Shown in pieces: positions 1 through 64,000 of a stretch of DNA of 64,000 nt. The position numbers were made by a program, and so were the translations under genes. The DNA comes from Fidelibacterota bacterium (lineage in GTDB: Bacteria > Fidelibacterota > UBA2242 > JAFGTP01): assembly GCA_016934035.1 (NCBI GenBank), contig JAFGTP010000002.1, positions 35,295 through 99,294 of the forward strand, read 5' to 3'. A model generated the notes under the pieces. The model ran no database searches and was not told where the DNA came from. It saw nothing but the letters and a program-made list of their open reading frames with translations. How positions within the stretch are numbered: position 1 is the first letter of the stretch; every line of letters begins with the position of its first letter.

Positions 1-20
1 GATATAAACAAGGATCTGCT

Positions 21-428
21 ATGAAGAAACGATATGTATTGACTTTTCCTTCTGATACCACCAATGAACCCATCACATACAATCTGGTCAAACAATTTGA
101 CATCAAAATCAATATCATCAAAGCCAAAATCAATGCCGGTGAAGAAGGTACCCTGCTGCTGGAGATGGATGCAGCCCAGGAAAATATTCGAAAAGCCAGA
201 AAATATCTGGAAGAAAACCATATTGCCTGCCAGTCGGTTGAAAAAAAAGTCCATTGGAAAGAAGATGAATGCATGCACTGTGGCGCCTGTACGGCTGTTT
301 GTTTTTCCCAGGCCCTGACTATGGACGCAAACAGACAATTAATTTTTAATACAGAAAAATGTATTGTCTGTGAACTTTGTGTCAAGGCCTGCCCTCTGAA
401 ACTTTTTGAAATTCATTTTAGTGAATAA
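21..428 (+). CDS. NIL-domain 4Fe-4S ferredoxin-like protein
   Basis: N-terminal NIL-like region followed by two CxxCxxCxxxC motifs (CMHCGACTAVC, CIVCELCVKAC). Confidence 0.85.
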   Translation: MKKRYVLTFPSDTTNEPITYNLVKQFDIKINIIKAKINAGEEGTLLLEMDAAQENIRKARKYLEENHIACQSVEKKVHWKEDECMHCGACTAVCFSQALTMDANRQLIFNTEKCIVCELCVKACPLKLFEIHFSE

Positions 429-609
429 TTATTCAACAGTGGACAAGGAATCGGTTTTTCATTCGGAGGCTGAAGTTTTATTTAATTCCCTGGGTTTTGA
501 ATAAAATACAATTTATCCTTTGGGTGAAATAAATCTTGATATTTTTTTTGGAACTTATCATTTTTGGCAGGGTAAAAAACCTGTGAAATTTTATCAAAAC
601 CTTATGTAA
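421..609 (+). pseudogene. Possible small degraded ORF between ferredoxin gene and batA
   Basis: GTG at 421 overlaps ferredoxin stop; one reading frame to 609 interrupted only by TAA at 502-504; translation looks protein-like (VNNYSTVDKESVFHSEAEVLFNSLGFE*NTIYPLGEINLDIFFGTYHFWQGKKPVKFYQNLM). Confidence 0.35.
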
Positions 610-613
610 TAGG

Positions 614-1615
614 ATGTTCGGAAATATGATTTACTTTTCTCATTGGTATTTTTTGGTATTGTTGCTTCTGATACCGATCCTGATTTATCTGAAAATCAGA
701 AAAGGAGGCCGATTTGAACAAAGTATCACCTTTTGTTCCCTGCAGCCCATCCTGGCACTGGGGGGGCATGATAAATGGAAAAATTCCACCCTCTTTTACC
801 TGAAAATGGCTGGGCTGGCCCTGCTCATTTTCGCCCTGGCCCGTCCGCAAAAGGTCAACACGGAAAAAGTTTTTTCTACCGAGGGTATTGACATCGTCCT
901 GGCCCTCGATATTTCCACCTCCATGCTGGCTGTGGATTTTAAACCCAACCGCCTGGAAGCAGCCAAAGTTGTTGCCAAGCAATTTGTGGCTGGCCGGAAA
1001 AATGACAGAATCGGACTGGTGGTCTTTGCCGGTGAAACCTTTTTGCAATGCCCGCTCACCATTGATTATAATGTCCTTGAAAATTTCATTGATCAGGTGA
1101 CAACGGCCGAAAAAGAGTTTGACGGTACAGCTATTGGTATGGCCATCGCAAATTCTGTCAATCGCCTGCGGGACAGCAAGGCCAAAAGCAAAGTACTGAT
1201 CCTGCTTTCCGATGGACGCAATAATGCCGGTGAACTGGACCCGCTGACGGCCGCTGACCTGGCAAAAACTTTTGAGATAAAAATTTATACCATCGGTGCC
1301 GGTAAAGAGGGAGAAGCTCCCTATCCTGTCCAAACCATTGGCGGCCAGACACGCTATCAGATGGTGGATGTGCAAATCGATGAAAAAGTACTGAGTGAAG
1401 TGGCTAGTGCCACCGGTGGGAAATATTTCCGTGCTACCAACCAGGAGATGCTCTCCTCAATTTATGATGAAATCAGCCGTATGGAAAAAACCGAAATTAA
1501 GGTCACTGATTATTATAATTATTTTGAAATGTACTTCTGGTTTCTCCTGCCGGGATTTTTTATGATTATTACTGTTGTTATTCTGGAACGTACAATCTGG
1601 AGGAAAACACCCTGA
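614..1615 (+). CDS. batA: VWA domain protein, BatA-like
   Basis: N-terminal TM region, VWA MIDAS motif DISTS, C-terminal TM; first of five consecutive Bat-type genes. Confidence 0.85.
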   Translation: MFGNMIYFSHWYFLVLLLLIPILIYLKIRKGGRFEQSITFCSLQPILALGGHDKWKNSTLFYLKMAGLALLIFALARPQKVNTEKVFSTEGIDIVLALDISTSMLAVDFKPNRLEAAKVVAKQFVAGRKNDRIGLVVFAGETFLQCPLTIDYNVLENFIDQVTTAEKEFDGTAIGMAIANSVNRLRDSKAKSKVLILLSDGRNNAGELDPLTAADLAKTFEIKIYTIGAGKEGEAPYPVQTIGGQTRYQMVDVQIDEKVLSEVASATGGKYFRATNQEMLSSIYDEISRMEKTEIKVTDYYNYFEMYFWFLLPGFFMIITVVILERTIWRKTP

Positions 1616-2631
1616 TGTTGAAATTTGAGCACCCTGAATTGTTCTGGATTTTCTTAATTTTACTGGCTATCACTGGTCTCTTCATCTATCGCAACAAAAG
1701 CCGTAAAAGGGACCTGAAAAGTTTCGCCGATGAAACAATCCAGGGCAAATTGATGCAAAATTTTAATCCGGCCAGACGTAAGGCCAAACATTATTTGACT
1801 ATTTTAGGTCTGTTCTTTTTAAGTATTGCCGTGGTAGGCCCCAAGGTCGGAAAAACCCTTAAAAAAGTCGAGCGCAAAGGGGTGGATGTCATCATCGCAA
1901 TCGATATTTCTAACAGTATGAACGCCGAAGACCTGGCCCCCTCGCGACTGGAGCGAGTCAAATACGAGGCCACAAAATTTATTGATAAAATGAAAGGCGA
2001 CCGCATTGGCCTGGTTGCTTTTGCCGGCGTCAGCTATCTCCAATGCCCACTGACTCTCGATTACAGTGCAGCTAAACTGTTTTTGGACGCAATTTCCAGC
2101 GATATTATCGGGGTGCAGGGCACTGCAATGGCCGATGCTGTCCAAAGGGGTATTGACGCCTTCAAAGGAGATGAAAAAAAACACAAAGTCATTGTTGTAA
2201 TTTCTGATGGTGAAGACCATGAGGGGAAAATTGCAGAAGTCATCAAAACCGCCAGGGAAAAAGGCATTGTTATCTATTCTATTGGCGTGGGCAGTTATAG
2301 TGGCGCACCCATACCAGTGGTAGCCAAAGACGGCAGCATTGCCTACAAAAAAGACCGCGCCGGAAAAGTGGTCACCACCGCCCTTCAGGAAAATACCATG
2401 AAAGAATTTGCCTCTGAAACCGGTGGTGAATATTACAATCTGAACAAAAATAACCATGCTTTTGAAGAAATGTATGAAAAAATCCGAGGCATGGAACAAA
2501 AGGATTTTAAAACCCATGAATTCAGTGATTACGAAAATCGCTATCAGGTTTTTCTTGCAATTGGACTGATCCTTTTGATAATGGAATTTTTTATTCGCGA
2601 CTGGAACAAAAAAAATGAGGAGATGGCATGA
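1615..2631 (+). CDS. batB: VWA domain protein, BatB-like
   Basis: VWA MIDAS DISNS, flanking TM segments, overlaps batA stop. Confidence 0.85.
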   Translation: MLKFEHPELFWIFLILLAITGLFIYRNKSRKRDLKSFADETIQGKLMQNFNPARRKAKHYLTILGLFFLSIAVVGPKVGKTLKKVERKGVDVIIAIDISNSMNAEDLAPSRLERVKYEATKFIDKMKGDRIGLVAFAGVSYLQCPLTLDYSAAKLFLDAISSDIIGVQGTAMADAVQRGIDAFKGDEKKHKVIVVISDGEDHEGKIAEVIKTAREKGIVIYSIGVGSYSGAPIPVVAKDGSIAYKKDRAGKVVTTALQENTMKEFASETGGEYYNLNKNNHAFEEMYEKIRGMEQKDFKTHEFSDYENRYQVFLAIGLILLIMEFFIRDWNKKNEEMA

Positions 2632-3413
2632 TCAAATTGTTACCGAGACTGACATTCATTCTCCTGTTCTTTTCTCTTTTGGCCTTTTCCAAGGACAAAC
2701 CGGCAAAATTGATTGAGAAGGGAAATTACCAGGAAGCCATCAAGAATTATGACCGAATTATCAATGAACATCCGGAATGGCCCCAGGCCCATTTCGGTAA
2801 AGGTGTGGCTCTCTACAAAAGCCAAAATACCGAAGAGGCAGCCAAAGAGTTTGAACAATCCATTGCCGCCAAAGACAACCTGCAAAAATCCGCTGCCTAC
2901 TATAATCTTGGAAATATTTTATTAAATTCCGGAAAACCCGATGAAGCACTGAAATATTTTCGTAAGTCCCTGGAACTGAACCCCCGGGATTTTGAAGCAA
3001 AACACAATTTCGAGTTGGCCAAACGTATGCTCCAGCAGCAACAGCAGCAACAGGACCAACAAAATCAACAGGAAAAAGATCCGCAGGACCAACAGCAAAA
3101 TCAGCCAAAACAGGAGAATCAAGACCAGCAAGACCAGAAGGACCAGCAGAATCAGGATCAGCAACAAAACCAACAAGACCAGCAACAAAAGGAAAACCAG
3201 CAACAAAACCAGCAACAACAAGATCCAAATCAGCAGTCGAATCAGGATAGGCAGCAACCTAATCAAAAGCAACAGGACGTGGAACAACAACAAGAGATGA
3301 AAAAGCAGGAAGCCGCTCAATTGCTCAACAGTCTGAAACAAAATCAGAAAGATATGATGAAAAAAAGAGTCAAAGTTCAGACCGGCGGCACAAAAAAGGA
3401 AAAGGACTGGTAA
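2628..3413 (+). CDS. batC: TPR protein BatC-like with Gln-rich C-terminal tail
   Basis: TPR repeats followed by long Q/N/D-rich region; position in bat operon. Confidence 0.8.
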   Translation: MIKLLPRLTFILLFFSLLAFSKDKPAKLIEKGNYQEAIKNYDRIINEHPEWPQAHFGKGVALYKSQNTEEAAKEFEQSIAAKDNLQKSAAYYNLGNILLNSGKPDEALKYFRKSLELNPRDFEAKHNFELAKRMLQQQQQQQDQQNQQEKDPQDQQQNQPKQENQDQQDQKDQQNQDQQQNQQDQQQKENQQQNQQQQDPNQQSNQDRQQPNQKQQDVEQQQEMKKQEAAQLLNSLKQNQKDMMKKRVKVQTGGTKKEKDW

Positions 3414-3414
3414 A

Positions 3415-5241
3415 ATGAACAAAAAACTACGGATACAATTTTTACTGGCCGTTTTCCTCATGACAACCTTGGGCTTTGCTGATGACATTACCATCAATGC
3501 CACGGTCAACTCAACCAACATCACACTCAATGATATTTTGTCCTATACCGTTGAAATTGACGGCACCAATAAAATAAAACACCTGCCGGAACCCCAGGGG
3601 AGCAATTTTTTAATTGTCAATGGACCTTTTCAATCCAGCAATTTTCAGTTCATCAACGGAAAAATGTCCGCAAAAATCTCCTATACCTGGCAATTACAAC
3701 CCCAGGCAGAAGGGGAACTGATAATAAACGGTTTCTCAGTCCAATATGAAAAAAAGAAATATAGCGCTGATAGAATTGTTGTAAAGGTTGAAAAAGCGCG
3801 ATATTCATCGGGCAGCCAAAATAATTCAGGCAAGCAAAACCAGTCGGACCAGGCAGAGAATTCCACGGAAGGCCGTATATTTATAGATGCTATTCCCTCA
3901 AAGAAATCCGTATACCTCGGCGAGCAGGTTATCGTCGAATATAAACTGATTTATAATATGCAGATTACCAACTATGGCACAGAAAAATTACCCGAAGCCA
4001 AAGGATTTTGGGTAGAAGAACTAGACGAAATTAAAAATCCCCAATCTTCCAAAATTGTCATTGATGGAAATGAATATTATGCGGCCACCATCAAACGGAT
4101 TGCACTTTTTCCTACTCAAAGCGGCACCTTGACGCTGGACCCGATGATCACTCAGTGTGAGGTCGTACTGCCTAAGGCCAGAAGACGCTCCAGTTCACCT
4201 TTTGATTCTTTTTTCGATGATTCCTTTTTTGGTAATTCCGTCTTTGACCGGACAGCGGTCAAGCGGGTTGTGTCCTCGCCACTGTCAATAGATGTCAAAC
4301 CCCTTCCGGCTTACCAGGACCCTTCCGTTCTGCCCCCTGTCATGGAAAATGTCCAGGTGTCCGGCAATATTGATACGACAGAAATTCTGCGTGACAAAGC
4401 GCTCACCCTAAAATATTATGTCACCGGCTATGGCAACATCAATGCCGTGGACTTTCCGAAACCGGAACTGCCGGATTATGTGGAAGTCTTTCCGCCCAAG
4501 GTCAATAAAGTCAATGAAAAGAAAATGAAAATCAAGGGGTCTGCAACCTATGAATATGTTATCATTCCTCATCAAGCAGGAACCCTGACTATTCCGCCTG
4601 TGGACTTTACTTATTATGATCCGCAAAAAAACAAATACCAAACACTAAGGTCGAAAAAATTCGATGTTATGGTCAAAGAAGACAAAAACCTGGTGTCCTA
4701 CAGCACCGGACTCAGCAAAGAAGAAGTCCGCATGCTGGATCAGGATATCCGCTATATTTTAAAAGGTCGTGTCCAATGGCGTCGGATTGATACCCATTTT
4801 TATCAAAATAACAGTTTTATCCTGATCAATATCATTTCATTTTTGCTGGTTGCGGTGGCGCTGGTTGTCAAAACGCATCAAAAGACCATCGGAAGCAATC
4901 CGGTACTGACCCGCAAAAGCAAAGCATTGAAAAAAGCCCAGGAAAGACTGGGTAAAGCAATGGAGCAAGAATCGGGGCATTCTCCGGAAATTCTGGACAG
5001 TGTCCTGAAAGGGTTTATTTCCGATCGGTTGAACCTGCCGGAAGCCGGACTTAGTCCCTTGAACATCAGGGAGGTATTGTCCCGGAAAAAAGTAGATGAA
5101 AACCTGGTTCACGATACCTTTATTTTTTTGGAAAATATGGAACTTTATAAATATTCTCCCGGTGCCACAGGTAATTTAAACGAGCAGGTCCTGGCCGACA
5201 CCTGCAAAAACCTGCTGGCCAGACTGAGTAAGGTGATCTGA
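3415..5241 (+). CDS. batD: BatD (aerotolerance) family protein
   Basis: Signal peptide, BatD-like repeats, C-terminal TM; position in bat operon. Confidence 0.85.
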   Translation: MNKKLRIQFLLAVFLMTTLGFADDITINATVNSTNITLNDILSYTVEIDGTNKIKHLPEPQGSNFLIVNGPFQSSNFQFINGKMSAKISYTWQLQPQAEGELIINGFSVQYEKKKYSADRIVVKVEKARYSSGSQNNSGKQNQSDQAENSTEGRIFIDAIPSKKSVYLGEQVIVEYKLIYNMQITNYGTEKLPEAKGFWVEELDEIKNPQSSKIVIDGNEYYAATIKRIALFPTQSGTLTLDPMITQCEVVLPKARRRSSSPFDSFFDDSFFGNSVFDRTAVKRVVSSPLSIDVKPLPAYQDPSVLPPVMENVQVSGNIDTTEILRDKALTLKYYVTGYGNINAVDFPKPELPDYVEVFPPKVNKVNEKKMKIKGSATYEYVIIPHQAGTLTIPPVDFTYYDPQKNKYQTLRSKKFDVMVKEDKNLVSYSTGLSKEEVRMLDQDIRYILKGRVQWRRIDTHFYQNNSFILINIISFLLVAVALVVKTHQKTIGSNPVLTRKSKALKKAQERLGKAMEQESGHSPEILDSVLKGFISDRLNLPEAGLSPLNIREVLSRKKVDENLVHDTFIFLENMELYKYSPGATGNLNEQVLADTCKNLLARLSKVI

Positions 5242-5996
5242 TGAAAAATATAATCAAACGCATTGCAATTCTTAGCCTGCTGATAACCCTGGCCATTGCC
5301 CAGGATGTAGACTTCCTTTTCGAGAAAGCCAATGAACATTATCAGCAGGAAAATTTCAGAGAAGCCATCAAATTGTATGAAGATATCCTTCGCAATGGAC
5401 AGGAAAGTGGCAAACTGTATTACAATCTTGGGAACGCTTACTATAAAATTGATGAAATCGGAAAAGCAGTTCTTTATTATGAAAAAGCCCTGGTGCTGAT
5501 GCCGGAAGATGAAAATCTGGCCTTTAATCTCAAACTGGCCAATGTCAAAGTACAGGATCGGATTCAGGTCCCGGAGGACAGTTTTATTATCAAAGTGCAT
5601 CAAAAATTTATCAACCTATTTTCCATCTATGTCTGGTCGGTCCTGTTTAGCGTTTTTGTGCTCATGGCGGCACTGGTTTTTTTTATATCAGTGTGGCTGG
5701 CTAAATACGATCTGAAATTTTTACGAAATTTTGCATTGATTGCCATTGTAATGGCCATGGTCTCAGGCTATCCGACTCTGCAAAAACATCAAAAGGAAGA
5801 ACTGACCTCCAAAGGTGTGGTCCTGGAAACGGTGGTGGATGTATTCGCTGCCCCCGATTCCGAAAGCACCCGGTTGTTTAATATTCATGAAGGGACTGTA
5901 TTCACTATCTTGGATATAGATGGCAGTTGGTTCAAAATTGAATTACTGGATGGTAAACAAGGCTGGGTTTCCAGAGACGATTGCGGGGAGGTGTAA
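5241..5996 (+). CDS. batE: TPR/SH3 domain protein BatE-like
   Basis: TPR repeats, two TMs, C-terminal SH3-like (GWVSRDDCGEV); operon position. Confidence 0.8.
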   Translation: MKNIIKRIAILSLLITLAIAQDVDFLFEKANEHYQQENFREAIKLYEDILRNGQESGKLYYNLGNAYYKIDEIGKAVLYYEKALVLMPEDENLAFNLKLANVKVQDRIQVPEDSFIIKVHQKFINLFSIYVWSVLFSVFVLMAALVFFISVWLAKYDLKFLRNFALIAIVMAMVSGYPTLQKHQKEELTSKGVVLETVVDVFAAPDSESTRLFNIHEGTVFTILDIDGSWFKIELLDGKQGWVSRDDCGEV

Positions 5997-6263
5997 AATC
6001 CAAATCCTGAGAAATATTTTTGTCTCTCCGTTGATTTTGGGCATTGTAAAAAATCATAAACGACGAAGATTTGATACCTGATATTTTGGTCAAACAGCAA
6101 TCCTGCCAATTGTTTGTTTGATGATCTTCAGAAGAGCGGCTGGACTTCAGCAGTGGCGCCAATCAGGCCTTGGCCTGATATCATGTTCTCATCATTAAAA
6201 CTCTTTTCGAATTACACTAAAAAAGCTTATATTTTTTTGTATCTAACTTTTATGGATAATATT

Positions 6264-6734
6264 ATGAAAAAACAATTATTAATACTTTTTATAATGCTGG
6301 CCTTTCTAAATGCCCAGGTACTGATTCGGCAAAATGAGGATTTTGATCCGGCCACTTTGAATGAACCACCGGTTTCAATGATGAATACTTCGGATATTTA
6401 TGAAATTATCTCTGATGTCCATGGATATACTTTTGGCAATCTTGCCGGTAATGAAATGCGCACCATGGAAATGCAGGGCTGGAAAATTCAACTTTACTCC
6501 ACTAAAAATTTCTATGAAGCTGACAGTATTAAAAATCTTGCAGACCAGGCATTTCCCAATGAAGAAGTTATCTCTGTTTTTAATTCACCCTATTACAAAA
6601 TTCGAATGGGAAACTGTAAAAACAGAAATGAGGCGGAATATTTACTGGAAGAGGCAAAACGCCGGCAGTTTCATAATGCCTGGATCATTCCCTCAAGAGT
6701 CATGGTCGAAGAAAGAACTTCAATTAACAAATAA
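6264..6734 (+). CDS. SPOR-domain-like secreted protein
   Basis: Signal peptide MKKQLLILFIMLAFLNA; C-terminal WKIQLYSTKNFYEAD...YYKIRMGNCKNRNEAEYL SPOR-like. Confidence 0.65.
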   Translation: MKKQLLILFIMLAFLNAQVLIRQNEDFDPATLNEPPVSMMNTSDIYEIISDVHGYTFGNLAGNEMRTMEMQGWKIQLYSTKNFYEADSIKNLADQAFPNEEVISVFNSPYYKIRMGNCKNRNEAEYLLEEAKRRQFHNAWIIPSRVMVEERTSINK

Positions 6735-6760
6735 TCGAATAGAAAGAGAAAGGATCTAAT

Positions 6761-7513
6761 ATGTCCGGACATTCCAAATGGAGTACGATAAAAAGAAAAA
6801 AAGGCGCTAAAGATGCGGCAAAAGGAAAAATTTTTACAAAAATTATCAAGGAAATTCAGGTAGCGGCAAAAATGGGCGGTGGTGATGAAGATGCCAATGC
6901 AAGATTGAAACAGGCAATCTTGGCTGCCAAAGATGCCAATATGCCGAAAAAAAATATTGAAAAAGCCATTCAAAAAGGGACCGGTGAATTGGAAGGGGTC
7001 AATTACGAAGAATTCACTTACGAAGGTTATGGTCCCGGCGGTGTTGCCATCCTGATCAACACCATGACTGACAATAAAAACCGGACGGTTTCCGAAGTGC
7101 GTCATCTGCTGGACAAGCATGGGGGTAATTTGGGAACCAGCGGGTCAGTGGCCTGGATGTTTGAAACCAAAGGAAAAATCGTTGTCCCTGCCGATAAAAT
7201 ATCAGAAGAAGATATCTTTATGGCGGCCACAGAAGCCGGTGCGGAAGATGTTTCCATCGAAGATGATGTCCATGTGATTTATACAGAACCCGGCAACATG
7301 ATGTCTGTTCGCAAAGCTTTGGAAAACCAGGGTATTGAAGTACAGGAATCAAAAATCGACCAAATTCCAAAAAATGAGGTGAAAATTGATGACCTTGATA
7401 TGGCCAAAAAACTTTTGAAAATGATCGATATGCTGGAAGACAATGATGATGTTTCCGAGGTCTTTGCAAATTTTGACATTTCCGAAGAATTAATCGAACA
7501 ACTGGAAGAATAA
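6761..7513 (+). CDS. YebC/PmpR family transcriptional/translational regulator
   Basis: MSGHSKWSTIKRKKGAKDAAKGKIFTK signature. Confidence 0.97.
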   Translation: MSGHSKWSTIKRKKGAKDAAKGKIFTKIIKEIQVAAKMGGGDEDANARLKQAILAAKDANMPKKNIEKAIQKGTGELEGVNYEEFTYEGYGPGGVAILINTMTDNKNRTVSEVRHLLDKHGGNLGTSGSVAWMFETKGKIVVPADKISEEDIFMAATEAGAEDVSIEDDVHVIYTEPGNMMSVRKALENQGIEVQESKIDQIPKNEVKIDDLDMAKKLLKMIDMLEDNDDVSEVFANFDISEELIEQLEE

Positions 7514-7514
7514 G

Positions 7515-8006
7515 TTGTCGGAATACATCATTCTGGGAGTCGATCCCGGATTGAAACACACTGGTTGTGGGATCATTGAAAAAACCGGAAAGGATATTCG
7601 GTACCTGGATTCCGGTACCATAGACACCTCTCCGGAAATGAAATTTCCAGACCGGCTGGTAAAAATATATGATGAAATTGAAAAAGTTATTTTAAAATAT
7701 AAACCGGACGCAATTGCCATTGAGCAATCGATTTATGCTCAAAATGTCAGTATTGCCTTGAAATTGGGACATGCACGGGGAATGGTTATTTTGGCAGCCG
7801 CCAGGCATCATCTGGAAATGGGTGAATATCCACCGAAGAAGATCAAATCTTCACTTACAGGAAACGGTTCGGCGACCAAAGACCAGGTTAAATTCATGGT
7901 GGCTAAACTCCTGAATATTAAACCCAATATGCTCTCCAATGATAGCAGCGATGCCCTGGCAGCAGCAATTTGTCATTTTAACCATTTTAAGTTGACAGGA
8001 CTGTAA
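7515..8006 (+). CDS. ruvC: Crossover junction endodeoxyribonuclease RuvC (TTG start)
   Basis: ILGVDPGLKHTGCGII N-terminus, ...SSDALAAAICH. Confidence 0.95.
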   Translation: MSEYIILGVDPGLKHTGCGIIEKTGKDIRYLDSGTIDTSPEMKFPDRLVKIYDEIEKVILKYKPDAIAIEQSIYAQNVSIALKLGHARGMVILAAARHHLEMGEYPPKKIKSSLTGNGSATKDQVKFMVAKLLNIKPNMLSNDSSDALAAAICHFNHFKLTGL

Positions 8007-8007
8007 C

Positions 8008-8607
8008 ATGTACGAATACATCAGCGGAAAAATCATTAAAAAAGAGCCGACTTCTGCCATTATCGATGTTCATGGCATCGGCTATCGGATTTACATTCCA
8101 TTGTCAACCTATGAAACTCTGGGCCAACCCGGTGAAAACGTAAAACTACTGACTCATTTTAAAGTCCGTGAAGATGACCAGAGTCTCTATGGTTTTGCCA
8201 GTGAATCGGAACGCGACTTGTTTCGTTTACTGATCGATGTTTCCGGAATAGGCGCCCGGACAGCAATATCCATTTTATCCGGTGCCAGTGTCAATGAATT
8301 CAAACAGCGAATTCTCAACCAGGATGTTAAGGCTCTGACACTCATTCCGGGAATTGGTAAAAAAACAGCGCAGCGCATTATTGTGGAGCTGGCGGAAAAA
8401 TTACCGAAAATGGAAACCGGCGGGAGTGCCTCTTCCACGACGACCATTTCCATGAAAAGCCAAGTTCTGGACGAAGCAGTCCGGGCCCTGGTTTCTCTGG
8501 GATATAACAAACTATCAGCAGAAAAATCTGTCACCAAAGCCGCGGAAAAACTTGGAAATGCCGCAACTTTGGAACAATATATCAAAGCAGCCTTAAACAT
8601 GATTTAA
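8008..8607 (+). CDS. ruvA: Holliday junction DNA helicase subunit RuvA
   Basis: MYEYISGKIIKKEPTSAIIDVHGIGYRI, HhH motifs. Confidence 0.96.
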   Translation: MYEYISGKIIKKEPTSAIIDVHGIGYRIYIPLSTYETLGQPGENVKLLTHFKVREDDQSLYGFASESERDLFRLLIDVSGIGARTAISILSGASVNEFKQRILNQDVKALTLIPGIGKKTAQRIIVELAEKLPKMETGGSASSTTTISMKSQVLDEAVRALVSLGYNKLSAEKSVTKAAEKLGNAATLEQYIKAALNMI

Positions 8608-8620
8608 TATGGAGGGAGAC

Positions 8621-9706
8621 ATGGCTGATCCAAAAAAAACCACCTTGTATGAGACCCATACAAAACTGAACGCAAAAATGGTCCCTTTTGCTGGCTATTA
8701 TATGCCAATACAATATTCAGGGATCGTAGAAGAGCATCTAAAAGTACGTGAAAGTGTCGGGATTTTTGATGTTTCGCATATGGGAGAATTTCGTGTTCGG
8801 GGTGCTGACGCAGAAAAATTTCTCAACAACCTGACTGTCAACGATGTAAGTCAATTGGTTCCCGGCAAGGCCCATTATTCCATGATGCTGTATCCTGAGG
8901 GCGGAATAGTAGATGATCTGATCATTTACAAATTTGCCGATGACGACTTCATGATGGTGGTCAACGCTGCTAACCTTGAAAAAGACTTCAATTGGGCGGA
9001 AGACCATTTGCCGGAAGGTGTGGATTTGACCAACCAGTCCGATGATATCGGATTGCTGGCGGTGCAGGGTCCAAACTCTGTGACTACCCTGCAAAAATTG
9101 ACAGGTGTCAACTTGGGCGCCATGAGCATGTTTACCTTTGTGGAAGATGAACTAGCCGGCAGGAAAATGATCATTTCTGCTACCGGATACACCGGTGAAA
9201 GAGGTTTCGAGCTTTACCTTAAAGCAGAAGATGCTCCTTTTGTATGGGATGCAGTAATGAAATCTGGAGAAGAATTTGGGATATTACCCATTGGACTGGG
9301 AGCTCGCGACACACTGAGAATGGAAAAAAAGATGGCTCTATATGGCAATGATATCGACCAGGATACCAATCCACTTGAAGCTGGACTGGGGTGGGTAGTG
9401 AAACTGGATAAAGAAAATTTCATTGGCAAAGAAGCTCTTGTCAGGATCAATGAAGCCGGCCTTAAGCGGCGACACATTGCATTTAAAATGCTCGATAAAG
9501 GCATTCCCCGCCATTATTACAAAATACTATCCGAAGAGGGTAAAGAAATCGGTATTGTGACCAGCGGTACCCATTCACCTTCTCTGGGCCAGGGGATCGG
9601 TCTCGGATATGTGGATTTCGCCTTCAGAAAACCCGGCACAAAAATTCTGATTGAAAACCGCAACAAGAACCTGTTGGCCCAAATTGTAAAACCACCATTG
9701 GTGTAA
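8621..9706 (+). CDS. gcvT: Aminomethyltransferase (glycine cleavage T protein)
   Basis: GcvT family sequence; GGAGGG RBS places start at 8621 rather than 8609. Confidence 0.95.
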   Translation: MADPKKTTLYETHTKLNAKMVPFAGYYMPIQYSGIVEEHLKVRESVGIFDVSHMGEFRVRGADAEKFLNNLTVNDVSQLVPGKAHYSMMLYPEGGIVDDLIIYKFADDDFMMVVNAANLEKDFNWAEDHLPEGVDLTNQSDDIGLLAVQGPNSVTTLQKLTGVNLGAMSMFTFVEDELAGRKMIISATGYTGERGFELYLKAEDAPFVWDAVMKSGEEFGILPIGLGARDTLRMEKKMALYGNDIDQDTNPLEAGLGWVVKLDKENFIGKEALVRINEAGLKRRHIAFKMLDKGIPRHYYKILSEEGKEIGIVTSGTHSPSLGQGIGLGYVDFAFRKPGTKILIENRNKNLLAQIVKPPLV

Positions 9707-9710
9707 AAAA

Positions 9711-11915
9711 ATGTCGGGTAAGCAGAAAGAAATCGTTGGAATTCTGACCATTATTCTGGGAATATTGGTCTTTTTGTGCCTCGTTTCCTATAATCCAATC
9801 GAAGAACCGTCAATATCCAACCAAGTTGTCTTAGACAACTGGATGGGATTAATCGGAATTTATGTCTCTCATTTTATGATCAAAAGTTTTATCGGTATCA
9901 GCGCTTATATTTTTCCAATTTTGGTTATATTGTGGGGTGTTTGGATTTTTCTGAAAAAGGAAGTCAAAAAGATCCTTGCCGGAACGATTGCATCGATTCT
10001 TTCTGCTTTTTTGATTTCAATGCTTTTAGCATTGCCGACGGTCATCAATCCTCGTATGTTTGACCATGATTTTCATTTGTCCGGATTAACAGCCGGAATC
10101 ATGGCAAAAGTGATGTTTGATTTTGCCGGGATACCCGGAACTATTCTGATTATTGTGGGATTGCTCCTGGTAATTGTGAGGCTGTTTCTTTCCATTGGAT
10201 ATGTTGAATTGGTCAACCACATGTTCAACAAAAATTTTAAACTTCCGACTTTTAAGATTAAAAAAAATTTTTCTCATTCTCCGGTTGTCCCGGCTACTCA
10301 CCACGAACGGAAACCGATCGAAAAAGTTATTCCCGAACCGGTTTCTGCCGGTCCTTCGGCGATCCAACCCAAAGCAGAAACATTACCCAAATCACCGCCA
10401 GCAACACCCCGATTGCCGGAAAAACCACGTGGCAAATATGCCATTCCGCCGACTAAATTTCTCGAAGAAAATTTGTCAAAGGCACCATTGGTTTCCAAGG
10501 CGGAACTGGATCGAAAATCCGCCATTTTGGAAAGAGAACTGGATACTTTCAAAGTTCAGGGGCAGGTTGTGGCTGTGGCTCCGGGCCCTTTAATTACAAC
10601 TTTTAAAGTAGAACCAGCTGCTGGCATCCGTGTAGGCAGAATCGCACGTCTGGCTGATGACCTGGCAAGGGTCCTGGAAGCCATTCGTGTTCGTATAGTT
10701 GCTCCGATTCCGGGAACTTCCGTTGTAGGGATAGAAATCCCCAATGATGAAATGGAAACGATTTATATCAAATCAATTTTGGAATCATCAAAATTCAAAA
10801 ATGCCCAAAATGTCTTAACGCTGGCTTTGGGAAAAACCAGCACAGGAGAAGTATATACTGCAGATTTGAGGAAAATGCCCCATTTATTGGTGGCAGGGGC
10901 AACGGGTTCCGGAAAATCAGTTGCAGTCAATATGATGATTGCCTCAATTCTTTATAAAGCCAGACCTGACGAGGTAAAATTTGTCATGATTGATCCGAAA
11001 AAGTTGGAACTTGCCGCTTATAAAAAGTTGATTGGATATCATCTGACCACCTGTGAAAATCTTGATGAATACATAATTACTGAGCCTGACAGTGCGGTGG
11101 TCCTTCTGAAATCTGTTGTCTTGGAAATGGAGCAACGCTATGATATGCTGGCAGGTGCTTCGGTACGAAATATTGAAGAATTCAATGAAAAAATACATCA
11201 GGGTAAGCTTCAGGATGAAAAGTTACCTTACATTATCGTTGTGATCGATGAGTTGGCTGACCTGATGATGACATCGGCTAAAGAAATTGAAGAACCGATT
11301 GCACGCCTGGCACAAAAAGCCCGAGCCGTAGGTATCCACCTGATTGTGGCAACCCAACGGCCATCAGTGGATGTGATCACCGGAGTAATCAAGGCAAATT
11401 TTCCCGCAAGAATGGCTTTTCAGGTGACCACCAAAATAGATTCCCGCACTATTTTGGATTTCAATGGTGCAGAAAAACTTTTAGGAAGGGGTGATATGCT
11501 GCTGACTACACCACAACACCCTGAGCCGATGCGACTTCACAGCGCCTACATCTCCCTGGAGGAATTGGATAGAATTCTGGATTATATTACTACTCAACCC
11601 AGGACAGAATGTGAGAAACTTCCTAAAGTTTTTGTTGAAGATGATATAAACGACCGGGATGAATATTTCGATCCTGATGAAAAGGATCCACTCTATGATG
11701 ATGCTGTTCGCATGGTAGTCAACCATCAGCAGGGTTCAGTAAGCCTGTTGCAACGCCGTCTTCGCATCGGATATGCCCGCGCCGGTCGTTTGATTGATCA
11801 ATTAGAAAGAGATGGAATTGTCGGCCCGCACACCGGATCCAAAGCCCGTGATGTATTGGTTGATGAAGATTATCTGGATTTGATGATGGGAGATGTCAAT
11901 CAGTTGGAAGGATAA
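9711..11915 (+). CDS. ftsK: DNA translocase FtsK
   Basis: 4 TM N-terminus, Walker A GATGSGKS, gamma domain C-terminus. Confidence 0.96.
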   Translation: MSGKQKEIVGILTIILGILVFLCLVSYNPIEEPSISNQVVLDNWMGLIGIYVSHFMIKSFIGISAYIFPILVILWGVWIFLKKEVKKILAGTIASILSAFLISMLLALPTVINPRMFDHDFHLSGLTAGIMAKVMFDFAGIPGTILIIVGLLLVIVRLFLSIGYVELVNHMFNKNFKLPTFKIKKNFSHSPVVPATHHERKPIEKVIPEPVSAGPSAIQPKAETLPKSPPATPRLPEKPRGKYAIPPTKFLEENLSKAPLVSKAELDRKSAILERELDTFKVQGQVVAVAPGPLITTFKVEPAAGIRVGRIARLADDLARVLEAIRVRIVAPIPGTSVVGIEIPNDEMETIYIKSILESSKFKNAQNVLTLALGKTSTGEVYTADLRKMPHLLVAGATGSGKSVAVNMMIASILYKARPDEVKFVMIDPKKLELAAYKKLIGYHLTTCENLDEYIITEPDSAVVLLKSVVLEMEQRYDMLAGASVRNIEEFNEKIHQGKLQDEKLPYIIVVIDELADLMMTSAKEIEEPIARLAQKARAVGIHLIVATQRPSVDVITGVIKANFPARMAFQVTTKIDSRTILDFNGAEKLLGRGDMLLTTPQHPEPMRLHSAYISLEELDRILDYITTQPRTECEKLPKVFVEDDINDRDEYFDPDEKDPLYDDAVRMVVNHQQGSVSLLQRRLRIGYARAGRLIDQLERDGIVGPHTGSKARDVLVDEDYLDLMMGDVNQLEG

Positions 11916-11987
11916 CAACTGAAACAATCTTTTGGAATGAAAGTATAAGAAAAAAAACAAGGTGATTATTCACACAGATTAATTACC

Positions 11988-12010
11988 AAACCTGAGCAGG
12001 TTTGTTTAAT
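11988..12010 (+). terminator. Possible intrinsic terminator after ftsK
   Basis: CAAACCT-GAGC-AGGTTTG stem followed by TTTAAT. Confidence 0.45.
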
Positions 12011-12035
12011 AAATAATGATTATGATTGGATTAGC

Positions 12036-12662
12036 ATGAAAAAATATTTTTTGTTTTTATTATTGATATCACTTTCCGCAGACCTGCTTCATGCGCAGGA
12101 TATTTCTGTACTTGATACCATATCTTCAAATTATATGAGTCAGATACCTTTCCAAATGGAATACAAAATCATACAAAATTTTAAAGGCAGTGATATTGTT
12201 CAGGAAGATATTGGCCAATTTTATCTGCATTCCAAGGAAGTTTTTCGGGTCAATTATCCGAGTTCACAAATACTTTTTGACGGAACCTGGCTGTGGAGTA
12301 TTGATAAGCTCAATTATCAGATTGTTGTTGAAGAATTTGATCCCAGTTCAAGTCTGAGACTGATTTACAATGTGTTGAACGGCAATATGTCTGAATACAA
12401 AATCCAGAGTATTGATGCTATCACTGATACAAATTTAAAAAAAATCGATCTCAAATCCTTAGATGAAAATAGTTTTTTCCAAAATATGATTGTGACCATT
12501 GACCCCACTGTAAAAGAAATCCGGGAAGTTGAATATGTCGATTTTCAGGGTACTAGTATAATCATTACATTTTTAGAATATTACAAACACCAAATCGATG
12601 ATAAAGTGTTATTTGAAGTTAAAAACATCAAACAAGAAGATTTTATAGATTTACGTCCATGA
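12036..12662 (+). CDS. Outer-membrane lipoprotein carrier LolA-like protein
   Basis: Signal peptide; LolA-like pattern (DIVQEDIGQFYLHSKEVFRVNYPSSQILFDGTWLWSID). Confidence 0.75.
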   Translation: MKKYFLFLLLISLSADLLHAQDISVLDTISSNYMSQIPFQMEYKIIQNFKGSDIVQEDIGQFYLHSKEVFRVNYPSSQILFDGTWLWSIDKLNYQIVVEEFDPSSSLRLIYNVLNGNMSEYKIQSIDAITDTNLKKIDLKSLDENSFFQNMIVTIDPTVKEIREVEYVDFQGTSIIITFLEYYKHQIDDKVLFEVKNIKQEDFIDLRP

Positions 12663-13684
12663 GCCTACATTTTCGTCTTAAAACAAACCGGTTCATAAAT
12701 TATAAAACAATTTTTTCACTGTTGCTGAGTGCCTTGGGTATTTGGCTCGGTTTCAGAAAATTTAACTTTCATGAATTTATGGAAGCCTTTTTGTCTGTTG
12801 ATTTAATGTATTTTTTTGCTTCTATGTTTATTGTGTTGTTTACTGTATACCTGCGCGCATGGCGTTGGAAATACCTGGTCATGCCAATTAAAAAAATTGG
12901 TGTTTGGCAATTATTCAAGATGGAAATGGTCGGCTATTTTGGTAATAATGTTTTTCCCTTGAAGATGGGTGAAATTCTGCGAGCCTATACCCTGGGCAAA
13001 TATGAAAAGATTCCTGTGACCGCTGCCTTCGGAACAATTGTAAATGAAAGACTTCTGGACACTTTGGTGTTTGCCTTTTTTATCGGCCTTGGTTTATTTA
13101 TATTTCCGGATTTTCCGGAATGGATTAAAAAGGGGGGGATTGCCGGTATTGTCTTGCTGTCTCTTTTTGCAATAATAGTTATCATTTTAAATACACAAAA
13201 ACTTTTTGTTAAAGATTTATGGGAAAAATTACTTGTTAAACACAAAGATAAAAAGACCTTTCACTCTTTTGCCAATTTAGTCAACGGTCTGACGACTTTA
13301 TTTAAAACTCCCCACATCTTAATGATTACTGTCCAATCTTTAATCATTTGGCTAATCACCATTGCTCAATATTGGGTCTTGGGTATGTGCCTGAATGTTT
13401 CTTTTTCGGTTTCTCAGGTAGTATTGATTTTTTTGACAACATCAGCGGTATTTGCGGTTCCTGCTGCTCCGGGATATGTGGGCACATACCATCTGGCTGC
13501 AATTAATATTCTGATATTTCTAGGTTTGGCAATTTCCCAAGCTCAGGTACTGGCGGTTATTATGCATGGAGTTGGATATTTATCAATGACCTCGATTGGA
13601 TTAATCTTCTTCTTAAAATATCACATTCATGTTAACGAGGTGGAAAAGGAAAACTTGAAAATTAATATTCCTCCTGGTGATTAA
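12659..13684 (+). CDS. Lysylphosphatidylglycerol synthase TM-region family (UPF0104/YbhN-like) membrane protein
   Basis: Multiple TMs; YLRAWRWKYLV...GEILRAYTLGKYEKIPVTAAFGTIVNERLLD. Confidence 0.85.
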   Translation: MSLHFRLKTNRFINYKTIFSLLLSALGIWLGFRKFNFHEFMEAFLSVDLMYFFASMFIVLFTVYLRAWRWKYLVMPIKKIGVWQLFKMEMVGYFGNNVFPLKMGEILRAYTLGKYEKIPVTAAFGTIVNERLLDTLVFAFFIGLGLFIFPDFPEWIKKGGIAGIVLLSLFAIIVIILNTQKLFVKDLWEKLLVKHKDKKTFHSFANLVNGLTTLFKTPHILMITVQSLIIWLITIAQYWVLGMCLNVSFSVSQVVLIFLTTSAVFAVPAAPGYVGTYHLAAINILIFLGLAISQAQVLAVIMHGVGYLSMTSIGLIFFLKYHIHVNEVEKENLKINIPPGD

Positions 13685-15092
13685 TAATGTTTTTCTTGAT
13701 TGCATTGTTGACCATTTCTGCATTTTTATCTTCTTTATGTTGAACTTCGTTGATAAAATTTAGCAAGTTTTTATTTCCACTTTTTATTCCGCAAAGCGCA
13801 CATACATCTGATCTGCCGATCAGGGTCTTTTCATTGAAAACTTCCAAAATTCCCTGATAGTTTTGCTCCTGAATAAGTTGATGGAATTTATCAGAAAAAT
13901 GATGATAAATACCTGCAAAATCCTTAGTTTTCCAAAAATCTTCAAGATTCTGTTCCATTTCTTCAAAAGTTTTTCCTTTAGAATTTCCTGTTAAAGTGCT
14001 GAAAACTCTGTCAATTTTTGCCATCGTATATTCCAGTGCCTGATTTTTTATTTCTTCACGAAAAAACTGAAGGACATTAATTTTGACTTTTTGGAATAAC
14101 TTATTTCCATTTTTTTCACATAAATAAGCAATAACTTTGATAATATCTTCCAACAGTAAAAAATTCTCTATTTCAGCAACTTTTGTAACCCAGACATTAG
14201 ATTTCGTAAGTCGTTGGATTTCACTAAAAGACCTTCTGTCACGATCCACAAGCCCATAAGCATTCAGGTCATGAAATACTTCCTGCTCATTGAGTGACTT
14301 AGTAGTGGCCATGACTTTTTCACAACCTCCCAGAGGTTTCAGTAAATAATCCGGAAAGACATAGTGGAGCAGTTTGTAATCAAGGCTGTTAATAGAATCC
14401 CCTTCAATAAAGAGTACAGATTTCCGTTCCGCCAACAATTCAAAATAGAGCTGATTCGGTAATGAATGATCATCGCTTAAAATTTCATAATTCCAGCTAT
14501 CGCCATTATAATCTTTTAGCCAAACCTTTAAAAAATCATGACGGCTGGAAGCAAAGGAAACATCATGTGTCAAGTAAACAAATGTACAATCTTTTCTAAA
14601 GGATTCCAGCAGATCACAAAGAATGATAATGATTGATTTTTTGATATGCATTTCAGGTTCATCGATAATAAGTAAAGAGTTTTTGGGTGCATGAATAACC
14701 GAGGCAATTACAAATAACAACAATCTTTCTGTTTCACCCATTTCATTAATAGGATAAATATGATTGTTATCAAATTTATCCACAAGTTGGATCGTATTAT
14801 GTCGAAATTCCAATAATCGATTGGGTGACACAGCATTCCAGATTCGCTTCATTGAAGAAAATAAGGGGAGTTTTTTCTGATTTTGTTCTGCAGATAAAAC
14901 CGATCGGATTAATTCTTTAAAATTTTGTGAATAAGTTGACTGGGTCATTCTAATAGCAATATCAGGGTATCTTTCATCAATCTCTGCTGCAAAATTTGTC
15001 TTTCCGGACCCATTGGCTCCGACTACCACAAAATTTGTATCAATAGATAGTTTTTCTGTAATGTTTCTATTTTTTGGCAATGTTATTTTCAT
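13662..15092 (-). CDS. AAA ATPase with C-terminal DUF4435/TOPRIM-like domain
   Basis: Walker A GANGSGKT, Walker B LLIIDEPEMH, H-loop LTHD, then FIEGDSINSLDYKLL...LVDRDRRS; start at 15092 has AAGGAG RBS. Confidence 0.75.
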   Translation of the reverse strand: MKITLPKNRNITEKLSIDTNFVVVGANGSGKTNFAAEIDERYPDIAIRMTQSTYSQNFKELIRSVLSAEQNQKKLPLFSSMKRIWNAVSPNRLLEFRHNTIQLVDKFDNNHIYPINEMGETERLLLFVIASVIHAPKNSLLIIDEPEMHIKKSIIIILCDLLESFRKDCTFVYLTHDVSFASSRHDFLKVWLKDYNGDSWNYEILSDDHSLPNQLYFELLAERKSVLFIEGDSINSLDYKLLHYVFPDYLLKPLGGCEKVMATTKSLNEQEVFHDLNAYGLVDRDRRSFSEIQRLTKSNVWVTKVAEIENFLLLEDIIKVIAYLCEKNGNKLFQKVKINVLQFFREEIKNQALEYTMAKIDRVFSTLTGNSKGKTFEEMEQNLEDFWKTKDFAGIYHHFSDKFHQLIQEQNYQGILEVFNEKTLIGRSDVCALCGIKSGNKNLLNFINEVQHKEDKNAEMVNNAIKKNIINHQEEY

Positions 15093-15093
15093 T

Positions 15094-16677
15094 CTACTCC
15101 TTCTTAAAGGAAATTCCTCTGACACCGTAGGTCGAGAACTCAAATCCAATGACATCTCCACTTTCATCTTTTTGAATTTGAATCAGGCATTCTTCATTTG
15201 CAAATTCATCTGGAAAAACCTGAATTAATTTATATTCTGCGAAACCAATTTTAAGAACTAGTTTTTCTCCATTCCAAAAAATTTTACCCGATTTTTTCAG
15301 TTCAGAACTAAAGTATTGTCCAAGTATTTGGGTTTTGAAATTTTCTGAAATCTCGATTTCTTCAAAAGCAACATAATGATGTTGACTTCCGTAAGAGGTG
15401 TATTCAAAAAATTCAGAGTTGTTGCCTGTTTTTAATACTTTAATTTTTTTTAATTCATCAACGGTCAGAAATTCATCCTCACAATCAATAGACTGAAAAT
15501 ATTCTTTTTTCAAGGATTCAACATTTTTGAAACCACCAATACTTTTTCTTACAAATTTTGATTTATTTAAATATTTTTCTGGAGTCTGATTGCTGATCTT
15601 TTCGAGGTTTTTTTTCCAAAAATTATAACTATAGAAATAGGTTTCTAAAAGTTTCATGGCATACTTTCTGACATATAGATCACCATTGTTACTTAAAATA
15701 ATAATGGAAAAATTTTTCTCCGGTAATGCCATAAAAAATGCTTTATAGCCAACATACCAGCCATCATGACCATAATAATCAAGCCCACGGTATTTACCAA
15801 TGACCAGGCCATATCCATAATTTCCTTTTGTGCCGTCGTTGAATTTCCCAGGATTTTTCATGACTTCCAAACTGTACTTTCCAATTCTGCCCTTTTCCAG
15901 TGCTTGTTGCCATATAAATAAATCTTCCGTTGAAGAGTAAACAGCATCATGACCGACCAGTTGATTGTTGGTCATCCAATTAATATAGTTTTCTTCCCAA
16001 GGTTTATACCCGGCTGCACGATTACTAATGAAAGTCTTATCACTTATTTGTATTTTTGAGTGATCCATACCCAAAGGTTTAAAAATATTATTTTCAACAA
16101 ACACATTAAATTTTTGTCCACTGACTTTTTCGACAATCAGGGCTAGTAAAGTATAGGCAGAATTGGAGTATTCGTAACGGCTTCCGGGTTCAAAGGAAAG
16201 TCCATTCTGTCTTTTAAGCATTTCTATTAGCATATCGTGGGTGTACCATTGTGAAAAAGCAATACCCAATAACGGATACATTGTTTCACTATCTCGTATT
16301 CCGCTGGTGTGATATAACATATGTTCGATTGTTATTCTACCGTAAACATCGGCTGGAAATTCGGGAAAATATTGAATCAATTTATCGAATGTTGAAATCA
16401 TTTTATCCTGAATGAGCATCGCCAAGCAGGCGCCTGTAAATTGTTTGGACAGAGATCCAATTCGATAAACCGATTGTGTGGTAGCCGGCACTTTTAATTC
16501 CAGGTTTGCCATTCCAAAAGCATTTTTATAAATAATTTTACCATTTTGAATCACAGCTATCGAAACAGAGGGCGTTCTATTATTAAAATCACTTTTCAGA
16601 ATTGCATCAAATTCCTTTTTATAGTTCCGTGCAAAAAGTGAAATTGTTAGTACCCCCAAAATAATCATTTTTTTCAT
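15094..16677 (-). CDS. Serine hydrolase (beta-lactamase/PBP class C family), secreted
   Basis: Signal peptide; SxxK (GSLSKQFT), YxN (YSN), HDG motifs. Confidence 0.88.
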   Translation of the reverse strand: MKKMIILGVLTISLFARNYKKEFDAILKSDFNNRTPSVSIAVIQNGKIIYKNAFGMANLELKVPATTQSVYRIGSLSKQFTGACLAMLIQDKMISTFDKLIQYFPEFPADVYGRITIEHMLYHTSGIRDSETMYPLLGIAFSQWYTHDMLIEMLKRQNGLSFEPGSRYEYSNSAYTLLALIVEKVSGQKFNVFVENNIFKPLGMDHSKIQISDKTFISNRAAGYKPWEENYINWMTNNQLVGHDAVYSSTEDLFIWQQALEKGRIGKYSLEVMKNPGKFNDGTKGNYGYGLVIGKYRGLDYYGHDGWYVGYKAFFMALPEKNFSIIILSNNGDLYVRKYAMKLLETYFYSYNFWKKNLEKISNQTPEKYLNKSKFVRKSIGGFKNVESLKKEYFQSIDCEDEFLTVDELKKIKVLKTGNNSEFFEYTSYGSQHHYVAFEEIEISENFKTQILGQYFSSELKKSGKIFWNGEKLVLKIGFAEYKLIQVFPDEFANEECLIQIQKDESGDVIGFEFSTYGVRGISFKKE

Positions 16678-16678
16678 T

Positions 16679-17719
16679 TTATTTTCCCGATTGCAGATTA
16701 AAAAATATTTCAGCAATCCGATCGGCTAAAGGCTCGATGTCTGGTTCTCGTCGATTTGTTAATAGGATTATGGTGAGATTATCATCAGGATAGCGCTGAA
16801 TTACATTTCGAAATCCGCAGGTACTTCCAGTATGAGACATACGATATTTACCCTTATATGTATCAATATGCCATCCAAATCCATACCCTTCCAGACCAGG
16901 TTTTACATACTCCAAAAACCAATCTTTTGATAATAATGTATTGGTATTCAATGCCTGATCCCATTTGTACAAATCGTACACTGAAGAATAAATGCCACCG
17001 TCTCCAAGAACAGCACTGGTTGGACTTTGGTCTGAAAAAAGTATTGCTTCCTTCTCGATATGGTAACCCAAGGCGCGATGGCTAACTTCATTTTTTCCTT
17101 CAGTGAAGGCCACAGTGTTGGTCATTTGCAATGGAATAAAAATATTAGTTTTGAGAAATTCAGAGAATGAAATTCCAGACAATTTTTCAAGGATCATAAC
17201 CAGAACAGCATAGGCTGAATTACTGTACCGGTGCTGAGTTCCCGGCTGAAAATAGGTTGAGTCCACACCCATCATCAAATTCAGCACATCTCTGTCACTG
17301 ACTTGTTTGGTTGCTGTATCCGGTATCAGAGTTTCATAATCAATCAATCCCGATGTATGTTGTAATAAATGGCGAATGGAGATATTTTTACCATAGTCTG
17401 GAAAATCAGGAAAAATATCTTTCAGTTTATCATCCAGGCATATTTTACCATCTTGGATCATCAACATTATAGCCATAGCAGTAAACTGTTTGGTCAAAGA
17501 GGCGAGACGAAAGTTTGTTTCAGGAACCACTGGAATTTCCTTTTCAATGTTGGCCATTCCAAAAGATTTGATTAATACGGGGATTCCGTCCTTAATTACC
17601 ATAAGCGAGGCTCCCGGGTTTTTCCCGGAGTAAATTCGAAATAGTTTATTTATCTGCTGATCTTTTGAACAGGATATCAGGAACAGTACCGGCAACAATA
17701 AAAATATTAATATCTTCAT
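16679..17719 (-). CDS. Serine hydrolase (beta-lactamase/PBP class C family), lipoprotein
   Basis: Lipobox LFLISC; ASLTKQFT, RYSNSAY, HTG motifs. Confidence 0.88.
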   Translation of the reverse strand: MKILIFLLLPVLFLISCSKDQQINKLFRIYSGKNPGASLMVIKDGIPVLIKSFGMANIEKEIPVVPETNFRLASLTKQFTAMAIMLMIQDGKICLDDKLKDIFPDFPDYGKNISIRHLLQHTSGLIDYETLIPDTATKQVSDRDVLNLMMGVDSTYFQPGTQHRYSNSAYAVLVMILEKLSGISFSEFLKTNIFIPLQMTNTVAFTEGKNEVSHRALGYHIEKEAILFSDQSPTSAVLGDGGIYSSVYDLYKWDQALNTNTLLSKDWFLEYVKPGLEGYGFGWHIDTYKGKYRMSHTGSTCGFRNVIQRYPDDNLTIILLTNRREPDIEPLADRIAEIFFNLQSGK

Positions 17720-17824
17720 ATCTCCCTCTGATTTATTTACTGACATTAAGAAATTTCACTCTTTAGGACAATAATATTTTGGAATAAATTTTCTTTCAAT
17801 GTAAATTTTCATGTTTATTTAAAA

Positions 17825-17962
17825 TTATGAATTTTTGAAGGAAACATGTGAAAATCATGTACAGCCCCGCTACTGTTAGCAGCAAGAAGTTGCTCAATAA
17901 GCCACGGAGAAATCTGGAAGGCAGAGCAAAGTCGCCTGAGCTGTAAGTCAGGATACTTCATT
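17825..17962 (+). ncRNA. Cobalamin (B12) riboswitch
   Basis: Characteristic conserved blocks: GAAGGAAACATGTGAAAATCATGTACAGCCCCGCTACTGT ... AAGCCACGGAG ... GCCTGAGCTGTAAGTCAGGATAC, directly upstream of a TonB receptor. Confidence 0.9.
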
Positions 17963-18002
17963 ATCATATTAAATTCTTTTACGAGGGTCAAAAAGGATTT
18001 CA

Positions 18003-20099
18003 ATGAAATATTTTCATGAAACCGTTTTTAGCAAACGGTTTTTTTGTTTCTGGTTTATTATATTTTTACACACTACTGTATTGAATGCAGAGATCCTATC
18101 AGGTTTTGTCTATCATTATGAATCATTCCCTGTGGCCTTTGCCTTTATCCAAAATGTGACAAAAAACCTTATGACCTATTCTGATGAATCGGGATGTTTT
18201 GATCTTCAGGGTAATAATGAGCCGGGTGATTCAATTTCGATTTCGCGTATTGGGTTTCACTCAAAAATGGTTTTGTTGGGTGAATCCTCATATTTACCAG
18301 TTAAATTGATTCCGCAAAATATTGATCTGCAATCCGTTATTGTCGAAGGTCAAAATACTTCAACCGACAACCAGCAAAATGAACTGGTAAAGATAGAAAA
18401 ATCATCAGCTGCAAAGTCTATTAGCCCTGGTAAAATATTCAATTCAATTCCCGGTTCCTACATCAAATCCTATGGTGGTTCTGCGGGATTGAGCTCAATC
18501 AGCATGGACGGAGCACCAACCCGACATACTAAAATCCTGGTGAGCGGATTTGATATCACAAATGCCCAAAACGGGCAGGTGGATTTGTCGCAGTTGCCGG
18601 ACAATTTTATCAATTCTATTGCATATGATCCATATTATAATAGCGCTTTTGAAAGTGGTAACAGCGAAGGTTCTGTTAATATCCTACCCTGGAAGGAGCA
18701 AAACTCCGTATATCTTGGCATCGGTTGTTATGGCCAGCAAAACTATGGAATTTCGCTAAATTCTAATCGAAACCGGATCGCAATCAATTTGTTGGCCGGG
18801 AAATCCAACGATGACGGGAATTACAAAGGCTATAATCCTGTGACGAAAAAAAATGAAGAAAGGGTCAACAATCATTTGAAGCGTGAATATTTGTCCCTAA
18901 AAATGAATGGCGTCATCACACCGTCAACTTTTATCAAACTGCTTTATCTTTATTCCAGTCAAAATCGTGGCGTGGCCGGACAAATTTGGTCGCCGACGCC
19001 CAAATCCTATCGAGATGATTATGTCCATCTTTTGGGCTTGAAATTGGGATGGGTCTCGAAATTTGGAGCCGGATTACTCCAGACGACAATGAGGAACTCC
19101 TATGATCATTATTTCAGTTCACCGCAATATGGTTTCCCTTATGACAGTGAACATGATGTCAATACAATTCGATATAAAATAGCACAAAATTTCAATTTTA
19201 CAAACTTAATCAAATATAGCGGCAGCATTCAGTGTAATGATGACCACCTTGAATCGAGTGACACCGGAAATCACCTGCGGACTTCATGGATTTTTTCCAA
19301 TTCTTTGAGAATGATTGTCGGTAAACTGAAGTTCATTCCGGCTATTCAGCACAATTATTCTGATAATCTGTATGCTGAAAATACCTGGAATTATACTGTT
19401 GAATACTCCCTTGGTTGGCGATATTTTCACTCCCTTGTATATAACCAGGGGATTTTTTTTCACTATCCGACCTTTAATGATCTTTTTTGGAAACCCGGTG
19501 GAAATCCGAACCTTAAACCGGAAGAAACATCGACCAAATCACTTGATTTACAGTTTTCTATATTTCGCCAAAAAGACCTTAAAGTCTTGTTGTTTGACAA
19601 ATCCAGTGAAAACTTGATTCAATGGCTGCCCTCTGTCTCTTACTGGCAGCCAAAAAATGTAACGGAATCGTACCGCCGGGGAATTAAAACAATCTATTCT
19701 TTTTCATTTTCGAAAATATCTGGTTTTTTGAACTATACTTATAATCTGAACGAAGATAAAGCAATGAAAAAACAATTACTTTATGCACCAAAACACAGTG
19801 GCGGACTGAACCTGGATTATTCAAATAGTAATTGGCAAATCCACTATCAGGTGCATTATAGTGATGATCGTATTACACGATACTCTTGGCCGGAAGATAT
19901 CATCATTGATGAAATCATTGAACACACAATGGGAGTTTCCTGTGATTTTCAATTTAAATACGGAAAAATTTCAAATTCATTCTTAGTTGAAAATTTAATG
20001 AATGAAAAGATTGAAACCATCCAGGGATATCCCGAACCGGGAAGAATTTTTAAATATCGACTTCAATATTATATAAATATAAAAGGAGAAATGAAATGA
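18003..20099 (+). CDS. TonB-dependent outer-membrane receptor, BtuB-like
   Basis: Carboxypeptidase-like N-terminal domain, plug (SIPGSYIKSYGGSAGLSSISMDG), beta barrel; downstream of B12 riboswitch. Confidence 0.85.
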   Translation: MKYFHETVFSKRFFCFWFIIFLHTTVLNAEILSGFVYHYESFPVAFAFIQNVTKNLMTYSDESGCFDLQGNNEPGDSISISRIGFHSKMVLLGESSYLPVKLIPQNIDLQSVIVEGQNTSTDNQQNELVKIEKSSAAKSISPGKIFNSIPGSYIKSYGGSAGLSSISMDGAPTRHTKILVSGFDITNAQNGQVDLSQLPDNFINSIAYDPYYNSAFESGNSEGSVNILPWKEQNSVYLGIGCYGQQNYGISLNSNRNRIAINLLAGKSNDDGNYKGYNPVTKKNEERVNNHLKREYLSLKMNGVITPSTFIKLLYLYSSQNRGVAGQIWSPTPKSYRDDYVHLLGLKLGWVSKFGAGLLQTTMRNSYDHYFSSPQYGFPYDSEHDVNTIRYKIAQNFNFTNLIKYSGSIQCNDDHLESSDTGNHLRTSWIFSNSLRMIVGKLKFIPAIQHNYSDNLYAENTWNYTVEYSLGWRYFHSLVYNQGIFFHYPTFNDLFWKPGGNPNLKPEETSTKSLDLQFSIFRQKDLKVLLFDKSSENLIQWLPSVSYWQPKNVTESYRRGIKTIYSFSFSKISGFLNYTYNLNEDKAMKKQLLYAPKHSGGLNLDYSNSNWQIHYQVHYSDDRITRYSWPEDIIIDEIIEHTMGVSCDFQFKYGKISNSFLVENLMNEKIETIQGYPEPGRIFKYRLQYYINIKGEMK

Positions 20100-21115
20100 A
20101 GAGAATGTTGTTACTATTTCTAATCGGTTTGCTTATTTACAATTGCGAGACCAATCCGTCAAAATCAAAGGATCAATTAAAAGGTGATTGTTTTATTCTC
20201 TGTGAGGGAAATTTTACGTCCAGTGAAGCATCGTTGTGGCTTTACGACGGAAAAGAAACGCATGGTCCGGTTTATTGGGATCTTACTGCTAATCCATTAG
20301 GATCAGTTGGTCAATCTATGACTATTGATAATGATAATTTATATATTCTGGTAAATGCTTCTAATGAAATAAAAGTCCTGGGTGTTGATACTCAAGATGA
20401 TCATGGAACAATTTCATTGCCAGCCGCCTCACCAAGATATTTGGTTGTCTGGCATAACTATGGGTATGTTTCATGTTGGGGAGCAATGGGAATTATCAAG
20501 TTTAACCTGAATAATTACTCTATTGAAGATACAATTGCTATTGGTGCTTTACCTGAATATATGGTTCTTGATGGTGATATGCTGTATGTTTCAATTACTA
20601 TGAATGCAATGTGGGGTAGCGATAACAGAGTTATTGGATATGACTTGTCTGAAACAAATCCTGTTGGAGTTGATACATTTGAAGTAATATCCAATCCTGG
20701 AATGATGTTACTGGATGGAAATGAACTTTGGGTTTCATCAACTTATTATGATGATGCATGGCAAACTTATGCCGGGATGTCAAAGATTGACCTGAATACA
20801 AAATCCGTCATCAAAAAAGAATATGGTTTGACTTCGAATTTTTCAACAGACTTATTGAAAATTGATAGTGATATTTACACAACCTATAATGATGGAATTG
20901 TAAAACTTGATGCTGATTTGAATATGATTACATCGGATAAAATTGGTTATTTGTCCAAAAAAGTATATTGTGTCGTTGAAAAAGATGAAATGATCTATTT
21001 CGGCACGACAGACTATGTTGCACCGGACACAGTTTATGTATTGAATAAGGAAGGTGAAATCAAAGATGAAATGAAAGTTGGTGCACTTCCGGGTGATATT
21101 ATTTTCGTAAAATAA
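20096..21115 (+). CDS. YncE/DUF5074-like beta-propeller lipoprotein, BtuG-like
   Basis: Lipobox (LLIYNC), FILCEGNFTSSEASLWLYDG...NPLGSVGQSMTIDNDNLYILVNAS beta-propeller repeats; overlaps btuB-like gene. Confidence 0.75.
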   Translation: MKRMLLLFLIGLLIYNCETNPSKSKDQLKGDCFILCEGNFTSSEASLWLYDGKETHGPVYWDLTANPLGSVGQSMTIDNDNLYILVNASNEIKVLGVDTQDDHGTISLPAASPRYLVVWHNYGYVSCWGAMGIIKFNLNNYSIEDTIAIGALPEYMVLDGDMLYVSITMNAMWGSDNRVIGYDLSETNPVGVDTFEVISNPGMMLLDGNELWVSSTYYDDAWQTYAGMSKIDLNTKSVIKKEYGLTSNFSTDLLKIDSDIYTTYNDGIVKLDADLNMITSDKIGYLSKKVYCVVEKDEMIYFGTTDYVAPDTVYVLNKEGEIKDEMKVGALPGDIIFVK

Positions 21116-21117
21116 TT

Positions 21118-21191
21118 ACTGAAATCTCCCTAATTTCAGTTTGCATAAATCCGCAGGTTTAACATGATGTTGCTGCGAATTTATTTTTTTT
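21118..21191. terminator. Two hairpins, second a bidirectional-type intrinsic terminator
   Basis: ACTGAAAT/ATTTCAGT (21118-21140) and ATAAATCCGCAG/CTGCGAATTTAT (21145-21184) followed by T-run; between convergent genes. Confidence 0.7.
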
Positions 21192-21576
21192 GAAGTGATC
21201 TTATATCTGAATCTTCTTGCAGAATATGGACGTTTAACCAGTTTTCCAGGAAATTCATCAATTTCATTGGAACAAAAATCTTTCCGTTGTGAATATCTTC
21301 TTCAAATCGGGATATTTGGGATTCAAATTTATTATGAGTCTGAATATGTTCCTCCAATTTTTCATAATTTAAAGAACGAAATATTTCCTCTTCATCATGA
21401 AAGTGTGTCCTGCTGTACGAATGAAGTTCATTCAGAATAGTCGTTATTTGTTCCTTCGATTTTGAATGGATAATAGACTCATAAAGTTTTTGTGAAATAG
21501 TAAAAAGCTTTTTATGTTGGTTGTCGATTAATTCATTCCCAACGCTAAAAGTATCTGTCCATATAAAATTTTCCAT
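21181..21576 (-). CDS. Bacteriohemerythrin
   Basis: FSVGNELIDNQHKKLF...HFHDEEEIFRSLNYEKLEEHIQTHNKF...LNVHILQEDSDI. Confidence 0.9.
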   Translation of the reverse strand: MENFIWTDTFSVGNELIDNQHKKLFTISQKLYESIIHSKSKEQITTILNELHSYSRTHFHDEEEIFRSLNYEKLEEHIQTHNKFESQISRFEEDIHNGKIFVPMKLMNFLENWLNVHILQEDSDIRSLQKK

Positions 21577-21708
21577 ATTTTATAATTCCATTTTATGTTA
21601 TTGGTTTAATGTAAATTCCAGAATAATTAAATTCAAACCTCGAACATTGCTTTAGAAAAATTCATAAAAAATCTTAAATTTTGCATCAGTTTAAAAACGG
21701 GAGATTGA

Positions 21709-22899
21709 ATGAAAATATTGAAAATACAACCTTATCTGCTTGAAAATGAAATTCAACATTATGCCTGGGGACAAAAAAACGATGAGGCTTTTATTCCAAA
21801 ATTAATCGGTATCACACCACAAAATGATCTTCCTTATGCTGAACTTTGGATAGGGGCCCATCCTAAAGCACCCTCAAAATTAATCGATACTGATTTACTG
21901 GAGATGATTCACTCTTTCCCTGAAGAAATTCTGGGCGAAAAAGCTACAGCCAGATTCAGGGGCAATCTTCCCTTCCTCATGAAGGTATTGACAGCTGGTG
22001 AAGCACTTTCGATTCAGGCCCATCCAAACAAAGCACAGGCAGAAATCCTCCACGAGAAGGACCCTGAAAATTACCCGGATAATAATCACAAACCGGAAAT
22101 CGCAATTGCGTTGGATGACTTGACAGCATTGGTTGGATTTCGGACGATACGTGAAATGCTAAATGTATTGGATAATTATCCACCTATCGGCGAGTTTGTT
22201 TCGCCAGAGTTATTGAAAGGGGATAATGAACGAGAATCATTGAAAGCATTTTACACTGAAATTATGACCAAAGCGGAATCAAATCCTGATGAATTGGAAT
22301 TGGTTTTAGTGAAAATGGATGAATTAATTAGCCTAAAAAATGAAAAATCTGAAGCAGATGAATTTTATATTGAATTACGACAAAAATACGGAACCGACGT
22401 GGGACTTTTTTCACTCTATTTTTTTAATTTGCTGCATTTGTCCCAAGGCGAAGCGGTTTTTCTGTCAGCCGGAATTCCCCATGCTTATCTCAAGGGAAAT
22501 ATTATTGAATGCATGGCTAATTCCGACAATGTTGTTCGCGCCGGATTGACACCAAAGTTTAAAGATATTTCTACATTGGTTGATATCCTGACCTATGATA
22601 CCGGCCTTCCAATAATTCTGCAAGAAGATAAAAATAGTTATCAGACTGAGTACAAAGTACCCGTTCCGGACTTTGCAATACTCATGAAAAAATTAAAGCC
22701 TGGAAAGGAAATTAAAAATTTTGGCAAGAGGCTGGAAATTTTTATCATCACTGAGGGTCAAATTCATATCCAATCTGGTGATTTTTCTGATGAATATCAA
22801 AAAGGAGATGCCCTTCTAATTCCGGCAGCCCTTAATTGCTATAAAATAACTGCCACAGAACCGGCGACTCTTTTTTCAGCCATCATCCCGGAGAATTGA
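21709..22899 (+). CDS. manA: Mannose-6-phosphate isomerase, class I
   Basis: NEIQHYAWGQ...SIQAHPNKAQAE...HKPEIAIAL, GIPHAYLKGNIIECMANSDNVVRAGLTPK. Confidence 0.95.
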   Translation: MKILKIQPYLLENEIQHYAWGQKNDEAFIPKLIGITPQNDLPYAELWIGAHPKAPSKLIDTDLLEMIHSFPEEILGEKATARFRGNLPFLMKVLTAGEALSIQAHPNKAQAEILHEKDPENYPDNNHKPEIAIALDDLTALVGFRTIREMLNVLDNYPPIGEFVSPELLKGDNERESLKAFYTEIMTKAESNPDELELVLVKMDELISLKNEKSEADEFYIELRQKYGTDVGLFSLYFFNLLHLSQGEAVFLSAGIPHAYLKGNIIECMANSDNVVRAGLTPKFKDISTLVDILTYDTGLPIILQEDKNSYQTEYKVPVPDFAILMKKLKPGKEIKNFGKRLEIFIITEGQIHIQSGDFSDEYQKGDALLIPAALNCYKITATEPATLFSAIIPEN

Positions 22900-24353
22900 T
22901 GCGTTTCCCGGACCTTGTTATCCTTTTGCTCTATTTATCGGGTGTCCTGCTGGTTGGTATTTTTATCACCCATCGCAAAAAGCAAAGCGTTGAGGAATTT
23001 TTTACTGCTAACCGGTCGATGAACTGGTTCACCATGGGATTGTCTGTCATGGTAACAGCTTTCAGTGCTGTCAATTTTACTGGATTTTCGGGTGAAGTGT
23101 TCAGTCATGGTCTTTATGTGATGCTGAGTTTGCCGGTCTTTGTCCTGGTGGCTATTCCGGTCAATAAGATAATTATTCCCCATTTTTATAAACAAAATTA
23201 CAGCACCGCCTATGAATATCTGGAAAGACGTTTTGACAAAAAAGTGCGAATTCTGGCGGCCGTACTTTTTTTGGTCTGGCGGACTTTTTGGGGCGCTACA
23301 ATTCTTTATATTCCGACTAAGATTTTGAATCTCGTTACCGGCTGGAGTATTCCGGTTATTATTTTTATCGTTGGTGTTTCGGTGATGTTTTATACAACCT
23401 ACGGCGGCATTCGGGCGGTCATGATCACAGACGCCATACAATTTTTTGTTCTCTTTTTTGGCCTGATCGTCGGCATTGTTTCCATGTCCGGAATGGTTGA
23501 AGGAGGTCTTGGTGAAATATTCCGGCTGGGAGCCAGAAGTGGTCTGACCCGGCCCTTTTATCCCTTCGATGCTTCAATATTTTCTTTTGATCCCACTATT
23601 CGAATCAGTTTTTGGAGCTGTACCCTTGGGACCTTTGTGGCTTTTCTGGCGAGATACAGTTCGGACCAGATGGTTGTTCAGCGCTATTTCACCGCCAGGT
23701 CGGAAAAAGATGCGCGAAGAGGTTTTTGGCTCAATGTTGTCAGTGCTATTGTTTCTTTGACGATCCTGGCTGTTTTGGGTTTTTTGATTTTTACTCATGC
23801 AAACCTCAATCATACTCTTGGCAAGTTTGACAAACCTCTCGTTTACTTTGTCAATTTCATCAAAGATCTTCCAGTGGGAGTATCTGGCCTGATGATAGCC
23901 GGATTAATTGCAGCCACCATGTCCAGCATCGATTCCGGCTCAAATTCCTGCACCCGGGCCTGGATAGCCGATATATTTGAACCGCTGACCGGGAAAAAAA
24001 TTGATCTAAAATCCACACGGTTATTTTCAATTCTTTTTGGTTTTATCATCGTTGTTATGTCACTCTATGTGGGAAAATTGGGATCAATTTTTGAAATCGC
24101 CAACAAAATTGTCAATGGTTTTGGCAGCCCGTTGCTGGCCCTCTTTCTATTGGGAAAATTCACACCCAAAGTGCCAGCCAAAGTGGTTTTATACGGTGGA
24201 ATAATAGGTGCCATTTTCAGTGCCTTCACCAGCCTGTTCGTCAAAAACCTGGCCCTTCATTATTATGCAGTGGTCAACCTGGCGGGTACCATTTTAATCA
24301 TTTTACTCATTTATTGCGTGGGTAAAATACAAAGCTATTTCCAGAAATATTAA
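22899..24353 (+). CDS. Sodium:solute symporter family transporter
   Basis: Multi-TM SSS family; ...MSSIDSGSNSCTRAW; ATG at 22899 overlaps manA stop. Confidence 0.9.
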   Translation: MRFPDLVILLLYLSGVLLVGIFITHRKKQSVEEFFTANRSMNWFTMGLSVMVTAFSAVNFTGFSGEVFSHGLYVMLSLPVFVLVAIPVNKIIIPHFYKQNYSTAYEYLERRFDKKVRILAAVLFLVWRTFWGATILYIPTKILNLVTGWSIPVIIFIVGVSVMFYTTYGGIRAVMITDAIQFFVLFFGLIVGIVSMSGMVEGGLGEIFRLGARSGLTRPFYPFDASIFSFDPTIRISFWSCTLGTFVAFLARYSSDQMVVQRYFTARSEKDARRGFWLNVVSAIVSLTILAVLGFLIFTHANLNHTLGKFDKPLVYFVNFIKDLPVGVSGLMIAGLIAATMSSIDSGSNSCTRAWIADIFEPLTGKKIDLKSTRLFSILFGFIIVVMSLYVGKLGSIFEIANKIVNGFGSPLLALFLLGKFTPKVPAKVVLYGGIIGAIFSAFTSLFVKNLALHYYAVVNLAGTILIILLIYCVGKIQSYFQKY

Positions 24354-24497
24354 AAATTTAGCCTTTGTAACCAAACTCATTCATTCCGATCCAAGATTCG
24401 AAAAAATATCTGGTAATCCGAAATATTTTATTTTAAATTTGCCGGTTTATTTTGATAGTGTGAAGTTTAGAATTGTTTAATTACTTAAAGGAAATTT

Positions 24498-27400
24498 ATG
24501 AATTACCTTAAAATTTTATTATTTTTATTATTATTTCATTTTTCTTTATCATTTTCACAAACCTTTAATTATCCTTTTCCTTATAATTCCAATGGAACAC
24601 CCGATAATCTTGATTTTATTGGTATTCCGACTGAATTGGACACCTTTATGCATAACTATTTTGAAGATGGAGTGTCCATACCGGGAAACCATCCGCAATT
24701 GATATCCAATGAAAATGAAGTCAATATTTTTCTGACAAAGGATGCGGAAATCTGGGTCACTTTCATTGATGAGTCGGCCGGTTACAGCAATGCTCTTGGG
24801 TTTTATACATACCCCAAGGGAAATGTACCTGCCAGTCCTAATGAAATCACCCACAATATCATTTTTCCCAATGTTGAGGACGGAACCTGGCAGGAGAGCG
24901 GGTCACCCTCTCTTTCAGCCGGAAGCCGTATTTATCTGGGTCAATTTCCTGCCGGTACAGTTATTGGCTGGTTTCTGGTGGTTGATGGATGGAATGATGC
25001 CAGTGATATCGTCGAACCGAAAACCTTCGGGCCTGAAAACAATGGAAATTTTGTTTCCGATTGGATTTTCTATTCCAATACCAATTTTAATCCGAATAAC
25101 ACACAGCAAAACGTTTTTGTTTTATACCCCGGTTCTGATCCCAATGTGAATACAAGGATTCTCGGCTTTGAAGATGTTTTGAGAGGTTCCTCAGAAGATG
25201 GCCATCCTTATGACGATCAGGATTTTGATGATGTGCTATTCTACATTACCTCCAATGCTGTGGATGCTATTGAAGAAACGGTACCATCCGTCACAGTAAC
25301 ATCACCAGACGGCGGTGAACAATATTCCATTAATTCCCTTCAGGAAATTACCTGGACTAGCAATAATATGGATAATGTGGCCCTTTATTACAGTCTGGAT
25401 AATGGTAATAACTGGACGCTTCTGACTTCCTCCACCTCTGATGACGGCAGTTTTTACTGGACAACCCCCAATATACCCTCGACCCAATGCCTCATACGAA
25501 TTACGGATGCAGCCAATCCAGCAATTATGGATGAAAGCGATAATGCTTTCACACTCTTCGACGGGACACCAGTCATTACCGTCCTGGCTCCAAACGGAAA
25601 TGAAAGATATCTGGAAAATACAGTTCAAACCATTACCTGGTCCAGTGTCGGAGTGGATCAGGTCAGAATCGAATACAGTTATAACAATGGAGACAATTGG
25701 ATACAACTGACCTCATCGATGCCGGATGATGGCCATTTTGAGTGGACAACACCCTCAATAATTACAGATACATATTTGGTTAAAATTACCGATGCCAGCA
25801 ACCATTCTATTTTAGATGTCAGTGATGAAAATTTTGAGGTTTATGAAATGACAGCACCGGAAGGTGTAAAATACGTTGACTGGACAGCACCGGGTCCAAT
25901 CCGTGATGGGCTCTCCTGGGAAACTGCGTATGTGACGCTGCAGGACGCTCTGGCTGTGGCTTCCTATGGCGATGAAATCTGGGTCGCCGATGGCACCTAT
26001 TATCCTGATGAAGGAGGCGGACAAAGGGACAATAACATAAATTCAACCTACAATATTCCGGATGGTGTTAAAATCTATGGTGGCTTTGGTGGTTGGAACG
26101 ATGGCGATGAAACCGCTGTCAGCCAAAGAGATTTGTCGACAAAACCTTCCATCCTTTCCGGATTCATAAAAAGAAATGGAAGGACACGCAACTCTTACCA
26201 TGTTGTCAAATTTGAAAATGTATCGGCTGAAACTCTGCTTGACGGATTTACAATCCAGGATGGTCAGGCTAAAGGATCGGGTGTTGACGCTCATGGCGGT
26301 GGAATTATATTGCTCACCAATGGTTGGGAAAAGGAATGTAACCCAATCATTTCTAATGTTATTGTTACTGCCAACTCAGCATCGAGTGGTGGTGGTATTG
26401 CCAATATTGCCAACCAATGGCAGCATCCCATCAATCGTGGGACCTTTATTAACTGTTTAGTCTTTGATAACGATGCTGATTCCGAAAATTCAAGTGGTAT
26501 TTACCACGATGGACAAAACGTTTCGGCCAGTTATGGAATATTTTCACATTATATTAATTGTACCATCGTTGATAACATTTATAATTTTTCAAACCAATAC
26601 AATGGCAATTGTGATCCGCTTTTTCAAAATTCGATACTCCGTGGAACAATCACAAACAGCGGAAATAGTGTGGATCCAGTCTATTCTTACTGTAATGTCA
26701 GAGGTGGGGCTGTCGGAACGGGAAATATTGATCAGGACCCCTTATTTGTCGGTGGTGGTGACTATCATCTCCAAAGTTCTTCCCCTTCGATAAACACCGG
26801 CAATAACGCCTACATCACACCCTGGACGGCTATTGACCTGGAAGGAAACAGTCGAATTCAGCCCTTTACTGTTGATATGGGAACTTATGAATATACGACC
26901 CATACCAGTATTACTTTTGCAGACGGAAGTACATTTCATCCCGCCACAGCCGTTGCCAGCGCCAACCAGGCCATCGGCAGGTTTATGCTCAATGCGGACA
27001 ATTCATCGGCTTCCATGGCCTCTATCAATATTATGCTGGCAGGAGTGCGGTCCGGAGCCTATAATTTCAAATTATGGCATAGCGAGGACGACCAGTTTGA
27101 TCCTGCCTCTGATGCAAAAATCGGCAACACCGTATCAATGGATCCGGGAATTGACGGTACTGTAACCTTCTCGACAAACCACGGTATTGACTTTGGAGCC
27201 GGATATTATTTCCTGACCTGTGATTTGACTGGTGATGCTACCGGCCAGATCCGGCCTTATATTGAAATCACCTCTGACATTGCCATCAATGCCGGTACAA
27301 TCATCACGCCGATTGTTCATGCGCCTTTGTCCGCCTACGATACTTCACTGTCAGTCAGTTTAACCTATTTCAAAGGCCAATTAAAAAATTCCAGGATTTA

Positions 27401-27965
27401 TCTGGAATGGCAAACCGGTAGTGAAATTAACAATCGTGGTTTTAGCATTGAACGCCGTGAAAATGAAGGTAACTGGATAGTGATTTCATCCTATCTGAGA
27501 AACAGTGCGCTCAAAGGTGCCGGTAATGCCAGTGAATCGATGACCTACCGCTATACTGATACTGAAATTATCAGTGGTTCAAAATATGATTACAGACTCA
27601 AAGATATTGACTTTTCAAACAAAGAGACAATTCATGAGGACAATATTATTACTATTTTAGTGAAAAATGAAGAAAATACAGTGGAAGAATTTGCAATTCA
27701 GTCCATTTATCCGAATCCTTTTAATCCAACAGCAAATATTCGCTACAATATTTCCACCCTGAGCAGAATTAATATTTCTATTTATGATGTGAGAGGAAAT
27801 CTGATCAATACGCTGGTAAATCAACACCAAAGCCCGGGAATATACACCGTATCTTGGGACGGTACTGATACAAATAACAGAGCCCAAAGCGGTGGAATTT
27901 ACTTTGCAGTCATGATGCAAAACAACAAATTGGTCAGCACACAAAAATTACTTTTTGTAAAATAG
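24498..27965 (+). CDS. Large secreted protein: DUF4114-like domain, two Ig-like repeats, parallel beta-helix/choice-of-anchor region, T9SS C-terminal sorting domain
   Basis: Signal peptide; FEDVLRGSSEDGHPYDDQDFDDVLF; two homologous ITWTS.../ITWSS... repeats; C-terminal IYPNPFNPTANIRY sorting motif. Confidence 0.8.
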   Translation: MNYLKILLFLLLFHFSLSFSQTFNYPFPYNSNGTPDNLDFIGIPTELDTFMHNYFEDGVSIPGNHPQLISNENEVNIFLTKDAEIWVTFIDESAGYSNALGFYTYPKGNVPASPNEITHNIIFPNVEDGTWQESGSPSLSAGSRIYLGQFPAGTVIGWFLVVDGWNDASDIVEPKTFGPENNGNFVSDWIFYSNTNFNPNNTQQNVFVLYPGSDPNVNTRILGFEDVLRGSSEDGHPYDDQDFDDVLFYITSNAVDAIEETVPSVTVTSPDGGEQYSINSLQEITWTSNNMDNVALYYSLDNGNNWTLLTSSTSDDGSFYWTTPNIPSTQCLIRITDAANPAIMDESDNAFTLFDGTPVITVLAPNGNERYLENTVQTITWSSVGVDQVRIEYSYNNGDNWIQLTSSMPDDGHFEWTTPSIITDTYLVKITDASNHSILDVSDENFEVYEMTAPEGVKYVDWTAPGPIRDGLSWETAYVTLQDALAVASYGDEIWVADGTYYPDEGGGQRDNNINSTYNIPDGVKIYGGFGGWNDGDETAVSQRDLSTKPSILSGFIKRNGRTRNSYHVVKFENVSAETLLDGFTIQDGQAKGSGVDAHGGGIILLTNGWEKECNPIISNVIVTANSASSGGGIANIANQWQHPINRGTFINCLVFDNDADSENSSGIYHDGQNVSASYGIFSHYINCTIVDNIYNFSNQYNGNCDPLFQNSILRGTITNSGNSVDPVYSYCNVRGGAVGTGNIDQDPLFVGGGDYHLQSSSPSINTGNNAYITPWTAIDLEGNSRIQPFTVDMGTYEYTTHTSITFADGSTFHPATAVASANQAIGRFMLNADNSSASMASINIMLAGVRSGAYNFKLWHSEDDQFDPASDAKIGNTVSMDPGIDGTVTFSTNHGIDFGAGYYFLTCDLTGDATGQIRPYIEITSDIAINAGTIITPIVHAPLSAYDTSLSVSLTYFKGQLKNSRIYLEWQTGSEINNRGFSIERRENEGNWIVISSYLRNSALKGAGNASESMTYRYTDTEIISGSKYDYRLKDIDFSNKETIHEDNIITILVKNEENTVEEFAIQSIYPNPFNPTANIRYNISTLSRINISIYDVRGNLINTLVNQHQSPGIYTVSWDGTDTNNRAQSGGIYFAVMMQNNKLVSTQKLLFVK

Positions 27966-27985
27966 AAAATATCTAAAATTATTTA

Positions 27986-28018
27986 AGCCTGCAGATATCT
28001 TTATGCTGCAGGTTTTTA
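27986..28018 (+). terminator. Intrinsic terminator
   Basis: CCTGCAG...CTGCAGG hairpin then TTTTTATTT. Confidence 0.75.
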
Positions 28019-28128
28019 TTTGTAAAAATTCCCTTTGAATTCCACGATATTTTTTTCAAGTTTAACCACCACTTTTAGATCGAAGAATAATCTTTATTTT
28101 ATATAATTTTTATTTTGGAGGTCTCTTT

Positions 28129-29265
28129 ATGTCCGAACTTTTGCAAGAACAAAAATCAAAACGACTGATTGCCCTGGATGTTTTTCGGGGGGCGACTGTT
28201 GCCCTGATGATTACAGTTAATAATCCCGGCAGCTGGGGCCATATTTATGCGCCTTTGAGACATGCCGCCTGGTTTGGCTGTACACCCACAGACCTGGTTT
28301 TTCCCTTTTTCTTATTTATTGTCGGTGTGGCCATGTGGTACGCCTTTTCAAAATACGATCATAAACTAACCAGGGAATCGGGCATAAAAATAATCAAGCG
28401 TAGCATTATTATATTTTTGTTAGGTTTAATTCTGAATATGGTCCGTCCGGTCAGTTCTTTTGGTGATTTCTGGGGAAAACTCCGGATTATGGGTGTGTTG
28501 CAAAGAATTGGTATTGCTTACGGTGTGGCTTCTTTTATGGTTTTGACACTCAAGCCCAGGAGTCTGGTTCGAGCCAGTGGGGCGCTTTTGTTGGTTTACT
28601 GGTTCATACTGGCATTACTGGGTGATTTTTCACTGGAAGGAAATTTTGCCAATAAATTTGACATAGCCTTACTGGGTACATCACACGTCTATCATGGTTA
28701 CGGCATTCCCTTTGATCCGGAAGGAATATTTTCGACAATCCCGGCCCTTGTGACTGCAATTCTGGGGTATTTTACCGGTTCGTGGATAACACAGGCGAAG
28801 AACCCAAAAGAAGCTGTAAAAAAATTAATAATCAAGGGTGTATGGTTTACTCTCGCTGGATTGCTCTGGGGGCTTTTCTTTCCCATCGGCAAACCTCTCT
28901 GGACCAGTTCCTATGTGGTTTATACCGGAGGGTTGGCCATGATAACACTGGGTCTGGCAATCCTGCTGATCGACGTCTGGGGCATTAAAAAATGGGCGAC
29001 CCCTTTTGTGGAATTCGGCGCTAATCCACTGTTCATTTTCGTCCTTTCAAATTTTGTCGTAAAAATCCTGGTCTATGTTTTTAAATGGAAAGATGCAGCC
29101 GGAAAAACCACCAATCTGAAAAACTGGCTTTTCGACCATTTTTTTGTTGTCCTGTCAAATGGAAGTTTAATCAACGGCTCATTGCTGTTTGCATTAACGT
29201 TGATATTTTTTTACTGGTATCTGGTCCACGTGCTCTATAAAAAGAAAATTTTTATTAAAATTTAG
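28129..29265 (+). CDS. DUF5009/heparan-alpha-glucosaminide N-acetyltransferase-like membrane protein (NagX-like)
   Basis: KRLIALDVFRGATVALMITVNNPGSWGHIYAPLRHAAWFGCTPTDLVFPFFLFIVG. Confidence 0.88.
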   Translation: MSELLQEQKSKRLIALDVFRGATVALMITVNNPGSWGHIYAPLRHAAWFGCTPTDLVFPFFLFIVGVAMWYAFSKYDHKLTRESGIKIIKRSIIIFLLGLILNMVRPVSSFGDFWGKLRIMGVLQRIGIAYGVASFMVLTLKPRSLVRASGALLLVYWFILALLGDFSLEGNFANKFDIALLGTSHVYHGYGIPFDPEGIFSTIPALVTAILGYFTGSWITQAKNPKEAVKKLIIKGVWFTLAGLLWGLFFPIGKPLWTSSYVVYTGGLAMITLGLAILLIDVWGIKKWATPFVEFGANPLFIFVLSNFVVKILVYVFKWKDAAGKTTNLKNWLFDHFFVVLSNGSLINGSLLFALTLIFFYWYLVHVLYKKKIFIKI

Positions 29266-29271
29266 TCTGGT

Positions 29272-29302
29272 ATCCAAAGCCCGTTCTAAGCGGGCCTTGG
29301 AT
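29272..29302. terminator. Hairpin between convergent genes (terminator-like, no long U tract)
   Basis: ATCCAAaGCCCG-TTCTAAG-CGGGCcTTGGAT. Confidence 0.5.
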
Positions 29303-29710
29303 CTACCGAATACCTTTTTCATTCAGGAAAGCACTGTATTTTTTGTCCGTTCCTTTGATATGGTTTATCAGCCAGTCTCTTAAAAAATTGATAATTTCCA
29401 GTGAGAGCAGTAATTTTCCTTTTTTGAAATCTTCCTGAAAACCATGAACTTTATCCACAAAAACCTGGTGCTCATATTTATGGTTGGCCGTATCCGGATA
29501 ATGATATCGTTCAAAATATTTTTCTTCAGTTTTAAAATGGTCAACGGTATAGGCCGCCAGTTTGCTGATAATTGTTCCCAGTTCTTCTTTCGCCCGGTTA
29601 GTTTTCATTGCGTCGTGAATTTCATTGATATAGGCAAATAATTTTTTGTGTTGATTATCAATTTCCAGAATATTGACACTATATTCGTCACGCCAGTTTG
29701 CTAAAGCCAT
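29303..29710 (-). CDS. Bacteriohemerythrin
   Basis: YSVNILEIDNQHKKLF...HFKTEEKYFERYHYPDTANHKYEHQVF...INHIKGTDKKY. Confidence 0.92.
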   Translation of the reverse strand: MALANWRDEYSVNILEIDNQHKKLFAYINEIHDAMKTNRAKEELGTIISKLAAYTVDHFKTEEKYFERYHYPDTANHKYEHQVFVDKVHGFQEDFKKGKLLLSLEIINFLRDWLINHIKGTDKKYSAFLNEKGIR

Positions 29711-29713
29711 AAC

Positions 29714-30883
29714 TCACTCCTTTTCTTTGATGTTATAGGGTAAATCGATGAAAAAGGTGGTCCCTGATTCAATCGAACTTTCAAAATAAACTTTTCCTTT
29801 TAAATATTTTTCACCAAATAATTTCATGCTGTATGTACCGATACCTCGTCCTAATCCTTTTGTCGAAAAAGATCGTTGAAATATTTGCAATTGCACTTTT
29901 TCGTCAATGAATGCCGGATTATGAATACTGATGGATAGCCTATTTTTGTTGACGGTGCCTTTAATGGTTATTCTGTCATCGGCCTGGCTGGCCTCAGCTG
30001 CATTTTTGATCATGTTGATCAGTACCCGTTGCAATAATGTGCCGTCGGTTTTTAGATATACTTCACCGACTTCCTTTATTTCGATGTTTACATGCCGGAT
30101 AACCGGATTTTTATCAACCATTGATTGGATCATTTCCAGATACTGGGGCAAATAAAGTTCATCCTCATTTAACTGTAGCCGTCCATTTTCGGCATTGATC
30201 AGCATTCTCTGGGATTCTATTTCTTTGATCAGTTTGTCTGAAAGATTGAAAATGATATCGATCGACTCCGGGTCCGGGTCCGTGTTCATTTTTAACAATT
30301 CTGCCAGTCCGTAGAGTCCTCCGGCGGTGTTTAAAATATCATGAAAAAACACTCTTTCCAAAACTTCTTTTCTTTTTAAATCACTGATATCAATGGCAGA
30401 AATGAAAACATAGGTTGAATTTTTAAACAGAAAGGGTTTGGCCTTAATTGCCAGATCAAAAGCGTCTTTAGTTTTTGTCAGTATTCGACATTCATTTTCA
30501 CAATCTCTGCCTTCCAGTGCTGCCATGATTGCCTGCATAGCTCCGCAGGCCGTACAAAACCGGCTGGTACCGCAGCCCGCTTCCATGACATCCGAATATT
30601 TGCATTGAAGCGCCTCTCCGAGCCTGGACCCCAGTATGTCCCTCTTTACTGCTAATCCGAGGATTTCAAGGAATTTATTGTTGGCAAAAACAATCTGTCT
30701 GTTTTCATTGAGAATAAGAAAAATATTATTGGCAGCATTAGCTAATTCATTGATAAAATCAAAAGAAATAAATTCCTGATTTTGCAACAATACTTCCTGT
30801 TTAGAACTTCTTTCTACACTTCCGAGATAGGTTTCCATTCCTGCTCCTGATTTTTGATAAAAACGTGTGACATTATGAGACAA
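29714..30883 (-). CDS. PAS-domain sensor histidine kinase with Cys-rich PAS
   Basis: PAS with CGTSRFCTACG / CENECRI cysteines; H-box FFHDILNTAGG; HATPase G boxes GLGRGIGTYSMKLF. Confidence 0.85.
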   Translation of the reverse strand: MSHNVTRFYQKSGAGMETYLGSVERSSKQEVLLQNQEFISFDFINELANAANNIFLILNENRQIVFANNKFLEILGLAVKRDILGSRLGEALQCKYSDVMEAGCGTSRFCTACGAMQAIMAALEGRDCENECRILTKTKDAFDLAIKAKPFLFKNSTYVFISAIDISDLKRKEVLERVFFHDILNTAGGLYGLAELLKMNTDPDPESIDIIFNLSDKLIKEIESQRMLINAENGRLQLNEDELYLPQYLEMIQSMVDKNPVIRHVNIEIKEVGEVYLKTDGTLLQRVLINMIKNAAEASQADDRITIKGTVNKNRLSISIHNPAFIDEKVQLQIFQRSFSTKGLGRGIGTYSMKLFGEKYLKGKVYFESSIESGTTFFIDLPYNIKEKE

Positions 30884-31126
30884 AAAATATACCGTTTGAA
30901 ACTGAATCCTTTATTTCTTGAAAAATTGTGGGTCCTATTCTTTTTTTAGAAATCACTAAAAATTAAAATAATTGAATAAAAATCCACAAATATTAGTAGT
31001 ATTTAAATATTCTGTGATTTTTTATATACTTTAAGATTGCCAAATCAATAAAAATAAACTATTTTTTAGGTGTATAATCATAGTGTGAATTAAGTAATCA
31101 TTTTAATTACATAGGAGAAAACTAAT

Positions 31127-33451
31127 ATGGTCAGGCATAAATCCATTTTAGTCCTCATTTTATTTTCACTTTCTCTATCTGCCCAAACAAATTTATTGAA
31201 AGAGAAAATTTTCGAGGGATACAGAAATTCTGTCAAACATGAATTTCCAAACAATCGGGTATTATTAAAAGCAAATGGCGCAAATGATTCAAATCCGATA
31301 ATATCATCCGAATTGTTGAATCTGATTGAAACTTGCAATTCACCTGTCCTTGAAACTCCGGAAGGTCTTCTGGTCGGTTCGTCTCAAAATGGAGAAAGAA
31401 CAAAGACTTTTGAATCCCTGGTTCCCATTTATATTTACATAAAAAACGAATCAGAAATAGAGACTATTACCCCTTTTCTCACTGGTGAATACGACTTTAA
31501 TGCAAAGTTTAGCTTGCTTTCCGGATATACGACTGTGAAAAATCTCATTGAATTGGGAAAGGATATTGAAAACATCAGGCATATTCGATCAATCCTGCCC
31601 CCGGTAACCCATGCCGGCAGCACAACAACTGAGGGAGATTTAGTTCATCGAACCGATCTGGTCCGGTCAACCTATGGTTTTGATGGTACCGGCATAAAAA
31701 TTGGAATTATATCTGACGGTGTCGATAACAGGCTGACCGCCCAAATGTCCGGAGACCTTCCTGTGGACGGAGCAGGGTTGACAGTGCTCAGTAATGCATT
31801 GGGGGGAGATGAAGGAACAGCCATGCTGGAAATCGTCTATGACATGGTTCCGGGCGCAGAATTATATTTTCATGATTGTGGATCTAATTGGAATGAATTT
31901 AATGATGCAATTGATGCTTTGGTAAGTGCCGGTTGCAATATCCTTTGTGATGATATTGGCTGGCTTGCTGTTCCATTTTTTGAAGACGGTGTAATTGCTT
32001 CTCATCTGGAAAGTGTTATTAATTCTCAAAATATCATTTATACCAGTTCAGCCGGTAATGCCGGTCAAAGTCACCATCAATCCCAATTCTTTCCTCTTTC
32101 CGAGTATCCGAACTATCATGATTTTTCAGGAGGAACGTCCAGTTTGTCGGATATGTACTGTAACCTATCCAGAGGAAATAGCATTAGCATAGTGCTCCAA
32201 TGGAATGACCCTTTTGGCAATTCGGGAAATGATTATGACCTTTATCTATATTCCCGTAAATCTGATGCGATTGTAGCCAGTTCCACCAATATTCAAAATG
32301 GTAATGATGATCCGTTGGAGTTTATTAATTACACGGCAAATAATACTACAGCTGGTGATTTTGAAATATGGGTTTTCAATTCTTCTGCTTCAGGAAATGA
32401 AATAATTGAAGTGTTTCTTTATGGGAATAATTACACTAACAATACCTCACCGGTTGATGCAATTTTTGGCCATTCAGCAGCCAATGGCGTCATTAGCTGT
32501 GCTGCCGTATTTCAGGGGTCGCCGGGTTCAGTGGAACCCTTTTCTTCTCAGGGACCATCAACAATTGCCTATCCATCGGCAGAATCCAGACAAACACCCA
32601 AAATAACCGGTGTTGATGGGGTTTCTGTAACCGGAGCCGGTGGATTTCCGAATCCCTTTTATGGCACCAGTGCCGCTGCGCCTCATGTAGCAGCTGTTGC
32701 TGCAATGATCTGGTCCCATGATCCCGGTTATACAAGAGATGAGGTTATCAATATGTTATATGGTAGTGCGGTGGACCTTGGTGCCAGTGGGTTTGACAAT
32801 ATTTATGGTTTTGGCAGAGCAGATGCCTATTCAACCTATCAGGATTATTCATTACCCGTTGAACTCCAAAATTTCACCTGTTATTTTGACCAAGGTGTCG
32901 TCAATATTCAATGGCGAACAGAAAGTGAATTGAACAACCTTGGTTTTATAATAGAGAAAAAATTTAATGAAAACTGGCAGCAGATGGTTTCATTTCAAAA
33001 TGATGCCCATCTCCTGGGGCAGGGTACATCGTCAATACCGACCAATTATTATTATTCTGATCAAGCAGTGATAAGCGGCTCAACCTACCAGTATCGGTTG
33101 ATTGATATTGATTATAATGGAAATAAAACAGTACATGATGATTTAATACAGACAGTATCTATTCCGGAAAAAATGGAAAAATCAATCCAAAATTTTGCCT
33201 TGAATGGAATATATCCAAACCCTTTTAATCCTTCAGCCAATATTTCATACCAGCTGAGTGAAGAATCTCTGGTCAAAGTCAGGGTCTTTAATATTACCGG
33301 TGATTTGATAGTCGAATTAATAAACCGAAAACAATCTTCCGGCCTGCATCATATAACCTGGAACGCCGCAAATTTTGCCGGCGGCCTTTATATTGTTCAA
33401 ATCTCCAATGAAAAATTAGCAATTTCACAAAAATGTTTATTGCTGAAATAA
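31127..33451 (+). CDS. Subtilisin-like (S8) peptidase with T9SS C-terminal sorting domain
   Basis: IGIISDGVD Asp motif, TSSAGNAG, YGTSAAAPHVAAVAA Ser motif; IYPNPFNPSANISY C-terminal domain. Confidence 0.85.
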   Translation: MVRHKSILVLILFSLSLSAQTNLLKEKIFEGYRNSVKHEFPNNRVLLKANGANDSNPIISSELLNLIETCNSPVLETPEGLLVGSSQNGERTKTFESLVPIYIYIKNESEIETITPFLTGEYDFNAKFSLLSGYTTVKNLIELGKDIENIRHIRSILPPVTHAGSTTTEGDLVHRTDLVRSTYGFDGTGIKIGIISDGVDNRLTAQMSGDLPVDGAGLTVLSNALGGDEGTAMLEIVYDMVPGAELYFHDCGSNWNEFNDAIDALVSAGCNILCDDIGWLAVPFFEDGVIASHLESVINSQNIIYTSSAGNAGQSHHQSQFFPLSEYPNYHDFSGGTSSLSDMYCNLSRGNSISIVLQWNDPFGNSGNDYDLYLYSRKSDAIVASSTNIQNGNDDPLEFINYTANNTTAGDFEIWVFNSSASGNEIIEVFLYGNNYTNNTSPVDAIFGHSAANGVISCAAVFQGSPGSVEPFSSQGPSTIAYPSAESRQTPKITGVDGVSVTGAGGFPNPFYGTSAAAPHVAAVAAMIWSHDPGYTRDEVINMLYGSAVDLGASGFDNIYGFGRADAYSTYQDYSLPVELQNFTCYFDQGVVNIQWRTESELNNLGFIIEKKFNENWQQMVSFQNDAHLLGQGTSSIPTNYYYSDQAVISGSTYQYRLIDIDYNGNKTVHDDLIQTVSIPEKMEKSIQNFALNGIYPNPFNPSANISYQLSEESLVKVRVFNITGDLIVELINRKQSSGLHHITWNAANFAGGLYIVQISNEKLAISQKCLLLK

Positions 33452-33474
33452 ATTTTTAATAATTTAAAATTCTT

Positions 33475-33510
33475 AAAACCTCCTTGAGAATTTCAAAGGG
33501 AGGTTTTTTT
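33475..33510 (+). terminator. Intrinsic terminator
   Basis: AAAACCTCC...GGAGGTTTTTTT. Confidence 0.8.
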
Positions 33511-33572
33511 GATTTCTGTCACATTCCATTCCTGGGTTCTGTAATAATTTCTGATCGTTATCATAATTAAAA

Positions 33573-34241
33573 ATGGAGATGTTCAAAATGAAAAAAATCA
33601 ACAGAAAATTAGGTTTCATCATGATTGCACTAATTGCAGTAACCTTTGCGCAGGACGCAAAAATCGATTCACTCTACAAATGGAATGAACAGATGTACAA
33701 AGAACAGAGAAATGATCCTCTGGCCAATAAAAAAATGGGTATTGAAGCAAATTTATTGCGACTCCTTTTCATCGATGAAACCGTTTCAATCAGTGGGGGA
33801 TTTTCCTTATTTAATATCACCCGGCAGGCTGAAGTTGCATTTCCCTTATTTTACAACAATCCCAATGATGGTGTCAGTTTTTTTACAGCCGATTGTCATT
33901 ATCGCCATTTCCTGGGTAATACGCAAAATGGTTTTTATCTAAGCGGTTTTACCAGATATGCTAACCTGTCTGGCCATGAGAAGATAAAAAATGATGGTAT
34001 TAATGATGACGACTTCTGGTATGAAGACAGTGAAAAAGGAGAAAAAATAACCCGCTCCAAATTTGGAGTTGGTGTCGGCCTCGGTTACAGAAAATTTTCT
34101 AAAAGCGGCCTTTACTGGGGATGCAGTTTAAATTTAGGTCGGTACATTATCGGAGAAAATGAAGTGTTTTATGAAGGACCAATGATTGATCAAAAATTTA
34201 TTGTCAATGTGGAATTTTTAAAGTTTGGTTTTGCTTTTTAA
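33573..34241 (+). CDS. Hypothetical secreted/outer-membrane beta-barrel-like protein
   Basis: Signal peptide ending TFAQDAK; alternating aromatic/Gly beta-strand pattern. Confidence 0.6.
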   Translation: MEMFKMKKINRKLGFIMIALIAVTFAQDAKIDSLYKWNEQMYKEQRNDPLANKKMGIEANLLRLLFIDETVSISGGFSLFNITRQAEVAFPLFYNNPNDGVSFFTADCHYRHFLGNTQNGFYLSGFTRYANLSGHEKIKNDGINDDDFWYEDSEKGEKITRSKFGVGVGLGYRKFSKSGLYWGCSLNLGRYIIGENEVFYEGPMIDQKFIVNVEFLKFGFAF

Positions 34242-34242
34242 T

Positions 34243-34280
34243 AAAAAAAACCCCACTTGTTTTCAAGTGGGGTTTTTTTT
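34243..34280. terminator. Bidirectional intrinsic terminator
   Basis: AAAAAAAACCCCACTTG-TTTT-CAAGTGGGGTTTTTTTT between convergent genes. Confidence 0.9.
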
Positions 34281-34292
34281 ATCAGAAAATTA

Positions 34293-35078
34293 TTAATTGA
34301 TTTTATCGATCCAGGCAGATTCTCTGTGGTATTTTGTTTTTATTATGTTGAGCATCTCTCTTGCTTTTGCCTGGTCCTGGAAGGAATTTGTCCGGACACG
34401 ATACCAGGTACCGCCCTTGCTGGGTATATTCACCCTTTTGATGTAAACATCGTCTAGCCCCATTTCCTTCAATTCTTTCATTTCTTTTTCAGCAGCAGCA
34501 AAGGATTTGAAAGAGGAAATCTGAATTGTATAAATTCCTTCTTCTTTTTCATCAACTCTAGCTGGTTGTGTCTGAGATTCCGTTTTGGGTTTTACCACCG
34601 GTTCAGCCATTTCTTTGACAGGTTCTGAGATCCTCTGGGATGGGTTGTCATCCTCCAGGTAGATCGGCTCTGCTTCCGATAATTCGCTGTTGTCTGTAGT
34701 TTCTTCTGGTAAATTTGCCTGTGTTACCTGGGCAACGGCTTCACCTTTGATTTTGCATAAAAAAACTGTTTCTTTTTTTAACTTTTGGTCCGGGGTCAGC
34801 ACTTCACATTTTACTCTGTAATCCCCCGGCACATCAGGAATAAAATAAATATTATAACCATTGCTGGAAGGTTGAAAACTTAATACGCTCAGATTACTTT
34901 GCAGCGGTCTTTCCATAAAACTCCAGCTAAAAGTACATCCGAGAGTATCTGAACTGGTTTCTATTTCCGGTACTAAATAGACCGGCGATCCAGCTTCACC
35001 CGGAATTACTTTTTCCGATTCACAACTGACCATAAAAATTGATAATATTAAAATTGAAAATATTAACAGCTTTTTCAT
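34293..35078 (-). CDS. SPOR-domain lipoprotein
   Basis: Lipobox FMVSC; C-terminal YTIQISSFKSFAAAEKEMKELKEMG...WYRVRTNSFQDQAKAREML SPOR domain. Confidence 0.8.
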   Translation of the reverse strand: MKKLLIFSILILSIFMVSCESEKVIPGEAGSPVYLVPEIETSSDTLGCTFSWSFMERPLQSNLSVLSFQPSSNGYNIYFIPDVPGDYRVKCEVLTPDQKLKKETVFLCKIKGEAVAQVTQANLPEETTDNSELSEAEPIYLEDDNPSQRISEPVKEMAEPVVKPKTESQTQPARVDEKEEGIYTIQISSFKSFAAAEKEMKELKEMGLDDVYIKRVNIPSKGGTWYRVRTNSFQDQAKAREMLNIIKTKYHRESAWIDKIN

Positions 35079-35103
35079 TTTACCCTCCGATAATTTTTCT
35101 AAT

Positions 35104-35520
35104 TTAATGAATCACCTCGATAAAGGGAAAGAAAAAAGTCATTTCTCTAAGCACACTTTCTTCGCAATCAGAACCATGGACGATATTATAGGTCACATTA
35201 GTACCATAGAGTTGTCTTAAAGTGCCTTCTTCTGCCTGGGTGGGGTCTGTGTTACCAATAATTTTTCTAAAATCTTCGATGGCATTTTCTTTTCTCAGTA
35301 CCATGGGTATACAGGGGCCGGAGGTCATCATTTCCAGTAATCGTTCAAAAAAGGGTTTGCCTTTGTGGGCCGCGTAAAACTCTTCCGCCTGTTTTCTCGT
35401 GAGGTAGGTTTTTCTCATCCGTACAATTTCAAAGCCGTGTTCTTCAATAAATTCAATAGCCTTACCAGTCAATTTTCTCTGAACACAATCAGGTTTTAAA
35501 TTTGCAAATGTCAGTTCCAT
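35104..35520 (-). CDS. ndk: Nucleoside diphosphate kinase
   Basis: ELTFANLKPDCVQR...NVTYNIVHGSDCEESVLREMTFFF. Confidence 0.95.
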   Translation of the reverse strand: MELTFANLKPDCVQRKLTGKAIEFIEEHGFEIVRMRKTYLTRKQAEEFYAAHKGKPFFERLLEMMTSGPCIPMVLRKENAIEDFRKIIGNTDPTQAEEGTLRQLYGTNVTYNIVHGSDCEESVLREMTFFFPFIEVIH

Positions 35521-35676
35521 TAATTTCCTCTTTATATTAGTTAATTCATCTAACTTTTAAATATAGTTATATTCGAAATATTTATAAACCATCAATACAA
35601 AAATTTTGGGAATTGGTTTGTTATCCAGGGAAAAAATGGAGTGAAATTATAATAAGATAAAGAAAAAATGATTTAT

Positions 35677-35715
35677 CTAAAAAAACCTGGTATAGAGATT
35701 ATACCAGGTTTTCAT
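35677..35715 (-). terminator. Intrinsic terminator after arcC
   Basis: AACCTGGTAT-AGAGATT-ATACCAGGTT with flanking A/T tracts. Confidence 0.85.
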
Positions 35716-35717
35716 GA

Positions 35718-36665
35718 TTATTTTGTTATCAGGGTAATTTTATCATCAGGCAAATCATCTTTGACAGAATCCAGTGAGGTAATGATTACCTTGCTGCCAC
35801 CATTTTCCAAAAATGACAAGGCCGCTTGAATCTTGGGCCCCATGGAACCGGGCGGAAATTGACCTTCATCAAAGTAGCCTTTTAATTCATCATAGGTCAC
35901 TTTACCCAGATTTTGCTGGTTTTCTTTTCCAAAATTAATGGCTACCTGATCAACATCAGTGAGAATAAATAATTCTTCAGCTCCTATGTCGTGCGCCAGA
36001 ACGGCTGAGGCCAGGTCTTTGTCGATGACGCCATCAACACCTTCATAATCACCATTTTCATCGATATAGACGGGAATTCCGCCGCCACCAGCTGCAATCA
36101 CCACAACGCCTTCATCCACCAGGCGTTTGATGGCTCTTTTGTTGATTATCTCCAAGGGAGTTGGTGATGGGACGACTCGTCGCCAGCCTTTGTTGGGTAC
36201 TTCTTTGATGGACCAGTCAAATTTTTTTGCCAGGGCATTTATTTCCCTTTCAGTATACCAGCCGCCAACATATTTCTGAGGATTCTTGATGGCCGGGTCA
36301 TTGCCATCCACAATAATTTGTGTGGCAATGGTAACAACATCACGATCAATATCTATTTTTCGAATGGCATTTTGCAATGATTGCTCAATCATGTATCCCA
36401 TACCGCCTTCGGTATCAGCCACGCAGATTCCCAGGGGAATAATTGGTGCTTTTCCTTCTGCGGCTTCAACACGCAACAGGGCATTGCCTACCTGAGGACC
36501 ATTACCATGGGTAACGGCCAGATTATATCCTTTTTCAATTAGCCGGATGATTGCTTTTCGGCTTTTTCGTGTATTTCGAAATTGATTGGCAATGGTATCC
36601 AATTCACCCTTGGGTGAAATGGCATTGCCGCCCAAAGCCACTACTGCTGTTTTCTTTTTTCCCAT
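35718..36665 (-). CDS. arcC: Carbamate kinase
   Basis: VVALGGNAI...VTHGNGPQVGNALLR...GGGGIPVY; start at 36665. Confidence 0.94.
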   Translation of the reverse strand: MGKKKTAVVALGGNAISPKGELDTIANQFRNTRKSRKAIIRLIEKGYNLAVTHGNGPQVGNALLRVEAAEGKAPIIPLGICVADTEGGMGYMIEQSLQNAIRKIDIDRDVVTIATQIIVDGNDPAIKNPQKYVGGWYTEREINALAKKFDWSIKEVPNKGWRRVVPSPTPLEIINKRAIKRLVDEGVVVIAAGGGGIPVYIDENGDYEGVDGVIDKDLASAVLAHDIGAEELFILTDVDQVAINFGKENQQNLGKVTYDELKGYFDEGQFPPGSMGPKIQAALSFLENGGSKVIITSLDSVKDDLPDDKITLITK

Positions 36666-36748
36666 TCTCTCTCCTGAATAAGAATTTTTTCTTTGGTTGT
36701 TCAATTAATAAAAAGCAAAAATCTCTCTCTTTTCCAGTGTAAAAAACA

Positions 36749-36782
36749 AATCAACCTTGACAGTAAAAAGTCAAGGTTGATT
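36749..36782 (-). terminator. Intrinsic terminator after cpgS-like gene
   Basis: 13-bp perfect stem AATCAACCTTGAC / GTCAAGGTTGATT, T-rich on minus-strand downstream side. Confidence 0.8.
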
Positions 36783-36805
36783 GAACGATATGAAATACTT
36801 ATTTT

Positions 36806-38146
36806 TTACAGATTATGTTTTTTACAGAAGTCTCCCAAGATGTCTTCCAGTGTCGGTTCACCAATTTCCTGCAAATCATAATAAACTCGGGTTGTAGGTT
36901 TTTTGATTTTGATGATTCTGTTCAGGTCGATGGGTGTGCCGATAATGACGGCATCACATTCTGTATTATTGATGGTTGCTTCGAGGTCTTTTCGTTGTTC
37001 TTCGCCATACCCCATTGCCGGCAGCAATTGCCCGATGTTGGGATAAATTCGAAATGTTTCACTTAATTTTCCAACGGTGTAGGGGCGTGGGTCCACACAT
37101 TCCCGGGCACCATATTTTTGGGCTGCTACTGTACCGGCGCCGATTTTCATGCCGCCGTGAGTCAGCGTGGGGCCGTCTTCAACAACCAATACTCTTTTAC
37201 CTTTGATCACAGCGGGGTCGTCCACTTTGATTGGTGACGCACCATCGATGACAATCGCTTTTGGGTTGACTTTTTCGATGGATTCGCGAACTGTCTGAAT
37301 GCCTTCCGGTGATGCCGAATCCATTTTGTTGATTACAATCGCATCGGCCATTCTGAGGTTCACTTCACCCGGATAGTAATTGACTTCATCACCAGCTCTG
37401 TGGGGATCTGCAACCGTGATTGTCAAATCGGATTTGTAAAATGGAAAATCATTGTTTCCGCCATCCCAAAGAATGACATCACAGCCGGTGGGGTCTTTTT
37501 CTGCCTCTCTCAAAATGGCTTCATAATCGACACCGGCATAAATGACATTGCCGCGAACAACATGAGGCTCGTATTCTTCCATTTCCTCAATTGTACATTG
37601 ATGTTTTTCTAAATCATCTACTTCAGCAAATCTCTGGACCTTTTGGGCGATGAGGTCTCCATAAGGCATAGGATGGCGAACAGCAACCACTTTCAATCCT
37701 TTAGCCATCAGGTATTCAATGACTTTTCGGGAAGTTTGAGATTTGCCGCAACCTGTTCTGGTGGCGACTACGGAAACGACTGGTTTTGTGCTTTTGATCA
37801 TGGTATCAGCAGGCCCCAGCAACATGTAATTGGCACCGGCGGCATTAACACGCGCGCTCATGGTCATGACATGTTTATAATTCACATCACTGTAGGAAAA
37901 TACACAAAGATTAACACTTTTTTCTTTGATAATGCTCTCCAGTTCGTCTTCCGCCAAAATCGGGATGCCTTCGGGATAAAGGTCTTTCCCTGCCAGCTCC
38001 GCCGGATATTTTCTTCCGTCGATATCTGGAATTTGTGCAGCTGTAAATGCGACGACATTGTAGTCTTCATTACCTCTGAAATATGTATTAAAATTGTGGA
38101 AATCTCTGCCGGCTGCGCCGATGATAACAACATTCTGTTTACTCAT
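36806..38146 (-). CDS. Cyclic 2,3-diphosphoglycerate synthetase-like P-loop protein
   Basis: NVVIIGAAGRDFHNFN N-terminus; Walker A ATRTGCGKSQTSRK; family typically annotated cpgS-like. Confidence 0.8.
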   Translation of the reverse strand: MSKQNVVIIGAAGRDFHNFNTYFRGNEDYNVVAFTAAQIPDIDGRKYPAELAGKDLYPEGIPILAEDELESIIKEKSVNLCVFSYSDVNYKHVMTMSARVNAAGANYMLLGPADTMIKSTKPVVSVVATRTGCGKSQTSRKVIEYLMAKGLKVVAVRHPMPYGDLIAQKVQRFAEVDDLEKHQCTIEEMEEYEPHVVRGNVIYAGVDYEAILREAEKDPTGCDVILWDGGNNDFPFYKSDLTITVADPHRAGDEVNYYPGEVNLRMADAIVINKMDSASPEGIQTVRESIEKVNPKAIVIDGASPIKVDDPAVIKGKRVLVVEDGPTLTHGGMKIGAGTVAAQKYGARECVDPRPYTVGKLSETFRIYPNIGQLLPAMGYGEEQRKDLEATINNTECDAVIIGTPIDLNRIIKIKKPTTRVYYDLQEIGEPTLEDILGDFCKKHNL

Positions 38147-38462
38147 GATTTTGTCCTCTCTGATTTTATTAAATTATAAAATTCCTGTTAACATTTTTTT
38201 TCTGAAAAAATGAGAGGATGCCTTTAAACAAAACCAAAATTGTAGCGCCAGCGAATAATTAAATAAAAATAACTGGCCATGAATGTGTCCTTTTCTTGAT
38301 TTAAAATTGCAGTGCCAAATTATAATTCTTAAAAATCATTGTCAAGTGAAGATTTTTTTATTTTGTAATTTCCAATTGTAACCATTAGAATTAATGAGCT
38401 ATCCAAAGGTTGATTACCAGGATAGTACGATACAGGTAAGTCAAAAAAACAGAAATGAAATT

Positions 38463-39038
38463 ATGAATGAAATTGAAATTGTAAAACTTGCAGTACAGGG
38501 GGACCGGGCTGCCTTCGCTGAAATTGTAAAAAAATACCAGGGACGCATTTATAACCTGGGCCTGAGAATGACCGGTAATGAACAAGATGCAGAAGATATT
38601 TTACAGGAAACCTTTTTGTCGGCGTTGCAGAATATTGCAAATTTCGCCATGAAATCAGCCATTTACACATGGCTCTACAGAATTGCTGTGAACTTCGGAT
38701 TGAAAAAATTGCAACATCGCAAAAAACAATATGGTCACATTGACATTGATGATCCGGATACGGACAAACTGAGTCATGAGGCCCTACATGACTGGCCGGA
38801 TTTCAATGAACGTAAAGTCAATGATAAACATTTTCAGGAAAAATTGAATGAAGCCATGATGGAACTGCCGGAAAAATACAGGACTGTTTTCATCCTGAGG
38901 GATTTGCATGAAGTCTCCACCGTTGATACTGCCAAAATCCTGAATATCACCGAATCAAATACAAAAGTCAGATTGATGCGGGCAAGAAATTTTCTGAAAG
39001 ACAAATTAGAAGATATGTTGAGTCACGAGGAACTATAA
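38463..39038 (+). CDS. ECF-type RNA polymerase sigma factor
   Basis: Region 2 (YNLGLRMTGNEQDAEDILQETFLSAL) and region 4 (ELPEKYRTVFILRDLHEVSTVDTAKIL). Confidence 0.93.
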   Translation: MNEIEIVKLAVQGDRAAFAEIVKKYQGRIYNLGLRMTGNEQDAEDILQETFLSALQNIANFAMKSAIYTWLYRIAVNFGLKKLQHRKKQYGHIDIDDPDTDKLSHEALHDWPDFNERKVNDKHFQEKLNEAMMELPEKYRTVFILRDLHEVSTVDTAKILNITESNTKVRLMRARNFLKDKLEDMLSHEEL

Positions 39039-39316
39039 TGAAAAAAGAAAGAAATATTATGTTTGATCAGGTCTGTCTCTATCTGGGTCAAGACCTGGAT
39101 TCCGAACCCTGCAAAATCATTCAGGAACATTTACAGGTTTGCGACAATTGTGAAATCTTTGTGGATAAAATCAAAAAGACTGTAAAATTGTACAAAACCA
39201 CCAATGATTGTGAACAAATTCCCACCCAGGTGACTAAAAAATTATTTTCTGTTTTGAATCTGGACGATTTATGTCCTGAAGGAGAGGATTGTGATCAAAA
39301 AAAACATCAGCATTGA
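39038..39316 (+). CDS. Putative zinc-finger (ZAS-type) anti-sigma factor, soluble
   Basis: HLQVCDNC = HxxxCxxC; overlaps ECF sigma gene; no TM. Confidence 0.7.
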   Translation: MKKERNIMFDQVCLYLGQDLDSEPCKIIQEHLQVCDNCEIFVDKIKKTVKLYKTTNDCEQIPTQVTKKLFSVLNLDDLCPEGEDCDQKKHQH

Positions 39317-39491
39317 AGACCTGGTTGATAATTATCCCGAATTAATCATACCCTTGAAAAAACATGACATTGTCTGTGTTGCCTGCGGTGAACCTTTGTG
39401 GGGGACACTGGGAGAACTCATGGACAAAAAAAAGATTGAAAACCAGGATGAGATTATTGAAGAAATGAACCAAATTATCAAGGAAAAATAA
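39291..39491 (+). CDS. DUF1858-like small protein
   Basis: IEDLVDNYPELIIPLKKHDIVCVACGEPLWGTLGELM. Confidence 0.75.
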   Translation: MIKKNISIEDLVDNYPELIIPLKKHDIVCVACGEPLWGTLGELMDKKKIENQDEIIEEMNQIIKEK

Positions 39492-39494
39492 AAA

Positions 39495-39911
39495 ATGAAA
39501 ATAGAAGTATTTCAGGCTAAGGATGCGACACTGATCAGTAAAGCGGATTCCAACCACTGGGTCGTGATGGACTCTTCAAACCAATTTGGCGGGAGTGAAG
39601 CGGCAACTAAACCCATGGAAATGTTGCTCATGTCTTTGGGCGGATGTACCGGTATGGATGTCATATCACTGCTCAAAAAAATGAAAGTAGACTATCATGA
39701 TTTCAGAATCGAGATTAATGGCGATAGAGGTGAAGAGTACCCCAAACCCTTTATCAGAATAGAACTGGATTTCTATTTCAAGGGAACAGACCTTGAATCC
39801 AAAAGGGATAAGATTGAAAAAGCCGTTTTTCTTTCACGAGACAAATATTGTGGCGTCTCGGCCATGCTTTCAAAAACGGCTGAGATGGTTTATCATATTC
39901 ATTTGGAATAA
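39495..39911 (+). CDS. OsmC family protein
   Basis: KPMEMLLMSLGGCTGMDVISLLKKM ... SRDKYCGVSAMLSKTAEM. Confidence 0.92.
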   Translation: MKIEVFQAKDATLISKADSNHWVVMDSSNQFGGSEAATKPMEMLLMSLGGCTGMDVISLLKKMKVDYHDFRIEINGDRGEEYPKPFIRIELDFYFKGTDLESKRDKIEKAVFLSRDKYCGVSAMLSKTAEMVYHIHLE

Positions 39912-39917
39912 TTAATC

Positions 39918-39946
39918 GAGGCCGGATCTCCTTCCGGCCTTTTTAG
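39918..39946. terminator. Intrinsic terminator
   Basis: AGGCCGGA-TCTCCT-TCCGGCCT then TTTTT. Confidence 0.85.
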
Positions 39947-41367
39947 TTTATCATCTCTCTAAACTTTTCTTTATGGTCCAATAGATAATTTTTCACAGCT
40001 GCATAATCATTAGGAATGATGCCATCAAGGATTAGTTCTTCCAGTTCTTTTTTGATGATGCCCACTTCCCGTCCCGGTTTCAGATTAAATTCCTGCATGA
40101 TTTCATCACCCCGGACCGGTGACTGAAAGGCACGCATTTTGTCCCGTTCCTCCACCTCAGTAATGTATTCTTCCACATGGTCAAAATTGGAGGTATACTC
40201 CTTGACTTTATCGGGATTTTTGGAGGTGATATCAGCACGGCATAACTTCATCAGATCGTCGAGTTCTTCACCGGCTTCCACCATCATGCGACGTACGGCT
40301 GAATCGGTGACGCCTTCATCAGCCAGGGCGATGGGCCGAAGATGGAGTTTGGTTAGTTTTTTTGCATAATCACGAACTTTGTTGGGTAATTTCATCCTGG
40401 TGCAAAGGCGATGGACCTTGTGGGTACCGACAATTTCATGGCCGTGAAAAGACCAGCCTTTCCCTTCGATAAATTGTTTTGTGTCCGGTTTGCCGATATC
40501 ATGAACCAGAGCTGCGAACCGTAATTCAAATTTATCCGAAACCCTGGCCACATTATCCAAAACTTCCAGTGTGTGCCAGAAAACATCTTTGTGGTGAAAT
40601 TTTCCCGATTGGTCGACACCTTCAAGGTCAGCAATTTCAGGTAAAATAATATCCAGCAGCCCACATTGCTTTAAGAGGGCAAATCCCTGGGAAGGCGGAA
40701 AATCGGACATCATCATTTTACGAAGTTCTTCAGTGATTCGCTCCTGAGATATGATATTCATTCGCTCTTTTACTTCAGCAATGGCTGCAAAAGTATAGGG
40801 TTCAATGCGAAAATTCAACTGTGTGGCAAAGCGGACTGCCCGTAGCATTCGCAACGGGTCTTCAGAAAAAGTCTCTATGGGATTGAGGGGTGTCCGGATT
40901 GTGAACTCATCAATATCTGCCAGTCCTTCAAATTCATCTATCAGGTCGTACATGTCCTCCCTGTTCAGCGACATGGCCATGGCATTAATGGTAAAATCAC
41001 GTCGAAGAAGGTCGTCCTTCAAGGTACTTTTCCGAATAATGGGCTTACGGGAATTTTCCTCATACACTTCTGAGCGGGCTGTAGCAAATTCCACAACATA
41101 GTGGTGAAAGGGTACCATGGCTGTTCCAAATTTCGGATAAGTTATGATATTTTCACGACCAACTGTATTGCCAAATTTTTCAGCAAAGGAGATTGCGTCG
41201 CCAATGACGCAGATATCAATATCCGTGGATTGCCGGTCCATAATTTTATCACGGACGGCGCCACCGACCAAATAAATATTTATCCGATTTTCATGGGCCA
41301 CTTTGGCAATTTTTTCTAAAATTTTGGTTATAGGGTCTTTTGCCGGAAATTTGTCTTTTAAATTCAT
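39943..41367 (-). CDS. CCA tRNA nucleotidyltransferase / poly(A) polymerase family with HD domain
   Basis: YLVGGAVRD, TDIDICVIG, RRDFTINAMAMSL, HD domain RFAALVHDIGKP. Confidence 0.93.
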   Translation of the reverse strand: MNLKDKFPAKDPITKILEKIAKVAHENRINIYLVGGAVRDKIMDRQSTDIDICVIGDAISFAEKFGNTVGRENIITYPKFGTAMVPFHHYVVEFATARSEVYEENSRKPIIRKSTLKDDLLRRDFTINAMAMSLNREDMYDLIDEFEGLADIDEFTIRTPLNPIETFSEDPLRMLRAVRFATQLNFRIEPYTFAAIAEVKERMNIISQERITEELRKMMMSDFPPSQGFALLKQCGLLDIILPEIADLEGVDQSGKFHHKDVFWHTLEVLDNVARVSDKFELRFAALVHDIGKPDTKQFIEGKGWSFHGHEIVGTHKVHRLCTRMKLPNKVRDYAKKLTKLHLRPIALADEGVTDSAVRRMMVEAGEELDDLMKLCRADITSKNPDKVKEYTSNFDHVEEYITEVEERDKMRAFQSPVRGDEIMQEFNLKPGREVGIIKKELEELILDGIIPNDYAAVKNYLLDHKEKFREMIN

Positions 41368-41379
41368 TATGCCTTTTCT

Positions 41380-42243
41380 TTATCCATTTACTTTTTCCAT
41401 TAACTCTTCTGCATGATAAGAACTTCTCACCAGCGGTGCTGACATGACAGCTCGGAAACCAATATCCATAGCCATGTCGCGATATTTTTCAAACTGTTCG
41501 GGAGTTACATATTCTGCCACCTCCAAATGCTTTTTAGTCGGCTGCAAATACTGCCCCACAGAAAGGATGTCGCAACCTGCTTTAACAGCGTCCATCAATA
41601 ATTCCCGCACTTGTTCTGCCTGTTCGCCCAGTCCAACCATGATGCCGGTTTTTGTGATCGCACCGTAATCTTTAGAACGCCGCAGCACCTCCAGCGATTG
41701 CCGGTAATTGGCTGCAGGCCGGGCGATTGGATATAATTCTTTGACCGTTTCCAGATTGTGCGCCAATACGTCGGGTTTTGCGTCCAGTACTTTTTTTAAG
41801 GCGGATTCATTGCCCTGAAAGTCCGGAATCAGCACCTCTACTTTTACATGGGGTGTTCTCTGCTTGATTGCTTCGATGGTTTGGGCCCAGAGCTCCGCGC
41901 CGCCATCATCCAGGTCATCACGGGTGACTGATGTAAGCACACAATATTTCAGGCCCAACAGTTCCACTGCTTCAGCCACTTTTTGCGGTTCATCATAATC
42001 CACGGCGCCGCTGGGATTTGTGCCGACTGCACAAAACCGGCAATTTCTTGTGCACTTTTCCCCCAGAATCATGATGGTGGCAGTCCTTTTGCGCCAGCAT
42101 TCGCCGCGGTTTGGGCATTTTGCTTCCTCACAGACGGTATGCAAATGACGCGCTTTCAATATTTTGCGGACAGTGATGTATTCTTCGTTTATTTCACTGT
42201 TTATTTTTAACCAGTCCGGTTTTTCTCTTTTTCTGATTTGCAT
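41380..42243 (-). CDS. lipA: Lipoyl synthase
   Basis: CEEAKCPNRGECW, CTRNCRFCAV motifs. Confidence 0.97.
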   Translation of the reverse strand: MQIRKREKPDWLKINSEINEEYITVRKILKARHLHTVCEEAKCPNRGECWRKRTATIMILGEKCTRNCRFCAVGTNPSGAVDYDEPQKVAEAVELLGLKYCVLTSVTRDDLDDGGAELWAQTIEAIKQRTPHVKVEVLIPDFQGNESALKKVLDAKPDVLAHNLETVKELYPIARPAANYRQSLEVLRRSKDYGAITKTGIMVGLGEQAEQVRELLMDAVKAGCDILSVGQYLQPTKKHLEVAEYVTPEQFEKYRDMAMDIGFRAVMSAPLVRSSYHAEELMEKVNG

Positions 42244-42275
42244 AGTTGTTCCTTGTTACAGAGACCTAGAGTATT

Positions 42276-42977
42276 TCAAAATTTTTCTCTGTCTCCTTCG
42301 CACCTCTGTGGATTATCTTCAATGACTTTATCAAAGCCAAAAATCTTCTGAAATTTGTCAATAATAACCTGTTTTACATTTTCAACACTGGCATCGGGAT
42401 TCAGGTCCATCATGCGGCAGACACCTTTGTCAAGAATTCCGCAGGGAATAATACCGCTATACAGTAACAGGTCGGTTTCAACATTGAGGGCAAACCCATG
42501 ATAGGTAGACCACCTGGATACGCGAATGCCAATGGCTGCAATTTTGTTGGTTCCCACCCAGACGCCGGTCAATCCCTCAAGGCGCCGGGATTTTATACCA
42601 AAATGAGTACAGGTGTCAATCATTGCCTGCTCGATATTTTCTACATACTTTTTTACACCCATATTGTGATCTTTGAGATTGAAAATCGGATACCCGACAA
42701 TCTGTCCCGGACCATGATAGGTAATATCGCCACCCCGGTCAACTTTCACTACTTCCACACCTCGGTTTTGCAGAAACGTCGGTGTGGCAATGAGATTGCT
42801 CTCTTCGGCATTTTTTCCAAAGGTATAAACATGCGGATGCTCGACCAAAATTAACGTGTCCGGTATTTCACCCCTGACCCGTCTGCGATGCAATTCCTTT
42901 TGAAAATCCCAGGTCTCCCGATAGGGATTTAGTCCTAAATCCATAACTTGTAATTTCATATCCAACTCATTTGCCAC
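42276..42977 (-). CDS. lipB: Octanoyltransferase LipB
   Basis: RGGDITYHGPGQIVGYPIFNL, GVWVGTNKIAAIGIRVSRW. Confidence 0.96.
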   Translation of the reverse strand: MANELDMKLQVMDLGLNPYRETWDFQKELHRRRVRGEIPDTLILVEHPHVYTFGKNAEESNLIATPTFLQNRGVEVVKVDRGGDITYHGPGQIVGYPIFNLKDHNMGVKKYVENIEQAMIDTCTHFGIKSRRLEGLTGVWVGTNKIAAIGIRVSRWSTYHGFALNVETDLLLYSGIIPCGILDKGVCRMMDLNPDASVENVKQVIIDKFQKIFGFDKVIEDNPQRCEGDREKF

Positions 42978-43039
42978 TGAAACACAGAGAAATTTTTATT
43001 TTGTCGCTGTCTTTGTGATTTTGCGGCACTTTTTTATAT

Positions 43040-44434
43040 TTACACATGAATCGCTTCGCCGTAGGCATCATGGATAGCTTCCATGACCGCTTCGGACAAA
43101 GTCGGATGTGCGTGTATCACATTTTTCAATTGGTCAAAGGTCATTTTCCTGTCCACAGCTGTCACCAATTCCGCTAATAATTCCGTAGCTTCGGCACCAA
43201 CAATATGTCCTCCGAGCAAAACGCCGGTTTTGCCATCGAAAATCACTTTGACCATGCCTTCGATTTCATCGATAGCAATGGCTTTGCCGATGGCGCGAAA
43301 ATGGCATTTGCCGATTTTTAATTCATGCCCCTCTTCAGTGGCTTGCGTTTCGGTCATGCCAACACTGGCAACCTGCGGATGACAGTAAGTACAACCAGGA
43401 ATAGCTTTATAGTTTACTGCTGTGGCATCATGCCCGCAAATGGTTTCGATGGCATGGATGCCTTCGGCAGAAGCCACATGGGCCAGGCAAGGCCCGCCGA
43501 TGACATCACCAATGGCGAATATGCCGGGTACACGGGTCTGAAAATGTTCATTCACCTTGATCCAGCCTTTTTTTGTCTCAACGCCGATGTTTTCCAGGCC
43601 GATATTTTCCGTGTTGGGTTGCACACCGATGGCCATTAACACCACATCGGATTCCAAGGTCTGTTCCTTCCCTTTTTTCTCAATGGTGGTGACCATTTTT
43701 TCACCGGTTGTATCAACGGCTTTTACGAGTGAACCATCATTTATTTTGATTTTTTGTTTTTTCAGTCCGCGAGCGGTTTCTTTGGCAATCTCGGCGTCTT
43801 CATTGGGCAAAATTTGTGGCATGGCTTCCACAAGGGTCACATCTGAGCCAAAAGAGTTGTATATGTAGGCGAATTCCACTCCGATTGCGCCGGCGCCGAT
43901 TACGGTGATGGATTCCGGAATTTTATCCAGCACCAATGCTTCTCTGGAAGATATGACTTTTTCGCCATCGATGGTGATACCGGGAAGAGTGCGGGGTCTT
44001 GCACCGGTTGCAATGATGACAGCATCAGCTTCAAAAGTACTGACATTATCTTCAGCATCCGTGACTTCCAATTGTTTTTCGCTGTTGAATTTGCCGAAAC
44101 CTCTGATCAGGGTGACATTGTTCTTTTTGAACAGAAAATCAATTCCTTTGGATAATCTCTCGGCGGTGTTGCGGCTGCGCTGGACAATTTCAGTGTAATT
44201 GAAACTGAATTCTCCCATCTGAAAACCCATGCTGCCGGCTTTTTGCAGGTCATTCCACATATCGGCATTTTTGATCAAGGCTTTGGTGGGAATACAACCC
44301 CAGTTGAGGCAGACGCCACCGAGTTCTGCTTTTTCGATGCAGGCGACCTTTTTCCCAAGTTGTGCTGCCCGAATAGCAGCCACATAACCTCCTGGCCCGC
44401 TGCCTAATACGATTACATCAAATCTCTCGCTCAT
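43040..44434 (-). CDS. lpdA: Dihydrolipoyl dehydrogenase
   Basis: GGVCLNWGCIPTKAL redox motif, GXGXXG motifs, HAHPTLSEA. Confidence 0.97.
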   Translation of the reverse strand: MSERFDVIVLGSGPGGYVAAIRAAQLGKKVACIEKAELGGVCLNWGCIPTKALIKNADMWNDLQKAGSMGFQMGEFSFNYTEIVQRSRNTAERLSKGIDFLFKKNNVTLIRGFGKFNSEKQLEVTDAEDNVSTFEADAVIIATGARPRTLPGITIDGEKVISSREALVLDKIPESITVIGAGAIGVEFAYIYNSFGSDVTLVEAMPQILPNEDAEIAKETARGLKKQKIKINDGSLVKAVDTTGEKMVTTIEKKGKEQTLESDVVLMAIGVQPNTENIGLENIGVETKKGWIKVNEHFQTRVPGIFAIGDVIGGPCLAHVASAEGIHAIETICGHDATAVNYKAIPGCTYCHPQVASVGMTETQATEEGHELKIGKCHFRAIGKAIAIDEIEGMVKVIFDGKTGVLLGGHIVGAEATELLAELVTAVDRKMTFDQLKNVIHAHPTLSEAVMEAIHDAYGEAIHV

Positions 44435-44468
44435 TTTTCCTCCAAAATAGTTTCACCTCATCATCTAT

Positions 44469-45311
44469 CTATAATCTGCTTTGTTTTAAGATTTTCAATT
44501 CCTCTTCCCATTTTTCATCTCCATCAGGCGTTTCCAGAATCATGGGAAGGTTTTCAAATCTTTCGTCGCTGACAATCCATTGGAAGGGTTCCAGTCCAAT
44601 GTAACCTTCACCGAGATTGTGATGCCGGTCTTTATTACGGCCTGCATCAAATTTTGCGTCATTGAAATGAAATACTTTCAGCAAATCCAGGCCTAGGATT
44701 TCATCGAATTTCCGCCATGTTTCTTCATAGGCTTCTCTTGTACGAATATCATATCCGGCCTGAAATCCATGACAAGTATCGAAGCAAACCCCAAATTTTT
44801 CTGAATTTCCGGAATAGTCGATGATGCGGCGCAGATGTTCAAAATCATAGCCGACATTGGTTCCCTGTCCGGCGGTGTTTTCCAGTAAAAGGATTGTATG
44901 GATATGACCCAAATTTTCCAAAACCCGATCAATATTTTTCGCGATCTGTCTTAGGCAAAAATCCTCGCCTTTTCCCAGATGGGAACCGGGATGGAATACA
45001 AGGTAAGGAATTTTCAATCGTTCACAACGAATTAGTTCATCTTCAAACTGCTTCAGGGATTTTTCCAGTTTATCTTCTTCAAATCCTCCCAAATTAGTCA
45101 GATAACTATTGTGTGCCACTACCCTTTGAATACCGCATTTTTCCAGATTTTTCAGGTATAAGGTTGCCTGTTCATCGGTAATTGGCTTTGGCGTCCATTG
45201 GCGCTGATTGGCAGTAAACACCTGCATCACTTCACAGCCGAAATCCACGGCGCGCTGAGGGGCCTTTTCTATTCCGCCGGATACTGACACATGACAACCA
45301 ACTAAACCCAT
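44469..45311 (-). CDS. nfo: Deoxyribonuclease IV (endonuclease IV)
   Basis: GCHVSVSGGIEKA, VFHPGSHLG, LENTAGQGTNVG, CFDTCHGFQAGYD, HFNDAK. Confidence 0.95.
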   Translation of the reverse strand: MGLVGCHVSVSGGIEKAPQRAVDFGCEVMQVFTANQRQWTPKPITDEQATLYLKNLEKCGIQRVVAHNSYLTNLGGFEEDKLEKSLKQFEDELIRCERLKIPYLVFHPGSHLGKGEDFCLRQIAKNIDRVLENLGHIHTILLLENTAGQGTNVGYDFEHLRRIIDYSGNSEKFGVCFDTCHGFQAGYDIRTREAYEETWRKFDEILGLDLLKVFHFNDAKFDAGRNKDRHHNLGEGYIGLEPFQWIVSDERFENLPMILETPDGDEKWEEELKILKQSRL

Positions 45312-45387
45312 TTATAAAATCTCCAAAATACAATTTTCAAATTTCAAAAAATACAACTTTAGGTCACTTTGAGTACTTGTATCTTAT

Positions 45388-45428
45388 AACTCTCAACTGT
45401 CCAATTCGACAGGCTCAGTGTGAGAGTT
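45388..45428. repeat. REP-like imperfect hairpin
   Basis: AACTCTCA ... TGAGAGTT outer arms with internal CTGTC/GACAG; contains TTCGACAGGCTCAG. Confidence 0.5.
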
Positions 45429-45441
45429 GGCACTCCAAACT

Positions 45442-46092
45442 CTACATTCTTGACTTCTTGTAGAATCGACATTCTTCCTGTAAAAAGCACTTCTCACATT
45501 CCGGTTTCCGCGCTTTGCAGATTGCCCGGCCATGATCGATGATCATATGGCCAAACAAGGTCCATTTTTCCGGTGGGAGCAATTTCATCAGATCCTGTTC
45601 GATTTTGTCCGGATTTTCATTTCTGGTCATACCCAAACGATTGGCGATGCGTTTCACATGAGTATCCACAACAATTCCGGGAATACCAAAGGCATCCCCT
45701 AAAACCACATTGGCGGTTTTTCGGCCAACACCATCCAATTTTACTAAATCATCAAGATTATCAGGCACTTCACCCTGATATTTATCCTGTAGTGATTTCA
45801 TGCTTTTTTTGATGGCTTTGGCTTTGTTGTTATAAAATCCGGTTGGACGAATAATGGCTTTGATCTCTTCCAAATCCGCATCAGCCAGTGCTTTCACCGA
45901 TGGAAAGGTCTCAAACAATATCGGTGTGACTTTGTTGACCTGTTTATCTGTACATTGGGCGGACAACATGGTGGCAACCAGCAATTGCGCCGGATCCTGG
46001 AATTCCAGTGAACATTTGGAATCCGGGTAATTTTTTTTCAGTTTTTCGATGATTTTCTGTACAATTTCTTTTTTCATTCCAGCCCTTTCCAA
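45442..46092 (-). CDS. nth: Endonuclease III
   Basis: LDGVGRKTANVVLGDAFG...VDTHVKRIANRLG; C-terminal CX6CX2CX5C cluster (CKARKPECEKCFLQEEC). Confidence 0.96.
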   Translation of the reverse strand: MERAGMKKEIVQKIIEKLKKNYPDSKCSLEFQDPAQLLVATMLSAQCTDKQVNKVTPILFETFPSVKALADADLEEIKAIIRPTGFYNNKAKAIKKSMKSLQDKYQGEVPDNLDDLVKLDGVGRKTANVVLGDAFGIPGIVVDTHVKRIANRLGMTRNENPDKIEQDLMKLLPPEKWTLFGHMIIDHGRAICKARKPECEKCFLQEECRFYKKSRM

Positions 46093-46171
46093 TGGGACTG
46101 AAAATTTAATAAAAATTAATGGATATTTGAACTTTAATTTTTAAAGTCGAAAACCGAGGTCCCGATAGGGT

Positions 46172-46507
46172 TTATGAGTTGTATTTCATGAAACTAAGGG
46201 GTAAAACCAAAATGGCGCCGAAAATCACCGGAATTGCAGACCAAAGTCCCATTTGCCAGAAAGTGACACCGGCGATGACTGCCAACACTGAGGACCGGAC
46301 GATTGCTCCTATTCTGGGACCGCCTTTTGTTTTGCAACTATAGGCTGAAAAAACAATCAATCCGGCTGCAACTAAACAAATTATAAAATCGACCCAAGGG
46401 GGACATCCCTGGATAGCATCAATGAAACCATGCAAAATTATATAAGTCAGCCAAAGAAAAAATCCTGTTAAGAAAGTTCCTGCCGGAATTTTAAAATTTT
46501 CGTCCAT
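46172..46507 (-). CDS. Hypothetical small membrane protein
   Basis: 111 aa, four hydrophobic segments. Confidence 0.6.
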   Translation of the reverse strand: MDENFKIPAGTFLTGFFLWLTYIILHGFIDAIQGCPPWVDFIICLVAAGLIVFSAYSCKTKGGPRIGAIVRSSVLAVIAGVTFWQMGLWSAIPVIFGAILVLPLSFMKYNS

Positions 46508-46567
46508 TAATAAAATCTCCCTGTTAAATTCTCATCTTAAAATTATCTTTAAAGTTTCAAAAGTTTA

Positions 46568-47440
46568 TTAAAAAATTACCAATATTTCATTGTTTTTCAG
46601 TTCGTTGATTTGATTTTTGGGAATAGGGTTACCCAGCAAATTCACATACTCCAGGTTATCCAATTCCATCAAAGGAGAAATATCATCTATCTGATTAAAT
46701 GATAAGTCCAAGATCCGCAGATTTACAAGATTTTCCAGTGCGTCAATAAAGCCGATCTGATTGTTGGCAATGTACAATTCTTCTATATTTTCCAGGTTTT
46801 CCAAATTCGTAATATCCGTAATTTGATTGTCATTCAAATGGAATTTGATAACATGTTTACAATATTCCACTCCGGAAAGGTCTTCAATTCCGGAATTTGA
46901 CATTTCAATTTCCTCATATTCTTCCAGGTAATGAGGTGGGAAATTAATATTTCGATTACCATAAATTTTCTTTTTAACAGCATTGTAAAAATCAAAAGTG
47001 TCAGGCTCATTATAGTCAAAACCCAGGTCTTTATCATCTTCAAAATCCTTAAAATGGTCTTCCTCCTGCTCCCAGACATAGTCTTCCTCTAGTTCGATAT
47101 CCTCTGCCTGGGTAAAGCCTGCAATCAGATCATCGAGGTCCTCCAGTTCCAATATATGGAGATAAGCTTTGAGACCTGTATCTTTTCCGCTTTCCAACAA
47201 AAAATTAATTTTTTCTATTATCCTTTTGGATTTATCCGGATGGTAGAGCATGATCAGTTGTGAAAAAATACTATTGATACTGCCATCTTTAATGACGGTA
47301 AAATCTGATACAATTTGAGCAATTTTTTGCAGGGCATTAATATTTTTTCTTTTGTAGAGATGAATCAGTTTTGATGTGATTTCAGTCAGGTTTTTTTCTG
47401 AATAAGCATTGAGTAATTTTTGGTATTTTTCTCGCATCAT
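46568..47440 (-). CDS. Leucine-rich-repeat protein with acidic N-terminal region
   Basis: C-terminal LRRs (NDNQITDITNLENLENIEELYIANNQIGFIDALENLVNLRILDLSFNQIDDISPLMELDNLEYVNLLGNPI). Confidence 0.8.
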   Translation of the reverse strand: MMREKYQKLLNAYSEKNLTEITSKLIHLYKRKNINALQKIAQIVSDFTVIKDGSINSIFSQLIMLYHPDKSKRIIEKINFLLESGKDTGLKAYLHILELEDLDDLIAGFTQAEDIELEEDYVWEQEEDHFKDFEDDKDLGFDYNEPDTFDFYNAVKKKIYGNRNINFPPHYLEEYEEIEMSNSGIEDLSGVEYCKHVIKFHLNDNQITDITNLENLENIEELYIANNQIGFIDALENLVNLRILDLSFNQIDDISPLMELDNLEYVNLLGNPIPKNQINELKNNEILVIF

Positions 47441-47646
47441 TTCACCATTAATTCATTGTATTTATTTAGATTTTTCCGAAATATAATTCCATAAATTCAT
47501 CAAAAAAATATTGAAGCGCATTTTATTTAAGGCTAAATTGATACCGATGATTTTCAAAGGCCCTCTCTTCCCGTACGATCAGTTGCTGATCATGAATGGT
47601 TCAATCTTTAGTGTTCAAAAAAAAATCCAAAACATTTGATATAAAA

Positions 47647-47680
47647 ACTGGTTTCTGAAATTTTTTTCAGAAACCAGTGA
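47647..47680 (-). terminator. Intrinsic terminator after ABC permease
   Basis: 14-bp perfect stem ACTGGTTTCTGAAA / TTTCAGAAACCAGT with T-run on minus strand. Confidence 0.85.
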
Positions 47681-47701
47681 AATTGTATCATAAATTGGAT
47701 T

Positions 47702-48928
47702 TTATTCGTATCGCAGGGCCTCGATGGGATCCAGTTTGGCGGCTTTCATGGCCGGATAAACTCCAAAAACCAGGCCTACCGCGACGGAAAAGCCCAATCC
47801 TAAGAATATGGACCAGACTGGAATTGTCGGTGCAAGTTTCAAGGCAACAGCGATCAGTAATCCGATCAACACACCCAGAATAACGCCAATGGCGCCTCCA
47901 AAAAGACAGATGCCCACTGCTTCAATTAAAAATTGCTGAAGAATATGAAATTTTTTAGCACCAACTGCCTTGCGAATGCCGATCTCGCGGGTCCTTTCGG
48001 TCACAGCTACCAGCATGATATTCATAATGCCGATGCCACCAACCAGAAGGGAAATTCCGCAGATGATCACAGCCGCAATAAAAACAAATCCCGTCAGGTT
48101 TTTTAAGGTATCCATAATGGAATCCTGGGTGATCAGTTCAAAATCGGTTTCATCCCCCGGCGCGACTTTGCGAATCGACCGCAGTTTTGCTTCCACTTCA
48201 TCCATGGCCTGAATAATCACTTTTTCATTTTTGGCCCTGATGCCGATGGAAACAGAACGAAAATGGCCGTACATCTTGACAAAGGTCGTGTAAGGAATGA
48301 CAACGCGATTGTCCTGGCTTTCACCAAATACTTCTCCTTTTTCTTCCAAAATTCCGATGACCTGAAAGCGTTTGTTGCCGATTTTGACAAATTCACCGAT
48401 GGGGTAGGTAAAGGGAAATAGCTTTTCCTGTATGTCTTTTCCAAGCACAACAACCTGGCGGCTATGGTGCAGATCATTTTCTGTTATAAACCGGCCCTCA
48501 TCGACAAACCTGGAGTTGACAATGGCCCAGTTTTCATCACCGCCCAGTATTCCGACATTGGGCGTAGTCGATTCGTCCTGGTATTTGATGGGTATTCCCC
48601 AATTCCATACTTCGGGAGAAACTTTTTCGACATACCGGGTAGCTACGGTTTCAAGTCTTTCAAATTCATCAAAGGTGATGTCTCTGCGGTTTCGGTATTT
48701 TTTATCCAGTCGTCCCATTTGCACAGCCGGATTTTTTTGCACCCAGAAAACATTGCCACTGATTTCTGAGAGGGCTTTTTTCATATAAACATCCAGGGCG
48801 GTAATGATGGACATCATGCCAATGACCGCCATGACGCCAATTATGATACCGAGAGCCGTCAAAAAGGACCGCAGTTTATTTGCTTTTACTGTCTGCCAAG
48901 CTAATTTAAAGCCTTCATCAAAATTCAT
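47702..48928 (-). CDS. MacB-like ABC transporter permease
   Basis: FtsX-like permease: [31 protein letters not shown]-terminal YPAMKAAKLDPIEALRYE. Confidence 0.93.
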   Translation of the reverse strand: MNFDEGFKLAWQTVKANKLRSFLTALGIIIGVMAVIGMMSIITALDVYMKKALSEISGNVFWVQKNPAVQMGRLDKKYRNRRDITFDEFERLETVATRYVEKVSPEVWNWGIPIKYQDESTTPNVGILGGDENWAIVNSRFVDEGRFITENDLHHSRQVVVLGKDIQEKLFPFTYPIGEFVKIGNKRFQVIGILEEKGEVFGESQDNRVVIPYTTFVKMYGHFRSVSIGIRAKNEKVIIQAMDEVEAKLRSIRKVAPGDETDFELITQDSIMDTLKNLTGFVFIAAVIICGISLLVGGIGIMNIMLVAVTERTREIGIRKAVGAKKFHILQQFLIEAVGICLFGGAIGVILGVLIGLLIAVALKLAPTIPVWSIFLGLGFSVAVGLVFGVYPAMKAAKLDPIEALRYE

Positions 48929-49079
48929 ATTTTACTCTTTATTTTCACAGGGTAAACTTAATAACTCTCTTTCAGCCTGAAGGCTGTAAAAATCACCGGG
49001 AAAACACTCAATATATTTTGATATTCAAAAGTGTTTTTGACCAAATTTGTGTTTCGTTTTTCAAAATTGCATACCATCA

Positions 49080-50309
49080 TTATTCATAATGTAAACAGTC
49101 AATCGGATTCAGTTTTGCTGCCTGTCTTGCCGGATAAATTCCAAAAAATAATCCGACAAAGGAAGAAAACCCTAAGCCCATAAAAATAGACCACACCGGT
49201 ACTGTCGCCGGGAAAGGTGTCGCCTTGTCAATGGCAAAAGCCATCAGGAAACTCAGGCCAATGGCAATAATACCGCCGACACTGCATATAACTACAGATT
49301 CCACAATAAATTGAAGTGAAATGAGGGCTCTTGTTGCACCGAGAGCTTTGCGTATGCCGATTTCCCTTCTGCGTTCGGTGACGGAAACCAGCATAATATT
49401 CATGATTCCGATACCGCCCACCAGCAGAGAAAGGGCACCAATTCCGATGGCCGCCGTGTAGAGGCCTCCGGTCAATTTTTTATAGGCATCCACAATGACC
49501 GACTGCTGATTGATAGAAAAATCGTCCTTTTCGATGGGCCTCAGTCCCCTGGAAACCCGCATCAGAAACCCGATTTCTTCTTTGGCTTTTTCCAAATCCA
49601 TCGGGTCCTTCACTTTTATGATAATTGTCAGGGAGCGGTGGTAGCCGAAATTTTTAAACAGAGCGCCGATGGGAATATAGACAATATTGTCCTGGCTTTG
49701 TCCAAAAATTTTACCGCGCTTTTTTAATACGCCGATGACATTAAAATGGCTTTCACCGACCCGTATTTTTTTGCCCAGAGGGTCCTCATTTGGAAAGAGG
49801 TGTTCTTTGAGGTCCCAGCCAATGACCACGCTGTTTTTTCTGTGACTGATTTCATTGCCCGTAAAAAAGCGGCCCAGTTCAATATCCAGCGCTTCAACTT
49901 CGGGAGTTTCTTCCGTGGCACTGGATACTCTGATATCTTCCAGCTCGTTATCTTTATATTTAACATTTCTGCCAGTGCCGGTTGAGGGCATAATATAGGA
50001 AGGTGTTTGGACATGCTCTTTCAGAAAATCCACACTGGCCATTTTAATATTCGGTCGATTGCGGTACTCAAACCAGTCATCATGGGCCATCCAGGGGTAT
50101 TTTTGAATATAGAGGGTGCTGCTGCCAATATCTGAAATTTGATTGGCAAAGCCTTCATTCAGGCCGGCGACAATAGAGGCTACGGAAACAACCGTTAAGA
50201 CGCCGATGATAATGCCGCCGGTCGTCAAAATGGAACGCATTCTGTTCTCATTCAGGGCCCGGAAGGCAATAATGAAATTTTCAGTGATTTTTACAAAAAA
50301 GCCTTTCAC
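49080..50309 (-). CDS. MacB-like ABC transporter permease
   Basis: [48 protein letters not shown]. Confidence 0.93.
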
Positions 50310-50998
50310 GCGCGACCCGTTTTTTCATCTTTAGCGATTTCTCCGTCCAGAATATGAATGATGCGATGGGCATGGGCAGCAATATCATGTTCATGGGTAA
50401 CCAGAATGATCGTGTTCCCGGCCTGATGCAAATCATCGAATAACTGCATAATTTCGATACCGGTTTTGGAGTCCAGATTTCCGGTGGGTTCATCAGCCAG
50501 AATAATGGAAGGATTATTGACCAGGGCCCTGGCGACAGCAACTCGCTGGCGCTGGCCTCCGGACATTTCGCTCGGTTTGTGGTTCATACGATCGGCCAGT
50601 CCGACTTTTTCCAGGGCTTCCCTGGCCCGGGCCCGGCGTTGTTCTACATGCATACCGCTATAAATCAGCGGCAATTCCACATTATGAAGGGCATTGGCCC
50701 GTGGCAGGAGATTGAAGGTCTGAAAGACAAAGCCAATCAGTTTATTACGAATCGCTGCCAGTTCATCATCGGCCATTTGGTGGACATTGTTATTTTCCAG
50801 CCGGTAAGTGCCAAAGGTGGGGGTATCCAGGCAGCCGATGATATTCATCAGGGTTGATTTGCCGGAACCCGAAGGCCCCATAATGGAAATATATTCATTT
50901 TTATAAATATCCAGATCGACACCCCGCAAAGCTTTGACTTCTACGGAGCCTACCTGGTAGAATTTTTTAATATCTCTCAGTTCAATTAATTTATCCAT
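50306..50998 (-). CDS. ABC transporter ATP-binding protein (LolD/MacB type)
   Basis: GPSGSGKST Walker [16 protein letters not shown] signature, ILADEPTG; start reassigned to 50998 (MDKLIELRD) because upstream extension overlaps another CDS. Confidence 0.94.
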
Positions 50999-51011
50999 AA
51001 CTCTCTTTCTC

Positions 51012-51917
51012 TTAGGCTCCGAAATAGAAATTGATGTTATAAAAAATGTTAGAAAGGTCCATTTTGGGAACGCCACTGATTTCTTCTCCGTTGATTTCCC
51101 AGGTGTCTTCATTGGTGATGCCGTAATAATATCCGACTTTGGCGCCAACCCCAAAAACTCTGAAAATGTTATAACGGACACCGACAGCCGGCAGCACAGA
51201 CCAGTATTTGTTTGTAAAGGTTGTTTTGTAGTTATAATAATCTTCTTCATTGTTGTTAGAATTAAAACTGTCCCAGGCATCGGCCCAGTCTTCCTGGCCC
51301 TGTCTTTTGTAAACAATGGTTTTGATATGGCTGCGTCCCACCACACCACTGAGGTAAAATTCAGTTTTGCTGAAGGGATGGAAAACCCGTTCCATCATAA
51401 ACCCGCCAAATCCCATTTTGTATTCAACTTTTTTACGGATGTTGTCGACAGTTTTGGAGGTTATCATATTGCCTTCCGCACCTAATCCGCCGATGCGCCA
51501 GTGGTCACCGATAAATCCGAAACCACCGCCCCCGTAGAAGTACATATCCGCATCAAATTTATCCAGACCCATTAAACCGATCTGGTTGTTGATGTCTTTC
51601 AGGTCAATGGGCATATTGAATATTTCCCAGCCACCGCCGGCAGCACGGAAGTAACCTCGTTTTTTTCTGTTTTTTTTCATAGGTTCGCCGGAATCGTCTT
51701 TCCATTCAATATCTTCATCATCTTCATCAGAAAGAAAATCCCGTATGCTGGGTTCAATTTCTTTCCAGGTGCTCATCCATTTGTCTTCATCAGACTGAAC
51801 TTTGTAATCCTCGGCAGTTTTGGTCGAGTCCTCCTCTGTTCCGGGATCGGATTTTATCTCTGTTTGAGCAAAGACAAAGGATGACAATAAAATCAAGCTG
51901 AATATGAATTTTTTCAT
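51012..51917 (-). CDS. Hypothetical secreted/outer-membrane protein within efflux operon
   Basis: Signal peptide ([15 protein letters not shown]), acidic linker, Gly/aromatic beta-rich C-terminus ending in F-G-A. Confidence 0.65.
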
Positions 51918-53143
51918 TTTTTATCCTTTCCTTTTTTGTCGAAACCCACCTGCACCATTGAACTGTCCTGCAGTTCTTTGCTGATGGCCTTGTAACTTCC
52001 GGTGACGATATAATCTCCTTCGGTTAATCCTTCCAGCACTTCAAAATGAGTGTCGCTGCTGATACCGACTGTGACTTCCTGCTGCACGACCATGAGGTCG
52101 CCTTTGGCAGCTCCTTCAATTTTATTTTCTTCATGTTTATTTTTGACGACAAATACCACCTCTTGATTTTCCTCTTCGGCAGTCTCCGGTTCCGTGGCCT
52201 TTTTATTTTTGCTGCGGACAGTTAGAGACTGAATGGGAATGGTCAGTGCATTTTCGCGATGATCAGTGATAATATCGACCGTGGCAGACATGCCCGGGCG
52301 GAACCGTTTGTCCTGGCCGATGAGCAGGATTTTCACCTCAAAACTGGTGACCTGTTCCTGGGTACCCTGGCCACGGATGGTGGCACTGTGGGCTATTTCT
52401 GAGACATTGCCCTTGAACAGGGTGTCGGGAATAGCGTCGATTTCAATTTCAGCCGTATCTCCGATATGAATGTTGACGATGTCGGTTTCATCAATATTGA
52501 CCAGGACCTCCATTTTGGACATATCCGAAATTTCCAGGATAACATCTTCCTGAAAAGTGGACCCGACAGCCATTTCTCCGATTTCCTTATTGAGCCGGGT
52601 GACAATGCCGTCCATGGTTGCCATGATTTTGGTCTGGTCCAGATCGTCTTTGGCCTGAGTCAGATAAGCTTCAGCCTGTTCGACCTGGCTCTGGGCCATT
52701 TCCGCCGATGCGCGATACCCTTCCAGGTCGGCTTCGGAAGTCAGGTTGTTTTTGAACAACTCTTCTGCCCGTTTCAATTCATTTTTTACTTTTTTAAAGT
52801 TGGCCTTTGCCGACTGCAATGACGAATAGGCCTGGTCATATTGGGCTTCATAACGTTTGCTGTCCAGTTCCACCAGCAGGTCACCAGTTTTGACCCGGTC
52901 GCCCTCCTGGACTGTAATATTGATGATTCTGGCGCTGACTTTGGCGCTTTTTTTCACCTGTACCACCGGCGCCAATGTGCCGGAAGCATTAATTTTCTGA
53001 ATGATTTTTTCTTTCTTGACCTGGCCCATCTCAATATTAACGGCTTTGCCGGACTGCTTTTTCATATTCACAATAACCAGGGCAGCGATGACTAATACCG
53101 CAACAATGAGAAGAATGATCTTAACTGTGTTTTTTTTCTTCAT
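51914..53143 (-). CDS. HlyD/MacA-like efflux periplasmic adaptor
   Basis: TM anchor, barrel-sandwich/lipoyl motif VQEGDRVKTGDLLVELD, coiled coil, beta-barrel. Confidence 0.9.
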   Translation of the reverse strand: MKKKNTVKIILLIVAVLVIAALVIVNMKKQSGKAVNIEMGQVKKEKIIQKINASGTLAPVVQVKKSAKVSARIINITVQEGDRVKTGDLLVELDSKRYEAQYDQAYSSLQSAKANFKKVKNELKRAEELFKNNLTSEADLEGYRASAEMAQSQVEQAEAYLTQAKDDLDQTKIMATMDGIVTRLNKEIGEMAVGSTFQEDVILEISDMSKMEVLVNIDETDIVNIHIGDTAEIEIDAIPDTLFKGNVSEIAHSATIRGQGTQEQVTSFEVKILLIGQDKRFRPGMSATVDIITDHRENALTIPIQSLTVRSKNKKATEPETAEEENQEVVFVVKNKHEENKIEGAAKGDLMVVQQEVTVGISSDTHFEVLEGLTEGDYIVTGSYKAISKELQDSSMVQVGFDKKGKDKK

Positions 53144-53161
53144 TTTTTTAATCCTACAATG

Positions 53162-54454
53162 CTACAGTGTTCCCATTGCCAGTTGCAATTGGACTTCTAT
53201 AATTTTCATATCATACTTAATCCTGACCCTATCGGACTCGGCGCTGGTCAGGGCTGACTGCGCATCCAGCACTTCCAGAAAAGTGGCTGAATTCAGTTTA
53301 TACATTTCCTGGGCAAGCCGCAGGTCTTCTTTGGCAGAGTTCAGGTTGATTTCATTAATTTCCAGCATTTCGCTGTAGGTGTTCAGATTTCTGACCAATT
53401 GGTCCAGTGTGGATGTCAGGGTAATTTTTTCTTTGCGAATCTGTTCATCATAGATGTTGTACTGGATCTGTTTGATCTGAACATCTTTTTTTCTCTTAAA
53501 CCCTTCAAAGATACTAAAACCAAGGTCAAAGGAAAGGGAGCGTGACCACCATTGGTCAAATTCAGAATAGATCCGGTCGATTTGGTTGCCTCCCCGGTTG
53601 TAGGAAAAAGAACCGGAAAGAGTGGGCAAATAAGAGGATTTGGCCATTTTGTACTGAATCTCAGCATTTTGTTTTTGTTCTTTCAAAAGTCTGAGGCTCG
53701 TGTTGTTTTCAAAACAATGTTCTATGGCGGCATCCATGGTGACAAATTTTGCCGGCACATAATTATCTTCATAAACCTCAATTTCTCTTGCATCGGCTGC
53801 GATGCCCATGGCTGATTTCAGATTAGTGAGGGCATTGGCCAGGACTTGTTTCTGGTTGATAATATTCAAACGGTCACCACCTTCCCGGACTTTGGCTTTC
53901 AGCACATCTTTCTGGGCGACCTGTCCGAGACGATGCATCTCTTCGGTTTTTTTTAATTGTTCCAGGGAATTGTCGTGGGCTTTTTGATAGACAGTCAATA
54001 GTTCCTGGGCCTTGAGATAACTATAGAATTTTTCAGTCACTTCATAGGTCAGGTATTGCCGGGTCTGGTTTGTGGAAAGTTCGGCTTGCAGTACATTATT
54101 CTTCGCCAGCTGATATCCGCTGTATAAGGCAGAATTGAAAATCGGCTGGCTCAGGCTGAAGCCGGCCCCGTAGGATTCTGAGGTTGATTCCGGTTGCACC
54201 TGCAGTACGCCGCCAACCATGTATTCTCTTTTGGCCTGAGACCCGAAAGTAGCGCCAAAGCCAGCGCCGATGGTGGGCATCAGGTTTCCCCAGGCCTGGG
54301 ACAATTGATTTACAGAAATTTTCTGGTTTTGTCCGGACATCACCATATCAGGATTGTTTTTTCGGGCAATTTCCAGACATTCCTGGAGGGTTAATTTTTC
54401 CTGGGCAAATAAACCAGCTATTAAAAATAAACTGATTATCATACTTTTTCTCAT
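53162..54454 (-). CDS. TolC family outer-membrane efflux protein
   Basis: Signal peptide, LTLQECLEIARKNNPDMV, helical TolC repeats. Confidence 0.92.
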   Translation of the reverse strand: MRKSMIISLFLIAGLFAQEKLTLQECLEIARKNNPDMVMSGQNQKISVNQLSQAWGNLMPTIGAGFGATFGSQAKREYMVGGVLQVQPESTSESYGAGFSLSQPIFNSALYSGYQLAKNNVLQAELSTNQTRQYLTYEVTEKFYSYLKAQELLTVYQKAHDNSLEQLKKTEEMHRLGQVAQKDVLKAKVREGGDRLNIINQKQVLANALTNLKSAMGIAADAREIEVYEDNYVPAKFVTMDAAIEHCFENNTSLRLLKEQKQNAEIQYKMAKSSYLPTLSGSFSYNRGGNQIDRIYSEFDQWWSRSLSFDLGFSIFEGFKRKKDVQIKQIQYNIYDEQIRKEKITLTSTLDQLVRNLNTYSEMLEINEINLNSAKEDLRLAQEMYKLNSATFLEVLDAQSALTSAESDRVRIKYDMKIIEVQLQLAMGTL

Positions 54455-54478
54455 ATCGCACTCCTATTTAATAAAACT

Positions 54479-55180
54479 CTAAGCAAAGGGATTCAATCCC
54501 ATTAGCAAGGCAGAAACCGCACCATAGATCAGCCATAATACAATCATAATAATCAAAGGATTAGTCAGACTTTTCCTGGTGAAAACACTGATACCGATGG
54601 CAATAACAACCACCTTCCAAAGGGTGAAAATATCCATTTTTGTCATGAAATTGAACACAAAATCCGATGATTCTTCCATAAAAACCGCCAGGCTGGTGTA
54701 GACCTTCAGTGAACCTTTCTGGACCATCAGGGGTATTTTGATGGCTGAAGCGACAATATCAATGAGTCCGGCATAAAGCCCCAGGGCCCAAAGTTCTCCG
54801 AATTTTCTGTCGCCGCCCAGCATGAAATTGCTGACCATCAGGATAATCAATGCCAAAAGTAAGGTATAGATAATGATTGCCACCGGTGATACCACATAGG
54901 CAATGACAGGATTTCCCCCTTTATCCATTCTTTCCATGATCTGGTCTTTCTGTTCCTGCGGAAGATTTTGAAATCTTTCTGAACTTTCCATCTTCGCCTG
55001 TTGCTCTTTTAAGGCGATTGGGGTCGTATAAGGTATGGACACCCAGGCAACAATGAGGGTCAATAGTAAAGGTATAATAATATCAAGGACACTGACTTTT
55101 TCACTTAATGCTTTAAAAGTCTTACTGGGTTCCCAAAAAACCGAAATGATTTTTGATAACTGAGATACTTGATTTTCCAT
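54479..55180 (-). CDS. Yip1-family membrane protein
   Basis: ISVFWEPSKTFKALSEKVSVLDIIIPLLL, multiple TMs. Confidence 0.75.
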   Translation of the reverse strand: MENQVSQLSKIISVFWEPSKTFKALSEKVSVLDIIIPLLLTLIVAWVSIPYTTPIALKEQQAKMESSERFQNLPQEQKDQIMERMDKGGNPVIAYVVSPVAIIIYTLLLALIILMVSNFMLGGDRKFGELWALGLYAGLIDIVASAIKIPLMVQKGSLKVYTSLAVFMEESSDFVFNFMTKMDIFTLWKVVVIAIGISVFTRKSLTNPLIIMIVLWLIYGAVSALLMGLNPFA

Positions 55181-55452
55181 GCTAATCCTCCCCTAAATTT
55201 TTCAAAACGTTGTTAAGAGTTGTCGATATGAGAAAAAGTTGTCATAGTGGTAATGATTATTTTTTTTAATTTTTTTCTGATTGTCACGACTCATGAGTTA
55301 TATTTTAAACATATATATTAAGAAATGACATCTGAAAAGTGAAACAATTTGTAACAGAAGTCTAAAACAATCAAAAAATCCGGCCGGTTTATCTTTCTCT
55401 TGAAATTTTGCCGTTAAGATGATAACATATGCTATGCTCGAGAGGTGAAAGG

Positions 55453-55977
55453 ATGTTTTTTAAAAAATTATTCAGTAAAGAAAAAACAATCATTTGGAAT
55501 GAGGGCGATCAGATTCAGCCTTTCCAGTTGACAACCCATACCGGCTCCATCTTTGAATATAATGGCGAGATAAAATCCAAACTTATGATTTATTTTTTTC
55601 CCAACGCCTGGTCGGAAACCTATCAGGACCAAATCCTTCATATTGAAAACAACGCCAACCGTTTTCTGAGATATAACATCATTCCTCTGGCCATCACCAC
55701 CGAAACCCCTGCTTCTGTCAAAACCTGGGCAAAAACGCTGGCCATCCGCAATGTCAGAATTCTTTCGGATTTCTGGCCTCATGGATACCTGGCCAATTCC
55801 TTTGGCATTTTGAACCGGCAGCGGGGATGCCCGGAACGCACTGTCCTTTTAATTGATGATAATATGACCGTAATGATGAAAAAATCGCTAGAGAATGCCT
55901 TGAGTTTTGATGTTGAAGAAATATTCAGTTTTCTTTCTGACAGGAAAAAAGAGGAAAACGGGGAGAGGAGAGGATGA
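55453..55977 (+). CDS. Peroxiredoxin-like (AhpC/TSA-fold) protein lacking peroxidatic Cys
   Basis: FQLTTHTG...LMIYFFPNAWSETYQDQ (aligns to FYPxxxTPGC) ...RILSDFW...FGILNRQRGCPERTVLLID. Confidence 0.65.
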   Translation: MFFKKLFSKEKTIIWNEGDQIQPFQLTTHTGSIFEYNGEIKSKLMIYFFPNAWSETYQDQILHIENNANRFLRYNIIPLAITTETPASVKTWAKTLAIRNVRILSDFWPHGYLANSFGILNRQRGCPERTVLLIDDNMTVMMKKSLENALSFDVEEIFSFLSDRKKEENGERRG

Positions 55978-56014
55978 AGTCAAGGCTGAAGTCAAGGCTG
56001 AGGTTGAGGTTGAG
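55976..56014 (+). repeat. Short imperfect tandem repeat
   Basis: GAAGTCAAGGCT x2 followed by GAGGTTGAGGTTGAG. Confidence 0.7.
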
Positions 56015-56043
56015 TGAGTGGGTCAAAAAAGGAGAAGGAAGAG

Positions 56044-56694
56044 ATGATTCATATTAATCCGTGGCTGGTGATGATGATTTTCATGATCGGCACAATATTA
56101 AGGGGACAATCCATGGAAAATAAAAAAATTTCACTGGGCAAAACCACTGACATTCATCCGAAACCGGCCCTGGTCATCGGTTCCTACGATGAAAAGGGAG
56201 TACCCAATATCATGACTGCTTCCTGGGCGGGAATCTGCAATTCCGATCCGGTTTGCATCGCTGTCTCCCTGCGGCCTGCTACACTTTCCTATCACAATAT
56301 CACAAAAAACATGGCCTTTACAGTCAATGTGCCTGGTGAAAATCTGGTGAAGATTGTCGATTACGCCGGTGTCAAATCGGGGCATGATGAAAACAAATTT
56401 GAAAAATTGGGATTGACTCCTGTTGAAGCGGATTCGGTCTATGCTCCCTATGTGGAAGAGTTTCCGCTGGTCCTGGAATGCAAAGTTATCAAAATCATTG
56501 ATATCGGCTCTCATCGCCAATTCATCGGAGAAGTGATGGACACCAAAGCAGACCCCTCGGTGCTGGATGACAGGGGCCGGGTGGATGTCACCAAACTCAA
56601 ACCCATCTCCTGGGGTGGCCGGGGCTACTGGGGTCTTGGTGATTTCATGGGCAAGCCCTGGAATGTCTACAAGGAGTTGGAGAAAAACCCTTAA
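56044..56694 (+). CDS. Flavin reductase-like (FMN-binding split barrel) protein
   Basis: PALVIGSYDEKGVPNIMTASWAGICNSDPVCIAVSLRPATLSYHNI; start either 56044 or 56113. Confidence 0.85.
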   Translation: MIHINPWLVMMIFMIGTILRGQSMENKKISLGKTTDIHPKPALVIGSYDEKGVPNIMTASWAGICNSDPVCIAVSLRPATLSYHNITKNMAFTVNVPGENLVKIVDYAGVKSGHDENKFEKLGLTPVEADSVYAPYVEEFPLVLECKVIKIIDIGSHRQFIGEVMDTKADPSVLDDRGRVDVTKLKPISWGGRGYWGLGDFMGKPWNVYKELEKNP

Positions 56695-56741
56695 TTCTGA
56701 GTTTCTTTTTTGCTATATTCCTGAAACAAAATGAGGTAATT

Positions 56742-58139
56742 ATGCAACCGTGGGATTTAGATGTCAACTTGAAATCAGTGGTTATTGATTTCACATTGCT
56801 CAGTATTTTGCTGGTGGTCGGTACTGTTTTCCGGCGCTACGGCAGAATTTTTCAAAAATACCTGATACCCAACAATATTACCGGCGGGTTGATCGGACTG
56901 GTTCTGGGTCAACAGATGATTGGATTGATTGATTTTGACAGTATTCGGCTGGGACAGTATGTTTATCACCTGCTGGCATTGACTTTTATTGTATTAGGGC
57001 TGAGGCAATCCAAAACCAAATGGGGAAAAGGGCCGGTCAGTAAAAGTTTTATCGAGCTTTCCTGTTACATCACCCAGGCAATGGTGGGTTTATCCATTGC
57101 CTTTGTCCTCATCTATACCATCAAACCGGACCTCTTCGCCGGTATCGGTTTCATGCTTCCCCTGTCCTTTGGCATGGGGCCCGGAATAGCCTATACGATG
57201 GGCCAAAGCTGGGAAAAATATGGTTTTGAAAATGGCGGACTGGTGGGTATTACTTTTGCGGTAATCGGTTTTTTTGTGGCCTATTTTGTCGGCGCTATCA
57301 TCATCAATCGCGGCATTCGAAATGGTGAGACGGCCCTCATTGAAAGCCATGACGCCATCAGTAATGATGTCAGAATTGGTGTGGTCAAAGATAATGACCC
57401 GGGCATTGCCGGCTACCTGACACTTTCCAACGAAGCCATCGAACCCCTGGCCTTTCAATTGTCCCTGATCGGCGGAGTATATTTTCTGACTTATCTCTTC
57501 ATCTCTTTCATCACCGGTATGATGGCAAAAGCAGGTTTGAAGGACTTTGTAGACACGGTCTGGTCCTTTCACTTTGTCATTGCTTTACTGGTGGCCCTCG
57601 CTGTTCGCTTTCTCATGGATAAAACCCATAAAAGTTATCTGATTGACCGTGGGCTGATGACGCGGCTCAGTGGCGCTTTCGTGGACTACCTGATCGTCGC
57701 ATCCATTGCTGCCATATCCATTGCGGTGGTTTGGCAATACTGGATCGAAATTTTATTTATGTCCCTTGGCGCAGGACTGGTGACCTATTTTTTAATTCGG
57801 TATACGGCAAAACGGGCCTTTGATGATTATCCCTTTGAACGATTCATCGGCATTTTCGGAGAAATGACGGGAACGATTAATTCCGGCCTGGTGCTCATTC
57901 GAGTGACCGATCCGGAATTTTCCACACCGGCTGCCGAAGACCTGGCCTATGGCGGCGGAATCGCCCTGTTTATGGGGTTTCCCTTACTGATTCTGCTGAA
58001 CCTGCCCATGGTTTATTTCAATAACTCTCTGAAGGGTTACTGGATCACATTCGGGCTGATCTGGGTTTATTTGCTGGTTCTGTGGCTGGTCTGGTATCTG
58101 ATCGGATATTTCCGGTTCAAACCCAAAGGCCCGCAATGA
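56742..58139 (+). CDS. Sodium/glutamate symporter (GltS)-like membrane protein
   Basis: NNITGGLIGLVLG; LPLSFGMGPGIAYTMGQSWEKYGFENGGLVGITFAVIGF. Confidence 0.8.
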   Translation: MQPWDLDVNLKSVVIDFTLLSILLVVGTVFRRYGRIFQKYLIPNNITGGLIGLVLGQQMIGLIDFDSIRLGQYVYHLLALTFIVLGLRQSKTKWGKGPVSKSFIELSCYITQAMVGLSIAFVLIYTIKPDLFAGIGFMLPLSFGMGPGIAYTMGQSWEKYGFENGGLVGITFAVIGFFVAYFVGAIIINRGIRNGETALIESHDAISNDVRIGVVKDNDPGIAGYLTLSNEAIEPLAFQLSLIGGVYFLTYLFISFITGMMAKAGLKDFVDTVWSFHFVIALLVALAVRFLMDKTHKSYLIDRGLMTRLSGAFVDYLIVASIAAISIAVVWQYWIEILFMSLGAGLVTYFLIRYTAKRAFDDYPFERFIGIFGEMTGTINSGLVLIRVTDPEFSTPAAEDLAYGGGIALFMGFPLLILLNLPMVYFNNSLKGYWITFGLIWVYLLVLWLVWYLIGYFRFKPKGPQ

Positions 58140-58152
58140 CCTGGCGGGTGGA

Positions 58153-58764
58153 TTAAAATTTCCCCAGTCTGATTTCCAGTTGAAAAGACCATCCTTCGAT
58201 GTCAGCATCGGTGAAATTTTTAAAATTTTGTTGCTGAAAGCCATCATTTTTGGAATTTTCAGGATGATTCATGCCATTGATAAAACGGTAATCCACCCCG
58301 GCTGACAATTGCAAATTTTGGAAGAGATTGAGGTTCATTTTGATACCCGGTTCCAGAATAAAGCAAAGGTCGGCAGTGGATTCATGCTGACCGGCTTCAT
58401 GGGTCAGAGAAGTGTAAAAATTTCCGGCCCCTATCATATTTTCAAGGGTAACGGAAAAATTTCTGTAGGATGAGAGGAGATATTCCGTTTGAATTCCCAG
58501 ACAGGCAAAGCCGGCGGAAAACTCGTCCGGGTTGCCGCTCAGGAGAGGATTGAGGGTAAAATATCCTTTTCCACCCAAGGTTAATTTGTGGTTCAGAATC
58601 CACCCGGCCTGGGCGCCCAGAAAGAGCCTGGGATGATCTGCCAGTTCACCCGTTTTAATAACCGGTGCGCCGACCCAGCCTTTTTCGATTTTTTCACTAA
58701 AAAAAGCGCCGGGTTCCACACCCAGCATATTCATGACCACTGACAACATTAAAATGACCGACAT
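58153..58764 (-). CDS. Hypothetical outer-membrane beta-barrel-like protein
   Basis: Signal-like N-terminus, alternating beta pattern ending in ...QLEIRLGKF. Confidence 0.6.
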   Translation of the reverse strand: MSVILMLSVVMNMLGVEPGAFFSEKIEKGWVGAPVIKTGELADHPRLFLGAQAGWILNHKLTLGGKGYFTLNPLLSGNPDEFSAGFACLGIQTEYLLSSYRNFSVTLENMIGAGNFYTSLTHEAGQHESTADLCFILEPGIKMNLNLFQNLQLSAGVDYRFINGMNHPENSKNDGFQQQNFKNFTDADIEGWSFQLEIRLGKF

Positions 58765-59078
58765 CTTTTTCTCACATTCTCTATTTTTTTTAAGCGGATA
58801 TTCTATTTTGTTCCGGCGGTTGAGGAATTGGTGCATGATATTGTGAACCGGCCACAACCGTGGGTGAAATTAAGCAGGACTGTCAGGGCAGGGTGTGATA
58901 TAATTCACTTTATTATTTTAAGATTTGATTTTTATAGTTCAATTGGTAACAACATCACGCCAGTGCCAGGGCTTCGGGCCATCGGATCCTGTCAATTGCA
59001 CCGGGTCGGAATTGATGGTGAGGCCTTCCTGAGTCGGGCCGGTTGGGTAAAAGTTTAAAAATGAAGTGAGTCTGGTGG

Positions 59079-59112
59079 AAGGGCCCGCAAAAAAAAAGCA
59101 GCCCTTTTTTTT
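59079..59112 (+). terminator. Intrinsic terminator-like hairpin
   Basis: AAGGGCCCGC-A9-GCAGCCCTT followed by T tract. Confidence 0.6.
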
Positions 59113-59293
59113 CAGAGTCAGGATATTTTGCCTGATGTAAAGGATTTCCGCCCGGAAAGAAATCTAATTTTTCGTCACAGGAGAAATACGCTGCAGTGGC
59201 TTGGGGTGATGATTTTTTTTCAGTGTAACCGGTAATTATCGCTGGCAGTGGATGGCTGTGAAATTGACCCCAAAGGCTTTGGTCGAGATCAGG

Positions 59294-59671
59294 TCATTTA
59301 ACAGCGACACACTCGATTTCGATGGGGGCTGATTTGGGAATTTCTGCTACTTCCACCAGGGCGCGGGCGGGTTTGGTGTCGGTAAAAAATTGGGCATAGA
59401 TTTCATTGATTGCGGCAAAATCGGCCATATTTTTGACATAGACATTGACCTTGACGATATCGGCCCGGCTGTAGCCGGCGGCTTCCACAATGGCGATAAG
59501 GTTGTTCAGGGCCTGGCGGGTGGCTTTTTGAATATCATCGACGATCAGTTGGCCGGTTTCCGGGACCATGGGCAGTTGGCCGGAGCAAAAGAGCATTCCG
59601 GCTTTTTCCACTGCCTGGGAATAGGGGCCGATAGCGGCCGGTGCGTGGGTTGTGCTGATTTCTTTTCTCAT
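59294..59671 (-). CDS. ridA: RidA family reactive intermediate/imine deaminase
   Basis: APAAIGPYSQAVEKAGMLFCSGQLP...ARALVEVAEIPKSAPIEIECVAV. Confidence 0.95.
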   Translation of the reverse strand: MRKEISTTHAPAAIGPYSQAVEKAGMLFCSGQLPMVPETGQLIVDDIQKATRQALNNLIAIVEAAGYSRADIVKVNVYVKNMADFAAINEIYAQFFTDTKPARALVEVAEIPKSAPIEIECVAVK

Positions 59672-59719
59672 ATAAAACCTGTTGTTTATGGGTTAATGAT
59701 TTTACTTCAGTCCGGTCTG

Positions 59720-60583
59720 TTACAGAAACCGTTTAATGGCGCTGATACTGCCCATCAATCCCAGAGAAGAGCCGATGACGATCATGGTCAGGTAAAAGCG
59801 GATATTCAGGAGAATCTGGTAATAGAAAACCGTCTGAAAATAATTGTTCTGGATTTTGGCCACTACAAAAATGAACATCATGCTCAGCATTGAAGCGATC
59901 AATCCTTCCAGGAAACCTTCAATCAAAAAGGGCACGCGAATAAAGTTGTCTGTGGCGCCGATGAGTTTCATGGTTTCTACAATTTCGCGGCGGGCAAAGA
60001 TGGACATTTTGATGGAATGGGAGATCAGCAGAATGGAGATGATGGTCAGGAAGAGGAAGACCAGCAGAATAACGACCATGATAGAGCGTTGGTATTTTTC
60101 CATCAGGTAGAGGAACTGCTTGCGGTAGCGGATTTCATCCACGGCGGAATGTTTGCGAAAATTGGTGGTAATACTTTCCACGGAAGTGGAATTCCGGTAA
60201 TTTTCTTTCAGGGAAATGGTGAAGGAGGGGGGCAGGGGATTGTATTCCAGTACATCGAGAATGTCTTCACCAAATTCCTGTTTGAAAATTTCGGCTGCTT
60301 TTTCTGATGAGATAAATTCAATGGTTTCCACTTCATCCCGGGATTTGAGCAGGCGGTGGAAGTCTTCGATTTCGTCGTCGGTAGTATTTTTGTGCATGAA
60401 AATATCGATATCAAACTGGGAGCGGATTTTATTGACAGCGGCAAGGGTATCACGGGCGCCGATAAAGCCCAGCCCGATGATGATCATGGCGATCCAGATG
60501 ATGAGAATGGTAAAGGCGCCGGCATATTTGGAGCGGACCAGGCCGTAAAATCCCTCTTTGAATAAAAACCAGAAGACCATCAT
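59720..60583 (-). CDS. ftsX: Cell division ABC permease FtsX
   Basis: FtsX topology, ARREIVETMKLIGATDNFIRVPFLIEGFLEGL; overlaps ftsE. Confidence 0.93.
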   Translation of the reverse strand: MMVFWFLFKEGFYGLVRSKYAGAFTILIIWIAMIIIGLGFIGARDTLAAVNKIRSQFDIDIFMHKNTTDDEIEDFHRLLKSRDEVETIEFISSEKAAEIFKQEFGEDILDVLEYNPLPPSFTISLKENYRNSTSVESITTNFRKHSAVDEIRYRKQFLYLMEKYQRSIMVVILLVFLFLTIISILLISHSIKMSIFARREIVETMKLIGATDNFIRVPFLIEGFLEGLIASMLSMMFIFVVAKIQNNYFQTVFYYQILLNIRFYLTMIVIGSSLGLMGSISAIKRFL

Positions 60584-61239
60584 GTGGCACTCACTATTTT
60601 GGATTTACTGATCTGAAAAAGCCGATATTTGGGGACCCGGTTGATAATGTCATAATCATGGGTCGCCATAATAACGGAAGTCCCGGACTGGTTGATCTGG
60701 TAGAGCAGTTTTACCAGTTCAATGCTGACGCGGGGGTCCAGGTTTCCGGTGGGTTCATCGGCGAGCAGGACTCTGGGTTCAATGGCCAGGGCGCGGGCCA
60801 GGGCGACGCGCTGTTTTTCACCTCCGGAAAGTTCATGGGGCTTGTGGTACCACTTGTCGGCCACGTCCAGTTTTTCCAGCATTTCTTCCACGCGGTCGCG
60901 TATGTTGGCGGCTTTGTAATTGGCGGCATAGAGTCCCAGGGCCACATTCTGGTAGACATTGCGGTCCGGCAGCAGGCGAAAATCCTGAAACAGCATGCCC
61001 ACTTTGCGTCTCAGATAGGGCAAATCATGGCGGCTGATATTCCGGCTGGAATATTGCTGGAAGACCACTTCGCCCTTGTCGGGCACCACATCCATATACA
61101 TGAGCCTGAGAAGGGTGGATTTTCCTGCGCCCGAAGGTCCGGTAAGGAAAACAAAGTCGCCGGCATTGATGGTGAAATTTGCTTCTTTTATGCCGCCACG
61201 GTCTTCAAAGGTACAGTATACGTCTTTAAATGATATCAT
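60580..61239 (-). CDS. ftsE: Cell division ATP-binding protein FtsE
   Basis: [42 protein letters not shown]. Confidence 0.95.
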   Translation of the reverse strand: MISFKDVYCTFEDRGGIKEANFTINAGDFVFLTGPSGAGKSTLLRLMYMDVVPDKGEVVFQQYSSRNISRHDLPYLRRKVGMLFQDFRLLPDRNVYQNVALGLYAANYKAANIRDRVEEMLEKLDVADKWYHKPHELSGGEKQRVALARALAIEPRVLLADEPTGNLDPRVSIELVKLLYQINQSGTSVIMATHDYDIINRVPKYRLFQISKSKIVSAT

Positions 61240-61593
61240 GGTGAAAACTAATATTCCCAGACCTTAGATTCAACTATAATGTTATTTTAATTGCTGGGTA
61301 TCCCGGGTTCGGATTACCAGCCGGGGGATTGAATGAAAAAAAATGCAAGTTTATAAAAAAACTTTGACCTTAAGATTGATAATAATTAATGTATAGCGGA
61401 TATCAGGCATAAAATTTCAGGGTTATTATCCGATGTCGGTAGGATTGGTTTTTTATTCCATCATTGTAGCTGACGTGGCGGAGCCAGGTTTTTCTGTAAT
61501 CGGTTCTCCCGTCTTCGCTTTGCTGCGCCGGGCACGCGTTGGTCAATCGTCAGAAAAGGGTGAGGATGGTGTTGTGGTGGTTGATCAGAGGAC

Positions 61594-62550
61594 TTAATTA
61601 TCCAGTGGGCTATGAATACCAATATTTTTATCATTGACCACATGGGTATAGATCATTGTGGTTTCAAGATTTTTATGGCCCAGCAGTTTTTGTATCGTGC
61701 GGATATCATAGCCATTTTCCAGCAGATGAGTGGCAAAGCTATGACGCAGCGTATGGCAGCCGGCTTTTTTGGTGATGTTGGTTTTGTTTAAGGCCTCTTT
61801 GAATTTCCGCTGGACAGCAGAAGGATGCAGATGATATCGTAGGGTTATTTGTTTATCTTTATCATAATAATATCGCAAAGCGGGGAAAATATATTGCCAA
61901 ATAAATTCTTTATCGGCATTCGGATACTTTTTTGCCAGGCTGTAGGGAAGATCAACCCGGCCAAAGCCCTTTTGCAGGTCCCGCTGATGGAGTACCTTAC
62001 AGGCTTCAACCTGATCCTGTAAAGGCTGGTACAATTTTTCCGGCAGGATGGCCCGGCGGTCTTTTTCACCTTTGCCGCCGCGAATGATGATCTGGTTGTA
62101 AGCAAAGTCAATATCCTGGACCCTGATATTCAGGGCTTCAGTCAGGCGCAATCCGGCGCCATACAATAAACCGGCTACCAGCCAGTGAACACCTGTCATA
62201 TGGGACAATATCTTTGCAACTTCATCTTTTGACAAGACTACCGGGACACGAACCGGTTTTTTGGCCCGAATAAATTTTATGGTATCAAATTCTCTCGCTA
62301 AAATATTTTTGTAAAAAAACACCAGGGCATTCAGGGCCTGGTTCTGCGATGAAGCACTCAGGTTTTTTTGAGTAGCCAGGTGGGTCAGGAAATCAGCAAT
62401 TTCTGTTTCACCCAATTCCTGCGGGTTTTTCTTATCGTGGAAATAATAAAAATATTTAAGCCAATACGTATAGGATTTTTCAGTCCTGTAACTGTAATGT
62501 TTGGTGCGCAAGAGTTCATGTAGCCGGGTCAATAACTTTTTCTCTGACAT
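61594..62550 (-). CDS. intI: Integron integrase IntI
   Basis: Tyrosine recombinase catalytic residues (GAGLRLTEAL R; HTLRHSFATH; LGHKNLETTMIYTHV) plus IntI-specific insertion YSLAKKYPNADKEFIWQYIFPA...LRYHLHPSAVQRKFKEA. Confidence 0.93.
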   Translation of the reverse strand: MSEKKLLTRLHELLRTKHYSYRTEKSYTYWLKYFYYFHDKKNPQELGETEIADFLTHLATQKNLSASSQNQALNALVFFYKNILAREFDTIKFIRAKKPVRVPVVLSKDEVAKILSHMTGVHWLVAGLLYGAGLRLTEALNIRVQDIDFAYNQIIIRGGKGEKDRRAILPEKLYQPLQDQVEACKVLHQRDLQKGFGRVDLPYSLAKKYPNADKEFIWQYIFPALRYYYDKDKQITLRYHLHPSAVQRKFKEALNKTNITKKAGCHTLRHSFATHLLENGYDIRTIQKLLGHKNLETTMIYTHVVNDKNIGIHSPLDN

Positions 62551-62620
62551 TTTCAGCCTTTTTTAATTTTTTAATAAATTGCACAATTATTTATTATTAA
62601 AGAAGTTTGTGAAATTTCGC

Positions 62621-62637
62621 AAGGGTTATTAACCCTT
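62621..62637. promoter_or_regulatory. 17-bp perfect inverted repeat in intI-attI spacer
   Basis: AAGGGTTA-T-TAACCCTT. Confidence 0.6.
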
Positions 62638-62649
62638 TACTTTTTTTTC

Positions 62650-62678
62650 TTGATATTCCTATATCTAAAGATTAAAAT
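62650..62678 (+). promoter_or_regulatory. Putative cassette promoter (Pc-like)
   Basis: TTGATA-N17-TAAAAT oriented toward cassettes. Confidence 0.4.
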
Positions 62679-62719
62679 AAAAGAATTAAGACAGAGGAAT
62701 AATAAATTGCAAAATCAGG

Positions 62720-62758
62720 CACAATATTGAAATTTTCGCAGGTTAATATAAGTTATAC
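62720..62758 (+). other. attI recombination region; crossover point between 62752 (G) and 62753 (T)
   Basis: AGTTATAC; GTTATAC is the exact reverse complement of the attC R-box GTATAAC at 63915. Confidence 0.75.
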
Positions 62759-62782
62759 ACAATAAAAGGTTGAAATAAAAAT

Positions 62783-63307
62783 TTGAATAGTACAACAATA
62801 GCAATAACTATAACAATAATTTTTTTTATTATCGTTGGATCAATAATAATTTCAATAATATCTTCAATCTTTAATATTAACAAATTTAGAAGAAATATTA
62901 AAAAAATTGGAACGTTGAAATATCAAGAATCTATAGATACTGAAGATAAAAAAGTCTCCAAATTATTTATTATTTCAATAGCTATTATAATATTTGGGAT
63001 GTTATTAATTATAATTTTTTCTGGGTATATTTTTAATTTTTATGTTCTAATCGGACTAATCTTTATAATTAATCTTTCGCTCATTTTTTATAGAATTAAA
63101 CTAATGAAAAAGAATAAAGGAATATATGAGAATGGAATTATTGTTTCAGATTCATTTTTCTTTTGGAAAGATTTAGTTTCATGGGAAATAAAAAACAAAA
63201 CATATAAAATAATCGCAAATACTGGATTTATCATTGATTATAAAATGAATGATAAAAATTTAACAATAGAAGAATTGCTTAAAAAAAATCTTCCAATTCA
63301 GAAATAA
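62783..63307 (+). CDS. Cassette-encoded membrane protein of unknown function, possible PH-like/DUF5673-like C-terminus (TTG start)
   Basis: Three-four hydrophobic helices then soluble domain KNKGIYENGIIVSDSFFFWKDLVSWEIKNKTYKI. Confidence 0.7.
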   Translation: MNSTTIAITITIIFFIIVGSIIISIISSIFNINKFRRNIKKIGTLKYQESIDTEDKKVSKLFIISIAIIIFGMLLIIIFSGYIFNFYVLIGLIFIINLSLIFYRIKLMKKNKGIYENGIIVSDSFFFWKDLVSWEIKNKTYKIIANTGFIIDYKMNDKNLTIEELLKKNLPIQK

Positions 63308-63329
63308 AGGAAGGTAGGATATAATAAAT

Positions 63330-63920
63330 ATGGATATGATAAATAACGGAGCTGAATATATTATAATGACATCTGCCAAAGTTTTATTAATGCTTTGGAA
63401 ACCACTATTAATACTTAATTTGGTTTTGTTCGTCATTTTCAAATCAATCAAATATTTGGGACTTGGTAATTGGTTATATATTGAATTTGATTCAGATTAT
63501 ATTAAAATGAAGAATTTAAAAAATGAAAAAGAATATCAATTTTCATCATATTTAGATTTTAATAAATTATCTAAAACAGAATTAAAAAATTTGAAAATAA
63601 AACATACTAATCAAGGTATTATTAATGGATTTAAACATAGTCGCTGTCCTATAGATGATATTGATATTGCTGGAAAAACTATTCAATACCATTCGCATAA
63701 AATTTTTCATGTAATGAAACCTTACATCATATTAAAACCAATTGGGTATGGTATGACTCAATTAGCAAAATTTGAAAAAGATCAATTATTAAAACTTGGA
63801 AAAGTATCTGGAATAGAAAGTTATATATATTTTGGAGAGAGTATTTCAAATATAAATGATATTGAAAAATCTGAACAATCAAATTGGTACAAAGAAAAAC
63901 CAAAAATAAAAGGTGTATAA
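63330..63920 (+). CDS. Cassette-encoded protein of unknown function with N-terminal hydrophobic segment
   Basis: 196 aa ORF, TM near N-terminus, ends at TAA inside attC R-box, 22 bp after previous ORF. Confidence 0.75.
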   Translation: MDMINNGAEYIIMTSAKVLLMLWKPLLILNLVLFVIFKSIKYLGLGNWLYIEFDSDYIKMKNLKNEKEYQFSSYLDFNKLSKTELKNLKIKHTNQGIINGFKHSRCPIDDIDIAGKTIQYHSHKIFHVMKPYIILKPIGYGMTQLAKFEKDQLLKLGKVSGIESYIYFGESISNINDIEKSEQSNWYKEKPKIKGV

Positions 63921-63974
63921 CGAATCTACTTTGCAACTGATCGCGTCAGCGTCAGCTGCAAGTAGGTGTTCGAG
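63915..63974 (+). other. attC recombination site of cassette 1
   Basis: GTATAAC ... CTACTTTGCAACTGA / TCAGCTGCAAGTAG imperfect stem with one extrahelical T and one A-C mismatch ... G|TTCGAG. Confidence 0.85.
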
Positions 63975-64000
63975 CAAGCACCTTTGTTTTTCACCAAATT

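Follow-up and report, generated by a model that had tools for sequence, protein, structure and literature searches.

Most of the proteins encoded by integron cassettes are orphans, cassettes that carry toxin-antitoxin genes stabilise integron arrays, and the attC site that makes a cassette mobile becomes complete only once the cassette has been excised as a circle and its own first bases supply the R' box. Integron cassettes usually carry a single ORF, two-ORF cassettes having also been observed; transmembrane products, and membrane and secreted proteins in general, are common among what they encode, and many cassettes are singletons whose benefit is uncertain (PMC12444791). Furthermore, work cited in that paper found 20% of the V. 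cholerae cassettes of unknown function to be anti-phage (cited in PMC12444791).

The closest described systems to the locus reported here are the sedentary chromosomal integrons, with the order intI-attI-cassette-attC. The locus has in common with these an integrase, a cassette in first position, AT-rich and foreign-looking ORFs and an attC whose bottom strand folds and which is closed by the start of the same cassette; it differs in that its cassette holds two ORFs where one is usual, and in that both of the encoded proteins are orphans. The locus lies in a window of 64,000 nucleotides (the whole stretch of DNA that was analysed), which comes from contig C24 in a draft genome of 4.2 Mb, the right edge of the window at position 64000 being also the end of the contig.

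Anatomy of the cassette

The integrase scores 421.5 bits against TIGR02249, for which the curated cut-off is 265, and neighbours ftsE/ftsX-like genes (Table 1). The cassette alongside starts with TTATACAC and its attC begins with GTGTATAAC, the R'' box, inside which the stop codon of ORF2 is found. The insertion boundary in the leader can be fixed because the cassette start pairs with R''. On its own the bottom strand of the attC has a folding energy of -13.5 kcal/mol (z = -3.7; none of 200 shuffles did as well), and when the two ends of the cassette are joined as they would be after excision, GTGTATAAC forms a 9-bp R''/R' pairing with G|TTATACAC and the fold becomes more stable, at -15.4 kcal/mol. 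Since ring closure gives both the pairing and the stabler fold, the 5' and 3' ends are those of one cassette, and since these ends match and the 22-bp gap between the two co-directional, plus-strand ORFs (63308-63329) cannot hold an attC, both ORFs would be mobilised as one unit; a second attC between them was considered and rejected, 22 bp being too short.

On its anatomy this is a genuine mobile integron cassette, proximal to attI, in which a single attC is predicted to excise and mobilise two genes. The original prediction had described one cassette with two ORFs in the first position of an integron, and its coordinates, ORF lengths and spacing are those of Table 1; the ring closure, the lack of room for an attC in the gap and the TIGR02249 integrase all bear that description out.

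Table 1. Features of the integron locus and attC copies elsewhere in the genome (positions in the window unless another contig is named)
Feature	Position	Strand	Basis
intI, integron integrase, 318 aa	61594..62550	-	TIGR02249; Pfam Phage_integrase and SAM-like N-terminal domain
attI/leader, 202 bp, AT-rich, from intI to first cassette; insertion point AAG|TTATAC	62551..62752	.	sequence
Candidate Pc, TTGATA-17-TAAAAT, pointing at the cassette	62650..62678	+	consensus scan alone, 10/12 matches
Two-ORF gene cassette, complete, 1,216 bp, 22.9% GC	62753..63968	+	sequence, ring-closure pairing, composition
ORF1, 174 aa, TTG start; 3 predicted TM helices and ~65-aa C-terminal domain	62783..63307	+	
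ORF2, 196 aa, ATG start; 1 predicted N-terminal TM helix and ~155-aa predicted cytosolic domain	63330..63920	+	
attC of the cassette, from R'' GTATAAC to crossover G (G|TT)	63915..63968	+	folding; related copies elsewhere in genome
Terminator-like hairpin with T-run, across cassette boundary	63964..63983	+	consensus scan
attC site	C26:38-114 (L025)		
attC site	C44:20305-20383 (L006)		
attC site	C61:294213-294270 (L007)		
attC, partial copy	C2:113-144 (L028)		
attC, partial copy	C49:325-359 (L029)		
attC, partial copy	C11:1-19 (L010)		

Whilst a candidate Pc can be picked out in the leader, the count of promoter-like sites in its region by the consensus scan is not above that in shuffles. Two stretches of the leader, GAAATTTCGCAAGGGTTATTAA (62612-62640) and GAAATTTTCGCAGGTTAATATAA (62726-62750), are alike and are possibly attI direct repeats. 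The same kind of scan found 2 terminator-like hairpins in the region against 0.3 expected, and the one formed by AGGTGTTCGAGCAAGCACCT and the T-run TTGTTTTT draws part of its sequence from the cassette end and part from the downstream flank. Downstream of the cassette the sequence reads G|TTCGAGCAAGC before departing from that which follows the other attC copies of the genome, close to the contig end 32 bp beyond the cassette; as three of those copies lead straight into chromosomal sequence, the first cassette of the array may, in this draft genome, also be its last.

Base composition and other cassettes of the genome

The two reading frames are longer than would be expected in such AT-rich DNA, 2,000 Markov shuffles of the cassette yielding no ORF above 160 aa (mean 55) against the real 196 and 174 aa, and ORF lengths like those of the real cassette were reached in 0 of the 2,000. 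The cassette has a GC content of 22.9% and the window one of 40.6%; among the other 1,216-bp stretches of the window that were tested (to ~62.7 kb) the lowest value is 30.8%. The BrnT/BrnA-like, DUF2130, Gp49/HTH and Fic cassettes of the same genome are at 25-30% GC and the chromosome adjoining them at 40-45%, so that AT-richness is a mark of the cassettes of this genome generally and not of the one in the window in particular. The AT-rich, foreign-looking composition that had been claimed for the cassette is thus real, but it is not peculiar to it.

The attC of the window belongs to a family with further sites at C26, C44 and C61, to which it is 92%, 92% and 84% identical respectively, and partial copies at C2, C49 and C11. 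At C26 a lipoprotein-like ORF and BrnT/BrnA-like toxin-antitoxin genes apparently make up one three-ORF cassette (L025:101-1482) standing behind the DUF2130 cassette, and here too the cassette start, GTTAGAGC, pairs with the attC R'' box, GCTCTAAT; the cassette at C44 holds the Gp49/HTH pair and that at C61 the Fic protein. As those at C26 and C44 are apparently multi-gene, such cassettes are not unique to the window, and the readable functions among them include toxin-antitoxin pairs. These two cassettes share with that of the window the attC family, the AT-rich composition and the presence of at least two genes ahead of one attC, whereas their toxin-antitoxin genes encode small soluble type II pairs of recognisable families and the ORFs of the window encode larger predicted membrane proteins of no family.

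All six of the other attC copies run on as G|TTCGAGCAAGCCAG, the same 15 bases, GTTCGAGCAAGCCAG, following each of these scattered sites and fragments, and at C44, C61 and C2 they pass straight into chromosomal sequence. Had the integrase inserted these sites secondarily, just TT would be common to them, as against the 15 bases that are shared. A repeat of ~220-260 bp is also present in exactly three copies in the genome (C44:21447-21708, C61:295177-295331 and C26:3081-3302; L142-L144), each of them on the upstream side of one cassette group (C44, C61 and C26). In translation, the end of this repeat is similar to a small protein whose gene lies immediately 3' of intI in a genome from the same family (L086:2398-2739). 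Integrons that decayed after the loss of intI may be what the scattered cassette groups represent.

The two proteins

In ORF1 hydropathy places hydrophobic segments at residues 1-35 and 56-108, of which the second could accommodate two helices; in ORF2 it places one at residues ~11-46. This upholds the expectation that both proteins are associated with the membrane. Thus ORF1 is read as three predicted TM helices followed by a C-terminal domain and ORF2 as a single predicted N-terminal TM helix with a domain of ~155 aa. There are positive charges next to the hydrophobic segments, and those that follow helix 1 and helix 3 of ORF1 suggest an N-out, C-in topology for that protein. Its TTG start has no clear, well-placed ribosome-binding site. 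Single-sequence structure models of the two proteins were of low confidence (pLDDT 64 for ORF1 and 48 for ORF2) and not usable.

The C-terminus of ORF1 resembles DUF5673 (PF18923), a family without an assigned function. The match, already suspected in the original prediction, is reproducible and spans positions 3-63 of the 66 in the model, yet it scores 20.1 bits with the whole protein and 21.8 bits (E 1.9e-4) with the C-terminus alone, below the gathering threshold of 26.7. Among controls, the best E value was 0.049 for 5 shuffled C-termini and 0.012, in the C-terminal half, for 9 shuffles of the whole protein; one whole-protein shuffle reached E 4.6e-4 against an unrelated family through its hydrophobic half. 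The resemblance is therefore suggestive only, and DUF5673 is found above its cut-off in 0 genomes of the phylum.

For the domain of ORF2 there is no credible family in Pfam, NCBIfam, PADLOC or PHROGs and no relative in the PDB. A Pfam match to SNaCT7, a NACHT-associated domain, at E 0.019 was dropped, a shuffle having matched SNaCT14 at E 0.048. The defence models of PADLOC-DB 2.0.0 gave no match to ORF2 and no credible one to ORF1, the best being CorA-like at E 0.07; no toxin or antitoxin domain of Pfam or NCBIfam was found in either protein, the same search detecting them in the C26 and C44 cassettes, and Rfam returned chance matches only. A toxin/immunity, anti-phage or envelope-modifying function had been put forward for the pair, and on this the family, defence, phage and structural libraries are of no help, holding no credible match for either protein.

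Nor were credible relatives of ORF1 or ORF2 found in ~245 genomes of the phylum, in plasmids, in phages or in viral contigs, and a scan of GTDB species genomes with ORF2 as query, sensitive to close relatives alone, gave no close relative. Such an absence from the phylum is consistent with a foreign origin of the cassette. Weak matches within the phylum, at E 1e-4 to 1e-2, were re-scored, and those that were read proved to be chance likenesses of hydrophobic segments; of two candidates rejected as relatives, one (L049) is flanked by apparent genes for a carboxyltransferase and a biotin-carrier protein, and the other (L032) is a match within an M23-peptidase-like protein.

At 35 related integron loci no relative of either protein is encoded on the cassette side of the integrase. 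A predicted hydrophobic helix is present in 13 of the 26 first ORFs beside related integrases, these being ORFs that start within ~700 bp, judged by simple hydropathy, with cassette boundaries not set and the cassette side assumed to be 5' of intI. With helices in 13 of 26, a membrane protein in first position can be regarded as ordinary in this group. The view that a two-ORF membrane cassette is exceptional was accordingly overstated, since both properties are known from cassettes elsewhere (PMC12444791), two others in this genome apparently hold several genes and half of these first ORFs have a predicted helix.

Possible function

The anatomy of the cassette is solid and ordinary for integrons, and both proteins are orphans in the libraries searched. 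The reading we prefer, at a probability of about 60%, is that of a first-slot cassette with two genes that are co-expressed and work together as a pair in the inner membrane, as an accessory module. ORF1 and ORF2 would probably be carried on one transcript from the integron leader and be translated in tandem, co-transcription being proposed because of the 22-bp spacing, the shared strand and the lack of a further attC between them. The proteins would most likely reside in the inner membrane, their C-terminal domains facing the cytosol, and act as a pair, the module itself presumably having been gained by horizontal transfer.

The probability given to this reading covers anatomy and pairing and not the task that the pair performs, and the likelihoods of the individual tasks overlap with it. 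The largest single share goes, tentatively, to an accessory membrane function outside defence, such as envelope upkeep, transport or sensing, and of no special kind; the frequency of membrane and secreted proteins among cassette products (PMC12444791) and of predicted helices in first ORFs beside related integrases both favour it, although nothing positive indicates a particular envelope or transport task. It seems rather doubtful that two unrelated genes have come to share a cassette by chance, or that the cassette is a transient one without a selected function. Such an account would fit the frequency of singletons of doubtful benefit among cassettes (PMC12444791) and the lack of homologues of either ORF, but both frames are intact in very AT-rich DNA, both proteins are predicted to be membrane-anchored and their genes are closely spaced.

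If one specific role has to be named, a membrane-associated stress or anti-phage response would be the single most plausible, at roughly one chance in four or five, an estimate owed mainly to the share of anti-phage functions reported among Vibrio cassettes of unknown function. An anti-phage or superinfection-exclusion module, in which one membrane protein senses infection or acts as the effector and its partner regulates or relays, is nevertheless unlikely in itself: the published share in V. cholerae is high (work cited in PMC12444791) and only in its general layout does the two-gene membrane architecture resemble that of membrane-bound defence pairs already known, whilst neither protein has a credible PADLOC match, the SNaCT7 match of ORF2 was nearly equalled by that of a shuffle and no homologue lies close to defence genes. 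Elsewhere in the genome the multi-gene cassettes hold toxin-antitoxin pairs, which might point to a toxin-immunity or toxin-antitoxin-like pair with one membrane protein harmful alone, a partner that neutralises it and a cassette stabilised in the array as a result. This we regard as quite improbable and somewhat less likely than defence, because the proteins are long, both of them about twice the length of the type II pairs seen in the genome, and unlike those pairs, with no match to a toxin or antitoxin family and no predicted DNA-binding domain in either. It is likewise improbable that ORF1 and ORF2 form a two-component membrane system not described before, with anti-phage action or toxin-immunity as its likeliest nature, and have spread as one cassette.

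Anti-phage systems have recently come to light elsewhere in cassettes without an assigned function. The present cassette, from a phylum that has been little studied, is well delimited, stands in the first slot of its integron and carries two genes for predicted membrane proteins, and so offers itself as a clean unit for functional testing. Were the pair to prove a defence or toxin-immunity system, the systems borne on cassettes would gain a new protein family; as matters stand, this is one more orphan cassette.
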